Assembly (NCBI GenBank): GCA_021803085.1
Contig: JAJZMD010000008.1
Span: 1-64,000, forward strand
From: Actinomycetes bacterium
GTDB taxonomy: Bacteria > Actinomycetota > Acidimicrobiia > Acidimicrobiales > RAAP-2
Direction of reading: 5' to 3'
Length of the DNA stretch: 64,000 nucleotides
In this document: positions 1-64,000 of the stretch, one piece after another
How the letters are laid out: every line of letters starts with the position of its first letter
How positions within the stretch are numbered: the stretch's first letter is position 1
Program-made: the position numbers and the translations under genes
Notes under the pieces: generated by a model
Told to the model about the DNA's origin: nothing
The model's database searches: none
The model's input: the letters and a program-made list of their open reading frames with translations, nothing else

Positions 1-105
1 GCGAGCTCCTCGGCGGCGAGCTCCTCGGCGGCGAGCTCCTCGGCGGCGAGCTCCTCGGCGGCGAGCTCCTCGGCGGCGAGCTCCTCGGCGGCGAGCTCCT
101 CGGCG
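1..105. repeat. 15-bp tandem repeat inside the rpsC tail
   Basis: Seven exact copies of the unit GCGAGCTCCTCGGCG run from position 1 to 105 and continue off the left edge. On the minus strand each unit encodes AEELA in the rpsC frame, so the array is an acidic, helix-prone pentapeptide tail. Exact identity of all copies suggests recent expansion by slippage. Confidence 0.97.
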
Positions 106-878
106 GCGCCGGAGCCCGGCGCGCCGAGCCCGGCGCGGCGCCTGCCGCCACCCGCGGTGATCAGCCGGCGCGGCCTGCCTTGCCCGGACGTCTCACCGAC
201 GGCCATCGCCGCCTCCCGGGTGATCTTGTCGTCGATCGACACCTTGTAGGGGAGGATGTCGCCCTTGTAGATCCAAACCTTCACCCCGACGCGGCCCGAC
301 GTGGTCCTCGCCTCACGGAACCCGTAGTCGATGTCTGCGCGCAGCGTGTGGAGGGGCACCCGGCCTTCCCGGTAGGACTCCTTGCGCGCCATCTCCGAGC
401 CGCCGAGCCGGCCCGAGCACTGCACCCGGACCCCCTGGGCACCCGCCTTCTGGACCGTCTGGATGGCCCGCTTCATCGCACGCCTGAACGCGACGCGGCG
501 AGCGAGCTGGTCGCAAATGCCCTGGGCGATGAGCGCGGCGTCGAGCTCGGGCTGCTTGATCTCCTGGATGTTCAACTGGATCCGGTTGCGCAGACCCGTG
601 ATCTCCTCGAGCTTCTTCTTCAGCCGATCGGCCTCGGCGCCCCGGCGCCCGATGACGATGCCCGGGCGCGCGGTGTGGATGTCCACCCGAAGGCGGTCCC
701 GGGTGCGCTCCACCTCGATGCGGCTGACGGCAGCCGCCTCCAGCTGGGACATGAGGTAGTCACGGATCTTCCAGTCCTCGACGACGAAGTCGCGGTAGCG
801 GCGCTCCTCGAACCAACGGGACTTCCAGTCGGTGGTGACACCGAGCCGGAACCCGTAGGGGTTGACCTTCTGGCCCAT
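1..878 (-). CDS. rpsC: 30S ribosomal protein S3, C-terminus beyond the left edge
   Basis: S3 binds the head of the 30S subunit near the mRNA entry channel. The protein begins [13 protein letters not shown], contains the KH-domain core ([16 protein letters not shown]) and the S3 C-terminal domain up to roughly residue 235. After that it leaves the family pattern and becomes Gly/Ala/Arg-rich, then a run of AEELA pentapeptides that is still in frame at position 1, so the stop codon lies outside the window. Actinobacterial S3 is usually about 210-280 residues; at least 292 codons are present here. The ATG directly abuts the rplV stop (TAG then ATG), which supports this start and translational coupling. 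Only the length and role of the tail are uncertain. Confidence 0.97.
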
Positions 879-1541
879 CTACTCGCCCTTCTCGTTCTCG
901 TCCTCGGGACTGCCGCCTGTGGCCCCGCCGGCCTCGCCGGGCTGCTCCTCCGCCCCGGCCTCCGGTTGCTCCGACACTGGCTCGCTGCCCTCGACCTCCT
1001 CGCCGGGCTCGAACTCGACCTCGGGCGACTCGGCCGCGAGCGCCGCCTCGGCCTCCGCGGCGTGGCGACGGCGTGACAGCCGCCCCGCGAGGTCGGCGCG
1101 TCGCCTCGACTCGGCGACACGTCGCTGGCGCTGCGCACCCGCGGCCTGGCGCTCGGCACGGCGGCGGGCCACCCGATGCTCGGGCATCCGGCTCACAATG
1201 ACGGTGATGTGGCAACTGCGCTTTCGGATGCGCGTCGCGCGCCCTCGCGCGCGCGGCCGCCAGCGCTTCAGCGTGGCTCCCTCGTCGGCGTAGCAGGCGG
1301 AGACGAAGAGCTCCTCAGCATCCTCGCCATCGTTGTGCACGGCGTTGGCGACCGCGGAGGCGAGCAGCTTGCCGACGATCTCGGCGGCCTCACGCGGCGT
1401 GTTGCGGAGGATCTCGGTCGCGCGGTCCACGTCCTGACCGCGAATGAGGTCCAACACCACCCGCGCCTTGGTGGACGACATGTGGCAGTGGCGCAGGACC
1501 GCACGCGTCCCAGGGCGCTCGTTGGTCTTCAGCCCCGGCAT
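879..1541 (-). CDS. rplV: 50S ribosomal protein L22 with long acidic C-terminal extension
   Basis: L22 lines the peptide exit tunnel and binds 23S rRNA. Residues 1-115 follow the family closely (ARAVLRHCHMSSTKARVVLD near the start, RGRATRIRKRSCHITVIVS at the end of the core). Residues from about 118 to 220 are not L22: first an Arg/Ala-rich helix-like stretch, then a Glu/Pro/Gly-rich tail ending EDENEKGE. Normal L22 is about 110-130 residues, so this protein is nearly doubled. The gene lies one base after rpsS (in transcription order) and abuts rpsC. The extension is encoded in frame without interruption, so it is a real feature of this sequence; its function is unknown. Confidence 0.96.
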   Translation of the reverse strand: MPGLKTNERPGTRAVLRHCHMSSTKARVVLDLIRGQDVDRATEILRNTPREAAEIVGKLLASAVANAVHNDGEDAEELFVSACYADEGATLKRWRPRARGRATRIRKRSCHITVIVSRMPEHRVARRRAERQAAGAQRQRRVAESRRRADLAGRLSRRRHAAEAEAALAAESPEVEFEPGEEVEGSEPVSEQPEAGAEEQPGEAGGATGGSPEDENEKGE

Positions 1542-1542
1542 G

Positions 1543-1821
1543 TCAGCGCCTCCCCGCCCGCTCTTGGCCCGCGTGGTAGCGGAAGGTCCGCGTGGGCGCG
1601 AACTCGCCGAGCTTGTGCCCGACCATGGCCTCGGTCACGTAGACGGGGACGTGCCGGCGGCCGTCGTGCACGGCCACGGTGTGCCCCACCATGTCGGGAA
1701 TGATCGTCGAACGACGGGACCAGGTCTTGATAACCCTCTTCTCGCCCGTCGCGTTCAAGGCGTCGACCTTCTTCAGGAGATGGTCGTCGACGAACGGGCC
1801 TTTCTTCAAGCTGCGCGGCAC
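1543..1821 (-). CDS. rpsS: 30S ribosomal protein S19
   Basis: S19 sits in the 30S head and contacts S13 and the decoding-site bridge. The 92-residue product starts [18 protein letters not shown] and carries the typical [20 protein letters not shown] and [16 protein letters not shown] segments, so it is full length. It lies 12 bp after rplB and 1 bp before rplV in the S10-type operon. Nothing unusual is seen. Confidence 0.98.
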
Positions 1822-1833
1822 CGCAACCTCCTG

Positions 1834-2670
1834 CTACCGCCTGGCGCCGCGGGTTCGCCGGCGGCGGACGATCAACTTGTCAGATTCTTTCTGGCGCGTG
1901 CGGGTGCGGCCCTCCGGCTTGCCCCACGGGGACACGGGATGGCGCCCGCCGGAGGACTTGCCCTCCCCGCCGCCGAGCGGGTGGTCGACCGGGTTCATCG
2001 CGACACCGCGGGTCTGGGGCCGGACGCCTCTCCATCGGTTCCGACCCGCCTTGCCCACCTTCACCAGCTCGGCTTCGGCGTTCCCGACCACACCGAGGGT
2101 GGCGCGGCACTCGATGGAGACCCGCCGCATCTCGGTCGAAGGCAGCCGGAGAGTTGCAAAGGCGCCTTCCTTGGCGACCAGCTGGATGCTCATGCCCGCA
2201 CCCCGGGCGAGCTTGCCGCCGCCGCCAGGGCGGAGCTCGACGCAGTGCACCACCGAGCCCACCGGGATGTAGCGGAGCGGCAGGGCGTTGCCCGGCCGGA
2301 TCTCGGCACCGTGGCCGTTCTGTAGCACGTCTCCAACCCGGATGCCGGCGGGGGCCAGGATGTAGCGCTTCTCACCGTCAGCGAAGTGGAGGAGCGCGAT
2401 GCGCGCGTTGCGGTTCGGGTCGTACTCGATCGCGGCGACCTTCGCCGGCACGCCATCTTTGTTCCGTCGAAAGTCGACGAGCCGGTACTGGCGCTTGTGC
2501 CCGCCACCGCGATGGCGGGCGGTCTTGCGCCCGTAGCTGTTGCGGCCACCGGACCCCGGGTTCGCCGCGAGCAGAGAGCGCTCGGGGCGGTCCCGCGTGA
2601 TCTCGGCGAAATCCATGACGGTCTGGAACCGGCGTCCGGCGCTGGTCGGCTTGCGTGAGCGAAGCGGCAT
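1834..2670 (-). CDS. rplB: 50S ribosomal protein L2
   Basis: L2 is a large-subunit core protein near the peptidyl transferase centre and intersubunit bridge B7b. The 278-residue protein has the N-terminal [15 protein letters not shown] segment, the OB and SH3-like domains, and the conserved [14 protein letters not shown]-terminus. The motif that is usually HPHGGGEG reads HPLGGGEG here, so the second His is Leu. Gene order (rplW 7 bp upstream, rpsS 12 bp downstream) is canonical. Confidence 0.98.
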
Positions 2671-2677
2671 GGGTTCC

Positions 2678-2968
2678 TCAGCTCCCGAAGAGGTCGATCT
2701 TGTCGCCCGGATGCAACGAGACGAAGGCGCGCTTGGTGTCCGGGCGCTGGCCGGTCTTGTTGGTCCGGCGGTTGCGGGTGGCCTTCCCCTTGCGGTTCAG
2801 CGTGTTCACGCCGTCGACCCGCACGTCGAACGCCTGCTCCACGGCTCGGCGGATGTCGACCTTCGTGGCGTGGCGGTCGACCACGAAGACGTAGACGTTC
2901 CGGTTCATGAGCGCATAGGACTTCTCGGAGATGACGGGGCGCCGAAGCACCGAGGTAGGTTCCTTCAT
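2678..2968 (-). CDS. rplW: 50S ribosomal protein L23
   Basis: L23 binds 23S rRNA at the tunnel exit and is the docking site of trigger factor and SRP. The 96-residue protein shows the family pattern from [16 protein letters not shown] to the loop rich in basic residues ([19 protein letters not shown]) and a C-terminal [17 protein letters not shown]. Its ATG overlaps the rplD stop as ATGA, implying translational coupling. Length and sequence are typical. Confidence 0.97.
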
Positions 2969-3729
2969 CGTCCTGTCTCCTCAGCTGCGCCCCCGACCTC
3001 GCCGGGCCCGCCAGCTTCCCCCGGCGGCCGCGCGCCGGGAAGCGTGGCGTCGGTGAAGACGATCCAGTCGTTGCGCAGCACGTCATAGGCCGAGAGCTCC
3101 GAAGCGAGGACCGTCTGGACCTCGGGGATGTTGGCGAAGGACCGTCCGGCTGCATGCTCCCCGCTTTGGAGGACAACGAGGACGCGTCCGTCCAAGCCGA
3201 GCGCCTGGAGGGCCTTCAGGGCGTCCTTGGTCTTCGGGACCTCGAAGCTCCACGCGTCGACGAGGGCGACTCGAGACTCCGCCGCCCGGTCGGACAGGGC
3301 GGAGGCGAGCGCGAGCCGGACCATCTTCTTCGGCGTCCGCTGCGAATAGCTGCGCGGCTTGGGGCCGAGGGCGATGCCACCCCCCTCCCAGTGCGGTGCG
3401 CGGGAGGAGCCCTGCCTGGCCCGGCCGGTGCCTTTCTGGCGCCACGGCTTCGCTCCTCCCCCGCTCACCTCGGCGCGGGTCTTCGTGGAGTGGGTGCCGG
3501 CGCGCGCCGCTGCGAGCTGGGCGGTCACGACCTGGTGGAGCACTGCGGCGTTCGGATCGATGCCGAAGACCTCGGGGGCGAGCCGAACGTGGCCGAGGGA
3601 TGCTCCGGTCATGTCGCGGCGCTCGACCGCATGCTCGACGGGCGCAGGACGGTCCTTGCGAACGGGGGGCCGAGGGGTAGCAGGCGCGGCCGCTGCCCGT
3701 GCGCCGCTGGGACGCGCGTCGAGGCTCAT
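2965..3729 (-). CDS. rplD: 50S ribosomal protein L4
   Basis: L4 binds 23S rRNA and extends a loop into the exit tunnel; in some bacteria it also autoregulates the S10 operon. The core starts around residue 38 (DMTGASLGHVRLAPEVFG) and includes the KPWRQKGTGRARQGSSRAPHW tunnel-loop segment. About 37 Ala/Pro/Arg-rich residues precede the core and a Gly/Glu-rich tail follows it. The upstream ATG at 3729 is preferred because it overlaps the rplC stop as ATGA; a shorter start is possible. At 254 residues it is longer than the usual 205-225. Confidence 0.95.
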   Translation of the reverse strand: MSLDARPSGARAAAAPATPRPPVRKDRPAPVEHAVERRDMTGASLGHVRLAPEVFGIDPNAAVLHQVVTAQLAAARAGTHSTKTRAEVSGGGAKPWRQKGTGRARQGSSRAPHWEGGGIALGPKPRSYSQRTPKKMVRLALASALSDRAAESRVALVDAWSFEVPKTKDALKALQALGLDGRVLVVLQSGEHAAGRSFANIPEVQTVLASELSAYDVLRNDWIVFTDATLPGARPPGEAGGPGEVGGAAEETGR

Positions 3730-4388
3730 CTCGCGGTCCCGTTCCTCTGGGGCGGGGTCTTCACCGAGTCCCGCAACACCACCACCGCGCCGCGGGGCCC
3801 GGGCACCGCGCCCTTGACGAGCACGAGCTCACGCTCGGGATCGCTCGAGACGACCTCGAGGTTCAGCGCCGTCACCTGACGGCCGCCCATGCGCCCCGCC
3901 ATCCGGGTGCCCTTGAACACCTTCGAGGGCGTGGCGCAGGCACCGATCGACCCGGGCGCACGGTGATGCTTGTGGTTGCCGTGCGCGGCGCCCTGCCCCT
4001 TGAAGTTGTGCCGCTTCATGCCGCCTGCGAAGCCCTTGCCCTTGCTCACCGCAATGGCGTCAACGTGCTCGCCCGCGCTCCACAGCTCCGCGGTCAGCTC
4101 CTGGCCGACCTTGAAGGCGCTCGTGTCCTCGAGACGGAGCTCCAGGAGGTCACGCCCGGGGTCGACACCCGCCTGCTCGTAGTGGCCGCGCTGCGCCTTG
4201 GTCAAGGTCGACACACGACGAAAGCCCCACGTGACCTGGAGCGCCGCGTACCCCTCTCGCTCGGGCGTCTTCACCTGGACGACCCGGACCGGCGCGACGT
4301 GCAGCACCGTCACCGGTATGGCGCGGTTCTGCTCGTCCCATACCTGGGTCATGCCGACCTTTTCGCCGACGATCGCCTTCGTTGCCAC
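3726..4388 (-). CDS. rplC: 50S ribosomal protein L3
   Basis: L3 is an early-assembly protein next to the peptidyl transferase centre. The 220-residue protein begins MATKAIVGEKVGMTQVWDE and has the signature SKGKGFAGGMKRHNF, followed by HGNHKHHRAPGSIGACATPS and GRMGGRQVTALNLEVV. It is complete and typical in length. Unusually, 249 bp separate it from rpsJ, and a promoter-like sequence and a hairpin lie in that gap, so it may head its own transcript. It overlaps rplD by four bases. Confidence 0.97.
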   Translation of the reverse strand: MATKAIVGEKVGMTQVWDEQNRAIPVTVLHVAPVRVVQVKTPEREGYAALQVTWGFRRVSTLTKAQRGHYEQAGVDPGRDLLELRLEDTSAFKVGQELTAELWSAGEHVDAIAVSKGKGFAGGMKRHNFKGQGAAHGNHKHHRAPGSIGACATPSKVFKGTRMAGRMGGRQVTALNLEVVSSDPERELVLVKGAVPGPRGAVVVLRDSVKTPPQRNGTAR

Positions 4389-4427
4389 GTCTCTCCCTCG
4401 CGCCTCGGGCTCCCCGTGCGCATGCCA

Positions 4428-4589
4428 ACGCTCCGCCCGGAGAATCCCGAGCGGAGCGCTCGTCCTGTGCTGGCCAGAGGTTCCCCCCGCCCCGAAAGGT
4501 GCGACGGGCGCTCCGGCACGTCCGCTGGTCGGGCGTTGTGCTTCACGCCCCGGACCGCTATCCTACCGGACCGCCAAAGGCACCGCCAA
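4428..4589 (-). promoter_or_regulatory. candidate promoter and leader hairpin before rplC
   Basis: In the 249-bp rpsJ-rplC gap, reading the minus strand, a -35-like TTGGCG (4584-4589) and a -10-like TAGGAT (4560-4565) are 18 bp apart. Further downstream, still before rplC, CGGAGCG (4452-4458) and CGCTCCG (4429-4435) can pair as a 7-bp stem in the predicted leader. In most bacteria rpsJ and rplC are close and co-transcribed, so this could be an internal promoter or a regulatory leader. It is seen by eye only, with no transcript evidence. Confidence 0.4.
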
Positions 4590-4637
4590 GCCGACCCTCC
4601 AGCAGAACCGGAGGTACGGCAAGGGGGGACGAGACCC

Positions 4638-4964
4638 TCAGGCGTTCTGGATCTTGATCTCGATGTCCACGCCCGCGGGCAGGTCGAGACGCTGGAGCGA
4701 GTCGACCGTCTTCGGCGTGTGCTCGACGATGTCCACCAGCCGCTTGTGCACCCGCATCTCGAAGTGCTCTCGGCTGTCCTTGTACTTGTGCGGCGAACGG
4801 ATCACCGTGTAGCGGTGCTTGTCCGTCGGCAGGGGCACCGGCCCCTGCACCTTCGCCTGGGTACGGAGGACCGTCTGAACGATCTTCTCCGTCGACTGGT
4901 CGAGGATCTCGTGGTCGTAGGCCTTCAGCCTGATCCGGATCTTCTGTCGGTTGCCGTCGGCCAT
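4638..4964 (-). CDS. rpsJ: 30S ribosomal protein S10 / NusE
   Basis: S10 is a 30S head protein that also acts as NusE, pairing with NusB and NusG in antitermination. The 108-residue product starts [19 protein letters not shown] and contains the [20 protein letters not shown] loop and the [18 protein letters not shown] segment, all typical. The open frame extends further upstream into tuf, but this ATG gives the exact family N-terminus and lies 32 bp after tuf. It is followed by the unusual gap before rplC. Confidence 0.97.
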
Positions 4965-4996
4965 GGCTCGTCGCGTCCCTCGTGCCCCGGAACGTC

Positions 4997-6184
4997 CTAC
5001 TTGAGGATCTTGGTGACCCGGCCCGAGGCGACGGTCCGGCCGCCCTCTCGGATGGCGAACCTCAGGCCCTCGTCCATCGCGATCGGCTTCCCGAGCTCCA
5101 CGGTGACCTCGGTGTTGTCTCCGGGCATCACCATCTCGGTGCCTTCGGCCAGGGAGATGGAACCGGTCACGTCGGTGGTCCGGAAGTAGAACTGTGGCCG
5201 GTAATTCGTGAAGAACGGCTTGTGACGGCCGCCTTCTTCCTTGGTGAGCACGTAGATCGCCGCCTGGAACTCGGTGTGCGGCGTGATGGAACCCGGCTTG
5301 CACAGGACCTGGCCGCGCTCGACGTCCTCCTTCTTCGTGCCTCGGAGCAGAGCGCCGATGTTGTCACCTGCACGACCTTCGTCGAGGAGCTTGCGGAACA
5401 TCTCGACACCGGTGACCGTGGTCTGCTGAGTGTCGCGGAGCCCGACGATCTCCACGGCGTCGCCTACGTGCACGACACCCTGCTCCACCTTCCCGGTCAC
5501 GACGGTGCCGCGACCGGTGATGGACATGACGTCCTCGACCGGCATGAGGAACGGCCTTTCGACGTCACGGATCGGCTCGGGGATGTACTCGTCCACCGCG
5601 TCCATGAGCTCGATGATCTTCGGCGTCCAGTCTGGGTCGCCCTCGAGCGCCTTGAGGGCGCTGACGCGCACGACGGGGACGTCGTCACCTGGGAATGTGT
5701 ACTCGTTCAGCAGCTCGCGCACCTCGAGCTCCACGAGGTCGAGGAGCTCGGGGTCGTCCACCATGTCGGCCTTGTTCAGTGCGACGACGATGGAGGGCAC
5801 TCCGACCTGACGGGCGAGCAGCACGTGCTCACGGGTCTGGGGCATAGGGCCGTCTGCGGCGGACACCACCAGGATGGCGCCGTCGACCTGAGCGGCACCG
5901 GTGATCATGTTCTTGATGTAGTCCGCATGGCCCGGCATGTCGACGTGCGCGTAGTGGCGCTTCGCCGTCTCGTACTCGACGTGCGCGATGGAGATGGTGA
6001 TGCCGCGCTGCTTCTCCTCCGGCGCCTTGTCGATCTGGTCGAAGGGGGTGAAAGCGACGTTCGGGTTCTGTTCAGACAGCACTTTCGTAATGGCCGCGGT
6101 CAGCGTGGTCTTGCCGTGGTCGATGTGCCCCATCGTCCCCACGTTCACGTGGGGCTTCGAGCGCTCGAACTTCTTCTTGGCCAT
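4997..6184 (-). CDS. tuf: translation elongation factor Tu
   Basis: EF-Tu delivers aminoacyl-tRNA to the ribosomal A site using GTP. The 395-residue protein has the complete GTPase set: GHIDHGKTT (P-loop, about residues 19-27), [17 protein letters not shown] and SALK, followed by the two beta-barrel domains ending [14 protein letters not shown]. The start is [20 protein letters not shown]. It sits between fusA (123 bp upstream) and rpsJ in the usual str-S10 arrangement. No second tuf copy is present in this window. Confidence 0.99.
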
Positions 6185-6307
6185 CTCCTCGAACTACTCC
6201 CTGATCTCGGGCGGCACCCCTTCGGGCCCGCCGCCGGCGGTCACCCGCCCGTGGTGGTGTCTTTCCTCTTCGTGCCGCTCGCCCGCCGGCCACTGCCGGC
6301 AGGCCCC

Positions 6308-8407
6308 CTACTCGCCGCGTGCTCGGGCGATGATCTCCTTGGCAATCGAGTCGGGCACTTCGTTGTAGGCGTGGAACTGCATCGTGTACGTGGCTCTGCC
6401 CTGGGTACGCGAACGCAGATCGGTAGCGTAGCCGAACATGTCGGCCAGCGGTACCTGCGCCCGAACGACGTGGCTGTTCCCGCGCTGCTCCATCCCCTCG
6501 ACCTTTCCGCGACGGGAGGAGAGGTCGCCGATCACGTCGCCCATGTAGTCCTCGGGCGTGACCACCTCGACCGCCATGACCGGCTCCAGGAGGACCGGAT
6601 CGGCCATGCGGAGGGCCTTCTTCACCGCCATCGAGCCGGCGATCTTGAAGGCCATCTCGGACGAGTCGACCTCGTGGTACGAGCCGAAGGTGAGGGTCAC
6701 CCGGACGTCGACGGTCGGGTAGCCCGCCAGGACGCCGGAGGTGAGCGCCTCCTGGATGCCGGCATCGACCGCGGGGATGTACTCCTTGGGGATCACCCCA
6801 CCCGTGATCTTGTCGATGAATTCGTAGCCCCCGCCGGGGCCGGTCGGCTCGACCTCGATCACGACGTGGCCGTACTGGCCACGTCCACCCGTCTGGCGCA
6901 CGTAGCGCTCCTCTACCTTTCCCACCGCCTTGCGGATGGTCTCCCGGTAGGCGACCTGGGGCTTGCCCACGTTCGCGTCGACGTTGAACTCCCGGAGCAT
7001 CCGGTCGACGAGGACCTCCAGGTGGAGCTCGCCCATCCCCGAGATGACGGTCTGCCCGGTCTCCTCGTCGGTCCGGACGCGGAAGGTCGGGTCCTCCTCG
7101 CTCAGGGCGAAGAGGGCCTTGCCGAGCTTGTCCTGGTCCGCCTTGGTCTTCGGCTCCACCGCGACGTGGATGACGGGCTCGGGGAACTCGAGCGCCTCGA
7201 GCACGATCTGGTGGTCGGGGTCCGAAAGCGTGTCACCCGTCGTCGTCTGCTTCAGGCCGACCGCAGCCACGATGTCACCCGCGAAGATGGCGTTCTTGTC
7301 CTCGCGGTGGTTGGCGTGCATCTGCAGCAGCCTGCCGATGCGCTCCTTGCGCTCCCTGGTCGTGTTCATGACCGTGGCGCCCTTGCGCAGCGATCCCGAG
7401 TAGACGCGCAGGTAGGTGAGCTTGCCCACGTAGGGGTCGGTCATGATCTTGAACGCGAGCGCGGCGAACGGCGCGCTGTCGTCGGCTGGTCGCTCGAGGG
7501 TCTCCTCCGGCGAGCCCGGCTTCGTGCCAACGGTCGGAGGAAGGTCGAGCGGGCTCGGGAGGTAGTCGACGACCGCGTCGAGCATGGGCTGGACGCCCTT
7601 GTTCTTGAACGCGGAGCCGCACAGGACCGGGACGACCTCGTTGGCCAGCGTGGCCGTGCGGAGCGCGCCTTGAAGGTCCGCTGCCGAGATCTCCTCGTCG
7701 GCGAGGAATTTCTCCATGATCGTGTCCGAATAGTTCGACAGCACGTCCACGAGCTCGTGGCGCGCGTCGTCGGCCTCCTTCTGGAGGTCCGCGGGGATCT
7801 CGACGTCGTTCCAGTGCTCGCCCATGCCCTCTTCCCACACGAGCGCGCGCTCGCGGAGCAGGTCGACCACCCCGCGGAACTCTCCCTCGCTGCCGATCGG
7901 GAGCTGGATCACCGCCGGAAGGGCGTCGAGTCGGTCCCGGATCATCTGCACGGTGCGTCGGAAGTCCGCACCGACCCGGTCCATCTTGTTCACGAAGCAG
8001 ATCCGCGGGACGCGGTACTTGTTCGCCTGCCGCCAGACCGTCTCGGTCTGAGGCTCCACCCCGGCGACCGCGTCGAAGACCGCCACCGCGCCGTCGAGCA
8101 CCCGAAGTGACCGCTCGACCTCCACGGTGAAGTCGACATGGCCCGGGGTGTCGATGATGTTGATCCACGTGTCGCGCCAGCGGCAGGTGGTCGCCGCCGA
8201 GGTGATGGTGATGCCGCGTTCTTGCTCTTGGACCATCCAGTCCATCGTCGCGGCGCCCTCGTGGACCTCGCCGATCTTGTAGTTGCGACCGGTGTAGTAG
8301 AGGATGCGCTCGGTCGTGGTGGTCTTGCCCGCGTCGATATGCGCCATGATCCCGATGTTGCGGGTCTTGGCGAGAGGGAATTCGCGCTGCGGCAGGGGGT
8401 CAGGCAT
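6308..8407 (-). CDS. fusA: translation elongation factor G
   Basis: EF-G drives ribosomal translocation and, with RRF, recycling. The 699-residue product carries [13 protein letters not shown] (P-loop), [17 protein letters not shown] and GSAFK in order, then domains II-V ending [19 protein letters not shown]. Length matches canonical bacterial EF-G. The ATG at 8407 gives about a dozen residues before the usual [15 protein letters not shown] block. It lies 27 bp after rpsG. Confidence 0.99.
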
Positions 8408-8434
8408 GCGGGCTCGCTTCGAAGAAGGGGCCCA

Positions 8435-8905
8435 CTACCAGCGGTAGTGAGCGAAGGCCTTGTTCGACTCGGCCATCTTGTGGAGGTCCTCGCGACGCTT
8501 CACCGCCGCACCGACGCCGTTGGACGCGTCGAGGATCTCGTTCGCCAGGCGCTCGGCCATGGTCTTCTCGCGGCGCTGCCGGGAGAAGCCCACGAGCCAG
8601 CGGATCGCGAGCGTCGTGGCGCGGCGCGGCCGCACCTCGACGGGGACTTGGTAGGTCGCGCCCCCGACCCGGCGGCTGCGAACCTCGAGCTCGGGGCGCG
8701 TGTTCTCGACCGCGCGCTTGAGGACGGTCACGGGCTCGCTCCCCGAGCGCTCCTGGACGAGCGTGAGCGCCCGGTAGACGAGCCGCTCCGCAAGGGTGCG
8801 CTTGCCGCGCGAGAGCACCTTGTTCACCACCTGGGTCACGAGCACCGAGCGGTAGACCGGGTCGGGCTGCAGGTCGCGTCTGGGGGCGGGTCCGTTGCGC
8901 GGCAT
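8435..8905 (-). CDS. rpsG: 30S ribosomal protein S7
   Basis: S7 initiates assembly of the 30S head and contacts E-site tRNA. The 156-residue protein starts [20 protein letters not shown] and has the [20 protein letters not shown] and [20 protein letters not shown] segments plus the C-terminal [15 protein letters not shown]. The frame is open further upstream inside rpsL, but this ATG follows the rpsL stop by one base and gives the family N-terminus. Confidence 0.97.
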
Positions 8906-8906
8906 C

Positions 8907-9278
8907 TCAGGACTCCTTCTTCGCGCCGTACCGGCTCCGGGCCTGGCTCCGCTCACGCACGCCCGAGGTGTCGAGCGCGCCGCGGATGACCTTGTAGCGG
9001 ACGCCCGGGAGGTCCTTCACACGACCGCCGCGCACGAGCACGATCGAGTGCTCCTGGAGGTTGTGCCCGACGCCGGGAATGTAGGCCGTGACCTCCACGC
9101 CGCTCGTCAGCCGGACGCGGGCCACCTTGCGGAGCGCGGAATTGGGCTTCTTCGGCGTGGTCGTGTAGACGCGCGTGCAGACCCCCCTCCGTTGGGGCGC
9201 CCCACGCAGAGCGGGGGTCTTGGTCTTGGACTGCTTGGCCTCCCGTCCTCTGCGGACGAGCTGGGCGATGGTGGGCAC
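8907..9278 (-). CDS. rpsL: 30S ribosomal protein S12
   Basis: S12 lies at the decoding centre. The 123-residue product begins with GTG (read [15 protein letters not shown]), and contains the streptomycin-region segments [17 protein letters not shown] and [19 protein letters not shown], both wild-type looking. The frame continues upstream, but this GTG gives the exact S12 N-terminus. It is the first gene of the str cluster, separated from rpoC by about 190 bp that may hold a promoter. Confidence 0.96.
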
Positions 9279-9403
9279 GCGTGTGTCCTCTGGTCCGAAT
9301 GTGGGCGACGAGCTGCACGGGCCGGCGCAGCAAACCGCGCCGCCGTACGGCGGGTCAATGCTAGGGCAGCCGCCCGCCTGGAGCAAGGCGAGCGGGTGAG
9401 CTC

Positions 9404-9409
9404 ATTGTA
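9404..9409 (-). promoter_or_regulatory. weak candidate -10 element for the str operon
   Basis: Between rpoC and rpsL the minus strand reads TACAAT at this position, about 126 nt before the rpsL GTG. No convincing -35 hexamer lies 16-18 bp upstream, so it would need an extended -10 or another sigma factor. It is the best promoter-like hexamer in this intergenic stretch; the rest is GC-rich and featureless. Confidence 0.25.
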
Positions 9410-9436
9410 CCGGCGCGACGTCCCCGTCCGGCCGGG

Positions 9437-9451
9437 GACCGGGAGCCGGTC
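9437..9451 (-). terminator. short hairpin downstream of rpoC
   Basis: The minus strand carries GACCGG-CTC-CCGGTC, a perfect 6-bp stem with a 3-nt loop, 19 bp after the rpoC stop codon. There is no U-tract, so it may be a weak attenuator or only part of a terminator. In actinomycetes terminators without U-runs occur, which keeps this possible. Confidence 0.3.
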
Positions 9452-9469
9452 CTGTCCAAAGCAGGCGGT

Positions 9470-12400
9470 TCACGCTCCGGTGCCGCCGGCGGCGTCCGTC
9501 TCGGCGTCGTCCTGGCTGGCTGCCAGCCAGCTCGCGTCGACGGGGGGTCGGTAGCCGTCCGCGCCGCCGGACCCGTCTCCCCCCATGTCCCGCAGCCACG
9601 CGGCCAGGTCCTCGGTACCGGTGTCCCCGCCCGCGCCCACCGTCCAGAAGGGCAGGGCCTCGGCGTGGGGCAGTTCCAGCCGGATGTGGCGGTAGTGGTC
9701 CATGCCGGTCCCCGCCGGGATCAGCTTGCCGATGATGATGTTCTCCTTCAGGCCGAACAGCTGGTCGCTGCGGCCCTCGATGGCCGCCTCGGTGAGCACC
9801 CGGGTCGTCTCCTGGAAGGAGGCCGCCGAGAGCCAGCTGTCCGTGGCGAGGGAGGCCTTCGTGATCCCCATGAGCTCCGGTCGGCCCTCGGCGGGGCGCT
9901 TCCCTTCCTCCACGAGGCGGCGGTTGACCTCCGCGTAGACCTGGTTGTCGACCCGCTCACCGGGCAGGAACGGCGCGTCGCCGGGCTCGGCGACGAGCAC
10001 CCGCCTGAGCATCTGGCGGACGATCAGCTCGATGTGCTTGTCGTGGATCGACACGCCCTGGTCCCGGTAGACCTTCTGGACCTCCTCGACGAGATACTGC
10101 TGGGTCTCGCGGATGCCGCGGACCTCGAGGAGCTCCTTCGGGTCCTTCGGCCCTTCGACCAGGGCGTCGCCCGCTGCGACCTCCTGGCCATCGGCCACCT
10201 CGAGGTGGGCGCGCGGCGGCACCACGGCCGACTCCTCGGTCCCGTCGTCGGCCACCACCGTGATCCGCCGGCCCGTCTCCTCGTCCCCGACCCGGACGAC
10301 CCCCGAGTGGCGCGCCAGGACGGCCGCGCCCTTCGGCGTGCGGGCCTCGAACAGCTCCACCACACGCGGGAGGCCGTGCGTGATGTCCTCGCCCACGACA
10401 CCGCCGGTGTGGAACGTCCGCATCGTGAGCTGCGTGCCCGGCTCGCCGATGGACTGGGCCGCGATGACGCCGACCGCCTCGCCGAGCTCGATCATCCTCC
10501 CGGTGGCGAGTGACTGCCCGTAGCAGGCGGCGCACACGCCGTGGCCGGACTCGCAGGTGAGCACCGAACGGGTCCGCACCCGTGTGAGCGACGGGTCCTC
10601 GCGAAGCCTCGCCACGATCTCGTCAGAGAGAACCGTCCCCGCCGGCACGGTCGAGCCGTCCGACAGGTGGACATCCTCGGCGAGCAGCCGGCCGTATGCG
10701 CGGGTCTCGAGGTAGCTCCGCTTGCCGGGGCTGTCGGGCAAGACGTTCTCGATCCAGATCCCCCGGGACGTGCCACAGTCCTCCTCGCGGACGATCAGCT
10801 CCTGGGCGACGTCGACGAGACGGCGGGTGAGGTAGCCAGAGTCGGCGGTCCGCAGCGCGGTGTCCGCGAGGCCCTTGCGGGCGCCGTGCGTCGAGATGAA
10901 GTACTCGAGGACGGACAGGCCCTCCCGGAAGGAGGACTTGATCGGCCGGGGGATCATCTCGCCGCGCGGGTTGGAGACGAGGCCCTTCATGCCGGCGATC
11001 TGGCGGATCTGCTGGGCATTCCCACGTGCGCCGGAGTCGACCATCATGTCGAGCGGGTTGAAGGCGAGACCCGAGAGGGTCGTCTCCATCGCGCGGCCCA
11101 CTTCCGAGTTCGCCGACGTCCAGATCTCGATCTCCTTCTGGCGCCGCTCGTCGTCCGTGATGATCCCCCGCTTGAACTGGGTCTCCGCCTTCTCCGCCTC
11201 CTTCTCGTAGCGGTCCAGGATCGCCTGCTTCTCCGGCGGGGTCCGGACGTCGTCGATCGAGATCGTGAGGCCCGACTGCGCGGCGTAGCGAAAGCCGAGC
11301 GCCTTGATGCGGTCGAGGCTCTCGGCCACGACGTGCTTTGGATAGGCGGACGAGAGCTCCTCGACGATGGTGCCGACCGGCGTGTTGCGCTTGCCGACGA
11401 CGTCGTTCACATAGGGGAACCCGGTTGGGAGGGCCTCGTTGAAGAGAACCCGGCCGGGCGTCGTCTCGATCGACAGCCGTTCCGCTGCACCGTCTGGAGA
11501 GGACTCCGCGCCGGCGCCTTCGGTGCCTTCGTCACCCGCCGCTACGTCGGCGACGTGATCGCCACCGGCGTCGTGCACCCCTGACCCCGGGACGGCGGTG
11601 AACCGGGAGGCGAGCGGCGAGCCGGGCGTCGGACGCAGGTGGACCTTCGCGTGCAGGTCCACCGTGCCCTCGTCGAGCGCGGCCTGCACCTCGTAGCTGT
11701 GGCGGAACGCGCGGCCTTCGCCCAACGCGCCGTCGACGGAGAGGGTCAGGTAGTACGCGCCGAAGACCATGTCCTGGGTCGGCACGGTGATGGGCCGCCC
11801 GGTCGCCGGTGAGAGGATGTTGTTCGCCGACAGCATGAGGACACGAGCCTCCGCCTGCGCCTCCGCAGAGAGCGGCAGGTGGACGGCCATCTGGTCGCCG
11901 TCGAAGTCCGCGTTGAAGGCGGTGCACACGAGGGGGTGGATCTGGATCGCCTTGCCCTCCACCAGCACCGGCTCGAACGCCTGGATGCCGAGACGGTGGA
12001 GCGTCGGCGCACGGTTCAGCAGGACCGGGTGCTCGCGGATGACGCCCTCGAGCACGTCCCATACCTGCGGCCGACGCCGCTCGACCATCCGCTTGGCAGA
12101 CTTGATGTTCTGCGCGAGCTCGGCGTCGACGAGCCGCTTCATGACGAACGGCTTGAAGAGCTCGAGCGCCATCAGCTTGGGCAGCCCGCACTGGTGCAGC
12201 TGGAGGGTCGGGCCGATGACGATGACCGAGCGGCCCGAGTAGTCCACGCGCTTGCCGAGGAGGTTCTGGCGGAACCGACCCTGCTTCCCCTTCAACATGT
12301 CCGAGAGCGACTTCAGCGGACGGTTGCCTGGCCCGGTCACCGGCCGGCCGCGCCTGCCGTTGTCGAACAGCGCGTCGACCGCCTCTTGGAGCATGCGCTT

Positions 12401-13569
12401 CTCGTTGTTGATGATGATCTCGGGCGCGCCGAGATCGAGGAGCCGCTTCAGTCGGTTGTTCCGGTTGATGACCCTGCGGTACAGGTCGTTCAGGTCAGAG
12501 GTCGCGAACCGGCCGCCATCCAGCTGCACCATCGGGCGGAGGTCCGGGGGGATCACCGGTACGGATTCGAGGATCATGGCGCGCGGGTCGTTCACGCGGC
12601 GACCGTGCTCGTCGCGCCGGTTGAAGGCGGTGACGATCTTCAGACGCTTGATCACCTTCTGGCGACGCTGGGCCGAGAGCGGCCGGCGGCCGTCCGACGC
12701 GTCGATCATCTCCCGGAGCTTCACCTCTTCCGCATCGAAGTCGATCCGGTCGATGAGGCGTTGGATCGCCTCGGCGCCCATGCCGCCCTCGAAGTAGTCG
12801 GAGTAGCGCAGGTACAGCTCGCGCCAGAGGAGCTCGTCCTCGATGATCTTGCGGGCGTGCAGGCTGCGCAGCTCGTCGAGGGCGCGCTTGGCGAGCTCGA
12901 CCTCGTCGTCGGCACGCTCGCGCAGCGACCCGATCTCCTTCTCCGCGGCCCGTTGGCGCGCCTTCACCTCGGCGTCGCGTGCGCCTTGGGCCTCGAGCTC
13001 CTTCAGCTCCTCCTCGAGCGCCTTGAATCGCCGGTCGATCTCGAGGTCGCGCCGGCGCTCGATCTCCGAGACCTCTTCGGCGAGCTCCGCCTCGAGGTTC
13101 GGCAGGTCGGCGTGGCGCTTGTCCTCGTCGACCCAGGTGACCAGGTTCGCGGCGAAGTAGATGACCTTCTCGAGCTGCTTGGCCTTGAGCTCCTCACGGG
13201 CCTCGGTGCCCATGAGGAGGTACGCGAGCCAGCTGCGCGTGCCGCGCAGGTACCAGATGTGCACGACGGGCGCCGCGAGCTCGATATGGCCCATGCGTTC
13301 CCGGCGCACCTTGGACCTCGTGACCTCCACGCCGCAGCGCTCGCAGATGATCCCCTTGAACCGCACGCGCTTGTACTTGCCGCAGTAGCACTCCCAGTCC
13401 TTGGTGGGACCGAAGATCTTCTCACAGAAGAGCCCGTCCTTCTCTGGCCGAAGGGTGCGGTAGTTGATGGTCTCGGGCTTCTTCACCTCGCCGTTCGACC
13501 ACGCGCGGATCGAGTCCGCAGTCGCAAGGCCGATCCGCAGCTGGTCGAAAGTGTTCACATCGAGCGCCA

Positions 13570-13570
<1 letters not shown>
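9470..13570 (-). CDS. rpoC: DNA-directed RNA polymerase beta' subunit
   Basis: The beta' subunit forms half of the RNA polymerase catalytic cleft. The 1366-residue protein has the N-terminal zinc-binding Cys (61, 63, 76, 79), the catalytic NADFDGDQ loop (553-560, three Mg-binding Asp), the trigger-loop region [19 protein letters not shown], and the second Cys cluster around [13 protein letters not shown]. Residues about 650-698 are a Gly/Ala/Asp-rich insert between conserved blocks that I do not recognise from other beta' subunits. The start ATG overlaps the rpoB stop (TAATG), implying coupling. Confidence 0.99.
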
Positions 13571-17154
<3,584 letters not shown>

Positions 17155-17332
17155 CGGTCAACTCCTCCCAGTTGCTCGGGGTGCGGGGCAGAGGCGAAGT
17201 AGGTGCGGGGGTGGGTCGGCGAGGGAGACGACGACTGGACAGGACCCGTGAGGGCCCGAGGCCTTGTCGTGGCGCGCGCCATTCAGGCTGGAGGAATTGC
17301 GGTCGCAAGACGGGGCTGCACGGCAACCCTGT

Positions 17333-17361
17333 ATCATAACCGCGGACGGGCCGCTACACAA
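17333..17361 (-). promoter_or_regulatory. candidate rpoBC promoter, proximal
   Basis: On the minus strand TTGTGT (17356-17361) and TATGAT (17333-17338) are separated by exactly 17 bp. TATGAT differs from the sigma70 -10 consensus by one base. The predicted start site is near 17326, giving a leader of about 170 nt to the rpoB ATG. Position between rplL and rpoB fits a separate polymerase promoter, as known in several actinomycetes. Confidence 0.6.
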
Positions 17362-17399
17362 CCCCTCCGCCGTGACGCGCCGGGGGGCGAACCAACGAC

Positions 17400-17428
17400 A
17401 GGCTAAAGGTCGCCGTCCCTGCCGTCAA
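17400..17428 (-). promoter_or_regulatory. candidate rpoBC promoter, distal
   Basis: On the minus strand TTGACG (17423-17428), one mismatch from the -35 consensus, is followed after exactly 17 bp by TAGCCT (17400-17405), which keeps the TAnnnT of a -10 element. It lies 67 bp upstream of the other rpoB promoter candidate and 65 bp after the rplL stop. The remaining leader sequence (17155-17332) is GC-rich with no other recognised element. Confidence 0.5.
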
Positions 17429-17493
17429 GGGTCGCAGTTGCCCGGGGGTGGCCGGCCGGCGCCCGCCGCGCCGCAGCCGGCACTCGGCCCGGG

Positions 17494-17892
17494 CTACTTC
17501 ACCTCGACGGTCGCGCCCGCGGCCTCGAGGGCCGCTCGTGCCTTCTCGGCGTCGTCCTTGTTGACGCGCTCCATGACGGGCTTCGGCGCGCTGTCGACGA
17601 GGTCCTTGGCTTCCTTCAGGCCGAGGCTCGTGAGCGAGCGAACCTCCTTGATCACCTGGATCTTCTTGTCGCCGACCGCCATGAGGACGACGTCGAACTC
17701 CGTCTGCTCCTCCTCTGTGGCGCCAGCCTCGGCCACGCCCACGCCGCCCGCCGCCGGCGCCGCGACCGCAACCGGCGCGGCGGCAGTGACGTTGAACTTC
17801 TCCTCGAACTCCTTCAGCAGCTCGCTCAATTCGATCACCGAGAGCTCGGCGATCCCATCGAGGATCTGCGCTTTGGTCAGGGACCCTGCCAT
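17494..17892 (-). CDS. rplL: 50S ribosomal protein L7/L12
   Basis: L7/L12 forms the flexible stalk that recruits translational GTPases. The 132-residue protein has the N-terminal dimerisation domain ([20 protein letters not shown]), an Ala/Gly hinge, and the C-terminal domain with [20 protein letters not shown] and [15 protein letters not shown]. The ATG at 17892 is preferred over upstream in-frame starts because AAAGGAA lies just before it and it gives the standard N-terminus. It follows rplJ by 96 bp. Confidence 0.97.
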
Positions 17893-17988
17893 CTCTGTTC
17901 CTTTCTTCTCTGATCTGTGAGGACCGCCCCCATGCAAAGGGGGTGCGACCGGCGCGGGAGACCGCTGCGTGCGCCCCGGGCGAAGGGA

Positions 17989-18705
17989 CTACCCGGCTTC
18001 GCCACCTTCTGCCGCGGTGGGCTCGGTCTCGGGGGCCGCCGCATCGGGCGCCGCCGCGGTGGGCTCCGCGACCTGGGACTCGGTCTCAGGCTCGGTCTCG
18101 GGCGCCGCCGCATCGGGCGCCGCCGCATCGGGCGTCTCGGACCCGGGGGGTGCCGGCGCATCCCCTGGCTCCCCGCTGCTGCCGCCGCCCCGTTCGTCCA
18201 CGAGAGCCTTGAGCCCGTAGGCGAGCCCGCGGGGAAGCGCCTGGAGGAGCGATGCCAGCTGCGCGAGCGGTGCCTGGATGCCACCGGCGAGCCGGGCGAG
18301 CAGCACCTCTCTCGGCGGGAGGTCGGCGAGCTCGCCGAGCTGGGCCGGGGAGACCAGGGCGCCGTCGAGCATCCCGCCCTTCACCACGAGGCGGGAGTGC
18401 GTCCGGGAGAAATCGCGCAGCGCCTTCGCCACCGCGCTCACATCGCCCTTCACGAAGGCGATGGCCGTCGGCCCGGCGAGGAACTCCTCGAGCGGCGCGT
18501 GCCGGCTGCCGTCGATCGCCCGCTTCACGAGCGTGTTCTTGAAGACCTTGTAGTCGCCACCGGCTGCCGTCAGGCTCTTGCGAAGCGCGGCGAGGTCCGC
18601 CACGGTGAGCCCGCGGTACTCGGTGACCACCGTCGCACTGGCACCTTCCAGGCGCGTGCGCACCTCGTCGACGACGGCCACCTTCTCGGGCCTCGGATTG
18701 TCCAT
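17989..18705 (-). CDS. rplJ: 50S ribosomal protein L10 with repetitive acidic tail
   Basis: L10 anchors the L7/L12 stalk to 23S rRNA. Residues 1-170 match the family (TVVTEYRGLTVADLAALRKS, the YKVFKNTLVKRA block, the C-terminal stalk helix ending GLAYGLKALVDE). Residues from about 172 to 238 form an Ala/Pro/Glu/Asp tail with internal duplication of DAAAPDAAAPETEPE-like units. Usual L10 is about 165-180 residues. The start gives MDNPRPEKVAVVDEV, and a leader with possible L10-binding structure lies upstream. Confidence 0.95.
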   Translation of the reverse strand: MDNPRPEKVAVVDEVRTRLEGASATVVTEYRGLTVADLAALRKSLTAAGGDYKVFKNTLVKRAIDGSRHAPLEEFLAGPTAIAFVKGDVSAVAKALRDFSRTHSRLVVKGGMLDGALVSPAQLGELADLPPREVLLARLAGGIQAPLAQLASLLQALPRGLAYGLKALVDERGGGSSGEPGDAPAPPGSETPDAAAPDAAAPETEPETESQVAEPTAAAPDAAAPETEPTAAEGGEAG

Positions 18706-18890
18706 CGTTCCTCCACGCCTCGGCAGCGGTGCCGCGGCGCCCCGGTGAGCGACGGACCAGGCTGGTGCCCGGGAAGCGTCGCCTCGTCAGGCGAACCCGA
18801 AGGTCCCTTCAGCGCCCGGGGGCGCACCGGAGGTCTGCGGCGACCGGAAACTCGTTGCCCGCACGACGTCGGGCTGTCGCGGACAGGGTA
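18706..18890 (-). promoter_or_regulatory. probable rplJ leader (L10 autoregulatory site)
   Basis: The 185-nt rplA-rplJ spacer, read on the minus strand, contains GCCGCAGACCTCCGGTGCGC followed by GGGCGCTGAAGG and CGCCTGACGAGGCGACG. These blocks resemble the conserved pieces of the L10 leader RNA that binds the L10-L12 complex and represses rplJL translation. Context and spacing fit, but I have not folded or searched it. Confidence 0.4.
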
Positions 18891-19616
18891 TCAGGCGGTG
18901 ACCGCCAGCTCCTCTTCGACCTCGCGGGCACGGGCGGGGTCGATGTGCACGCCGGGGCCCATGGTCGACGACAGGGTGACCGCGAGCAGGTAGCGGCCCT
19001 TCGCCGCCGCCGGCTTCGCCCGCACCAGCTCCTCGATGACCGCACGCACGTTCGCGGCGAGGTCTGCCCTCGTGAACGAGACCTTGCCCACCGGGAGGTG
19101 GACGTTTCCGACCTTGTCGGTGCGGTACTCGACCCGGCCCCCCTTGAACTCGGTGACCGCCCGGGCGACGTCGCTCGTCACCGTGCCGGTCTTCGGGTTC
19201 GGCATCAGACCCCGGGGGCCGAGGATCCGACCGAGGGTCCCGACCTGTCCCATGAGGTCGGGGGTCGCGATGGCGACGTCGAAGTCCAAGAAGCCCTGGT
19301 CTCGCACCCGTGCCACCAGGTCGTCGGCACCCACGACCTCGGCACCCACGGTGCGGGCCTCCGCCGCCTGCTCGCCGGCGGCGAACACCGCGACGCGCAC
19401 CGACTTGCCCGTGCCCGAGGGCAGGCTCAGGGTGCCCCGGACGATCTGGTCGGCCTTGCGAGGGTCCACGCCGAGGCGCACGGCGAGCTCGACCGTCTCG
19501 TCGAACTTGGCAGACGTCATCGACTTCACGAGGTCGATGGCGTCGCCGACCCCGTAGAGGGCCTCGCGATCGTAGCGGCCGCTGAGCGACCGGTAGCGCT
19601 TGCCGTGCTGGCTCAT
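18891..19616 (-). CDS. rplA: 50S ribosomal protein L1
   Basis: L1 forms the mobile L1 stalk that helps release E-site tRNA and can repress its own mRNA. The 241-residue protein has the family blocks [39 protein letters not shown] and [17 protein letters not shown]. It lies 25 bp after rplK, forming the usual rplK-rplA pair. Length and sequence are typical. Confidence 0.98.
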
Positions 19617-19641
19617 CGATGTCCTCCGTATCCGGTGCCGC

Positions 19642-20073
19642 TCACCCGGCGACCGCGATGCCCATCGACCGGGCGGTACCGGCCACCTGCTTCTTCGCGG
19701 CGTCGAGATCGTCGGTGTTCAGGTCGACCATCTTCACGCGTGCGATCTCGGCGAGCTGCTCGTCGGTGATGGTACCGACCTGCGCTCGGCCGGTGGTCGC
19801 CGACCCCCTCTCCACCCCGGCAGCCTGTCGCAGCAGAACCGGGGTCGGGGTGGTCTTGAGCACGAAACTGAACGAGCGGTCCTCGTAGATCGTGATCTCG
19901 ACCGGCACGACGGTCCCCCGCATGGACTCGGTGGCCGCGTTGTACTGCTTGGTGAACTCCATGGTCTGGACCCCGTGTGGGCCGAGGGCGGTACCGACCG
20001 GCGGGGCAGGGGTCGCCTGGCCGGCCTGGAGCTGGATCTTGACGACGGCGAGCACACGCTTGCGGGGAGGCAT
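19642..20073 (-). CDS. rplK: 50S ribosomal protein L11
   Basis: L11 organises the GTPase-associated centre and is the thiostrepton-binding protein. The 143-residue protein has the N-terminal [20 protein letters not shown] block with the Pro residues of the thiostrepton region unaltered, and the C-terminal RNA-binding domain ending [12 protein letters not shown]. It is 19 bp after nusG. Nothing unusual. Confidence 0.98.
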
Positions 20074-20092
20074 TCGGGGATCTCCTTCTGAA

Positions 20093-20902
20093 TCAGAGCT
20101 TCGAGACCTGGCTGAACTCGAGCTCGACCGGCGTCTCCCGGCCGAAGATGTTCACGAGCACCTTCAGCTTCAGCTGGTCCTCGTTGATCTCGGCGATCTG
20201 CCCGGAGAAGTCCGCGAACGGGCCCTCCTTCACGCGCACCGTCTCGTTCACCTCGTACTCGAGCTTCGGTCGGCGCTGCTTCGACGGCGTCTGGAGGCCT
20301 TCGGGCTTGACCTGGAGGATGCTCTCCACCTCGCGGCGCGAGAGGGGCGTCGGCTTGGTGCCGGGGCCGACGAAGCCGGTCACGCCGGGCGTGTTGCGGA
20401 TCGCGCCCCAGGCGTCGTCGTCGAGGTCGCTCCGGACGAGGAGGTACCCCGGGAACACCTTCTTCGGGACGGTCACCCGCTTGCCGTTCTTGACCTCGAC
20501 GACGTCCTCCATCGGGACGACGACCTCGTAGACACGGTCCTCCATCCCCCGGGAGGCGATGACGTTCTTCAGGTTGGAGGTGACCTTGTTCTCGTAGCCG
20601 GAGTACGTGTGGACCACGTACCACCGGCCTGGCCGGTCGTAGGGACTCGGGACGTAGGCAGTCTCGTCCTCCTCGTCCTCCTCGTCCTCCTCGTCCTCGG
20701 CTGCTCCGGATGGGGCTTCCCCCGCCGCGTCGCCCATCGCGTCGCCCGTCGCGTCCTTACGGAGATCGGCGGCGACATCGGCGGCGTCTCCGCCGGCAAC
20801 GCCGTCAGCTGCGCCTGGCTGGACGATGTCGCCATCGACGACGTCCGTCATGGAGCGGCTCTCGTGGAGGTCGGTCTCAGGTGTCACGTGCCTGCCGCTC
20901 AC
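20093..20902 (-). CDS. nusG: transcription termination/antitermination factor NusG
   Basis: NusG couples RNA polymerase to Rho or the ribosome. The NGN domain begins near residue 92 ([20 protein letters not shown], then [17 protein letters not shown]) and the KOW domain near 210 ([20 protein letters not shown]). About 90 residues precede the NGN domain: Asp/Ala-rich, then a run of Glu/Asp made by 9-bp repeats around 20660-20700. Long acidic N-termini are common in actinobacterial NusG. The GTG at 20902 overlaps the secE stop (GTGA); ATG at 20851 is an equally possible start. Confidence 0.95.
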
Positions 20903-21219
20903 TTCTGGAACATGTAGACCACGCCGTGACCGAAGGCGTAGTTCAGCACGTAGATCAGCGCGATCATGAGCAAGAGGGTGAAGAAGACGACCAGCGAATA
21001 GGTCACCATCTCGGCACGGGTGGGCCAGGCGACCTGGCGGAGCTCGTCGCGGATCTCTCGAGCGAACTGGACGGGGGTCGTACGGTGCGGCGCGGCCGTC
21101 TTCGCGTCGCGGGGCCCCGCCCCGACGGCGCCGATGTCGAATGCCTCGGTCTCCAGGCCGGGCTCATCGGTCATCGTCCGGTCTCGCCGTTCCGTCATGC
21201 GCTTGATCTCGCGGTTCAC
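20899..21219 (-). CDS. secE: preprotein translocase subunit SecE
   Basis: SecE clamps SecY in the Sec translocon at the membrane. The 106-residue product begins [13 protein letters not shown], close to the usual SecE opening, and ends with one membrane segment ([20 protein letters not shown]) preceded by the conserved [20 protein letters not shown]. The GTG at 21219 is chosen because GGAG lies 7 nt before it; the frame is open further upstream but would run into tRNA-Trp. It is coupled to nusG by a 4-bp overlap. Confidence 0.93.
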
Positions 21220-21279
21220 TGCGTCGCTCCGACTGTAGATCTCGTTACGGGAGTCACTCCGTCCCGGTTGGGCTCCCAG

Positions 21280-21352
21280 CAGGGCAGGAGGGACTCGAAC
21301 CCCCAACCGCCGGTTTTGGAGACCGGTGCTCTACCAGTTGAGCTACTGCCCT
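21280..21352 (-). tRNA. tRNA-Trp (CCA)
   Basis: Minus-strand cloverleaf with a perfect 7-bp acceptor stem (AGGGCAG/CTGCCCT), anticodon stem CCGGT/ACCGG, loop CTCCAAA giving anticodon CCA, and T-arm with GGTTCGAGTCC. CCA is not encoded at the 3' end. Position just upstream of secE is the common bacterial arrangement. Confidence 0.97.
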
Positions 21353-21446
21353 CTGTCACCGCGGTCCTCATCCGGGGCGGTCCCGGCCACCGAGGCCGTC
21401 AAACCTCGGGGCAGCGCCCAAGGCTACCACCACCTCGCGGAGATGA

Positions 21447-21611
21447 TCAGCGGGTCTCCTTGTGAAGCGTGTGCCTGCGGTCCCAGCGGCAGTACTTCTG
21501 CATCTCGATCCGCTCGCGGTCGTTCAGCTTGTTCTTGGTAGTGATGTAGTTCCGCCGCTTGCAGACTTCGCACGCGAGCGTCACCTGGACCCGCTTCTCG
21601 TTCTTGGCCAT
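21447..21611 (-). CDS. rpmG: 50S ribosomal protein L33
   Basis: A 54-residue product starting [20 protein letters not shown] and ending [16 protein letters not shown] is a complete L33. L33 is a small protein near the E site. The N-terminal CxxC pair is present but the C-terminal pair reads YCRWD, so only three Cys of the zinc-binding type remain and the fourth position is Asp. The gene lies between tRNA-Met and tRNA-Trp, as in many bacteria. A purine-rich AAGGAGAGG lies just before the ATG. Confidence 0.96.
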
Positions 21612-21676
21612 CGGGGTTGCCTCTCCTTGTCCGACCTCTCTCCGACCTTCGTGCTCGACCCGGCCGTCCCGGTCCG

Positions 21677-21750
21677 TAGCGGCGGCGGGACTCGAACCCG
21701 CGACAACACGATTATGAGCCGTGTGCTCTGACCAACTGAGCTACGCCGCC
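21677..21750 (-). tRNA. tRNA-Met (CAT)
   Basis: Minus-strand cloverleaf: acceptor GGCGGCG/CGCCGCT (one G-T pair), D-arm AGCTCAGTTGGTCAGAGC, anticodon stem CACGG/TCGTG with loop CTCATAA, T-arm GCGGGTTCGAGTCCCGC. The anticodon is CAT; the stem lacks the three G-C pairs of an initiator, so it is an elongator Met tRNA (a modified Ile-CAT tRNA cannot be excluded by eye). CCA is not encoded. Confidence 0.95.
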
Positions 21751-21754
21751 GGGG

Positions 21755-21827
21755 AGCCCCCTGTCGGAATCGAACCGACGACACCAGCCTTACCATGGCT
21801 GTGCTCTGCCGACTGAGCTAAGGGGGC
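21755..21827 (-). tRNA. tRNA-Thr (GGT)
   Basis: Minus-strand cloverleaf: acceptor GCCCCCT/AGGGGGC, anticodon stem CAGCC/GGCTG, loop ATGGTAA giving anticodon GGT, T-arm GTCGGTTCGATTCCGAC. CCA is not encoded. It lies 4 bp before tRNA-Met and is probably the first transcribed gene of the tRNA-rpmG-secE unit. Confidence 0.97.
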
Positions 21828-21960
21828 GCGGCTGCCCGCCGCCGAACTGGCGACGGCTCATCTTAGTGCCGTGGCCGGCAGGTCGCGAATGGGCCCTGTT
21901 CGGGAGACGGGTCCACGGCGGTCACACCCGGCTCGTCCCCGTCCTCTGTACCATCGCTCG

Positions 21961-22584
21961 ATGCGGCTGCGCCTGGTGGAGCCCGAGGACGCTGATGCCA
22001 TCCGGTCGATCTACAACCACGAGGTCTCCTCCGGCACGAACACCTTCGACCTGGTCGATCGCTCGGTCGAAGAGCAGCGGATCTGGGTCGACCGCCACCG
22101 AGGCGCCCATCCGGCGATCGTCGCCGTCGAGGGGGGCGCCCATCCGGCGATCGTCGCCGTCGAGGGGGGCGCCTATCCGGCGATCGTCGCCGAGGGCGCG
22201 GCGGGTGCACCGGGCGCGGGTGTCATCCCCACTGCGGGCCCGGCCCAGGAGCAGGTCCTCGGCTTCGCCGTGCTCTCGCCCTTCCGGGACCGCGCGGCGT
22301 ACGCCACGACCGTCGAAGACTCCGTCTACGTCCACCGCGACCACCGCGGCAGAGGGATCGGGCGGGCCCTCCTCGACGAGCTCCTCAGCTTGGCAGGAGC
22401 CCATGGGTTCCACGCCGTCATCGCGCGAATCTCCTCGTCCAACCAGCCGTCGATCCGCCTCCATCACGCCTGCGGCTTCGAGCTGGTCGGCATCGAGCGG
22501 GAGGTCGGCCGGAAGCATGGCCATTGGCTCGACGTGGTCGAGCTGCAGCGGATGCTCAGACCTGGATCCAGGTCTGAGATCTGA
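21961..22584 (+). CDS. GNAT N-acetyltransferase, phosphinothricin-acetyltransferase-like
   Basis: GNAT enzymes transfer acetyl from acetyl-CoA to an amine; this one resembles the Pat/Bar-like branch, whose substrates include phosphinothricin-like amino acids, though the true substrate is unknown. Seen: N-terminal RLVEPEDADAIRSIYNHEV, the acetyl-CoA motif HRDHRGRGIGRALLDELL, and C-terminal REVGRKHGHWLDVVELQRML. Between the first helices and the central sheet, the strand sequence AHPAIVAVEG is present three times in tandem where one copy is expected. The ATG at 21961 gives a 207-residue protein with the family N-terminus. It is divergent from tRNA-Thr. Confidence 0.88.
   Translation: MRLRLVEPEDADAIRSIYNHEVSSGTNTFDLVDRSVEEQRIWVDRHRGAHPAIVAVEGGAHPAIVAVEGGAYPAIVAEGAAGAPGAGVIPTAGPAQEQVLGFAVLSPFRDRAAYATTVEDSVYVHRDHRGRGIGRALLDELLSLAGAHGFHAVIARISSSNQPSIRLHHACGFELVGIEREVGRKHGHWLDVVELQRMLRPGSRSEI
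22102..22191 (+). repeat. 33-bp in-frame tandem repeat inside the GNAT gene
   Basis: Two exact 33-bp copies (22102-22134 and 22135-22167) and a third diverged, partial copy from 22168 encode GAHPAIVAVEG, GAHPAIVAVEG and GAYPAIVAEG. The unit corresponds to one beta strand and its turn. Near identity points to a recent slippage event that kept the frame. Confidence 0.95.
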
Positions 22585-22607
22585 CGACGGTGTGCGTGCC
22601 GTACGCC

Positions 22608-24332
22608 TCAGCGGGCGGCTGCTCGGGCGAGCGCCTCGTGGACGCCGGGGTCCTGCCAGGAGCTCGACCATCTCCCGATCGGTGCCAGGAGGACGCCGAG
22701 GAGGACGAGGAGCGCTGCCGCGACGGCGACCGGGTTGTAGTGGATGAGCTCGTCGAGCAGGGTCCGCCCGCCGGGTAGCCCGATGAAGGGCGAGAGGGCC
22801 GAGACGGCGACGAGCACCGCACGCAGCTTGCCGGCGGCGATGGGCGCGAGGAGCACCACGCCCCAGGTCAGGTACCAGGGTTGGACCACCGGGCCGAGCA
22901 CCACGAAGAGCAGCATGCTGATGCCCATGGCGCGCACCGCGCCGACTCGGTCGCTGCGCAGGAGCAGGTAGACGGAGAGCCCGGCGGCGGCGGCCAGCCC
23001 GAGGACCCGCGTTCCCGACAAGACGCCCGCCGTCGAGATCGAGGTCCACCCCGCAGCGTGCAGCGCTCCGGAGAGCAGCATCCCGATGCCGGTCGCCGGC
23101 GCGAGCCAGCTCCTCACGGTGCCCGGCGTGTCGAGGTTCGCGATCCAACCGATGCCGAGGCCGCTCGCGAACGAGAGGCCGAGCACGAGCGCGGAGGCCA
23201 TCGCGCCCGCTTTCAAGAGCGGCCGCACCCGCTGGCGCCACGGAAGGCCGGGCCCTGTCCACTCCCAGCCGATGTAGACGACCCCGATCGCCGCGGGGAC
23301 CTTGATCGCGGCGGCGGTCGCACAGAGGAGGACGCCCCAACCCGGATGCCGGCAGCGGGCGGCCGTGACGCCCGCGACGAGCAAGCCGAGCATGAGCGCG
23401 TCGTTGTGGGCTGCGCCGACCAGCATGAGGATGGTGAGGGGGTTCAGCACCGCCATCGCGTACACGGGGCCGTGGTCCTTCCGGAACGTCCGCGCGAGCG
23501 CGGGGACGCACGCGGCCATGAGGGCCACTCCCGCGAGGGAGGACAGGCGTAGGAGGACGACCGTCGCAAGGACGTGGTGCAGACTGACGCTTGCGAAGAA
23601 CCCGTCCATCATCAAGAAGAGGGGCCCGTAGGGCGCGGGCGTGTTCAACCAGAGCGGGTCGACGGGATTCACGTAGGGTCCCGCACCGAGGGTGTAGGGG
23701 CCGTAGTCGTACGGGTTGATGTGGTGGCTCATCATCTCGCCCTGCGCCGCGTAGGAGTAGACGTCGCGGCTGAAGATCGGAGCGACGACCAGCATCGGCA
23801 CCACCCACAGGGCGAGGATCCAGCCGAGGTAGCGCACCGGCACCCCTGGCCGGCGCGCCAACGCCTTCATCAGGCCGTACCAGACGCGGATGAGGAGGAC
23901 GAGCCCGCCGTAGACGGCGACGAGCCCGAAGAGCATGAAGCTCTCGGACGAGCCGCCCTGTGGGGGCTCACCGAAGAACCACGTCCCGGCCATCTCCAGC
24001 TTGAACGGTGAGCTCGGCAGGGACGCGCCCAGCGCGATCGCGCAGAGCGCGAGGAACCCGAGGAGGGCGGGACGGCGGAGGAAGCGCCATCCCTCGGGCT
24101 CGTCGTCGCCCGGCTGGACCCTGCCTGCGAGCATCGACGCCGGGAGGACTCGGACCTTCAGCATCTCGAGGCGAACCGCCAGCCGATCGGCGGCCGCGCC
24201 TGCGAGCGCCGCGCGCTCGTGCACCTTCGTCCGCTCGTGCGCCAGCCAGGCCTCGATCCTGCTCGCCGCGCCGGTTCCCGGCTGCACAGCGGAGTTGCCC
24301 CCGGTCGCTCGAACGTTCACGTCCTTTTGCAC
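22608..24332 (-). CDS. polyprenol-phosphomannose-dependent mannosyltransferase, MptB-like
   Basis: A 574-residue GT-C type integral membrane enzyme. After a cytoplasmic stretch of about 85 residues come roughly a dozen hydrophobic segments. The extracytoplasmic loop SRDVYSYAAQGEMMSHHINP followed by YDYGP is characteristic of MptA/MptB-type alpha-1,6-mannosyltransferases, which use polyprenyl-phosphate-mannose to build lipomannan cores in actinobacteria. LNPLTILMLVGAAHNDALML is another conserved block of the family. The gene stands alone, convergent with the GNAT gene, with a good promoter candidate about 200 bp upstream. The exact acceptor is not deducible. Confidence 0.85.
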   Translation of the reverse strand: MQKDVNVRATGGNSAVQPGTGAASRIEAWLAHERTKVHERAALAGAAADRLAVRLEMLKVRVLPASMLAGRVQPGDDEPEGWRFLRRPALLGFLALCAIALGASLPSSPFKLEMAGTWFFGEPPQGGSSESFMLFGLVAVYGGLVLLIRVWYGLMKALARRPGVPVRYLGWILALWVVPMLVVAPIFSRDVYSYAAQGEMMSHHINPYDYGPYTLGAGPYVNPVDPLWLNTPAPYGPLFLMMDGFFASVSLHHVLATVVLLRLSSLAGVALMAACVPALARTFRKDHGPVYAMAVLNPLTILMLVGAAHNDALMLGLLVAGVTAARCRHPGWGVLLCATAAAIKVPAAIGVVYIGWEWTGPGLPWRQRVRPLLKAGAMASALVLGLSFASGLGIGWIANLDTPGTVRSWLAPATGIGMLLSGALHAAGWTSISTAGVLSGTRVLGLAAAAGLSVYLLLRSDRVGAVRAMGISMLLFVVLGPVVQPWYLTWGVVLLAPIAAGKLRAVLVAVSALSPFIGLPGGRTLLDELIHYNPVAVAAALLVLLGVLLAPIGRWSSSWQDPGVHEALARAAAR

Positions 24333-24536
24333 GACGACGCCGACCTCACCCGTAGTCCGGCGGAGCGCTCCGCCAACTGCTGCTCACAGTCATCTCACAG
24401 TGATAAGGACTGCTCGGGCCGGCCCGACGGACAGCCCTCGGCGCTCGGCCCGGGACCACGGCACGACGCCGACACCGTCGCCGGGAGCCGCACGGGGTGC
24501 ACCCAGCGTGCCGCGGTCTCGGCCTTGCGTCATGGC

Positions 24537-24565
24537 ATTGTAACCGTGCACCCATTGGACGCCAA
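24537..24565 (-). promoter_or_regulatory. candidate promoter of the MptB-like gene
   Basis: The minus strand has TTGGCG (24560-24565) and TACAAT (24537-24542) exactly 17 bp apart, about 205 nt before the ATG of the membrane mannosyltransferase. The match and the correct orientation make this a good sigma70-like candidate with a long leader. Confidence 0.5.
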
Positions 24566-24890
24566 TGTCCGCTACGAGTTGGGCGGAGGCGCTGCACCGT
24601 CCTTGGTGCTCCGAGACCGCGACGGCACCCCGCGTTCGTTCGCTGTCCCCTGCGCGCAAACCACGCAGCAGAACGCGCTCACCAGCGTCACCGTACCGGA
24701 GCTGCGATGCCTCCGCCGGTAGAGGGCGAGCGAGCCCAGCACCTCGGCGCCGAATCCCTTGACCGGCATCGACGAGCTACTCGCGAGCCAGGGTTCCGTC
24801 GTGACGCGGCGGATGGACCACGTTCAGCGGCTACGACCGACGCCCACCCCGCCAACGCCCCACTTCTGACGGTTCGACCTGCACTTTTGC

Positions 24891-24943
24891 AATATACGTC
24901 TACTATTTCAGTATATTTACAGGTAATGTCCCGTAATATGGGA
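24891..24943 (+). promoter_or_regulatory. AT-rich inverted repeat and leader hairpin before the ABC importer
   Basis: AATATAC (24891-24897) and GTATATT (24911-24917) form a perfect 7-bp inverted repeat with a 13-bp spacer, in an AT-rich island that is unique in this GC-rich window. TATATT also looks like a -10 element. Just downstream TCCC (24929-24932) and GGGA (24940-24943) can pair around GTAATAT before the ribosome binding site AGGGG. The layout suggests an operator overlapping a promoter, probably controlling the importer operon. Confidence 0.5.
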
Positions 24944-24955
24944 ATCAGGGGTCAC

Positions 24956-26656
24956 ATGTCGACACTCGCGCCTGGGGACTCACCCGGCAGCTCGATCACC
25001 ACGGCGGCAGCCGTGGCGCGAGACGAGGACGGGGCGGGCGGCAGCGACGTGGGCGCCGCGCAGATCGGCGAGCCCCTTGGTGCGTTCGAGGCCGTCGAGT
25101 CGTCGCCGCTGGTCCTCGAGCACGTCACCAAACGCTTCGGCGGAGTGCTCGCAAACGACGACCTTTCGATGCGCGTCGAGCCCGGCGAGGCACTCGGCAT
25201 CATCGGCCCGAACGGGGCCGGCAAGTCGACGCTCCTGCGGCTCATCGGCGGGCTGCATGCCCCCAGCGCCGGCACGATCACCCTAGGCGCAACGCGAATC
25301 GACGGCCTGCGACCCGATGTCGTCAATCGCCACGGGATCGGGCTGGCAAACCAGATCCCCAAGCCGTTCCCGGCGCTGAGCGTGGCGGAGAACGTGCAGG
25401 TTGCCGCGACGTCCCACCGGCGCAAGGGCTCGCCGCGAGCGCGCGTCACCGTCGACGACGTGCTCGAGCTCTGCCAGCTCGGCACACGGGCGGATGCCCG
25501 AGCCGGCTCGCTCGGCCTCCTCGACCTGAAGCGCCTCGAGCTCGCACGTGTGCTCGCGACCGGGGCGAGAGTCCTGCTGCTCGACGAGGTCGCTGCAGGG
25601 CTCGTCGGCGACGAGCTCACGGCGGCGATCCAGCTGGTCCGCTCGATCCATCGAAGCGGTCGGAGCATGATCATCGTCGAACACGTCCAGCGCGTGATCC
25701 AAGAGATCGTCAGCAGGGTGGTGGTGCTCGACTGGGGCAAGCTGATCGCCGAAGGAACGCCCGCGGCGGTCGCCGCAGACGAGCGGGTGCGCGACGTCTA
25801 TCTCGGCCGCAGAGCGCTGCGCGAGGCGGGCTCCGTGTCATCGTTTCGCCCCGAGACGACGACCGGCACGGCCAACAGCTCAGCGCTGCTCGAGGTCGAG
25901 AACGTCTGCGCAGGCTACGGCTCGCTCGTCGCGCTCGACCGCGTCGACCTGCGCATCGGCGAAGGCGAGGTCGTGAGCGTTCTCGGCGCCAACGGAGCGG
26001 GTAAGTCGACGCTGGCGAAGGTCGTGAGCGGCCACGTTCCCGTGCGCAGAGGCCGCCTGCTGTGGCGTGCGAGAGAGGTGACCGTACTGCCGACGTACAA
26101 GCGCGCACGCCTCGGCATCGCCCACAGCCCCGAGGGCCGACGGATCTTCCCCGACCACACGGTTAGTGAGAACCTGCTCCTCGGTGCCGCGCACTCGGCG
26201 AGCCGAGCACGCAGGACCGAACGACTCGAGTGGGTGCTCGGCGTCTTCCCGGCCTTGCGCAAGCTCGCAGCTCGCCGTGCCGGTCTGCTGTCGGGCGGCG
26301 AGCAGCAGATGCTCGCCATCGGCCGCGCGCTCATGGCCGAGCCGTCACTGCTGATCTGCGACGAGCTCTCCCTCGGGCTCGCGCCGGCCATCGTCGACAC
26401 CCTCTACGACACCCTCGTCGACGTGCGCGCGAGTGGGATCGCGCTCCTGCTGATCGAGCAGAACACGAGCAGGAGCCTCGCCGTGTCCGACCGTGCGTAT
26501 GTCCTGCACCGCGGGCGCGTGACCTACGCGGGGGCACCTGAGCCGCTGCTGGACGAGACCTTCCTCGTACAGCGCTACTTCCATGGAGAGATCGGGGGTC
26601 GGCGCGAGCCCGATGAGGCAGGTGGAGATCGAACCGGGGTGCCCACGGGCAAGTGA
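24956..26656 (+). CDS. fused LivG-LivF ABC transporter ATPase
   Basis: One 566-residue protein contains both ATPases of a branched-chain-amino-acid-type importer. The LivG-like half has Walker A GPNGAGKST (84-92), Q-loop ANQIPKPFP, Walker B VLLLDE (206-211) and VEHVQ; its signature region reads SLGLLDLKRLELARVL, without a canonical LSGGQ. A linker of about 20 residues (290-310) leads to the LivF-like half, with Walker A GANGAGKST (344-352), LSGGEQQ (445-451), Walker B LLICDE and the IEQN switch. The ATG at 24956 follows AGGGG by 4 nt. It precedes the binding protein and both permeases on the same strand, so it powers that importer. Confidence 0.92.
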   Translation: MSTLAPGDSPGSSITTAAAVARDEDGAGGSDVGAAQIGEPLGAFEAVESSPLVLEHVTKRFGGVLANDDLSMRVEPGEALGIIGPNGAGKSTLLRLIGGLHAPSAGTITLGATRIDGLRPDVVNRHGIGLANQIPKPFPALSVAENVQVAATSHRRKGSPRARVTVDDVLELCQLGTRADARAGSLGLLDLKRLELARVLATGARVLLLDEVAAGLVGDELTAAIQLVRSIHRSGRSMIIVEHVQRVIQEIVSRVVVLDWGKLIAEGTPAAVAADERVRDVYLGRRALREAGSVSSFRPETTTGTANSSALLEVENVCAGYGSLVALDRVDLRIGEGEVVSVLGANGAGKSTLAKVVSGHVPVRRGRLLWRAREVTVLPTYKRARLGIAHSPEGRRIFPDHTVSENLLLGAAHSASRARRTERLEWVLGVFPALRKLAARRAGLLSGGEQQMLAIGRALMAEPSLLICDELSLGLAPAIVDTLYDTLVDVRASGIALLLIEQNTSRSLAVSDRAYVLHRGRVTYAGAPEPLLDETFLVQRYFHGEIGGRREPDEAGGDRTGVPTGK

Positions 26657-26753
26657 TCGGCGGCCGCCGAGCGTCCCGGTACCGGCGAGCGAACGGCGAC
26701 CCGACGGTTCCATGGAGCAAGAGACAAACGTACAAACGAAAGGAGACGTTGCA

Positions 26754-27992
26754 ATGTCAGTCATGACTGTACGGCGAGCGACGAGGGTGATCTTCGCCGG
26801 CTCGCTCTTCGCACTGCTCGCGGCGGGGATCGGCACGATCACCGCCGCGAGCAGCGGAGCGAGCACCAGAGCGAGCACGAGGTCGATCACGATCGGCGCC
26901 AGCCTTCCCCTGACCGGTCCTCTCGGTGGGCTCGGTTCCGACCAGGAGATCGGCTACAGGGCAGAGGTCAACGACGTCAACCGAGCCGGCGGGATCAAGA
27001 TCGGCGGGAGCAAGTACAAGATCAACCTCACGATCCTGAACAACGCGAGCACAGCTACCACAGCGAGCAACCAAGCGCGTGCCCTCGTGACCCGGGACGG
27101 CGCGATCGCGTTGCTCGGAGGGGCGACGCCGACAATCTCGGTCCCTCAAGCAGACGTCGCGACATTGCTTCACGTACCCTTCGTCACGACCAACAACCCC
27201 GACGACGCGTTCGGGTCGGCGAACGCCAAGGGGTGGAAGTACGCGTGGGACGTCTTCTTCAAAGAGGAGACACAGGCGAAGACGGTCGCCAAGTGGGCCA
27301 ACGTGTGCCCCAGTAACAAGAAGGTTGCCCTGTTCAACGACACCGAGAAGGACGGCACCTTCGAGCGGCCGCTGTACGAGGCTGCGGTGAAGGCCGATGG
27401 TGACAGAGTCGTGGGCACATACACCTTTCCGCCGCCGACGACGACATTCTCCTCGTTCATCACCAGTGCCAAGGCTGCGGGCGCTCAGATCGTCATCGGC
27501 CAGATGCTTCCCACAGCAGGGATCGCGCTGGTGAAGCAGATGAAGTCCCTCGGCTTCCATCCCGACGTGGTGATCCTGGCCAAGGCCGCGAACGCGGAGA
27601 ACTGGTGGAAGGGGCTCGGCTCGCTCGCCACAGGAAGCGGGATGGAGCTCACCTGGTCGCCGGCGGCGCACTATCCCGGCACGCCCCAGATCTTGAAGAC
27701 GTGGGGAAAGAAGCTCAGCGTCGACACACTCGCCTCGGCCGTTCCCGACTTCGGCGCGGCGCAGGTCCTGCTCCAAGCCATCTCGAGGGCCGGCTCGACG
27801 AGCGCCGCGAAGGTGAACGCAGCGATCGCCAAGACCAACGGGATGTTCGCCGTCGGGCACGTGAAATTCTTGAAGAACCACACGGCAGTCACCCGGTACC
27901 TCGTCGGCCAGTGGACGCACGGCAAGGTCGTGCAGGTCTATCCGCCGGTCCCCGGTGTCAAGACCGAGTGCCCGATGGCAGGGCTCAGGTAG
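26754..27992 (+). CDS. ABC importer substrate-binding protein, Leu/Ile/Val-binding family
   Basis: A 412-residue exported receptor of the periplasmic-binding-protein type 1 family (LivJ/LivK-like). It has a signal peptide (Arg-rich start, then FAGSLFALLAAGIGTITAAS), the SITIGASLPLTGPLGGLGSD entry typical of the family, and the two-lobed core with Cys pairs possible at VCPSNK and ECPMAGLR. The ATG at 26754 has a strong AAAGGAG 9 nt upstream. It is followed by livH- and livM-like genes. The ligand could be branched-chain amino acids, amides, urea or aromatic acids and is not deducible. Confidence 0.9.
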   Translation: MSVMTVRRATRVIFAGSLFALLAAGIGTITAASSGASTRASTRSITIGASLPLTGPLGGLGSDQEIGYRAEVNDVNRAGGIKIGGSKYKINLTILNNASTATTASNQARALVTRDGAIALLGGATPTISVPQADVATLLHVPFVTTNNPDDAFGSANAKGWKYAWDVFFKEETQAKTVAKWANVCPSNKKVALFNDTEKDGTFERPLYEAAVKADGDRVVGTYTFPPPTTTFSSFITSAKAAGAQIVIGQMLPTAGIALVKQMKSLGFHPDVVILAKAANAENWWKGLGSLATGSGMELTWSPAAHYPGTPQILKTWGKKLSVDTLASAVPDFGAAQVLLQAISRAGSTSAAKVNAAIAKTNGMFAVGHVKFLKNHTAVTRYLVGQWTHGKVVQVYPPVPGVKTECPMAGLR

Positions 27993-28016
27993 CACCGGCG
28001 TGAGGGTGCCGCTGTC

Positions 28017-28877
28017 ATGAACGCGACGACGCTGGTCAACGGCGCTCTGGAGGGGGGCCTCTACGCACTGGTGGCGTTGGGGCTCTCCCTCGTCTTCGGG
28101 GTGCTCCGGCTCATCAACCTCGCGCACGGCGTGCTCGTCATCGGTGCCGCCTACGCGGCGCTGGAGCTATTCGAGCTGTTCCGTCTCGGTCCGTTCGCCG
28201 CACTTCCGATCGTGATCGTCGTGGCTGCCGTGTTCGGCTATCTGCTGCAGCGGCTGATGCTCACGAACCTGCTGCTGAAAGGTCCCGAGGCGGGCATCGT
28301 CGGCACCTTCGGTCTCGCAGTGCTCGGAGAGGCGGCCTTCGCCGCTGCGTTCACGTCGAACGGCGTCTCCCTCCAAAGCTCCCTCGCGACGTCGAGCTTC
28401 AAGATCGGGGGAGTGACCCTCGAGATGGTGCTCGTCACCGCCTGCGCGATCGCCGTCGCCTGTGCCGGAGCCCTCCAGTTCGGCCTGAAGCGCACGCGTG
28501 CCGGATCGGTGCTGCGCGCGGCGGCCAAGGATCCTTCCACTGCCGAGCTGATGGGCATCAACGTACGGTTGGTGTTCGCGCTCACCGTGGCCTTGGCCGC
28601 CGCGCTCGCCGCCGTGGGCGGAGTGCTCTACGGGGTGTCAACCGGGTTCGCGCCGACGAGCGACACGTCGTTGCTGCTGATCGCTGTGGCAGTGGTGGTG
28701 GTCGGCGGCGTGGGCAACATCACCGGCACGCTCGTCGCCGGTCTCGCCATGGGTCTCGTCCAGGCGATCTCGGTCAGCGTCTTCGGGGGAGGCTATGCCG
28801 ACTTCACGGTCTACGTGCTCTTCTTCGTGGTGTTGATCGCCCGCCCCAAGGGGCTCTTCGGTCAGGGCGCACTCTGA
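28017..28877 (+). CDS. branched-chain amino acid-type ABC permease, LivH-like
   Basis: A 286-residue inner-membrane permease with about eight hydrophobic segments. NGALEGGLYALVALGLSLVF at the N-terminus and GVLRLINLAHGVLVIGAAYA are typical of LivH, as are RAAAKDPSTAELMGINV (ATPase-contact loop) and GGVGNITGTLVAGLAMGL. It lies 24 bp after the binding protein and 1 bp before the LivM-like gene, forming one importer operon with the fused ATPase. Confidence 0.93.
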   Translation: MNATTLVNGALEGGLYALVALGLSLVFGVLRLINLAHGVLVIGAAYAALELFELFRLGPFAALPIVIVVAAVFGYLLQRLMLTNLLLKGPEAGIVGTFGLAVLGEAAFAAAFTSNGVSLQSSLATSSFKIGGVTLEMVLVTACAIAVACAGALQFGLKRTRAGSVLRAAAKDPSTAELMGINVRLVFALTVALAAALAAVGGVLYGVSTGFAPTSDTSLLLIAVAVVVVGGVGNITGTLVAGLAMGLVQAISVSVFGGGYADFTVYVLFFVVLIARPKGLFGQGAL

Positions 28878-28878
28878 C

Positions 28879-29913
28879 ATGGCGACGACCGCTCTCTCTC
28901 GTGCACCGGAGTCGGTTGCTCCGGCGTTGCCGCTCCGCCGACGGGGCATTGCAGCGTTGGGTGCCCTCGTCCTGGCGGGTGCCGCGTGCCTTGCTCTCGG
29001 GGAGGTCGGCGGTGCCGGGGTGCTGAGCCTCGGGACGACGCTCTTCGCGTACGTCGCTCTGGCGCAAGCCTGGAACATCCTCGGCGGCTTCAGCGGGCAG
29101 ATGTCCCTCGGCGTGGGCGCCTTCGTCGGGACGAGCGCGTACACGATGGCCCTCACGATGACCCGCCTCGGCTGGTCGTGGCTCCCGGGAATGGTCGCCG
29201 GCATGGCCGTGGCCGGTTCCCTGAGCGCCCTGCTCGCGTTCCCGCTCCTCCGCCTGAAGGGCGACTACTTCGCGGTCGGGACGCTGGCGGCGACCTTGGC
29301 GCTCGACGCCTGGTTCGACAACTGGAGCTTCGTGAACAAGTCCATGGGGGTTTCGGTCCCCATCCAGGCGGTGCCCGGGCAGACCGAGATGTACGTGATC
29401 GGGCTCGTGGTCGCGCTCTTCGCCGTGGGGAGCGCGATCGTGATGCGCTGGAGCACGTTCGGGGTGCGCCTGCTGGCGATCCGGGAGGACGATCTCGCGG
29501 CGCGGCTGCTGGGAGTGAACGTCTCGGGTTACCGCCTCGTCGTCATGGTCGTGAGCGGGATGCTCATCGGGCTCGCCGGCGGTGTGTTCGCCCTCAGCCT
29601 GGTGAGCTTCGTGCCCGATGGCATGTTCGCCATGTCCTGGACGATCGAAGCGCTCGTGATGGTCGTGATCGGTGGGATGGGAACGGTGATCGGGCCGATC
29701 GTCGGTGCCGTCGCCGTCTACTACGGCATCACCACCGAGCTGGCCAACTTCCCGACGCTGAGCCTCTTCTTCGAGGGAGGGTTGCTCCTCGTCATCGTGC
29801 GGTTCGTGCCTGGCGGGCTCTGGCCGTTCGTCGTGAGGACCGCCCGTCGGTCTCTCGAGTGGTGCGGTACGGCGATCCGGAGCGCTCGGGCCACGCGCCC
29901 TCCGTCGTCGTGA
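28879..29913 (+). CDS. branched-chain amino acid-type ABC permease, LivM-like
   Basis: A 344-residue permease, the partner of the preceding LivH-like protein. LAQAWNILGGFSGQMSLGVG is the LivM hallmark; IREDDLAARLLGVNVSGYRL is the EAA-like loop that contacts the ATPase, and GGMGTVIGPIVGAVAV is also conserved. An extra N-terminal stretch of about 20 residues precedes the first membrane segment. It is the last gene of the importer operon. Confidence 0.93.
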   Translation: MATTALSRAPESVAPALPLRRRGIAALGALVLAGAACLALGEVGGAGVLSLGTTLFAYVALAQAWNILGGFSGQMSLGVGAFVGTSAYTMALTMTRLGWSWLPGMVAGMAVAGSLSALLAFPLLRLKGDYFAVGTLAATLALDAWFDNWSFVNKSMGVSVPIQAVPGQTEMYVIGLVVALFAVGSAIVMRWSTFGVRLLAIREDDLAARLLGVNVSGYRLVVMVVSGMLIGLAGGVFALSLVSFVPDGMFAMSWTIEALVMVVIGGMGTVIGPIVGAVAVYYGITTELANFPTLSLFFEGGLLLVIVRFVPGGLWPFVVRTARRSLEWCGTAIRSARATRPPSS

Positions 29914-30067
29914 AGGCTCGTACCGACCTCTTCGTCGTGCGTCGCACACCCACGACCGCGGCGCAGATTCGAGTTGCTGCGCACGTTCCTGGCGGTCTGC
30001 GCCTGGCTGGCTGGGCCGGCACCGTGGATGCCCGCGCGCAGCCATCGAATGGGCTCAGCTGCTCAGG

Positions 30068-30652
30068 TCAGGGCATCGCCGAGTAGACGGCTCGCGCGAG
30101 GGCCAGCACCGAGCTCGGGCTGTCAGAGCCGTGCGAGTACGCGATGACCGAGTACCCGGCTTTGGCGAACGAGGCGTCCGAGGAGAGGCACTTCGGATTC
30201 CTGTCGTAGACGAACCGCCCTTGCGAGCTGAGGCCCGCGGGCCTGCGCTCGAAGGCCATTCCCGGTACTCCGCCGGATCCGCCGCTCGCCTGGTAGCGCG
30301 TGACCGAGACGAAGAGCGAGATGCTGGCGTGCACCCAGGCGCACCTGTCCTGGGCAATCTTGTCGACCGTCTCCTCGGAGAGCCTGTTCTTCGTGGCCAC
30401 CTTCATCCCAAGGGCCGGGGCGGTCAACTTCGCCGGGGTGAGAGCGCACGGATCGGGCAGCGTCCGAACCGCGGCCGACGCGGACGTAGGAGTCGCCGAG
30501 AAAGCGAATTCGGGCACCCTCCTGCCATCTCCGGAGCGACGGGCAGATCCGCGAAGGGATCCGGCGGCAAGCGTTGCGTCCAGAGGGACGCAGGGCGCTT
30601 CGCGTCCAGTGGTCCCATCGTGCACCCTCCGCCCTCGTGCGCCGAGCCCCAC
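30068..30652 (-). CDS. possible DUF3558-like secreted protein, start uncertain
   Basis: The C-terminal 120 residues contain LPDPCALTPAKLTAPALGMK, then a paired DRCAWV and a final SPSSVLALARAVYSAM, a pattern like the DUF3558 lipoproteins of actinobacteria, which have two conserved Cys. Unlike those, no signal peptide or lipobox is found upstream: the first 70 residues are Arg/Gly-rich and look non-coding. Either the true N-terminus was lost, or the start lies near residue 50. The open frame begins with GTG at 30652. It faces the end of the livM-like gene. Function unknown. Confidence 0.5.
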   Translation of the reverse strand: MGLGARGRRVHDGTTGREAPCVPLDATLAAGSLRGSARRSGDGRRVPEFAFSATPTSASAAVRTLPDPCALTPAKLTAPALGMKVATKNRLSEETVDKIAQDRCAWVHASISLFVSVTRYQASGGSGGVPGMAFERRPAGLSSQGRFVYDRNPKCLSSDASFAKAGYSVIAYSHGSDSPSSVLALARAVYSAMP

Positions 30653-30962
30653 CGGCGCCGTCGACGGTCTTCGGTGCCGGCATTCACGAAGTCACCTCGG
30701 CTGTCGCGGTGAAGCAACTCCAATGTTGCCGGCGTACGTGATGACGCGGTTGACAGTGTGCGAGCGGTCGCTCAGCACGCCATTGCTCTGATCGCGCGTG
30801 CGGCCGGGAGCAGGGAGCCGGACGACGACGGGGGACGGGCCAGGTGACGGGATGACGTCGGTCATCGCCCAAATCGGATCCGCTGCGACAGGCCGGACCG
30901 TGTCCAACCCAAATCGGCGCCTGTGCCTTCGCGGCAAGGCCGCAGCTCGGTGAGGGAGGGGG
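30653..30962. other. intergenic stretch, 310 bp, no gene recognised
   Basis: Between the DUF3558-like gene and the prepilin-like gene, both on the minus strand. The decamer CCCAAATCGG appears twice (about 30868-30877 and 30909-30918). A perfect TTGACA at about 30749 on the plus strand has no matching -10. No convincing coding sequence or hairpin terminator is seen. Confidence 0.5.
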
Positions 30963-31454
30963 TCAGGCTGTCTTGCACGCTGCCGCTGTCGAGCCCGGCA
31001 ATCTCGTGGTCTTGGTCACGACGGTGAGCTCGCCCGTCGCGGCCTTGTACACGAGGGCGTAGCCATTCTTTCCCACCTGCGCGCTCGGCACCTGCCTCAA
31101 CCATGGGCCGCTCGAGTTCGTCGGTGTGGCAGTTGTCTTCTTCGTCAACACGGCGAGCGTTGCCGGATAATTGCCTGTTGGAGCCTGGGCCGCGTACGCC
31201 TCGATCGCCGCCTGAACGGTCCTCACCGTCGCGGCGCACGCCACAACTGATGCGTCCCGGGTCGCACCCACCACCGACTTGCTCGTGGTGGTCGTGTCGC
31301 TTGCCGAAGCCACGATGGCGGCGAGAATGGCCAGCAGGACCATCCCGACCAGGATCCCGAACACGGTCCAGCCCCCCTGGTCGAGCCACTCCCTCGTCGC
31401 GAGGAGTTTCGAGAGCCTTCCGGCGCCGACGCGGGATGTTCCGGAACGTGCCAC
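30963..31454 (-). CDS. type IV prepilin/pseudopilin-like protein
   Basis: A 163-residue protein with a basic N-terminal leader, then DQGG immediately followed by one long hydrophobic helix (WTVFGILVGMVLLAILAAIV, about residues 29-48) and a globular domain, the architecture of type II secretion pseudopilins and type IV pilins. The cleavage site would be after Gly28; the residue at mature position 5 is Gly, not the usual Glu. Cys96-like and C-terminal Cys (AAACKTA) could form a disulfide. The GTG at 31454 is chosen because AGGAGG lies 6 nt upstream. No pilus assembly genes are nearby, so it is an orphan here. Confidence 0.75.
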   Translation of the reverse strand: MARSGTSRVGAGRLSKLLATREWLDQGGWTVFGILVGMVLLAILAAIVASASDTTTTSKSVVGATRDASVVACAATVRTVQAAIEAYAAQAPTGNYPATLAVLTKKTTATPTNSSGPWLRQVPSAQVGKNGYALVYKAATGELTVVTKTTRLPGSTAAACKTA

Positions 31455-31993
31455 TCCAGACCTCCTCCTACCAATGGTTCCACGAATCGACAGGGGACCG
31501 GGGGCCAGCTGCAACGCGCGCCGTGCTCGCGCAGTCTGGCTTCAGAATTCGGCGAGCGCGTTCCCCGAGGCCGGGCCGTCGGAGCCCGGCCCTCTTCGCG
31601 AACGGGTACCGTCCCGCCCGCGCTCGCTGTCGAGCTTCGAACGGTTCTTCTCCACAGAGCGCCGAGCTGCCCCCCTGCCCCCCGAGTGGAACGGGGCAGC
31701 TCGGGAACCGTGGTCCTCGGTCCACCCGGTCATCCGTGACAAGGTGAGCGCGGAGGGAGCACCGATTTGACCGACTACGGCGACGCGCCGTATCCATCGC
31801 TGAGCGCGAAAATTCGAACTTGACCGGGTGGCGCGAGCTCCGCTGATCCAAGCAGGGACGTCCCTCTGACCTATACGCACGACCAGCAGCAATTACGCGA
31901 GACGTTGCGTGGGCCGTAGGCACTCGTATTCGAACTGCCCCGACCTGCGAGAACGCTTGGGCGCCCTGAACGCATGGATTCGCCAGCGGGCCG
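31455..31993. other. intergenic stretch, 539 bp, no gene recognised
   Basis: Upstream of the prepilin-like gene and downstream of the zinc-ribbon gene. Open frames exist on both strands but none has a plausible ribosome binding site, family resemblance or typical codon bias. Composition is slightly less GC-rich than the flanks. It probably marks the left border of the accessory segment. Confidence 0.5.
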
Positions 31994-32578
31994 TCAAACG
32001 CGGATGACCTGGACTCCCGGGACGGCGTCGTAGTCGTCGTCCTGGGTGACGACGGGGATCTGCTCGACGATGGCCGTTGCCGCCACGAGGGCAGCCGGGT
32101 CCCGCGCTGTCGTGGCGGTGGCGATCCTGGCCTCGTGGCCGCACCACCAGCGGCCGGCGGCACCGATGGCGACGACGGAGACGACGGGCTCCGGGGCCGG
32201 GGTCACGTGCGGACGGGGACGCCGCGGAGTCGGGCGCCGAGGCTCGGCGGGCACGGGCTCGTCGGCCAGCACGACGACGTCGCCCAGCTCGTGACGGGCA
32301 CCGCACGTGCGCTCGACACGCGTCGCCAGGACGTCGGCGGCGTGGTCGTCGGTGGCCATGGGCACCCGCACGCGTGCCGTGATCTGGCAGCACGGCATGC
32401 GCACGGTGAACGTCTCGACGGTGCGTGACGGCCTCGGAGCGTCACGTCTCGGAGCCTCGGACGCCGGAGCATGGCGCACACGGGCGGGGACGTACACGAC
32501 GGCATGGCACCGGCCGCAGCGTGACTTCTGCGAGCGTGCAGGGCTGTCCCAGCCGTAGCCGCACTTCGGGCACGTCAT
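31994..32578 (-). CDS. zinc-ribbon protein with PIN-domain-like C-terminal tail
   Basis: A 194-residue protein of two unlike parts. The N-terminus is a zinc ribbon (Cys 3, 6, 21, 24: MTCPKCGYGW and RCGRCHAVVYV). The middle has two further Cys-containing segments (MPCCQITARV, RTCGARHEL) and a Pro/Arg linker. The last 38 residues (DPAALVAATAIVEQ, then VVTQDDDYDAVPGVQVIRV) look like the C-terminal third of a VapC-type PIN ribonuclease, without the N-terminal catalytic part. So it may be a recombination chimera rather than an active nuclease. The ATG lacks a clear ribosome binding site. It lies downstream of whiB and the palindrome. Confidence 0.65.
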   Translation of the reverse strand: MTCPKCGYGWDSPARSQKSRCGRCHAVVYVPARVRHAPASEAPRRDAPRPSRTVETFTVRMPCCQITARVRVPMATDDHAADVLATRVERTCGARHELGDVVVLADEPVPAEPRRPTPRRPRPHVTPAPEPVVSVVAIGAAGRWWCGHEARIATATTARDPAALVAATAIVEQIPVVTQDDDYDAVPGVQVIRV

Positions 32579-32654
32579 CGTCGCATGCGGCCATCATCCC
32601 TGGCGCGGAGCCTCGGAGCACGGAGGCTGCTCGGAGCACTCCGGCGTGCAGTGG

Positions 32655-32717
32655 CGCACAGTGCGCGTGCGGGCATGGTGCGTGCGTAGGTGCACGGTGC
32701 ACGTGTGCACCGTGCAC
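32655..32717. repeat. large palindrome and second inverted repeat beside whiB
   Basis: GTGCACGGTGCAC (32690-32702) is followed after 2 bp by its exact reverse complement (32705-32717), a 28-bp near-perfect palindrome. Nearby GCGCACAGTGCGC (32655-32667) is a second inverted repeat with one central base. They lie between the whiB stop and the zinc-ribbon start on the transcribed minus strand. They could act as a terminator, an operator for a dimeric regulator, or a recombination site. Confidence 0.8.
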
Positions 32718-32731
32718 GGGCGATCGGAGCA

Positions 32732-33010
32732 TCACGACGCACCCACCGCAGGCTCGGAGCCTTCACGACGGAGCCTCCTCCGCTGCCGTTCTTTCGTCCC
32801 GCCCCATACTCCGAGGCGCTCGTGCAGGCCATAGGCGAGGCAGGCGGCACGGACCGGGCACGACGCGCACACGGCCCGTGCCCTCGTGATGTTCGCTCCG
32901 CGCTCGGGGAAGAACACGTCGGCCGGCAGCCCTCTGCACGCGGCACGGAGCCTCCACGTGGGGTCGGCCTGGGCGCGGCCTCGTGGGACGTCGGCCGTGA
33001 TCGCGCCCAC
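32732..33010 (-). CDS. WhiB-family iron-sulfur transcription factor
   Basis: A 92-residue protein with the WhiB [4Fe-4S] cysteine set C25, C48, C51, C57 (C-x22-C-x2-C-x5-C), preceded by DPTWRLRAACRG, DVFFPERG, and followed by the turn GVWGGTKERQRRRLRR. WhiB-like proteins are actinobacterial regulators that bind sigma factor region 4 and respond to redox signals. The GTG at 33010 is the apparent start; internal starts are possible because no Shine-Dalgarno is clear. Its place in an accessory segment suggests an element-borne regulator, as often seen on actinophages and integrative elements. Confidence 0.9.
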   Translation of the reverse strand: MGAITADVPRGRAQADPTWRLRAACRGLPADVFFPERGANITRARAVCASCPVRAACLAYGLHERLGVWGGTKERQRRRLRREGSEPAVGAS

Positions 33011-33320
33011 GAGCGCCAGCGTCGCACGCTCACCCCACCGTTCCAGCCTGGCGGGACCGTCAGCGAGCCGATCGCACGTCGCTCCATGCTAATGCCTGCC
33101 ATGTGCGACGACGCCCGCGCAGGTTGGTCGCCCGCCTTCCACACCGTCAGGCGCCCGGGCGCGCCAGCGCCCGAGCGGTCCAAGAGGTGCCCTTCGACCC
33201 TGGTCCGCCTTGCCCCCCGGTCCCATCCTGAGAGGTGCCGACCGCCGCGGCCCGCGCAGGGTGGGACCTGTCGCTGCGCCCGCAGGTCCGGTCGGCACAG
33301 GAGTGGGAGAGAGGAGGACG
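33011..33320. other. divergent spacer between whiB and the secreted-protein gene
   Basis: About 310 bp with GC-rich sequence and no recognised gene. It must hold the promoters for the two divergent genes, but no clear pair of hexamers stands out. A GAGGAGG ribosome binding site for the plus-strand gene is at the right end. Confidence 0.5.
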
Positions 33321-33755
33321 ATGACCGGTCGGGGAGCCCTCGCAGCGCTCGCCCTCGGGCTCGCCTTCTCGGCCGGGGCCGTGTCGCCGGCGGCCGCCCA
33401 GGCGCCGCCCGCCGCCGTGCCCGCCGTGCACGCGTCCGGTCGGGCTGCGACCTTCGTCGCCCCCTCGATAGACGGGCCGTGCGCAACGGACTCCAGAGCT
33501 GTCGCGACGTCCATCATCCCTCCCGCACCGTTCAAGGCCCGCGTGATCTCGGTGCGCCAGATGTCGCCGCCCCAGACATCGAGCGTGAGAGCCTCCTTCC
33601 ACCACCCGCTCCGGCTGTACCGGGTCACGTTCCGAGCCCTCGTCGGGAACGCCGTCCTCCCCTCCGGGCACACGTACACGCAGTTCGCGTACGTCGGCCA
33701 GCCGATGCCCCCCGCGGGTCGCTGGTGCTTCCTGTCGGGGGGTTCGGGTCCGTAG
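33321..33755 (+). CDS. small secreted protein, family not recognised
   Basis: A 144-residue protein with a clear signal peptide: MTGRGALAALALGLAFSAGA then VSPAAAQA, cleavage after AQA. The mature part has two Cys (GPCATDS and GRWCFLSGG), which could pair in the oxidising exterior, and an aromatic-rich middle (FHHPLRLYRVTFRALVG). The ATG has GAGGAGG 4 nt upstream. I do not recognise the family. It lies divergent from whiB. Confidence 0.7.
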   Translation: MTGRGALAALALGLAFSAGAVSPAAAQAPPAAVPAVHASGRAATFVAPSIDGPCATDSRAVATSIIPPAPFKARVISVRQMSPPQTSSVRASFHHPLRLYRVTFRALVGNAVLPSGHTYTQFAYVGQPMPPAGRWCFLSGGSGP

Positions 33756-33959
33756 CCAGGGGCGCTGGCCGCCAGCGCGGCCTTGGGAAGCGAGCCCCAC
33801 GGTCTGGCGGGAGCGCGCCGACGAGATCGTGCGGCGGCTCGGACCCGCTCCATCTCGCCGATGGCCTCGCCGATCGCGCGCTGGACGTTCGAGAAGTGAG
33901 CCACAGGGGGCGCACGAGCCTCTGGCACGCACGCCGGTTGCCCCAGGAGGAGAAAGCCA

Positions 33960-34166
33960 GGACCGCCGGCGAGGCGACGACAAGTTCTTGGCTGACCTCG
34001 AAACGCATCGGGACCAGGCGATCCTCCTCGTCATGGTCTTCGGTGGCCTGCGGGCAAGCGAAGTCCGCTCCCTGCAGCTCCGTGACGTCGACCTGGGCCT
34101 TCGCCGCGTCCGCGTGGCGGGAAAGGGCGACCGCGAACGCACCGTGCCGGTCGACGGCGCGTTCTC
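33960..34166 (+). pseudogene. fragment of a tyrosine recombinase (phage-type integrase)
   Basis: The segment translates as FLADLETHRDQAILLVMVFG then GLRASEVRSLQLRDVDLGLR and VAGKGDRERTVPVD, the first half of the catalytic domain of a tyrosine integrase, including the first catalytic Arg in GLRASEV. The N-terminal core-binding domain is absent or frameshifted and the His-x-x-Arg and Tyr parts are missing. It stops exactly where minus-strand ISL3 transposase sequence begins (about 34160-34168). It is near tRNA-Tyr, the type of site such integrases use. Confidence 0.75.
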
Positions 34167-34439
34167 CGTGAAGCTCTTGGCGTCGCAGTGCGGATCCGTG
34201 CACAGCCACCGGCGCCGGCGCCACACCAGGCACACCGGTCGCCCTCCCATCGCCAGGTCCCGGACCGGGACGACGCTTCTGCCGGGTCCAGTCGCCCGCA
34301 CTCCGCAGCGCGGGCAGCCCACCACGCCGGCCGTCGTCTCGACGAGCACCCACAGCTCGCCGTCCTCTTCGGTCTGGCAGAGAACGACGAAGCCGTCCAC
34401 TCCCAGCAGCGCGCTCGAGTCACCACTACGGTCACCCAT
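34160..34439 (-). pseudogene. N-terminal fragment of an ISL3-family transposase
   Basis: From an ATG at 34439 the minus strand encodes LLGVDGFVVLCQTEEDGELW, then VLVETTAGVVGCPRCGVRAT, VRDLAMGGRPVCLVWRRRRW and LCTDPHCDAKSFTE. This is the N-terminal zinc-finger region of ISL3 transposases (Cys pairs CPRC and C-x5-C). After about 94 residues homology stops at the junction with the integrase fragment, and the DDE domain is gone. It is a truncated insertion sequence, not functional. Confidence 0.8.
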
Positions 34440-34612
34440 GCCCTGTGCCCTCCGTTCTCGCTGGCTACTAACCGCAAGAATCGGAGGCGCAGGTCGCCTA
34501 CTGGTGGTTGCCTATGGGCGGGTCACCGGTCTGGTACCGCCCCACGTCAGATCGCGAAGAGCAGGTCTTGTCGTCGCCTTGCGCGGTGGTCCTGGCTTTC
34601 TCTACGGCGATG

Positions 34613-34698
34613 TGGTGGGCCGGGGAGGATTCGAACCCCCGTAGGCTTTCGCCGACAGGTTTACAGCCTGTTTCCTTTGGCCACTCGGACACCGACCC
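34613..34698 (-). tRNA. tRNA-Tyr (GTA), CCA encoded
   Basis: Minus-strand type II tRNA: acceptor GGGTCGG/CCGGCCC (one T-G pair), anticodon stem ACAGG/CCTGT with loop CTGTAAA giving GTA, a long variable arm (CGGCGAAAGCCTAC region), T-arm GGGGGTTCGAATCCTCC, discriminator A and an encoded 3' CCA. The other three tRNAs in the window lack encoded CCA. The 3' end of the gene points toward the truncated integrase and transposase. Confidence 0.96.
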
Positions 34699-34775
34699 GA
34701 AGGCAGGTTACCGCACCGTCGGCGACCGCTTCCTCGTTCCCGATCGTTCGGCTGGCGGTCAGTAGGGTATGCGCC

Positions 34776-35264
34776 ATGCCGAGCTTCGATGTCGTGTCGC
34801 AGGTGGACATGCAAGAGGTGCGCAACGCGGTCGACCAGGCAAATCGAGAGGCGTCGACGCGGTTCGACTTCAAGGGCACCGACTCTCGGATCGACCTCGG
34901 GACCGACGACCTCACGCTGCACTCCTCCACGGAAGACCGGCTCGCGGCACTGCGCCAAGTGCTCGAGGAGAAGCTCGTACGACGCCGCGTCTCACTGAAG
35001 GCCCTCGATCCCGGCAAGGTGGAGGAGGCGGCCAAGGGCACCGCCAGACAGCGGATCGCAATCCGCGCCGGCATCTCGCAGGACAACGCGAAGAAGCTCC
35101 ACAAGCTCATCAGGGACCTCGGCTTGAAGAACGTGAGCTCACAGACCCAGGGTGACCAGGTCCGAGTCACCGGAAAGAAGCGCGACGACCTGCAAGCCGT
35201 CATCGCTGCGTGCAAGGGCGAGGACTTCGGGATCCCGCTCCAGTTCGAGAACTTCCGGGACTGA
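34776..35264 (+). CDS. yajQ: YajQ family nucleotide-binding protein
   Basis: A 162-residue cytosolic protein starting MPSFDVVSQVDMQEVRNAVD and ending CKGEDFGIPLQFENFRD, a full-length YajQ/UPF0234 protein with two ferredoxin-like RNA-binding-type folds (FDFKGTDSRIDL, RQRIAIRAGISQDNAKKLHK, QGDQVRVTGKKRDDLQAVI). Members bind cyclic di-GMP or other nucleotides and affect gene expression in some bacteria; the role here is unknown. It stands alone, divergent from tRNA-Tyr. Confidence 0.95.
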   Translation: MPSFDVVSQVDMQEVRNAVDQANREASTRFDFKGTDSRIDLGTDDLTLHSSTEDRLAALRQVLEEKLVRRRVSLKALDPGKVEEAAKGTARQRIAIRAGISQDNAKKLHKLIRDLGLKNVSSQTQGDQVRVTGKKRDDLQAVIAACKGEDFGIPLQFENFRD

Positions 35265-35327
35265 TCCCTCCCGGGTCGCAGCCCGTACGCCCATGTCCAA
35301 CAGGTAGGAGCGACTGGCAACCGCGTC

Positions 35328-35346
35328 CAGCCCTGCGGCAGGGCTG
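35328..35346. terminator. hairpin between convergent yajQ and gtrA-like genes
   Basis: CAGCCCTGC (35328-35336) and GCAGGGCTG (35338-35346) are exact reverse complements with one base between, so an 8-bp stem with a small loop can form. A further copy of GCAGGGCTGCGG follows at once. Placement between two convergent stop codons fits a bidirectional terminator, though no U-tract is present. Confidence 0.5.
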
Positions 35347-35363
35347 CGGCAGGGCTGCGGCCG

Positions 35364-35918
35364 TCAGCCGACTGCGGCGTCGTCTCCCGCGCCGATGACG
35401 ACCTGCTCGGCATGCGGGGACGCATCCTCGGCAACCAGGTGCTCGTCCATCTCCTCCAGGAGGGACGGGACCCGGAAGGTGTGGTTGAAGACGATCAACT
35501 TCAGCACCCAGAAGATCCCGAAGGACATCACGTTCGCGAAGAGGACGAGGCCGGTCTGCTCGAGGTGGCCCAGTTGCCAGCGGTGTCCGAGGTAGCGGGC
35601 CAGGGCCGCGCCGACCATCGAGAACGAGATGCTTGCGGCTGACATCACCCAGAACGGCAGGACTTCCTTCACGAGACGTGAGCGACCGCCTTTGCCCCAG
35701 GCCCACATCCGGTTCAAGTAGTACGACGGGACGGCCGCCACGACGTTGGCGAAGATGGTGCTCGGCACCTCGGTCCACAACCTGAACACCCCGAAGACCA
35801 TCCCGAGCACGAAGAGCGACACGCCGGTGGTGATCACCGACGTCATCGTGTACCGGAAGATCTTCCTGCCCTCCCGCGTGTGCAGCCACACCCGAAGTCT
35901 GAGGAGGAGCTCGGACAT
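35364..35918 (-). CDS. GtrA-like membrane protein
   Basis: A 184-residue membrane protein with four hydrophobic segments and the GtrA pattern: FRYTMTSVITTGVSLFVLGM, ANVVAAVPSYYLNRMWAWGK (the NRxWxW motif), then two more helices and a cytosolic tail. GtrA proteins are thought to flip or handle polyprenyl-linked sugars for cell-surface glycan synthesis. No glycosyltransferase neighbour indicates the sugar. The ATG at 35918 precedes the first helix by about 20 residues. Confidence 0.85.
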   Translation of the reverse strand: MSELLLRLRVWLHTREGRKIFRYTMTSVITTGVSLFVLGMVFGVFRLWTEVPSTIFANVVAAVPSYYLNRMWAWGKGGRSRLVKEVLPFWVMSAASISFSMVGAALARYLGHRWQLGHLEQTGLVLFANVMSFGIFWVLKLIVFNHTFRVPSLLEEMDEHLVAEDASPHAEQVVIGAGDDAAVG

Positions 35919-36071
35919 CGATTCGCAACCTTACCCTTCGACCTTCGTGGCAAGACCTCGCTCGCGACCAGGTCCCGCTCCGCGCGGAGCTCAGCCGAGG
36001 CTCAGTCTACGGCAACGGTCGTGCACCCCTGGGAACGGAAAATCGTACCTGTTCCCTCCCGCCCTGCCAAC

Positions 36072-36926
36072 ATGACCATCGTGAACGACGCCCTCGACCT
36101 TCTCGTCCGGCTGCTCGACCTCGAGGCGATCGAAGTCAACATCTTCCGTGGGACCCAGCCCGACGAGGAGCGCCAACGCGTCTTCGGGGGCCAGGTGGCC
36201 GCACAGGCCCTGATGGCGGCGGGACGGACCGTCGAGCACGGACGAGTGCACTCCCTCCACTCCTACTTCCTGCGCCCCGGCGACCCCTCCGTGCCGATCC
36301 TCTACGAGGTGGACCGGATCCGTGACGGCCGCTCGTTCACGACGCGCCGAGTGGTGGCGATCCAGCACGGTCAAGCGATCTTCAACATGTCGTCCTCGTT
36401 CCACGACGATGAAACCGGCTTCGTCCACCAGTTCCCGATGCCCGAGGCTCCCGACCCCGAGACGCTCCCCACGATGACCGAACGCCTCGAGCCCTGGCGC
36501 GAGGAGCTCGGCGAGTGGTTCGACTGGCCGCGTCCCATCGACCAGCGGCACATCGGCGAGCTGCCGTGGTTGCGGCTCGAACCTCTGGAGCCGCATCAGC
36601 GGCTGTGGATCCGAGCGGACGGCGAGCTTCCCGACGATCCCCTGCTGCACGCCTGCGTGGCCGTCTACGCGTCGGACCTGTCGCTCTTCGACACGATCAT
36701 CCACCCGCACGCAGTGCGCTGGAGGGATTCGAAGTTCATGGGTGCGAGCCTCGATCACTGCATGTGGTTCCACCGGCGGTTCCGTGCCGACGAGTGGCTG
36801 CTCTTCGACACCGACTCTCCGGTGGCGGCGGGAGGCCGCGGCCTCGCGCGCGGTTTCTTCTTCGAGCGGTCCGGACGGCTTGTCGTGTCGATGGCTCAAG
36901 AAGGGCTCGCCAGAATGCGCTCCTGA
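36072..36926 (+). CDS. tesB: acyl-CoA thioesterase II (TesB-like)
   Basis: A 284-residue double hot-dog thioesterase that hydrolyses medium- and long-chain acyl-CoA in the cytosol. Seen: IFRGTQPDEERQRVFGGQVA, HSLHSYFLRPGDPSVPILYE, and in the second hot-dog SLDHCMWFHRRFRADEWLLF with the Asp of the family triad. The ATG at 36072 gives the usual N-terminus (NDALDLLVRLLDLEAIEVN). It is convergent with citrate synthase, 47 bp apart; short repeats of GGGACGGCTCAC lie in that gap. Confidence 0.94.
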   Translation: MTIVNDALDLLVRLLDLEAIEVNIFRGTQPDEERQRVFGGQVAAQALMAAGRTVEHGRVHSLHSYFLRPGDPSVPILYEVDRIRDGRSFTTRRVVAIQHGQAIFNMSSSFHDDETGFVHQFPMPEAPDPETLPTMTERLEPWREELGEWFDWPRPIDQRHIGELPWLRLEPLEPHQRLWIRADGELPDDPLLHACVAVYASDLSLFDTIIHPHAVRWRDSKFMGASLDHCMWFHRRFRADEWLLFDTDSPVAAGGRGLARGFFFERSGRLVVSMAQEGLARMRS

Positions 36927-36973
36927 GCACGGGGACGGCTCACTCACCGGGACGGCTCACCCTCGGGAGCGGC

Positions 36974-38254
36974 TCACGCCCCGCGGCGTGCCATCGGCAC
37001 GTAGTCCCGGGCGTCGGCGCCCGTGTAGAGCTGGCGGGGCCGGGCGATCTTCGAGTCTTGATCGAGCATCTCCTGCCAGTGCGCCAGCCAGCCGGCGGTC
37101 CTCGCGATCGCGAAGAGGACCGGGAACATCTCGAGCGGGAACCCCATTGCCTGGTAGATGAGCCCGGAGTAGAAGTCGACGTTCGGGTACAGCCGCCGGG
37201 AGGTGAAGTACTCGTCGGAGAGGGCGATCTCCTCGAGCTTCAGCGCGACGTCGAGGAGCGGGTTCCTGCCGGTGACCTCGAACACGTCGTCCGCAGCCTT
37301 CTTGATGATCTGCGCCCTCGGGTCGTAGTTCTTGTACACGCGGTGCCCGAAGCCCTGCAACCGCATGTGACCGTGGCCGGCCTTCACCTCGCTGATGAAC
37401 GCAGGGACGTTCTCCATCGATCCGATCTCGGACAACATGCGGATGACGGCCTCGTTCGCTCCGCCGTGCCTCGGTCCGTAGAGGGCGGCGCACGCCGCCG
37501 CGCACGCCGAATACGGGTCGGCGTGCGAGGAGCCGACGACGCGCATCGCGGTGGTCGAGCAGTTCTGCTCGTGGTCGGCGTGGAGGATGAACAGGATGTC
37601 GAGCGCCCGGGAGAGCGCAGGGTCCGTCTCGAAACGGGGCTCGGCAACCTTCCACATCATCGAGAGGAAGTTCGACGGGAAGTCGAGCGAATTGTCCGGG
37701 TAGACGAAGGGCATGCCCACGCTGAAGCGGTGGGCGGCAGCGGCGAGCGTGGGCATCTTGGCGATCAACCTGATGATCTGCTTCTGCCGCGACGCGGGGT
37801 CGAAGATGTCCTTGGCGTCGAGGTAGAAGGTCGAGAGCGCCGCGACGGCCGAGACGAGCATCCCCATCGGGTGGGCGTCGTAGTGGAAGCCGTCGAGGAA
37901 CCGCTTCCGGACGTTCTCGTGGATGAACGTGTGTGAGGTGACATCGTGGCGCCACTGCTCGAACTGGCTCTCGGTCGGCAGCTCTCCGTTCAAGAGCAGG
38001 TAGGCCACCTCGAGGTACGTCGAGCTCTCGGCGAGCTGCTCGATCGGGTAGCCGCGGTAGCGAAGGATCCCCGCTGTCCCGTCGAGGAACGTGATCGAGC
38101 TCTCCGCCGCCGCGGTGGACATGAAGCCAGGGTCGTAGAACCAGATGCCGGGAAGGATCTTGGCCCAATCGGTGGCGCTCACGCCGCCGTTCACGACCGG
38201 GATCTCGTAGCTCTCGCCGCTCCGGTTGTCGGTGATCGTGATGCTCTCGGTCAC
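36974..38254 (-). CDS. gltA: citrate synthase
   Basis: Condenses acetyl-CoA and oxaloacetate to enter the TCA cycle. The 426-residue type II enzyme has catalytic His in FILHADHEQNCSTTAMR and in GFGHRVYKNYDPRA, and the catalytic Asp in VDFYSGLIYQAMGFPLEMFP. The GTG at 38254 (reading VTESITITDNRSGESYEIPV) is chosen because AGGAGG lies 9 nt upstream and the N-terminus matches the family; an upstream extension is non-conserved. It is monocistronic by spacing. Confidence 0.97.
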   Translation of the reverse strand: MTESITITDNRSGESYEIPVVNGGVSATDWAKILPGIWFYDPGFMSTAAAESSITFLDGTAGILRYRGYPIEQLAESSTYLEVAYLLLNGELPTESQFEQWRHDVTSHTFIHENVRKRFLDGFHYDAHPMGMLVSAVAALSTFYLDAKDIFDPASRQKQIIRLIAKMPTLAAAAHRFSVGMPFVYPDNSLDFPSNFLSMMWKVAEPRFETDPALSRALDILFILHADHEQNCSTTAMRVVGSSHADPYSACAAACAALYGPRHGGANEAVIRMLSEIGSMENVPAFISEVKAGHGHMRLQGFGHRVYKNYDPRAQIIKKAADDVFEVTGRNPLLDVALKLEEIALSDEYFTSRRLYPNVDFYSGLIYQAMGFPLEMFPVLFAIARTAGWLAHWQEMLDQDSKIARPRQLYTGADARDYVPMARRGA

Positions 38255-38399
38255 GGGCCAGGGCCTCCTGTGCTGTCGGGTCGACGCGGCTTGCGGTTCG
38301 AGGCCGCGCGGGCCCGCGTGGACCACTCCGCACGCGGCGCCGCCACGATCCTACGGTCCCATGGGGGCACGGTCGACACGCCAGCTCAACGTGCGGGCC

Positions 38400-38449
38400 G
38401 TGGGTCTCTACCGGCCGTAGGCGAGTGGGTCTCTACCGGCCGTAGGCGA
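38400..38449. repeat. 25-bp tandem duplication across the stop of the TIG-domain gene
   Basis: GTGGGTCTCTACCGGCCGTA plus GGCGA occurs twice in direct succession (38400-38424, 38425-38449). The right copy contains the last codons and stop of the IPT/TIG gene; the left copy lies just beyond it. The two copies are identical, indicating a recent duplication. Confidence 0.95.
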
Positions 38450-39803
38450 ACCTGTCCGCCGCGGACGGCGCGGACGCGCCGCCTGGGTTGGTCACGCGGA
38501 CGGAGACCGTTCCCGCTCCCGGGGGGGCCACGGCGTCGATCTGGCTGTTCGAGACGACCTGGAAGCGGGCCCGCACCCTGCCGAAGGTGACACCGCTCAC
38601 CCATGTGAAGCCGGAGCCGAGAACGGCGACAACCGTGCCGCCGGCCCTGGGGCCCTTGGCGGGCAGGAGCTGCGACACGGACGGGGGGCCCGGAGGCGCC
38701 ACACCGACGAAGAACGTGTCGGACGTCTGGGTGCCGCCCTCGTTCGCGACCGGCGGGTCGACCGACACGGTGATCGAGTACGTGTTCCCCGGGACGACCC
38801 GCAAGGGTGGCAGTGTCACCGACACGGAGCTGCCTGCTGTGAGCGCGACGCGGCGGATCTTCCCCGGGCGCGCGACACCACCCTTACGGGTGAGAGTAGC
38901 GTGCACCGCGATCCCGCGTTCGGCGACGTTGCCGTCGTTCGCGACGACGAGCCCGACACCGATGCGGCCCGTCGGCGGGAGCACCAGCACCGGAGAAGAG
39001 GCCGGAGAAGGTGAGGTCGCTGCGGAGGAGGGCACCGGCGCGGGTGTGAGCGCCACGGCGTGTGCGACGAGCTCGACCCTGTAGACGGCGGCGAGCGTGG
39101 GGGACCTCCCGAGGAGGTCGACCACCGAGCGCGCGGTGCTGGACGTCCACGTCCCAGTCCTGCCGGACCACACCGATGAAGAGAGCCGCGCATGGCCCGG
39201 ACCCGCGCGCAACGCGCGTCGACCGGCGGCGTACATCCGGTCGCTTCGCTCGAGGAGCGTCCCGACCTGAACCAGCTTCGCGGCAGCCCCTGCGGGCGAG
39301 ATCCTCCGGGGCGTCGATATGCGCGACGACAGGTCGGCGGCGCCCACGGCCGGCAGCGGCGCCATCCCGAGCAGCCCGTCCACGGCCGCTCTGAGGGATC
39401 GCATCGCGTCGGCGCGGTCGGCCATCGCCGCCGAGACGTCAGACCCTGCACCACCCGAGGGAGCCGGCGAGGCGGCTGTGTCCGCCGCCCGCGCAAGGGA
39501 CGCCGTCGACCGCACGAGTGTGTCGAGCGCCTCTTCGAGCGTCATTCGGTCGTCGCCCGCCATCGAGGCGAGCAGCTTTTGGTACTCCTCGTCCAGCCGG
39601 TTGGACTCCCCGCCGAGGAGGCGCGCCTGAGCGCCGTAGGACCGGTCGATCGCACGCTCGTAGCCGACCGACTGCGAGGGCTCCTTGAGCGCCCCCCCCA
39701 CCAGGACGGCCAAGACCAGTGCCCCCGCCACCACGGCCACGACGGCGGCGCCGCTCACGCGCGGGACGTGGCGCCGGCGCCGGCGTCGATCGATGGGAGC
39801 CAC
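38433..39803 (-). CDS. membrane-anchored protein with C-terminal IPT/TIG domain
   Basis: A cytoplasmic Arg-rich start (IDRRRRRRHVPRVSG) is followed by one membrane helix (AAVVAVVAGALVLAVLVGGA) and a large extracytoplasmic part: a helical region, a Thr/Ser/Pro linker near AATSPSPASSPVLVLPPTG, a beta-rich domain (GVGLVVANDGNVAERGIAVH), and an immunoglobulin-like IPT/TIG domain at the end (PSVSQLLPAKGPRAGGTVVA, GSGFTWVSGVTFG). TIG domains mediate binding at the cell surface. No signal cleavage site is evident. The GTG at 39803 avoids overlap with the upstream gene; the frame stays open to 39974, so the start is uncertain. Function unknown. Confidence 0.7.
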   Translation of the reverse strand: MAPIDRRRRRRHVPRVSGAAVVAVVAGALVLAVLVGGALKEPSQSVGYERAIDRSYGAQARLLGGESNRLDEEYQKLLASMAGDDRMTLEEALDTLVRSTASLARAADTAASPAPSGGAGSDVSAAMADRADAMRSLRAAVDGLLGMAPLPAVGAADLSSRISTPRRISPAGAAAKLVQVGTLLERSDRMYAAGRRALRAGPGHARLSSSVWSGRTGTWTSSTARSVVDLLGRSPTLAAVYRVELVAHAVALTPAPVPSSAATSPSPASSPVLVLPPTGRIGVGLVVANDGNVAERGIAVHATLTRKGGVARPGKIRRVALTAGSSVSVTLPPLRVVPGNTYSITVSVDPPVANEGGTQTSDTFFVGVAPPGPPSVSQLLPAKGPRAGGTVVAVLGSGFTWVSGVTFGRVRARFQVVSNSQIDAVAPPGAGTVSVRVTNPGGASAPSAADRFAYGR

Positions 39804-39889
39804 CGGCGCGTGACGATACTTCCACGCTTCGAGAAGGCGGGGCGAGAGGCCGACGTCGGCCGACGGTGACGCTCGCGACCGCCCCTGGC

Positions 39890-45031
<5,142 letters not shown>

Positions 45032-45035
<4 letters not shown>

Positions 45036-48000
45036 GTCTCCCCCACGAGCGCCACGTACGACGAGAGCGCGCGATCGGCGCGCTTCCGGCGCCAGCTCGT
45101 CGCCCGATCGGGCGGGCACATGCCGTCGTACGGGCAGTACGTGCAGTTCGACCCGCGCACTGGGCGTCCGTCGCTCGGACCGGGACGTGCGGGGAACCTT
45201 CCCGTCTCGATCGTCTCGGCGAGCGTGCCGAGCACCTCTTGCAGCCGGCTCTGGACCGCGTCGTCGAGATCCAGCCACTCAGGCGGATCGGGGGCCCCGA
45301 CGAACCAGTACCCGGCACGCACGCGGCGCGACGCGCCGAAGGCGGCCCTCGCTGCGAGCGCGTAGACGGGCAGCTGGAGCCGCTGGCCGCCCGACAGCGG
45401 GTCGCCGCCCTCGAGCGCCCCGTACGGCCTTCCCGACTTGTAGTCGATGACCGCCACCGAGCCGTCTGCCAGCTCGTCCACCCGGTCGATCCTCCCGCGG
45501 AACCGCACGTCGCCACGGGGCGTGTCCACCGAGACGACGGTTTCCGATGGCGGACCGAAGTCGAGCTCCACCGCCACCGACCTCGCGCCCGACGCGACCC
45601 GGTACTCGTTCTCGTCCCGGAGGTGCGCACGCAGGTCGCTCGTCATCTTCGACCGCTCGAGGGCCCACAGGGCGGGATGACCCGTCACCCCTCGACGCCT
45701 CGCCTCTTCGAACTCCTCTTCGGCGTAGAAGAGCATGCGCTCTTCCCTGGCCGAGGGGTCCTCCTCGACGGAGACCCCGGCCATCATCTCGGCTGCGACG
45801 AGCCGCTCGAGTACACGGTGGACGATCAGCCCGCGCTCTGCCGGAGCGAGCTGGAGCAACGTCTCGGGCAGCTCGCGTACCGTGACACGCAGCAGGTGCG
45901 AGAAGAGGTAGCTGCGGGGACAGCGCGCCAGGCGCTCGAGGCTCGTCGCCGACTGCACGGCTCCGGTTCGCGGCGAGGGGATCTCCAGGTGCTCGACGAG
46001 ACCGTCGAACCGGGTGAACTGCGCGCTCCGGCGGGCGCGCCGGACCGCCAGCGAGCCGGCGAACGACGCGTCGTCGCGCGCGAGGAAGTGGTCAGAGACC
46101 CGTCCGCGCGCTGCCACCCATCGGACGAGGCTGCGAAGCCGCCAATCGGCCTCGGACACGGCGTCCGAGCTGCGTCCACCGTCACCCACCGCGGCGGCGA
46201 ACGACGAGACGAACTGGAACCGCTCTCCGAGCCCTGGCGGCGGGCCGCCCCTCAGCTCCCGCGCGGCGTGGCGCCTCCCGTCGCCGGCGAGGGCGTCGAC
46301 CGCCTCGAGGAAGAGGGCGGCTGGCCGGAGCTCCCGGCCGTGGCGCTGGTCGTAGCGGGAGCAGGAGAGCACCTGCTCGCGCGCGCCCGCGAGGGCCGCG
46401 AGGAAGTCTCGCCGGGCCGACGCGGCGTCGACCGCGCGCAGCGGGACCTCATCGCCGGCGCGCTCGCGCTCGCGGTCGGGGAGAAGGACGTCGTCTCCCT
46501 GGCGCGCGGGGAGGGCACCGTCGACCATGCCGACGACGCAGGCGACCTCGAGGTCGAGCCCGATCGCCTCCTCCACCCGCCCGACCAGCAACCCGCGCCC
46601 GATGCGCGCCGTTCCGGGCGCCGGCACGTCGAGCTCGGCGGCGAGCGCCGTGCGAAAGTCCGCGGCAGTCGGAGCGAGGCCGCGGAGCCAGTCGAGCGCC
46701 CCGATCCTGCCGAGCGCCTCGCCGACCGCGTCGAACGCGACGACCTCGTCGTCCGGCCAGCCGGCGCGCCGCGCCGGGGGCCCGAGGAGGTCGGCGAGGA
46801 GCCTGCGGGCCCACTCGCCCCACGCCTCCCAGCTGGTGGGCGCCCGCCCCAGTCGCTCCGCCATCGTGTCGAGGAAGGCGCGCAGCTCGTCGCACCGGCG
46901 GGCGTCGACCTGAAGGAGCCGCGCGCGCGCAGACGACCCAGGATCCCCGCCGGCCGCGTCGGGGCCGCTCCCGTCCTCGGTGCCGTCGAGCTCGTCGGCA
47001 CCATCCTCGGCTCCGGCCAGGCCGCGCGCCCGCGCGCGCTCCCGCAACGAACGGGCGTGCACGCCGAGGCGCTCGCGCCACTGGCCGAGGCCCGAGACCA
47101 CTCCCGCCTCGGCCGAGAGCGCGTTCCACTCCGCAGCCGGGACCAGGTGGCCGCCGGAGAGCATCGGCGCCGACGCGAGCCACGCGGTGACGTCGTCGCG
47201 CCGCCAATCGTGGTCCGGAAGGGCAACGGCGCCCAAGAGGGCGCGCCCCGCGACCGTCGACGACAACGGCCGGGCGCTTTCCCCGTGGGCGGGGATGCCC
47301 GCCACGGCGAGGGCGTCGTGGATGAGCTGGCGGTAGGTGGGCCCGCCGCCGTGCAGCAACGCCATGCGCTCGAGGGGCACGCCCTCGGCATTCCTGCCCA
47401 TCAGGTGGCGGAGGGCCATGAGCACCTCCGCGTCGGCGCTCGGCGCCGACCGGACCCACGTCGGTGCGAGAGCGCGGGCCGATCCGCCCTCCTCGGGGCC
47501 CCCGTCGACGGTGGCGTTCCGTCCGGCGCCCCCCGACAGGCGGGTGACGAGCTGACGGGCCTCGCCGTCGGCGATGACGTCGCCGACGGCGCCCACGATC
47601 ACCTCCACGTCGGTGCACCCGCCGAGCGTCTCGATCAGCTCGAGCTCGGGCGGCCCGATCCGGCGCGGGAGGTAGACGGCGACCTGCCCGCACGTCTCCG
47701 CTGCCCGCCCCGGTTGCCGCCGGACCTCCGCCGCGGCCGCGGCGAGCAGCTCGGCCGTCCCGACGCAGTCCGAGAGCGCCGAGCGCACGCGTCGCACGAC
47801 GCCGACCACGTCGGCAGCCCGGGGGCTCTGAGCCGCCAGTGCGTCGAGCGCCACGGCCGAGACGGCCGCGAGGTCCCGGTAGGTGCGCGCGAGCGCCCGC
47901 AAGGTCGCCGGCTGATCGAGGGCGCCCGCGAGGTGGGAGGGCGTCTCCTCGACGAGCGCCGAGCGCACGGCCTCGAGCTCGATCGCAGGAGAGGCCGGCA

Positions 48001-48259
48001 CCCTCCTGCCAACCGACAGCCAATGCTGTGCCAGCTCTGCGGCGAACCGCACCCACGTCGTGCAGCGGAGGTGGGCCACCCCGGGCGGCGTCGAAGCGAG
48101 CCGGCGCCGCACCGAGAGCGCCAGCGGGCCGCGGTCGACCACGACGGTCGCCGGCGAGAGCGGGTCGGCCTGCTTCGCCCTGCGGACCGTGCTCGCCAGG
48201 ACCGCGAAGGCGGCATCGCCGTACGTGTACGTCGCGACCCTGATCGGCACCGGGGCCAC
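45032..48259 (-). CDS. addB: AddB-like nuclease subunit with Fe-S cluster motif
   Basis: Partner of the AddA-like protein. The 1075-residue protein shows no usable Walker A in its N-terminal helicase-like half, as expected for AddB, whose motor is inactive in many species. The C-terminal RecB-type nuclease has FRGRIDRVDELADGSVAVID with YKSGR (catalytic Asp and Lys near 940) flanked by the four Cys of an AddB iron-sulfur staple: C780 (LARCPRSYLFSH) and C1039, C1042, C1048 (CTYCPYDGMC). The start is GTG at 48259 (VAPVPIRVATYTYGD); a second GTG three codons on is possible. It is the first gene of the addBA pair. Confidence 0.85.
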
Positions 48260-48347
48260 AGTACCGAGGGGCTGTCACGACGGCGTTGAGGACGCAGGGA
48301 GCGCAAGCCCCGGGGCGGGCTGGCCGGCGTGCCGCCTGCCGTCACGC

Positions 48348-49433
<1,086 letters not shown>

Positions 49434-49502
49434 TCAACAAGAAGCACCGCTCCCGAACGATTCGACGTGATCAAGGGGAGCCGGGGTCACATCGCCGTGC
49501 GA

Positions 49503-49982
49503 TCATCCGAGCTCGAACGCGCGGTGGAGCGCTCGCACCGCACGCTCGACGTCCTGTTCGCGCACGATGCAGGAGATCCGGATCGTCGAGGTCGAGATCA
49601 GGTCGATGTTGATCCCCTCTTCGGCCAACGTCTCGAACATCGTGGCGGTCACCCCGGGGTGCGACTTCATCCCCGCGCCGATGACCGACACCTTCGCGAC
49701 GCCCTCGTCCGACGTCACCCCCGCCGCGCCCAGGGCGGCGAGATGGCCCGAGACGCCCTCGACAGCGGCGTTGACATCGGTGCGGGGGACCGTGAAGGAG
49801 ATGTCGGTCGTGCCGTGGACCGACGCGTTCTGCACGATGTCGTCCACGTTGACCGACCGGTCCGCGAGCGCCCGGAACAGGCGTGCCGCGACTCCGGGCT
49901 TGTCCGGGACGCCGGTCACGGTGATCTTCGCCTGCGAGGCATCGTGTACGACCGCCGTGACGACCGCCTCCTCCTCCACCAT
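49503..49982 (-). CDS. probable internal translation of lysC: aspartokinase beta subunit
   Basis: Inside lysC, ATG at 49982 (reading MVEEEAVVTAVVHDASQAKI) is preceded by GGAGGAGG about 8 nt upstream. It would yield a 159-residue protein consisting only of the ACT regulatory domains, as made from nested starts in lysC of Corynebacterium and Bacillus, where the site lies at the same place. This is inference from the motif and position. Confidence 0.6.
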   Translation of the reverse strand: MVEEEAVVTAVVHDASQAKITVTGVPDKPGVAARLFRALADRSVNVDDIVQNASVHGTTDISFTVPRTDVNAAVEGVSGHLAALGAAGVTSDEGVAKVSVIGAGMKSHPGVTATMFETLAEEGINIDLISTSTIRISCIVREQDVERAVRALHRAFELG

Positions 49983-50720
49983 TGACACATCCTCCTCCAA
50001 GATCCACGTACCCGGCTCCCAGGTGAAGCTGCTGCGCACATGCAGGGGCACGCGATGGTTCCGCGCGAATTCGGCAGACCGTAGTTGCAGCACCCTGCCC
50101 CCCGCCGCGGAGATCTCGAGCATCTCCTCGAAGCTGAGCCGGGACAGCTTGTGCGCGTCCGGGACGATCCTGGGGTCGGCGCTGAAGACGCCGGTGACGT
50201 CCGTGTAGATCTCGCAGACGTCGGCGCCGAGGACAGCCGCGAGCGCCACCGCCGTGAGATCGGAGGCGCCGCGCCCGAGCGTCGTCACGTCTCGATCCGT
50301 CGACACCCCCTGGAACCCTGCGACGACCGGCACCTTCCCGACTTCCAGCGCCTCGGTGATCCGTCCGGCGCGGATGTCGACGATCTTCGCCTTCGTGTGG
50401 GAGGTGTCGGTGACGATCCCGGCCTGGCTCCCCGTGAACGACGAGGCGGGGACGCCGAGCTCCGCGAGCGCCATGCACAAGAGCGCGGTCGAGATGCGCT
50501 CGCCCGCGCTGACGAGCATGTCGTACTCGCGGGGAGGCTGCACCGAGCTGACCTCGCTCGCCAGGCGGATCAGGTCGTCGGTCGTCTTCCCCATCGCGCT
50601 CACGACCACCACCACGTCCTTGCCCGCCCGCCGGGTGCGCGCGACGTGATCGGCGACCGCGCGGATGCGGTCTGCGTCCCCGACGGAGGTGCCACCGAAC
50701 TTCTGGACCACGAGCGCCAC
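49503..50720 (-). CDS. lysC: aspartokinase
   Basis: Phosphorylates aspartate, the first step of the aspartate amino-acid pathway; typically feedback-inhibited by Lys plus Thr in actinobacteria. The 405-residue protein has the kinase block VVQKFGGTSVGDADRIRAVA, STDRDVTTLGRGASDLTAVA, and two C-terminal ACT domains (AKITVTGVPDKPGVAARLFR; SVIGAGMKSHPGVTATMFET). The start is GTG. An internal ATG with a strong ribosome binding site could produce a separate regulatory beta subunit. It is divergent from the cyclophilin gene with only 48 bp between. Confidence 0.97.
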   Translation of the reverse strand: MALVVQKFGGTSVGDADRIRAVADHVARTRRAGKDVVVVVSAMGKTTDDLIRLASEVSSVQPPREYDMLVSAGERISTALLCMALAELGVPASSFTGSQAGIVTDTSHTKAKIVDIRAGRITEALEVGKVPVVAGFQGVSTDRDVTTLGRGASDLTAVALAAVLGADVCEIYTDVTGVFSADPRIVPDAHKLSRLSFEEMLEISAAGGRVLQLRSAEFARNHRVPLHVRSSFTWEPGTWILEEDVSMVEEEAVVTAVVHDASQAKITVTGVPDKPGVAARLFRALADRSVNVDDIVQNASVHGTTDISFTVPRTDVNAAVEGVSGHLAALGAAGVTSDEGVAKVSVIGAGMKSHPGVTATMFETLAEEGINIDLISTSTIRISCIVREQDVERAVRALHRAFELG

Positions 50721-50768
50721 GCAGAGACGCTATCCGCAGCAGCCCCGGCTTCGATATCGTGTGCGCCC

Positions 50769-51635
50769 GTGCCCACGGAGAAACGAGCCAGGCAGAAGGC
50801 TGCACGCAGGAAGAAGAAGGCTGCCGAGCGCCGCCGGGTCCAGACGCGCCGGCGGCTGCGGAACGGCGGGTTCATCACCGTCGGCGCCGCGGTGGTGCTC
50901 GTCTTGGTCCTGCTCACGACCGGCGCGTTCTCGAGCACCCCTCCCCAGCCCAAGAAGAAGCCCTCCCCCACGACGACGACCACGACGACCACGACGACGA
51001 CCACCTCCGCCAAGAACACGGCGCTGCAGGCGGCGGCCGACAAGGCAGCCGTCGCCGCCGGCTGCCCCGCCACACCGAAGGCGCGGGCCAACACGCTGCA
51101 CTGGCCCTCGCCGCCCGCGTTGACGATCGACACGGCGAAGACCTACACCGCGACGGTGACGACGACGGCAGGACCCTTCGTGATCGCACTCGACGCCAAG
51201 GCGGCGCCGCACACGGTGAACAACTTCGTCTTCCTCGCCCGCCAGCGTTTCTACAACTGCAACGTCTTCCACCGGGTGATCCCCGGCTTCATGGACCAGA
51301 CCGGCGACCCGACGGGCACCGGGGCGGGTGGGCCGGGCTACGAGTTCGCCAACGAGAACGTCCCGACCGCCTACGCCACCGGCGACGTCGCCATGGCCAA
51401 CTCGGGCGGCACGAGCACCAACGGGAGCCAGTTCTTCATCCTGGTGCCCGGGGGAGCCACCACCCTGAACAACGACTTGAAAGCCGGGAACAAGTACTCC
51501 CTGTTCGGAACGGTGACGTCGGGCATGCCGGTCGTCGAGAAGATCAATGCAGAGGGGAATTCGACACCGGGCGCAAATGGCGTGCCGCCGGACGTCGTCC
51601 AGAGGATCCTCACCGTCACCATCCACGAGAGTTGA
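50769..51635 (+). CDS. membrane-anchored cyclophilin-type peptidyl-prolyl isomerase
   Basis: A 288-residue protein: a very basic N-terminus (KRARQKAARRKKKAAERRR), one membrane helix (FITVGAAVVLVLVLLTTGAF), a poly-Thr linker of about 12 Thr, then a cyclophilin domain (FVIALDAKAAPHTVNNFVFL, FHRVIPGFMDQTGDPTGTG, ANSGGTSTNGSQFFILVPGG). It should catalyse proline isomerisation outside the membrane and help secreted proteins fold. The GTG at 50769 gives this N-terminus; there is no good Shine-Dalgarno. It is followed after 7 bp by a second, soluble cyclophilin. Confidence 0.9.
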   Translation: MPTEKRARQKAARRKKKAAERRRVQTRRRLRNGGFITVGAAVVLVLVLLTTGAFSSTPPQPKKKPSPTTTTTTTTTTTTSAKNTALQAAADKAAVAAGCPATPKARANTLHWPSPPALTIDTAKTYTATVTTTAGPFVIALDAKAAPHTVNNFVFLARQRFYNCNVFHRVIPGFMDQTGDPTGTGAGGPGYEFANENVPTAYATGDVAMANSGGTSTNGSQFFILVPGGATTLNNDLKAGNKYSLFGTVTSGMPVVEKINAEGNSTPGANGVPPDVVQRILTVTIHES

Positions 51636-51642
51636 GGTCGTC

Positions 51643-52194
51643 ATGACCGACGTCCCCGCCCCCGACGGCTCGAGCCCGAAGCGCCAGCGGTTCGACGCCC
51701 CTCCTCCGATGATCATCGACCCGGAGCGGCGGTACACCGCGGCGATCGAGACGTCGAAAGGCACGATCCTCGCCGAGCTCGACGCGATCGGCGCACCGGT
51801 CACGGTCAACAATTTCGTCTTCCTCGCGCGGTGGCACTACTTCGACGGCATCGTGTTCCACCGGATCATCCCGGGCTTCGTCATCCAGGGGGGCGACCCC
51901 GAGGGCACCGGCCGCGGCGGGCCCGGCTACCGGTTCGCGGACGAGCTGCCCAAGCCCGGGCGCTACCAGGTCGGTTCGCTCGCGATGGCCAACGCCGGAC
52001 CGGATACGAACGGCAGCCAGTTCTTCATCATCAGCGGGCCCGACGGCGTGAGGCTCCCGCCCGCCTACTCGCTCTTCGGCTCGGTGGTGGCGGGCGGCGA
52101 CGTCGTCGGGGCGGTCGACGCGGCAGGCTCCCCGTCGGGGAACCCGAAGGAGCGTGTGGTCATCGAAACCGTGACGATCACCGAGCACGAGTAA
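51643..52194 (+). CDS. cytosolic cyclophilin-type peptidyl-prolyl isomerase
   Basis: A 183-residue protein without signal or membrane segment, consisting of a 40-residue lead and a cyclophilin domain: AAIETSKGTILAELDAIGAP, VFHRIIPGFVIQGGDPEGTG (catalytic Arg in FHRII), GSLAMANAGPDTNGSQFFII, YSLFGSVVAGGDVV. The ATG at 51643 follows GAGGTCGTC. It is 7 bp after the membrane-anchored paralog, so the two are one operon serving both sides of the membrane. Confidence 0.93.
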   Translation: MTDVPAPDGSSPKRQRFDAPPPMIIDPERRYTAAIETSKGTILAELDAIGAPVTVNNFVFLARWHYFDGIVFHRIIPGFVIQGGDPEGTGRGGPGYRFADELPKPGRYQVGSLAMANAGPDTNGSQFFIISGPDGVRLPPAYSLFGSVVAGGDVVGAVDAAGSPSGNPKERVVIETVTITEHE

Positions 52195-52264
52195 CCGAGG
52201 CGGCGTCGCGCTGGGCCGGTCCGGCCGCGGCACACGCCGCGGCCTGATCTGGCACAGTGCCGGC

Positions 52265-53185
52265 ATGCGGCCGGAGGCGCAGCCGACCTCGGGACCGGTG
52301 CGCCCGATGACGAGCTGGGCGGGCGCCGCGCTGGGGATCGCCGTCGTGATGCTCGCCGCCGCGGCCTGCGGCGTCAGCACCCCCCTCGCCGAGGCGCGCA
52401 CGCACGCCTCGGGGCACCACGCAGCCAGCTCCCGCCTTCCCGCGGGCACGGCGACGACCACCCCGTCACGCTCGACGACGACCACCTCGCCCCCGGCCAC
52501 CTCGCCCCCGGCCACCTCCACTCCGTCACGCTCGACGACGGCCACCTCGCCCCCGGCCACCTCCACTCCGTCACGCTCGACGACGGCCACCTCGCCCCCG
52601 GCCACCTCCACTCCGTCACGCTCGACGACGGCCACCTCGCCCCCAGCCACCTCCGTTGCGGTCGGGAAGCACGGACCCGTGACGGAGCCGCCGCTCCCAG
52701 CCCCGGGGCGGGGATTCGTCGCCGACACGGTCACCGCCGTCGGAGACTCGGTGATGATCGACTACGAGGGAGCCCTCACTCAGGACATCCCCGGCGTCCA
52801 CGTCACAGCGGCCGTCAGCCGTTGGTGGACAACAGGCGAGGCGGTGCTCCGACAGCTCGAGTCACAGGACGCGCTCGGTGCGGTCGTCATCGTGGGCCTC
52901 GGGACCAACGGCCCCGTTTCCCCCGCGCAATTCGACTCGATGATGTCCGTCCTGACGGGGGCGTCGAGGGTCGTGTTCGTGAACAACCGCGTCGACCGCA
53001 CATGGCAGGACTCGAACAACGCGGTGCTCGCACAGGGCGTCGCCCGCTACCCGCGGGCGGTGCTCGTCAACTGGTGCGCCGTGGCCGTGCAGCACCCGGG
53101 ATGGCTCTACACAACACAGACGCACCTCCCGATCGACGGGCCGGGGGCGCAGGCACTCGCGGCGCTCGTCGCCGCCGCCGCCTGA
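52265..53185 (+). CDS. SGNH-fold lipoprotein with Thr/Ser/Pro repeat linker
   Basis: The 306-residue protein has a signal sequence ending LAAAACG, compatible with a lipobox Cys, a long Ser/Thr/Pro linker built from 15-residue repeats (about 65-130), and an SGNH hydrolase-like domain: VTAVGDSVMIDYEGALTQ (nucleophile Ser), VIVGLGTNGPVS (Gly-Thr-Asn block) and a C-terminal THLPIDGPGAQALAALV with the expected Asp; the usual His two or three residues after it is displaced (the nearest is in THLP). This domain resembles the extracytoplasmic domain of acyltransferase-3 O-acetylases. It may be a surface esterase; activity is uncertain. Start could be 52265 or ATG at 52307. Confidence 0.75.
   Translation: MRPEAQPTSGPVRPMTSWAGAALGIAVVMLAAAACGVSTPLAEARTHASGHHAASSRLPAGTATTTPSRSTTTTSPPATSPPATSTPSRSTTATSPPATSTPSRSTTATSPPATSTPSRSTTATSPPATSVAVGKHGPVTEPPLPAPGRGFVADTVTAVGDSVMIDYEGALTQDIPGVHVTAAVSRWWTTGEAVLRQLESQDALGAVVIVGLGTNGPVSPAQFDSMMSVLTGASRVVFVNNRVDRTWQDSNNAVLAQGVARYPRAVLVNWCAVAVQHPGWLYTTQTHLPIDGPGAQALAALVAAAA
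52458..52652 (+). repeat. 45-bp in-frame repeats in the SGNH lipoprotein gene
   Basis: Three near-identical 45-bp units start at 52518, 52563 and 52608, each encoding a TSTPSRSTTATSPPA-type linker; a diverged copy with an internal 15-bp duplication lies just upstream from about 52458. The last copy has a single-base change. The low-complexity region probably forms an extended, O-glycosylatable stalk. Confidence 0.95.
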
Positions 53186-53239
53186 CGGGCCCGGGCCTCG
53201 GAGGCGGTCAGGCGCCGGTCAGATGCCGGCTGGAGGCGG

Positions 53240-53929
53240 TCAGGCGCGGTTCAGGGCGTCGAGCCCCGCTGCGGCCAGGTGGCCGTCGACGTAGACCACG
53301 GGCTCCCCTCGCCCGGCGCTCCGCCAACGACCGTCAGGGTCGCGCAGCAGCGCGGTGCGCCCCGGGATCCCCACGACGGGAATGCCCGACGGTGCGAGCA
53401 GCACCGAGCGGTGGAGCTTCTCGCCGTGGGCGCCGTCCTGGAGGTCGCCCACGAGCGGCACGACGGCAAGGCCTTCGACCAGCCCCAGCCCCACGGTGAG
53501 CGCCCCCCCACGCGGGTCGACCATCGGGTCGGAGAGCACGAACGCGCCGGCGCCAGCGCCGGCCACGACGGCGCCCGCCTGCCACGCCGCGCGGAGTGCC
53601 GCGAAGACCTTCGAGTCCTTCAAGACCGAGCGCAGGTGGAGCGGGGACCCTCCGCTCAGGTAGACGAATCGGGCGGAGCCGACGGTTGCCGCGGCGCCGT
53701 CGTCCTGCGCGTCGGCGCGGGTGGTGACCATGAGGCCCTCCACCTCCACGCCCAGCTCGGCGAACCACTCGGCAGCCGCGAGCACACGGCGCTCCGGCCG
53801 CTCGAACGCGGCCGCCGTCGGGAGCACCAGGACCCGGTCGCAACCGGAGGCGGCGAGGAGCTCCGCGTCGAAGTCGCAGCCGGGCGTCCATTCGTCCCCG
53901 CCGACGAGCGCCAGCACACCCGTGCTCAT
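53240..53929 (-). CDS. peptidase S51-like protein, nucleophile Ser replaced
   Basis: A 229-residue alpha/beta protein resembling the S51 peptidase/cyanophycinase group with class I glutamine amidotransferase-like fold: N-terminal ALVGGDEWTPGCDFDAELL, VLPTAAAFERPERR, FVYLSGGSPLHLRSVL (the oxyanion-side SGG block) and the elbow VVAGAGAGAFVLSDPM. In active members the elbow reads GxSAGA; here position 126 is Gly (codon GGC), so hydrolysis by the usual mechanism is unlikely. The ATG at 53929 gives the family N-terminus. Divergent from the mutase gene. Confidence 0.75.
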   Translation of the reverse strand: MSTGVLALVGGDEWTPGCDFDAELLAASGCDRVLVLPTAAAFERPERRVLAAAEWFAELGVEVEGLMVTTRADAQDDGAAATVGSARFVYLSGGSPLHLRSVLKDSKVFAALRAAWQAGAVVAGAGAGAFVLSDPMVDPRGGALTVGLGLVEGLAVVPLVGDLQDGAHGEKLHRSVLLAPSGIPVVGIPGRTALLRDPDGRWRSAGRGEPVVYVDGHLAAAGLDALNRA

Positions 53930-54108
53930 GTGGGGCTCTCCACAGCCCACACCATCCCACAGACCGCCATCCGGCGGGGTGCTCGGTCGCCTCCCGGTAG
54001 CACCGGGGTAGCGTAAGCCGCGGTGTTCGAGCTGGTGGGTGCCGGGGAGCGCAGGTCGAAGCAGGGCTTCAGCTCCTGCCGCCGCCGCTGAACCGAGAGG
54101 AACCGTCC

Positions 54109-56118
54109 ATGCAAGAGGAGCACCAGGCCCGCTCGTCACCCTGGATGATGCGGACCTACTCCGGCCACTCGACCGCACGCGCCTCGAACGAGCTCTACCG
54201 GAAGAACCTTGCGAAGGGACAGACGGGTCTCTCCGTCGCCTTCGACCTGCCGACCCAGACGGGCTACGACCCCGACGCGCCGGAGGCCGCCGGCGAGGTC
54301 GGCAAGGTCGGCGTGCCCGTGGTGCACCTCGGGCACATGCGCGAGCTCATGGCAGGGATTCCGGTCGCCGAGATGAACACCTCGATGACCATCAACGCGA
54401 CCGCAGCATGGCTTCTCGGCCTGTACATCGCGTACGCGGCCGAACAGGGAGTCCCGCCGGACGCGCTCCAGGGTACGACGCAGAACGACATCGTGAAGGA
54501 GTACCTGAGCCGCGGCACCTTCATCTTCCCGCCCGCGCCGAGCCTCCGGCTCACGGTCGACACGATCGCGTACACGGTGCGCCGGATGCCGAAGTGGAAC
54601 CCGGTCAACATCTGCAGCTACCACCTCCAGGAGGCGGGGGCGACCCCCGTGCAGGAGATCGCGTACGCCCTCGCGACCGCGATCGGGATCCTCGACGCGG
54701 CACGTGCCTCCGGCAAGATCGGGACCTCCGAGCTCCCCCAGGTCGTCGGACGCATCAGCTTCTTCGTGAGCTCTGGGGTGCGCTTCGTGCAGGAGACCTG
54801 CAAGCTGCGAGCATTCGCGCAGCTCTGGGAGCGGATCTGCCTGGATCGGTACGGCGTCGCCGACCCTCGACTTCGTCGATTCCGCTACGGCGTGCAGGTG
54901 AGCTCCCTCGGTCTCACCGAGCAGCAGCCCGAGAACAACGTCGCGCGCATCGTGCTCGAGACCCTGGGGGTGACGCTGTCCGCGAGCGCTCGCGCGCGCG
55001 CCATGCAGCTCCCCGCGTGGAACGAGGCGCTCGGGTTGCCGCGCCCCTGGGACCAGCAGTGGTCGCTCAGGCTCCAGCAGATCCTCGCCTACGAGTCCGA
55101 CATCCTCGAGCACGGCGACATCTTCGACGGGTCCACCGTCATCGAGGAGAAGAGCGCGTCGCTCGCAGCCGACGCCCTCGCAGAGCTCGACGACGTGCTG
55201 TCGCTCGGCGGGGCGTTCGAGGCGATCGAAGAGCTGAAGACCCGCCTGGTGCGCAGCCAGGCCGAACGGGTGCGGAGGATCGAGTCGGGTGAGCTCGCGG
55301 TGGTGGGGGTCAACTGCTTCACGGAGACCGAACCCTCTCCCCTCACGGCGGACCGGAGCGTGGCCGCCGTGGCGAAGGTCGACCCGGGCGCGCAGCGAGA
55401 GCTCCAGGACGACGTCCGGACCTGGCGCGCCCGGCGGGACGGGAGCGCCGTGTCGCGAGCCCTCGACGAGTTGCGGCGCGTGGCGGCAGACCCGGCCGCC
55501 AACGTCATGCAGGCGACCATCGAGCTGGCCCACGCCGGGGGGACCACCGGCGAGTGGGCCGCGGCGCTGCGCGAGGTGTTCGGCGAGTACCGGGCGCCGA
55601 CCGGCGTCGCCGGGGCGTACCGGAGCCCACGTCGCCCGGAGTCCGCCATCCGCACACCTGGCGGCGCGCAGGCGAAGGTGCGGGCGCTGGTCGAAGCCAG
55701 CGGCGTCCGGCCGAAGCTCCTCGTCGCCAAGCCGGGGCTCGACGGCCACTCGAACGGCGCCGAGCAGATCGCACTCGCAGCACGCGACGCCGGTTTCGAG
55801 GTCGTCTACCAGGGCATCCGTCTCACGCCTGCCGCGATCGTCGCGGCGGCGCGCGACGAGGACGTCGACGTCGTGGGGCTCTCGGTCCTGTCTGGCTCGC
55901 ACCTGGAGCTCGTGCCCGAGATCCTCGACCGCCTTCGCGCAGAGGGCGTGGACGCACCGGTCGTCGTGGGCGGCATCGTGCCGTCCGACGACGCGGCGGT
56001 GCTCCTCAGCAAGGGCGTGGCGGCGATCTACACGCCGAAGGACTTCCAGCTGGACCAGATCGTCTCGGAGCTGGTGGACCTCGCGGCGAAACGGCGCTCG
56101 CCGGGCGCTCGAGGGTAG
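54109..56118 (+). CDS. ecm: B12-dependent ethylmalonyl-CoA mutase (MeaA-like)
   Basis: Rearranges (2R)-ethylmalonyl-CoA to methylsuccinyl-CoA in the ethylmalonyl-CoA pathway. The 669-residue protein has the TIM-barrel mutase domain, with RTYSGHSTARASNELYRKNL and GLSVAFDLPTQTGYDPD matching Ecm/MeaA rather than methylmalonyl-CoA mutase, and KWNPVNICSYHLQEAGATP. The C-terminal cobalamin domain starts at about 535 with KPGLDGHSNGAEQIALAARD, His547 being the lower cobalt ligand. AGAGGA lies upstream of the ATG. Its 3' end overlaps the convergent dehydrogenase gene by 91 bp. The crotonyl-CoA reductase operon next door supports the assignment. Confidence 0.88.
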   Translation: MQEEHQARSSPWMMRTYSGHSTARASNELYRKNLAKGQTGLSVAFDLPTQTGYDPDAPEAAGEVGKVGVPVVHLGHMRELMAGIPVAEMNTSMTINATAAWLLGLYIAYAAEQGVPPDALQGTTQNDIVKEYLSRGTFIFPPAPSLRLTVDTIAYTVRRMPKWNPVNICSYHLQEAGATPVQEIAYALATAIGILDAARASGKIGTSELPQVVGRISFFVSSGVRFVQETCKLRAFAQLWERICLDRYGVADPRLRRFRYGVQVSSLGLTEQQPENNVARIVLETLGVTLSASARARAMQLPAWNEALGLPRPWDQQWSLRLQQILAYESDILEHGDIFDGSTVIEEKSASLAADALAELDDVLSLGGAFEAIEELKTRLVRSQAERVRRIESGELAVVGVNCFTETEPSPLTADRSVAAVAKVDPGAQRELQDDVRTWRARRDGSAVSRALDELRRVAADPAANVMQATIELAHAGGTTGEWAAALREVFGEYRAPTGVAGAYRSPRRPESAIRTPGGAQAKVRALVEASGVRPKLLVAKPGLDGHSNGAEQIALAARDAGFEVVYQGIRLTPAAIVAAARDEDVDVVGLSVLSGSHLELVPEILDRLRAEGVDAPVVVGGIVPSDDAAVLLSKGVAAIYTPKDFQLDQIVSELVDLAAKRRSPGARG

Positions 56119-57104
56119 GGGTCGAGCGGCGCTTCCCCCCGGAGCACGCGCACCAGGTCCTCCGCAGCGCGGCGCCGGACCTCGGCCACCGACTCGGCCG
56201 AGGCGAACGCCACGTGCGGCGTGATGAGCACGTCGTCCCGGGACGCGAGCGCCGGCGGGACGTCGGGCTCGTCGGGCAGCACGTCGAGGGCCGCCGCGCC
56301 CGGTCTGCCCGCGTCGAGCGCGGCAACGAGCGCGTCGACGTCCACGAGGCGCCCGCGGCCGGTGTTGACGAGCAGCGAACCCGGCCGCATCCGCGCGAGG
56401 GCGCGCGCGTCGACGACGGCCCGCGTCTCGTCCGTGAGCGGCAGGTGGAGGCTGACGACGTCGCTCCGGGCGAGGAGATCGCCGACGGCCACCGCCCGGT
56501 AGGGTGCGGCACGCTCTCGGTGGCGATCGTCGACGAGCACCGTGCAGCCGAGCGCCGAGAGCTTCCGGGCCGTCGCCATGCCGTTGCGGCCCGCGCCCCA
56601 GACCCCGACCACGAGGTCGCGCACCCGGCGCAGGTCGCGCACCCGGCGCAGGTCGCGCGCGCCGGGGTCGAAGCGGCCCGCGCGGATCTCCCTGTCGAAG
56701 TGCGCGATCCCCCGGGCCCACGCGAGCACCATCGCGACCACATGGTCGGAGACTTCCTCCACGCAGTAGTCCGGGACCCTCGTCACGATCACCCCGTGCG
56801 CCGCCGCAGCGGCGAGATCGATGTTGTCGACGCCGACCCCGAGGCGCGTGACGACACGCAGCTCCGGGCACGCCTCGACGAGCGTCGCCGGGACCGGCGC
56901 CCAGTTGGTGAGGATCCCGACCGCGTCGGCAGCGAGCGCTCGGACTGCGACGGGATCGTCGCCCGGCGACGCATCGACCAGCTCGTAGCCGGCCGCGGCG
57001 CAGATCGCCGCCTCGACGTCGGTCCCCGGCCAGGGATGGTCGGTGATCACGACTCGGCTGCCTCGGGGCGCAGGGCCACGACGCTGCACCCCGCTCCCTC
57101 CCAT
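56028..57104 (-). CDS. D-2-hydroxyacid dehydrogenase family protein
   Basis: A 358-residue NAD-dependent dehydrogenase of the phosphoglycerate/hydroxypyruvate reductase family. Seen: RLGVGVDNIDLAAAAAHGV, VPDYCVEEVSDHVVAMVLAW, nucleotide motif VGVWGAGRNG, NTGRGRLVDVDAL (catalytic Arg), DVLPDEPDVP (Glu) and LITPHVAFASAESVAEV (His). An 18-bp duplication repeats RRVRDL before the nucleotide-binding strand. The ATG at 57104 overlaps the stop of the preceding small gene (TGATG), which fixes the start and places it last in the ccr operon. It might reduce glyoxylate or hydroxypyruvate linked to the pathway; that is inference. Confidence 0.85.
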   Translation of the reverse strand: MGGSGVQRRGPAPRGSRVVITDHPWPGTDVEAAICAAAGYELVDASPGDDPVAVRALAADAVGILTNWAPVPATLVEACPELRVVTRLGVGVDNIDLAAAAAHGVIVTRVPDYCVEEVSDHVVAMVLAWARGIAHFDREIRAGRFDPGARDLRRVRDLRRVRDLVVGVWGAGRNGMATARKLSALGCTVLVDDRHRERAAPYRAVAVGDLLARSDVVSLHLPLTDETRAVVDARALARMRPGSLLVNTGRGRLVDVDALVAALDAGRPGAAALDVLPDEPDVPPALASRDDVLITPHVAFASAESVAEVRRRAAEDLVRVLRGEAPLDPYPRAPGERRFAARSTSSETIWSSWKSFGV

Positions 57105-57436
57105 CAGGCCGGGGAGCGAGCAGGACCCCGGAGGGCCCGGCCGGGCGACGGCGCGCCCGTGACCGTTCCCGGCGCAGGGCGAACGGGGCGGGTCCACCAC
57201 CTGGCGCTCGAGCGCCACGTACGCCCAGCCCGCTCTTCTCGAGCGACCCGTTCCGCCTCGACCGCCGCCTCGACGACAGGGTCCGCGACCGCAGGGCGGG
57301 GCCACAGCTCGAGCGCCGCCCCGGCGATCAACGCGGCGATGGCGGGGTCGGCGGCGGGACGTGGCCGGAGCCCCGAGCCGGGCGCGCCAGCGCGGGGGAC
57401 GCTTGCCACGGCGCTGCTCACAGAGGCGCTGCTCAC
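57104..57436 (-). CDS. small acyl-CoA carboxylase epsilon-like subunit
   Basis: A 110-residue protein not matched by any larger gene. The core reads [20 protein letters not shown] and [17 protein letters not shown], ending [14 protein letters not shown] short helical protein with a C-terminal W-x-x-SxRWW-like motif beside a carboxylase beta gene recalls the epsilon subunits of actinobacterial acyl-CoA carboxylases. The frame is tied at both ends: its GTG overlaps the pccB stop (GTGA) and its stop overlaps the dehydrogenase start (TGATG). Such double coupling makes it very likely real. A second in-frame GTG is at 57421. Function is inferred from context. Confidence 0.65.
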
Positions 57437-58989
57437 AGAGGCACGTTGCCGTGCTTGCGATGCGTCAGCTCCGAGCGCTTCGAGCCGAGCATGGCAAGGC
57501 TCCGAGCGAGGACGCTGCGGGTGTCGGCAGGGGAGATCACGTCGTCGACGTACCCCCGCTCCGCAGCGACGTACGGGTTCGCATAGCGCTCCGTGTACTC
57601 CTCCACGAGCTCTGCGCGCCTTGCCAAAGGATCCGGGGCTGCGGCGAGCTCGCGGCGGTAGAGGACCTCGACCGCCCCCTGCGGACCCATCACCGCGAGC
57701 TCCGCGGAGGGCCATGCGAATGCCAGGTCGGCGCCGATCGACTTGGAGTTCATGACCACGTAGGCGCCGCCGTACGCCTTTCGCGTGATGACCTGGATGC
57801 GCGGCACCGTCGCCTCGCAGAACGCGTAGAGGAGCTTCGCCCCGTGGCGGATGATCCCGCCGTACTCCTGGTCCGTCCCGGGCATGAACCCCGGCACGTC
57901 CACGAGCGTGACCAGCGGGATGTTGAAGGCGTCGCACATGCGGACGAAGCGGGCGGCCTTCTCGGACGAGTCGATGTCGAGGACGCCGGCGAGCACCGCG
58001 GGCTGGTTGCCGACCACGCCGACCACCCGGCCGCCGATGCGGGCGAAGCCGCACGTGATCGACATCGCCCAGTGCGCGTGGACCTCGAGGTACTCGCCGT
58101 CGTCGACGACCGCCGTGATGACCTTCTTCATGTCGTAGGGCTGGTTCGGCGATGCGGGCAGGAGGTCGGCGAGCTCTGGCGTCACGCGCTCGGGATCGTC
58201 CCCCGAGGTGGTCCCGGGCGGCTCCTCGAGGTTGTTGGACGGGAGGAACGAGAGCAAGTAGCGCACGTCGTCGAGGCACGACTTCTCGTCTGCGGCCACG
58301 AAGGTCGCGACTCCCGACTTCGTCGCGTGGCTCATCGCCCCGCCGAGCTCCTCGAGCGTCACGTCCTCACCGGTCACGGTCTTCACGACGTCGGGCCCGG
58401 TGATGAACATGTGCGAGGTGCCCTGCACCATGAAGACGAAGTCGGTGATCGCCGGCGAGTACACCGCGCCTCCTGCGCACGGCCCGAGGATGACGCTGAT
58501 CTGGGGGATGACCCCGGACGACGCGACGTTGCGGTAGAAGATGCCCCCGTAGGAGTGGAGCGAGACGACACCTTCTTGGATCCTCGCCCCGGCACCGTCG
58601 TTCAGCCCGATCATCGGCACGCCGGTCGATGCCGCGAGGTCCATCAGCGCGTGGACCTTCTCGGCGAAGACCTCCCCGAGCGCCCCGCCGAAGACCGTGA
58701 AGTCCTGCGAGAAGACGCACACCCTGCGTCCGTCGATGGTGCCGAAGCCGGTCACCACGCCGTCCGTGTACGGGCGGTTGCCCCCGAGGCCCATGCCGTG
58801 CGCGCGGTGGCGGGCGAGCATGCGCAGCTCCTCGAAGGACCCCTCGTCGAGCAGGTAGTCGATCCGCTCGCGCGCGGTCATCTTGCCCTTGGCGTGCTGG
58901 CGCTCGACCGCCTGCGAGCTCCCCGCGTGGAGAGCCTGCTCCTTTCGCGCCGCGAGGTCCTCGAGGCGCTCGGCCATGGTGTGCTCCAT
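57433..58989 (-). CDS. pccB: acyl-CoA carboxylase beta subunit (carboxyltransferase)
   Basis: Transfers CO2 from biotin to propionyl-CoA and/or acetyl-CoA. The 518-residue protein carries the two crotonase-like halves with [56 protein letters not shown] and [20 protein letters not shown]. In [20 protein letters not shown] the specificity position (Asp in strict propionyl carboxylases, Ile in acetyl-accepting ones) is Val, so acyl range may be broad. It lies 11 bp after the epimerase and overlaps the small epsilon-like gene. The biotin-carrying alpha subunit is not in the window. Confidence 0.93.
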
Positions 58990-59000
58990 CGGGCTCGAGG

Positions 59001-59444
59001 CTACTGCGGCGGTGTGCTCTTCCCGTTCGCAGAGCCCTCCTGGACGAGCTCCACCAGGGTGCCGAAGGAGGACTTCGGATGGACGAAGGCGATCATGGTC
59101 CCCCGCGATCCGCGACGCGGCGCCTCGTCGACCACTCGGTTCCCCGCGCGCCTCACCGCCTCGAGGGCCTCGGCGCAGTCCTGAACTCTGTAGGCGACGT
59201 GGTGGAGCCCTTCACCGCGGGTCGCCAGGAACCTGGCGACCGCCGAGTCCTCGCGCGTCGGCGACACGAGCTGCACGTAGGACTCGGCCACTGCGACGAG
59301 CGTCTCCTCCACGCCGTCGTGCTCGACGAGCTCGCGATGCGCGATCCGTGCCCCCAAGGTCTGCACGTACCAATCGATCGCCGCGTCCATGTCGCGCACC
59401 GCGATGGCGACGTGGTCGATCTCGGTCAGCAGGGGCTCCGTCAC
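59001..59444 (-). CDS. ethylmalonyl-CoA/methylmalonyl-CoA epimerase
   Basis: A 147-residue vicinal-oxygen-chelate epimerase that interconverts the 2S and 2R forms of methylmalonyl- and ethylmalonyl-CoA. Metal ligands are recognisable: His11 (EIDHVAIAV), Gln58 (YVQLV), His81/82 (GLHHVAYRV) and Glu132 (GTLVELVQ). The GTG at 59444 is preferred: it gives the family N-terminus and lies 10 bp after ccr, whereas the longer frame would overlap ccr. It links Ccr product to the mutase. Confidence 0.93.
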
Positions 59445-59454
59445 GGGCGCCGCC

Positions 59455-60795
59455 TCACGCGTCGTGCCGACGGAACAGGGTGATCCGGTCCTCGCCCACC
59501 CGTTCACGCAGCTCGCGGTCCTCGATCCCGAGCCCCTCGTCGGGGGCGAGGCACAGCACGCCGATCTTCCCCTCGTGCAGGTTGTGCTGGACCTGGTAGG
59601 CCGCCTCTCCCACGTCGTCGAGCGCGAAGACCGCGGACAGGGGCGGGACGACCTTGCCCTCGCAGACCTGCCGGTTCGCGTCCCAGGCCTCCCGGTAGTT
59701 GGCGAAATGCGACCCCTTGATCGTCTTGAGCTTCATCCAGAGGTGGCGGTTGTCGTACTCGACCATGTGGCCGGACGTCGCCGCGCAGGTGACGATCGTG
59801 CCCGCACGCTTGCAGACGAACACGGACGCTCCCATGGTCTCGCGGCCCGGGTGCTCGAAGACGATGTCGGGATCCTCGCCCACGAGGGCCCTGATGTCCC
59901 TGCCGAGCCTTCGCCACTCGGACTCGTCCTGGGTGTGCTGGTCCTTCCAGAACCGGTAGCCGGCGGCCGTGCGATCGATCACCGCGTCGACCCCGAGGTC
60001 TCGCAGGAGGTCCGCCTTCTCGGACGAGGACACGACGCCGATCGGGATGCCGCCGGCGTTGAGCACGTACTGGACCGCGTAGCTCCCGAGCCCGCCGGTC
60101 GCGCCCCAGACGAGGACCCGGTCGCCCTGGGCCACCGGGGCGCCGTTGCGCGACACGAGCATGCGGTAGGCGGTGGAGTTGCACAGCGCGTTCACCGCCG
60201 CCTCCTCCCAGGAGAGGTGGGCGGGCTTCGGCATGAGCTGGTTGGCCTTCACGACCGTCACGTCGGCGAGGCCGCCGAAGTTCGTCTCGAACCCCCAGAT
60301 GCGCTGGTTCAGCGCGAGCATCGAGTCGTCGTGGGCCGTCGGGTCCTGGTCGTCGACGTAGTTGCAGTGGATCGTGACCCGGTCACCGGGTCTCCAGCTC
60401 CGGACGAGCGAGCCGGTCCCGAGCACGACGCCGGCGGCGTCGGAGCCGACGACGTGGTAGCCGAGCGCGTGGCGTGCGCCCCAGATGCTCTCCTTCGCCA
60501 GCCGGTCGAGGAAGCCGAACGTGGGAAGCGGCTCGAAGATCGCGGTCCAGACGGTGTTGAAGTTCACCGCGGAGGCCATCACCGCGACGTACGCCTCGTC
60601 GGGCGCGAGCTGTGGGACGGGGACGTCGTCGACGTGGAGCGACTTGCGGGGGTCCTTGTCCGAGGACCCGAGCCCCTCGAACATCCCCACCTCGTCGCGC
60701 CGGACGAACGCGGCGCGGCAGGACTCGGGCATCGGCATCGCGGCGAGGGCGTCGCCGTCGGCGCCGTCGACCGCCGCCTGCAGGATCCCGCTCAT
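59455..60795 (-). CDS. ccr: crotonyl-CoA carboxylase/reductase
   Basis: Reductively carboxylates crotonyl-CoA to (2S)-ethylmalonyl-CoA with NADPH, the defining step of the ethylmalonyl-CoA pathway. The 446-residue MDR protein has residues matching the CO2-binding set known for Ccr: Asn80 (AVNFNTVW), Phe169-Glu170 (IWGFETNFGG) and His363 (GSHFANYREAW). The nucleotide motif is VWGATGGLGSYA (229-240). FEHPGRETMGASVFVCKRAG is also typical. It heads a five-gene operon and is divergent from the acetyl-CoA acetyltransferase. Confidence 0.95.
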   Translation of the reverse strand: MSGILQAAVDGADGDALAAMPMPESCRAAFVRRDEVGMFEGLGSSDKDPRKSLHVDDVPVPQLAPDEAYVAVMASAVNFNTVWTAIFEPLPTFGFLDRLAKESIWGARHALGYHVVGSDAAGVVLGTGSLVRSWRPGDRVTIHCNYVDDQDPTAHDDSMLALNQRIWGFETNFGGLADVTVVKANQLMPKPAHLSWEEAAVNALCNSTAYRMLVSRNGAPVAQGDRVLVWGATGGLGSYAVQYVLNAGGIPIGVVSSSEKADLLRDLGVDAVIDRTAAGYRFWKDQHTQDESEWRRLGRDIRALVGEDPDIVFEHPGRETMGASVFVCKRAGTIVTCAATSGHMVEYDNRHLWMKLKTIKGSHFANYREAWDANRQVCEGKVVPPLSAVFALDDVGEAAYQVQHNLHEGKIGVLCLAPDEGLGIEDRELRERVGEDRITLFRRHDA

Positions 60796-60822
60796 TTCCG
60801 CGACAGTAGCGGAGCCCGTAGA

Positions 60823-60828
60823 ATTGTA
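60823..60828 (-). promoter_or_regulatory. candidate -10 element for the ccr operon
   Basis: In the 132-bp ccr-thiolase divergent spacer the minus strand has TACAAT here, in a short AT-rich patch, 27 bp before the ccr ATG. No good -35 is found at the right distance, so control may involve an activator. The patch may serve both divergent genes. Confidence 0.4.
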
Positions 60829-60927
60829 AGAATTGGCGGCGAGCCGGTGGACGCGGCTCCACGCCTTGTCCCATCGTCTCGTCCCTCCTGGCCGGCGACG
60901 AGACGCCCGTGCACGTCGGAGGTGGCC

Positions 60928-62112
60928 ATGCCCGGATCCGTCATCGTCTCAGGGGCTAGGACGCCCATCGGGAAGCTGGCCGGCGCGCTCGCCCCGTTCA
61001 GCGCGATGGAGCTCGGGGGCTTCGCCATCGCCGCGGCACTCGACCGAGCCGGCCTCGCGCCAGTCCAGGTCGACTACGTGGTCATGGGGCACGTGATCCT
61101 GGCAGGGCAGGGGCAGATCACCGCCAGGCAGGCGGCCATCCACGCGGGCGTCCCGATGACGGTCCCCGCGACCACGGTGAACAAGGTGTGCCTGTCGGGG
61201 CTGAACGCCGTCTACCTCGCGGACCTGATGGTGAACGCAGGTGACGCCGAGATCGTGGTCGCCGGCGGGATGGAGTCGATGACCCGAGCACCCCACCTCC
61301 TGCCGGGGGCGCGCGAGGGCTTCCGGCTCGGCGACGCGGCGCTGGTGGACTCGGTGCTGCACGACGGTCTCACCTGCGCGTTCGACCGGTGCGCGATGGG
61401 CCTCGCCACCGAGCGCTACAACGAGCGGATCGGCATCACCCGCGAGCGCCAGGACGCCTTCGCCGCAGCGTCCCACGAGAAGGCCGCCGCGGCTGCCAAG
61501 GACGGCCGCCTCGCCGACGAGATCGTCCCCCTCCAGGTGCCGCAGCGCAAGGGAGACCCCATCGCCGTGGACACCGACGAAGGCGTGCGACCGGGGACGA
61601 CCGCTGCGTCGCTCGCGGCACTTCGGCCGGCGTTCGACGGGTCGGGCACGATCACGGCGGGCAACGCTTCGCAGATCTCCGACGGGGGCGCGGCAGTCGT
61701 CGTGATGTCGAAGGCCAAGGCCGACGAGCTCGGGGTGACGCCGCTCGGTGAGCTCGTCTCCTACGGCCAGGTGGCGGGTCCGGATCCCTCGCTCCTTCTC
61801 CAACCCTCCAGAGCGATCGCCCAGGCGCTCGGCAAGGCGAAGCTCGAGGTGCGCGACGTCGAGCTCTTCGAGATCAACGAGGCATTCGCCGCGGTGGGGC
61901 TCGCCTCCGCCGACGAGCTCGGGATCCCCGCGGAGAAGTTGAACGTGAACGGCGGTGCGATCGCTCTCGGCCACCCGATCGGGATGTCGGGGACGCGCCT
62001 CGCGCTCAGCGCGCTGTACGAGCTGCGGCGCCGGGGTGGTGGGGTCGCAGCCGTCGGGCTGTGCGGCGGCGGCGGCCAGGGCGACGCCGCGGTGCTGCGG
62101 TCTGTGCCCTGA
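60928..62112 (+). CDS. acetyl-CoA C-acetyltransferase (thiolase)
   Basis: Condenses two acetyl-CoA to acetoacetyl-CoA (or the reverse). The 394-residue enzyme has the acyl-accepting Cys in TTVNKVCLSGLNAVYLADLM, GGMESMTRAPHLLP, the NEAFA block in FEINEAFAAVGLASADELG, GGAIALGHPIGMSGTR (active-site His) and the second Cys in VGLCGGGGQGDA. The ATG at 60928 follows GGAGG. Divergent from ccr, it could supply the acetoacetyl-CoA that becomes crotonyl-CoA. Convergent with the aldolase gene, 9 bp apart. Confidence 0.95.
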   Translation: MPGSVIVSGARTPIGKLAGALAPFSAMELGGFAIAAALDRAGLAPVQVDYVVMGHVILAGQGQITARQAAIHAGVPMTVPATTVNKVCLSGLNAVYLADLMVNAGDAEIVVAGGMESMTRAPHLLPGAREGFRLGDAALVDSVLHDGLTCAFDRCAMGLATERYNERIGITRERQDAFAAASHEKAAAAAKDGRLADEIVPLQVPQRKGDPIAVDTDEGVRPGTTAASLAALRPAFDGSGTITAGNASQISDGGAAVVVMSKAKADELGVTPLGELVSYGQVAGPDPSLLLQPSRAIAQALGKAKLEVRDVELFEINEAFAAVGLASADELGIPAEKLNVNGGAIALGHPIGMSGTRLALSALYELRRRGGGVAAVGLCGGGGQGDAAVLRSVP

Positions 62113-62121
62113 CGCTGCTCG

Positions 62122-62898
62122 TCATCCTTCTGCGGCGTCGAGGCCCAAGCCGCGCCATGCGAGCTTCGCCACGTGGTGGCGCCACACGAGGTCGTCGTTG
62201 AAGGCCCCACCCAGGTCGGGCAGCTCCGCACGGTCGGCGTCGGGCACCTCGGGCGCGCTGCATCCCGCAGCGGCGAGGGCGGCGGTCATGCGTGCGAGGA
62301 GATTGACGTTCAGCGCCGCGACCACCGCTCCCGCCAAGGTGGGCGCCGCCGTCGTGAGGCCGTGCCCGCGCAGCAGCACCGCGCGCGTGCCCGCCATCGC
62401 CGCCACCATCTGCTCGCCGCGCTCGCGAGTCCTCACCAGGCCGTAGTAGTCGAACACCGGGAGACCGCGCTCGGCCATGCGCATCGCGGGGATGTTGAAT
62501 GCACCGAAGACAGGACGCAGGGGCAGGCCCGCGACGCTGCACAGCACCACGTCGGGAGGGTGGGCGTGCACGACGGCGCCGTCGCCGGGCCGCAGGCGCA
62601 GCAGCTCCCCGTGGATCGGAAGCTCCTGGGGAAGCTGGCGGTCGCCCAGCTCCTCGGCCGGCTCACCGTCGAAGTCGGTGAGGACGACGTCTTCGGGCCT
62701 CGTGAGGAGGAGCCCGGGGTCCGAGGCGCTGCGCGCCCGGATCAGCATGCGGCGGCCGTCCACGCGCAGGCTCACGTGGCCGAGGATGTCGGACACGAGC
62801 CCTTCGGCCGCGAGCACCCGGCACGCACGCGCGACGTCGGCGCGCCCCGCCGCGAGCTGCTCGGCCACCCCCGCCGACGCGGCAGATGCCTCACTCAC
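62122..62898 (-). CDS. class II aldolase/adducin family protein
   Basis: A 258-residue zinc enzyme-like protein of the fuculose-phosphate-aldolase fold: ACRVLAAEGLVSDILGHVSL, zinc ligands HAHP (in GAVVHAHPPDVVL) and a further His in LLRGHGLTTAAPTLAGAVVA. The family includes sugar-phosphate aldolases, decarboxylases and dehydratases; the substrate is not predictable. The GTG at 62898 overlaps the preceding gene's stop (GTGA), so both are co-translated. Confidence 0.85.
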   Translation of the reverse strand: MSEASAASAGVAEQLAAGRADVARACRVLAAEGLVSDILGHVSLRVDGRRMLIRARSASDPGLLLTRPEDVVLTDFDGEPAEELGDRQLPQELPIHGELLRLRPGDGAVVHAHPPDVVLCSVAGLPLRPVFGAFNIPAMRMAERGLPVFDYYGLVRTRERGEQMVAAMAGTRAVLLRGHGLTTAAPTLAGAVVAALNVNLLARMTAALAAAGCSAPEVPDADRAELPDLGGAFNDDLVWRHHVAKLAWRGLGLDAAEG

Positions 62899-63458
62899 CG
62901 GGTGCTGCCGGCTGCAGCGGCGGGAAGGACGCCGTCGACGGGAGCCGCGAGCTCCAAGGTGTTCGCGACCACCGCGTGGGCGACGTAGCGTCCCACGGTG
63001 AGCAGCACGCCCACGGCGGCCTCCTCCCCGAGCGCGTCGACGGCCCGCGCCAGCTCTTGCGCGGCGCCGTCGCCATAGCGGTCGACGACGGCGAGAGCGA
63101 GCTGCCGGGCAGCCCTGGCCTTCGCGCTCAGATCGGAGGGATCGCCGCGGCCGGTGGCGGCAGCGATCCAGGCGACAGGAAACCCAAGGGTCCGGGCCAA
63201 CCGCTCGTGCTGGCTCTGCTCGTAGGCGTTCCCGAGCGCGGACGCGACGCCGAGGGCCACGACCTCCGTGAGCTCGGCGGGCAGCGCTGCCTTCAGGGCT
63301 TCGGTGAAGGCCTGGAAGGCGGTCGTCGCCTCGGGCTGGTGGCCGCAGACGGCGAAGAACTCGCCCAGGTAGCCGAGGCGGTCGACCTTGGCGCGGAGCG
63401 CGTCCTGGAGCTCAGGGGCGAGCTCGTCGAATCGAAGACGTCGGATCTGGCCCACCAC
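62895..63458 (-). CDS. carboxymuconolactone decarboxylase-like (AhpD-fold) protein
   Basis: About 187 residues of all-helical sequence: LPAELTEVVALGVASALGNA then YEQSQHERLARTLGF, like the core of carboxymuconolactone-decarboxylase family proteins, but the catalytic CxxC of AhpD is absent (a single Cys lies in FFAVCGHQPEA). The start is uncertain: two GTG codons (63458, 63455) lie just after GAGGAGGA; the frame remains open to 63620 but that part is repetitive and Arg-rich. It is coupled to the aldolase gene. Function unknown. Confidence 0.6.
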   Translation of the reverse strand: MVGQIRRLRFDELAPELQDALRAKVDRLGYLGEFFAVCGHQPEATTAFQAFTEALKAALPAELTEVVALGVASALGNAYEQSQHERLARTLGFPVAWIAAATGRGDPSDLSAKARAARQLALAVVDRYGDGAAQELARAVDALGEEAAVGVLLTVGRYVAHAVVANTLELAAPVDGVLPAAAAGSTR

Positions 63459-63578
63459 TCCTCCTCGGACTCGGCCCCGCGCACGACGCACCCAGACCCG
63501 CACCTCGGGATCGACGTCCGTAACGTACGGGCCGGTCGCGGGAGCGTCAAGCAAGCCTGACCGCGTCCGGAACACGCG

Positions 63579-63615
63579 ACAAGGAAACCCGCCACAAGGG
63601 AACCCGCCACAAGGG
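63579..63615. repeat. short tandem repeat in the right-hand spacer
   Basis: The 15-bp unit AACCCGCCACAAGGG occurs twice exactly (63586-63600 and 63601-63615), with a partial copy on each side. It lies between the last partial gene and the decarboxylase-like gene, in what is probably non-coding spacer. Confidence 0.9.
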
Positions 63616-63653
63616 GGCACGCCACCGGGGAACCGGTCCGGGCCGGGGTCCGG

Positions 63654-64000
63654 TCAGTCGGCGCCCTCGGTGCCGAGACAACGCTCGAGCACCCGTCTCG
63701 CCCAGACGGCGACCATGCGCCGCTTGTAGGCCGCCGAGCCGAGCCGGTCGTCCACCGGGTCGGCTCTCCGGGCTGCAGCCTCGGCCACCTCGGCGCTCGC
63801 CGCCGCCCACCTCCCCTCCGGCACGCCCCCGAGCTCTTCGGCCTCGGGCACGAGATAGGCGGCGGGACCCGCCCCACCGATCGCGAGGCGGACTGCGGTC
63901 GGCACGCCGTCGGCGACGTCGGCGGTCGCGGCCGCCGCGACCGTCGGATAGTCGTCGGCACTGCCCGGGGTGAACCGGAGGTAGCAGCTCCGCCGGCCGT
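63654..64000 (-). CDS. FAD-binding medium subunit of a molybdenum hydroxylase (CoxM-like), 5' part outside the window
   Basis: The visible 115 C-terminal residues read DDYPTVAAAATADVADGVPT, VRLAIGGAGPAAYLVPEAEE and end DRLGSAAYKRRMVAVWARRV followed by LERCLGTEGAD. This is the C-terminal domain of the FAD subunit of xanthine/CO dehydrogenase-type enzymes, where YKRRMVAVWARRVL is the typical last helix. The frame is open through the right edge. Its partners (iron-sulfur and molybdenum subunits) would lie to the right. Confidence 0.8.
   Translation of the reverse strand, partial: GRRSCYLRFTPGSADDYPTVAAAATADVADGVPTAVRLAIGGAGPAAYLVPEAEELGGVPEGRWAAASAEVAEAAARRADPVDDRLGSAAYKRRMVAVWARRVLERCLGTEGAD

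Follow-up and report, generated by a model that had tools for sequence, protein, structure and literature searches.

A zinc-ribbon reading frame very probably ending in a captured vapC remnant, beside a conserved site that bounds toxin-antitoxin modules in Acidimicrobiales-type actinobacteria

The open reading frame (ORF) considered here lies on the reverse strand at 31994..32578 of the window, the whole 64-kb stretch of DNA that was analysed, and encodes a protein of 194 aa with a zinc-ribbon pattern, proline/arginine-rich linkers and a VapC-type C-terminal tail. It is composed of an upstream part (32093..32578, residues 1-162), carrying a CPKC-x14-CGRC pattern, a basic, proline-rich region and further Cys residues, and, in frame with it, of the 3' end of a vapC gene (31994..32092, residues 163-194 plus the stop codon). 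The vapC 3' flanking DNA (31939..31993, reverse strand) follows, and it is overlapped by a conserved site of about 55 bp (31907..31963, reverse strand) that, in related genomes, bounds toxin-antitoxin modules. Just upstream of the zinc-ribbon gene a WhiB-like gene is found (32732-33010, reverse strand; PF02467, 1.7e-20), of a kind also common in actinophages, with matches to 824 phage records, all of them less than 60% identical. To the right of the WhiB-like gene are an integrase fragment, an ISL3-type zinc-ribbon fragment and a tRNA-Tyr gene (34613-34698), together constituting mobile-element debris. Two inverted repeats of about 35 bp (33950-33984 and 34567-34602) flank the 580-bp stretch with the integrase fragment (forward strand) and the ISL3-type fragment (reverse strand), the right-hand repeat being also present on contigs C271, C97, and C12, and the stretch 33950-34602 is probably a decayed insertion sequence next to the tRNA-Tyr gene. 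On the other side, a gene for a pseudopilin-like protein (30963-31514, reverse strand; T2SSG, PF08334, E 0.00015, just above the cut-off) sits between the vapC remnant and a transporter cluster, presumably of the branched-chain amino-acid type.

As to the zinc-ribbon part, the N-terminus, MTCPKCGYGW...SRCGRCHAVV, when read by eye, displays at residues 3-24 the CPKC-x14-CGRC spacing of a C4 zinc ribbon, with two CxxC motifs recognized in the 194-aa protein by the same reading. The C4 zinc ribbon placed at residues 1-24 by the original prediction is thus upheld at the level of a pattern, residues 1-160 being without a match among the models of Pfam (E 0.5) and NCBIfam (E 0.1). A single-sequence AlphaFold2 model of the protein is of low confidence (mean pLDDT 49.3, pTM 0.43), too poor to judge in either direction, and Foldseek retrieved nothing with this model at E <= 0.001. 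Searches of phages, plasmids, viral contigs, and genome contigs with the zinc-ribbon part produced no full-length homologue, the best matches being only weak or partial, one of them at E 9. Residues 1-160 were matched in 14 of the 172 genomes of the family (E <= 0.01; at most 21 candidates per genome scored) and in nine of the 397 genomes of the order (E <= 0.001; at most nine candidates per genome scored), both counts including the query genome and the other matches being weak and partial.

The lack of a full-length homologue in the collections searched, along with the lack of a curated family for residues 1-160, is what would be expected if the ORF upstream of 32092 were not a gene, being instead a GC-rich open frame running by chance into a vapC remnant. 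We consider this unlikely, given the CPxC...CxRC spacing and a relative, L036, whose match to residues 1-50 is weak (42%, E 2.0e-5) but makes sense as a zinc ribbon, and given that the codon-position G+C of the upstream part (0.73/0.65/0.86) resembles that of the neighbouring WhiB gene; the values for the tail (0.81/0.34/0.91) are coding-like as well. Small zinc-ribbon proteins occur in actinobacteria and their phages, and the ORF is similar to these in its N-terminal CPxC...CxxC and in having a WhiB-like gene next upstream, but it differs in possessing neither a family model nor a full-length homologue, and in its borrowed C-terminus. If the protein acts at all, it would most likely do so as a small nucleic-acid-binding or regulatory protein, via its N-terminal part.

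The identity of the tail is revealed by a search of its own genome, with three matches: the ORF itself, a protein on contig C46 (94%, residues 162-194) and a protein on contig C202 (82%), nothing further upstream being aligned. The latter two, both 127 residues long, are intact proteins of the VapC type, and an antitoxin-like frame precedes the gene of each (the antitoxin being named from sequence). The C46 protein possesses a PIN domain (PF01850, 8.5e-14), and its single solved relative by sequence is chain B of PDB entry 3dbo (1.3e-20), entered as an uncharacterized protein, which we take to be VapBC-5 of M. tuberculosis. The tail, with its VTQDDDY, is homologous to residues 96-127 of the 127 residues of VapC, with 31 of 33 residues identical to the C46 protein and one conservative replacement besides the junction residue. 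At the DNA level, bases 31939-32092 show 143/154 identities to the C46 vapC locus, over 99 coding bases and 55 bases beyond the stop codon. The original prediction of a PIN-type tail is therefore correct in respect to VapC homology (94%, and 143/154 for the DNA), but not in extent, the tail encompassing 32 and not 38 residues, and about a quarter and not a third of the PIN protein.

The Pfam model for PIN (PF01850) finds the whole protein at E 0.06 (14.4 bits vs. a cut-off of 23.6), over profile positions 94-118 of 120, and the last 48 residues alone at E 0.0049, still below the gathering cut-off, no complete PIN domain above the curated cut-off being present in the 194-aa ORF. Such a score, taken on its own, could be read as a chance PIN likeness of a tail that belongs to an unrelated conserved domain. 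This reading is refuted, to the point of retaining practically no probability, by the DNA identity past the stop codon, unexpected from either chance or convergence: as the match extends 55 bases past the stop, it is to a piece of a locus and not to a protein domain alone. Nor were homologues found that would place the tail in an unrelated domain; those of its close matches for which the correct frame was translated are proteins of the VapC type.

The PIN active site is built around a four-acid motif, the positions in question being catalytic. Of the acids of the intact VapCs, the fusion keeps D113 and D115 but lacks an equivalent of D6, E37, and D95; as the position of D95 is occupied by A162, three of the four conserved PIN acids are without a counterpart. 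Compared to VapC toxins (PF01850, 3dbo_B), the ORF is thus similar in that its residues 163-194 correspond by homology to the final 32 of the resident VapC, and different in that the first 95 residues and three of the four conserved acids are absent. Judging from its residues, the tail is unable to build a PIN active site, and it is probably catalytically inert and probably neutral.

The DNA identity sets in abruptly at 32092, the first base of codon 163, just after the vapC codon for the third conserved aspartate. Nineteen distinct vapC-type loci show a DNA match at this position, and the alignment ends exactly at 32092 in 13, no more than three bases away in two (L016, L025), and 16 bases further in one (L017), the alignments to three weaker loci stopping earlier. 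The rest of vapC is not traced in the window: the first 95 residues of VapC produce only chance-level matches (best E 0.46), and the two vapBC loci (C46 and C202), compared as DNA with their antitoxin frames included, match the window at E <= 0.01 only at 31939-32092 and 31994-32092. By this comparison no cognate vapB is present directly upstream of the tail, the next upstream gene being the WhiB-like one. The original prediction that the rest of the PIN domain is missing thus stands, and the missing segment, when looked for over the 64 kb, was not found. The differences from C46 are distributed unevenly, with 3/99 in the coding part vs. 8/55 in the flank (Fisher p 0.017), and, as they are fewer in the coding part, most of the divergence probably predates the truncation, the gene then being an intact toxin; these 11 differences suggest that the truncation was recent.

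The source assembly is fragmented (296 contigs; 93.35% complete, 3.58% contamination) and contains several copies of vapC, and repeats favour chimeras, so it has to be weighed whether assembly or binning has artificially linked a vapC end with unrelated sequence. We hold this to be highly improbable, as the vapC piece is 93% identical to the C46 copy and 81% identical to the C202 copy, leaving no exact repeat for the assembler to collapse, and as the 32092/32093 junction is interior to a contig of 75,326 bases. Due to the presence of the integrase fragment and the tRNA-Tyr gene to the right, an att site of a tyrosine integrase inside vapC was also considered, and this was rejected: neither the vapC end nor the tRNA end recurs among repeats of at least 16 bases between 29000 and 38000, and no 5' part of vapC is found in the window.

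When the whole protein was compared to 61 genomes, 28, the query genome included, produced matches at E <= 0.01. For 25 of the 27 other genomes the match is via the VapC end, and for two (G015, G048) it is only via the zinc-ribbon or the linker part. One apparent two-part relative (G007:C164; residues 19-194, 35%) proved to be an ordinary VapC preceded by a frame that is open by chance, BLASTP aligning only residues 163-194. The two-part architecture, for which a homologue search had been suggested, is thus absent from the 61 relatives searched with the whole protein (0/61), and, with no relative carrying it, the fusion is known from one genome.

The original prediction also entertained a new role for the tail, such as the binding of an antitoxin or RNA, and for this no support is found. 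Such a functional tail might, for example, bind or titrate the VapB antitoxin, or bring the zinc-ribbon protein to vapBC operators, and it is indeed in frame and 94% identical (31/33) to a resident VapC, in a genome that encodes two intact VapCs of this family, both behind an antitoxin-like frame. However, no second fusion is seen in the 61 relatives, the zinc-ribbon part has no full-length relative among the candidates scored from the 172 genomes of the family and the 397 genomes of the order, the tail is without the first three quarters of the PIN fold, and the identity is accounted for by recent capture, making this role very unlikely. As none of the 61 relatives shows the architecture, the most likely reading of the tail is that of an inert remnant attached to the upstream zinc-ribbon gene. 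One feature counts against the remnant account: across the junction the frame stays open, with a coding-like composition, as expected for a fusion that is expressed and kept.

Overall, there is good reason to believe that the tail is a captured vapC 3' end, an illegitimate event having joined the upstream zinc-ribbon gene in frame to the remnant, in agreement with the original proposal of a decayed toxin captured by another gene, and with the abrupt start at 32092, the 55-nt flank match, the absence of the rest of vapC from the window, the conserved site next to the remnant and the 0/61 relatives in its favour. On our reading, a vapC gene would probably once have been present here, within a site-bounded toxin-antitoxin module; an illegitimate event, either a deletion or an insertion of the zinc-ribbon/WhiB segment, would have severed it after the codon for the third aspartate; and the zinc-ribbon gene, which lay upstream and happened to be in frame, would have come to borrow the last 32 vapC codons and the stop. 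We infer both the nature and the direction of this event, as well as the inert, probably neutral character of the tail. Deletion and insertion are not distinguishable, since no orthologous locus in the pre-event state was found. The mobile-element debris to the right of the ORF fits an illegitimate event.

The first clue to the site adjoining the remnant was that bases 31909-31938 are 97% identical to a part of a vapBC array in a relative. The pattern derived for it (up to three mismatches) was found in all six genomes tried, these having been chosen for carrying related vapC loci, while a reversed control pattern produced no matches. A sequence-only model, built from 20 sites, mostly from the same six genomes, has 31907-31963 as its single match in the window at E <= 1, and it matches 25 of the 61 genomes at E <= 0.001 and, with the threshold tightened to 1e-6, five of the 296 genomes of the class, with the query genome counted in each case. 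G202, a genome in a single contig, carries two sites at a distance of 650 bp. A pattern scan of genome contigs yielded 34 stretches, by title four from Acidimicrobiaceae, one from Acidimicrobiales and 29 from "Actinomycetes bacterium," and the pattern was not found in viral contigs. These titles, together with the WhiB-like gene, point to an actinobacterial, Acidimicrobiales-type affiliation of the window. The sequence of the site is strongly conserved. Further sites, placed head-to-tail around toxin-antitoxin modules of several kinds in related genomes, are found in L102 (1896-1938, 2590-2644, and 3923-3977), in L106 (1695-1747, 2404-2464, and 3167-3214) and in L105 and L108-L115. A separate observation concerns L102, in which a gene for a group II intron reverse transcriptase (350-1846; PF00078, 6e-35) ends about 50 bases before the site at 1896-1938, a group II intron RNA (RF02005) being recognized at 20-241. 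Some group II introns target attC sites, and the arrangement in L102 is reminiscent of this.

In 11 contigs of nine genomes, 17 pairs of neighbouring sites are less than 1 kb apart (starts separated by 519-856 bp), wider-spaced pairs being left out and a split hit (G007:C157, 11791-11846) being taken once; some of these sites are partial or weak, such as the one at G002:C143, 3404-3440 (E 1.8e-4), which overlaps the start of an antitoxin frame. The two sites have the same orientation in 17/17 pairs, and all 17 intervals contain a gene for a toxin or an antitoxin recognized by Pfam (ParE, PIN, Phd/YefM, PemK/MazF, HicA with HicB, or TacA1/RHH), with only the antitoxin scanned in two Phd intervals and in the RHH interval. 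Several of the intervals are related copies of one module, notably of the ParE type, and thus the 17 do not represent independent events. The genes are directed along the site in nine intervals and opposite to it in eight, so the site is not simply a promoter or a terminator. The second set, the 34 stretches, contains 15 neighbouring pairs that are 150-1200 bases apart, again in the same orientation in 15/15. Upon removal of four loci already seen (five intervals), toxin-antitoxin genes are assigned to eight of the remaining 10 intervals, on the basis of the sequences and the pooled Pfam results, and in one of the eight a TacA1-like antitoxin accompanies a GNAT protein. The independence of the two sets is incomplete, since some of these loci may stem from genomes of the first set. 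As a control, 10 intervals matched in length were taken at random from the same loci, each 1.5 kb or more away from any site (three of them from one locus), and these encode no toxin-antitoxin family (0/10 intervals, 28 ORFs). The other two of the 10 site-bounded intervals, L124 6765-7348 and L144 2054-2866, both from the same MAG, share a frame for a small membrane protein with no Pfam match, representing either a non-toxin-antitoxin module or an unrecognized toxin-antitoxin module.

By itself, the ORF presents a plain case of gene-end capture, in which the PIN match is real yet silent on function, and the 194-aa ORF should not be annotated as a PIN protein. While the protein is ordinary, its main value is as a pointer to the site-bounded toxin-antitoxin modules, and these are worth pursuing. 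A site orientation that is constant whatever the gene direction is the pattern that a site-specific cassette system would leave, and the arrangement suggests that the site-bounded modules may be mobile. We tentatively propose, at somewhat less than even confidence, a putative cassette system of Acidimicrobiales-type actinobacteria, with a non-attC site of about 55 bp, no recognizable IntI, head-to-tail toxin-antitoxin arrays independent of gene orientation, and a presumed recombinase. This recombinase might, if the proposal holds, and it may well not, collect, shuffle, and exchange modules (ParE/Phd, VapBC, HicAB, MazF, GNAT/TacA), the vapC remnant being a decayed unit. The zinc-ribbon protein could then, with the same reservation, be seen as an example of cassettes also donating gene ends to their neighbours. 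Should the site be recombined, the system would represent a platform resembling integrons or dif modules, in a group for which none was found in the portion of the literature covered, and the movement and accumulation of toxin-antitoxin modules would become directly testable. A search of the literature, covered at the level of abstracts, found no description of such a system in Acidimicrobiia, which is weak evidence of novelty.

Two known systems invite comparison. One is presented by integron gene cassettes, including arrays without a neighbouring integrase; integrons are also reported from archaea (PMC9668308). Similar to such arrays, the sites here recur in one orientation (17/17 and 15/15 pairs; starts 519-856 bp apart in the first set), forming direct repeats between small modules rich in toxin-antitoxin genes, and one site comes after a gene for a group II intron reverse transcriptase. 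The difference is that no IntI passes the cut-off of the integron integrase model TIGR02249 in any of the 172 genomes, in a limited test (best 92.9 bits vs. 265; at most 12 candidates per genome scored, in the query genome 12 of 58) that lacks a positive control, as 0/14 control genomes passed it. A further difference is from attC, as the site here has a strongly conserved sequence but no conserved fold: five stretches folded as DNA display no clear structure (z -1.88 to 0.24), and a consensus of 20 sites contains no pairs. With neither folding nor consensus pairing, the site is not called attC, and the integron reading, while conceivable, was not adopted, with no integrase over the cut-off in that limited test and no fold. 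Another known system is presented by the dif (pdif) modules of Acinetobacter, in which toxin-antitoxin genes are likewise bounded by short conserved sites. The pdif sites, of the XerC/XerD type, alternate in orientation. The sites described here, in contrast, do not alternate, all 17/17 and 15/15 pairs having the same orientation, and they differ from pdif in both sequence and length.
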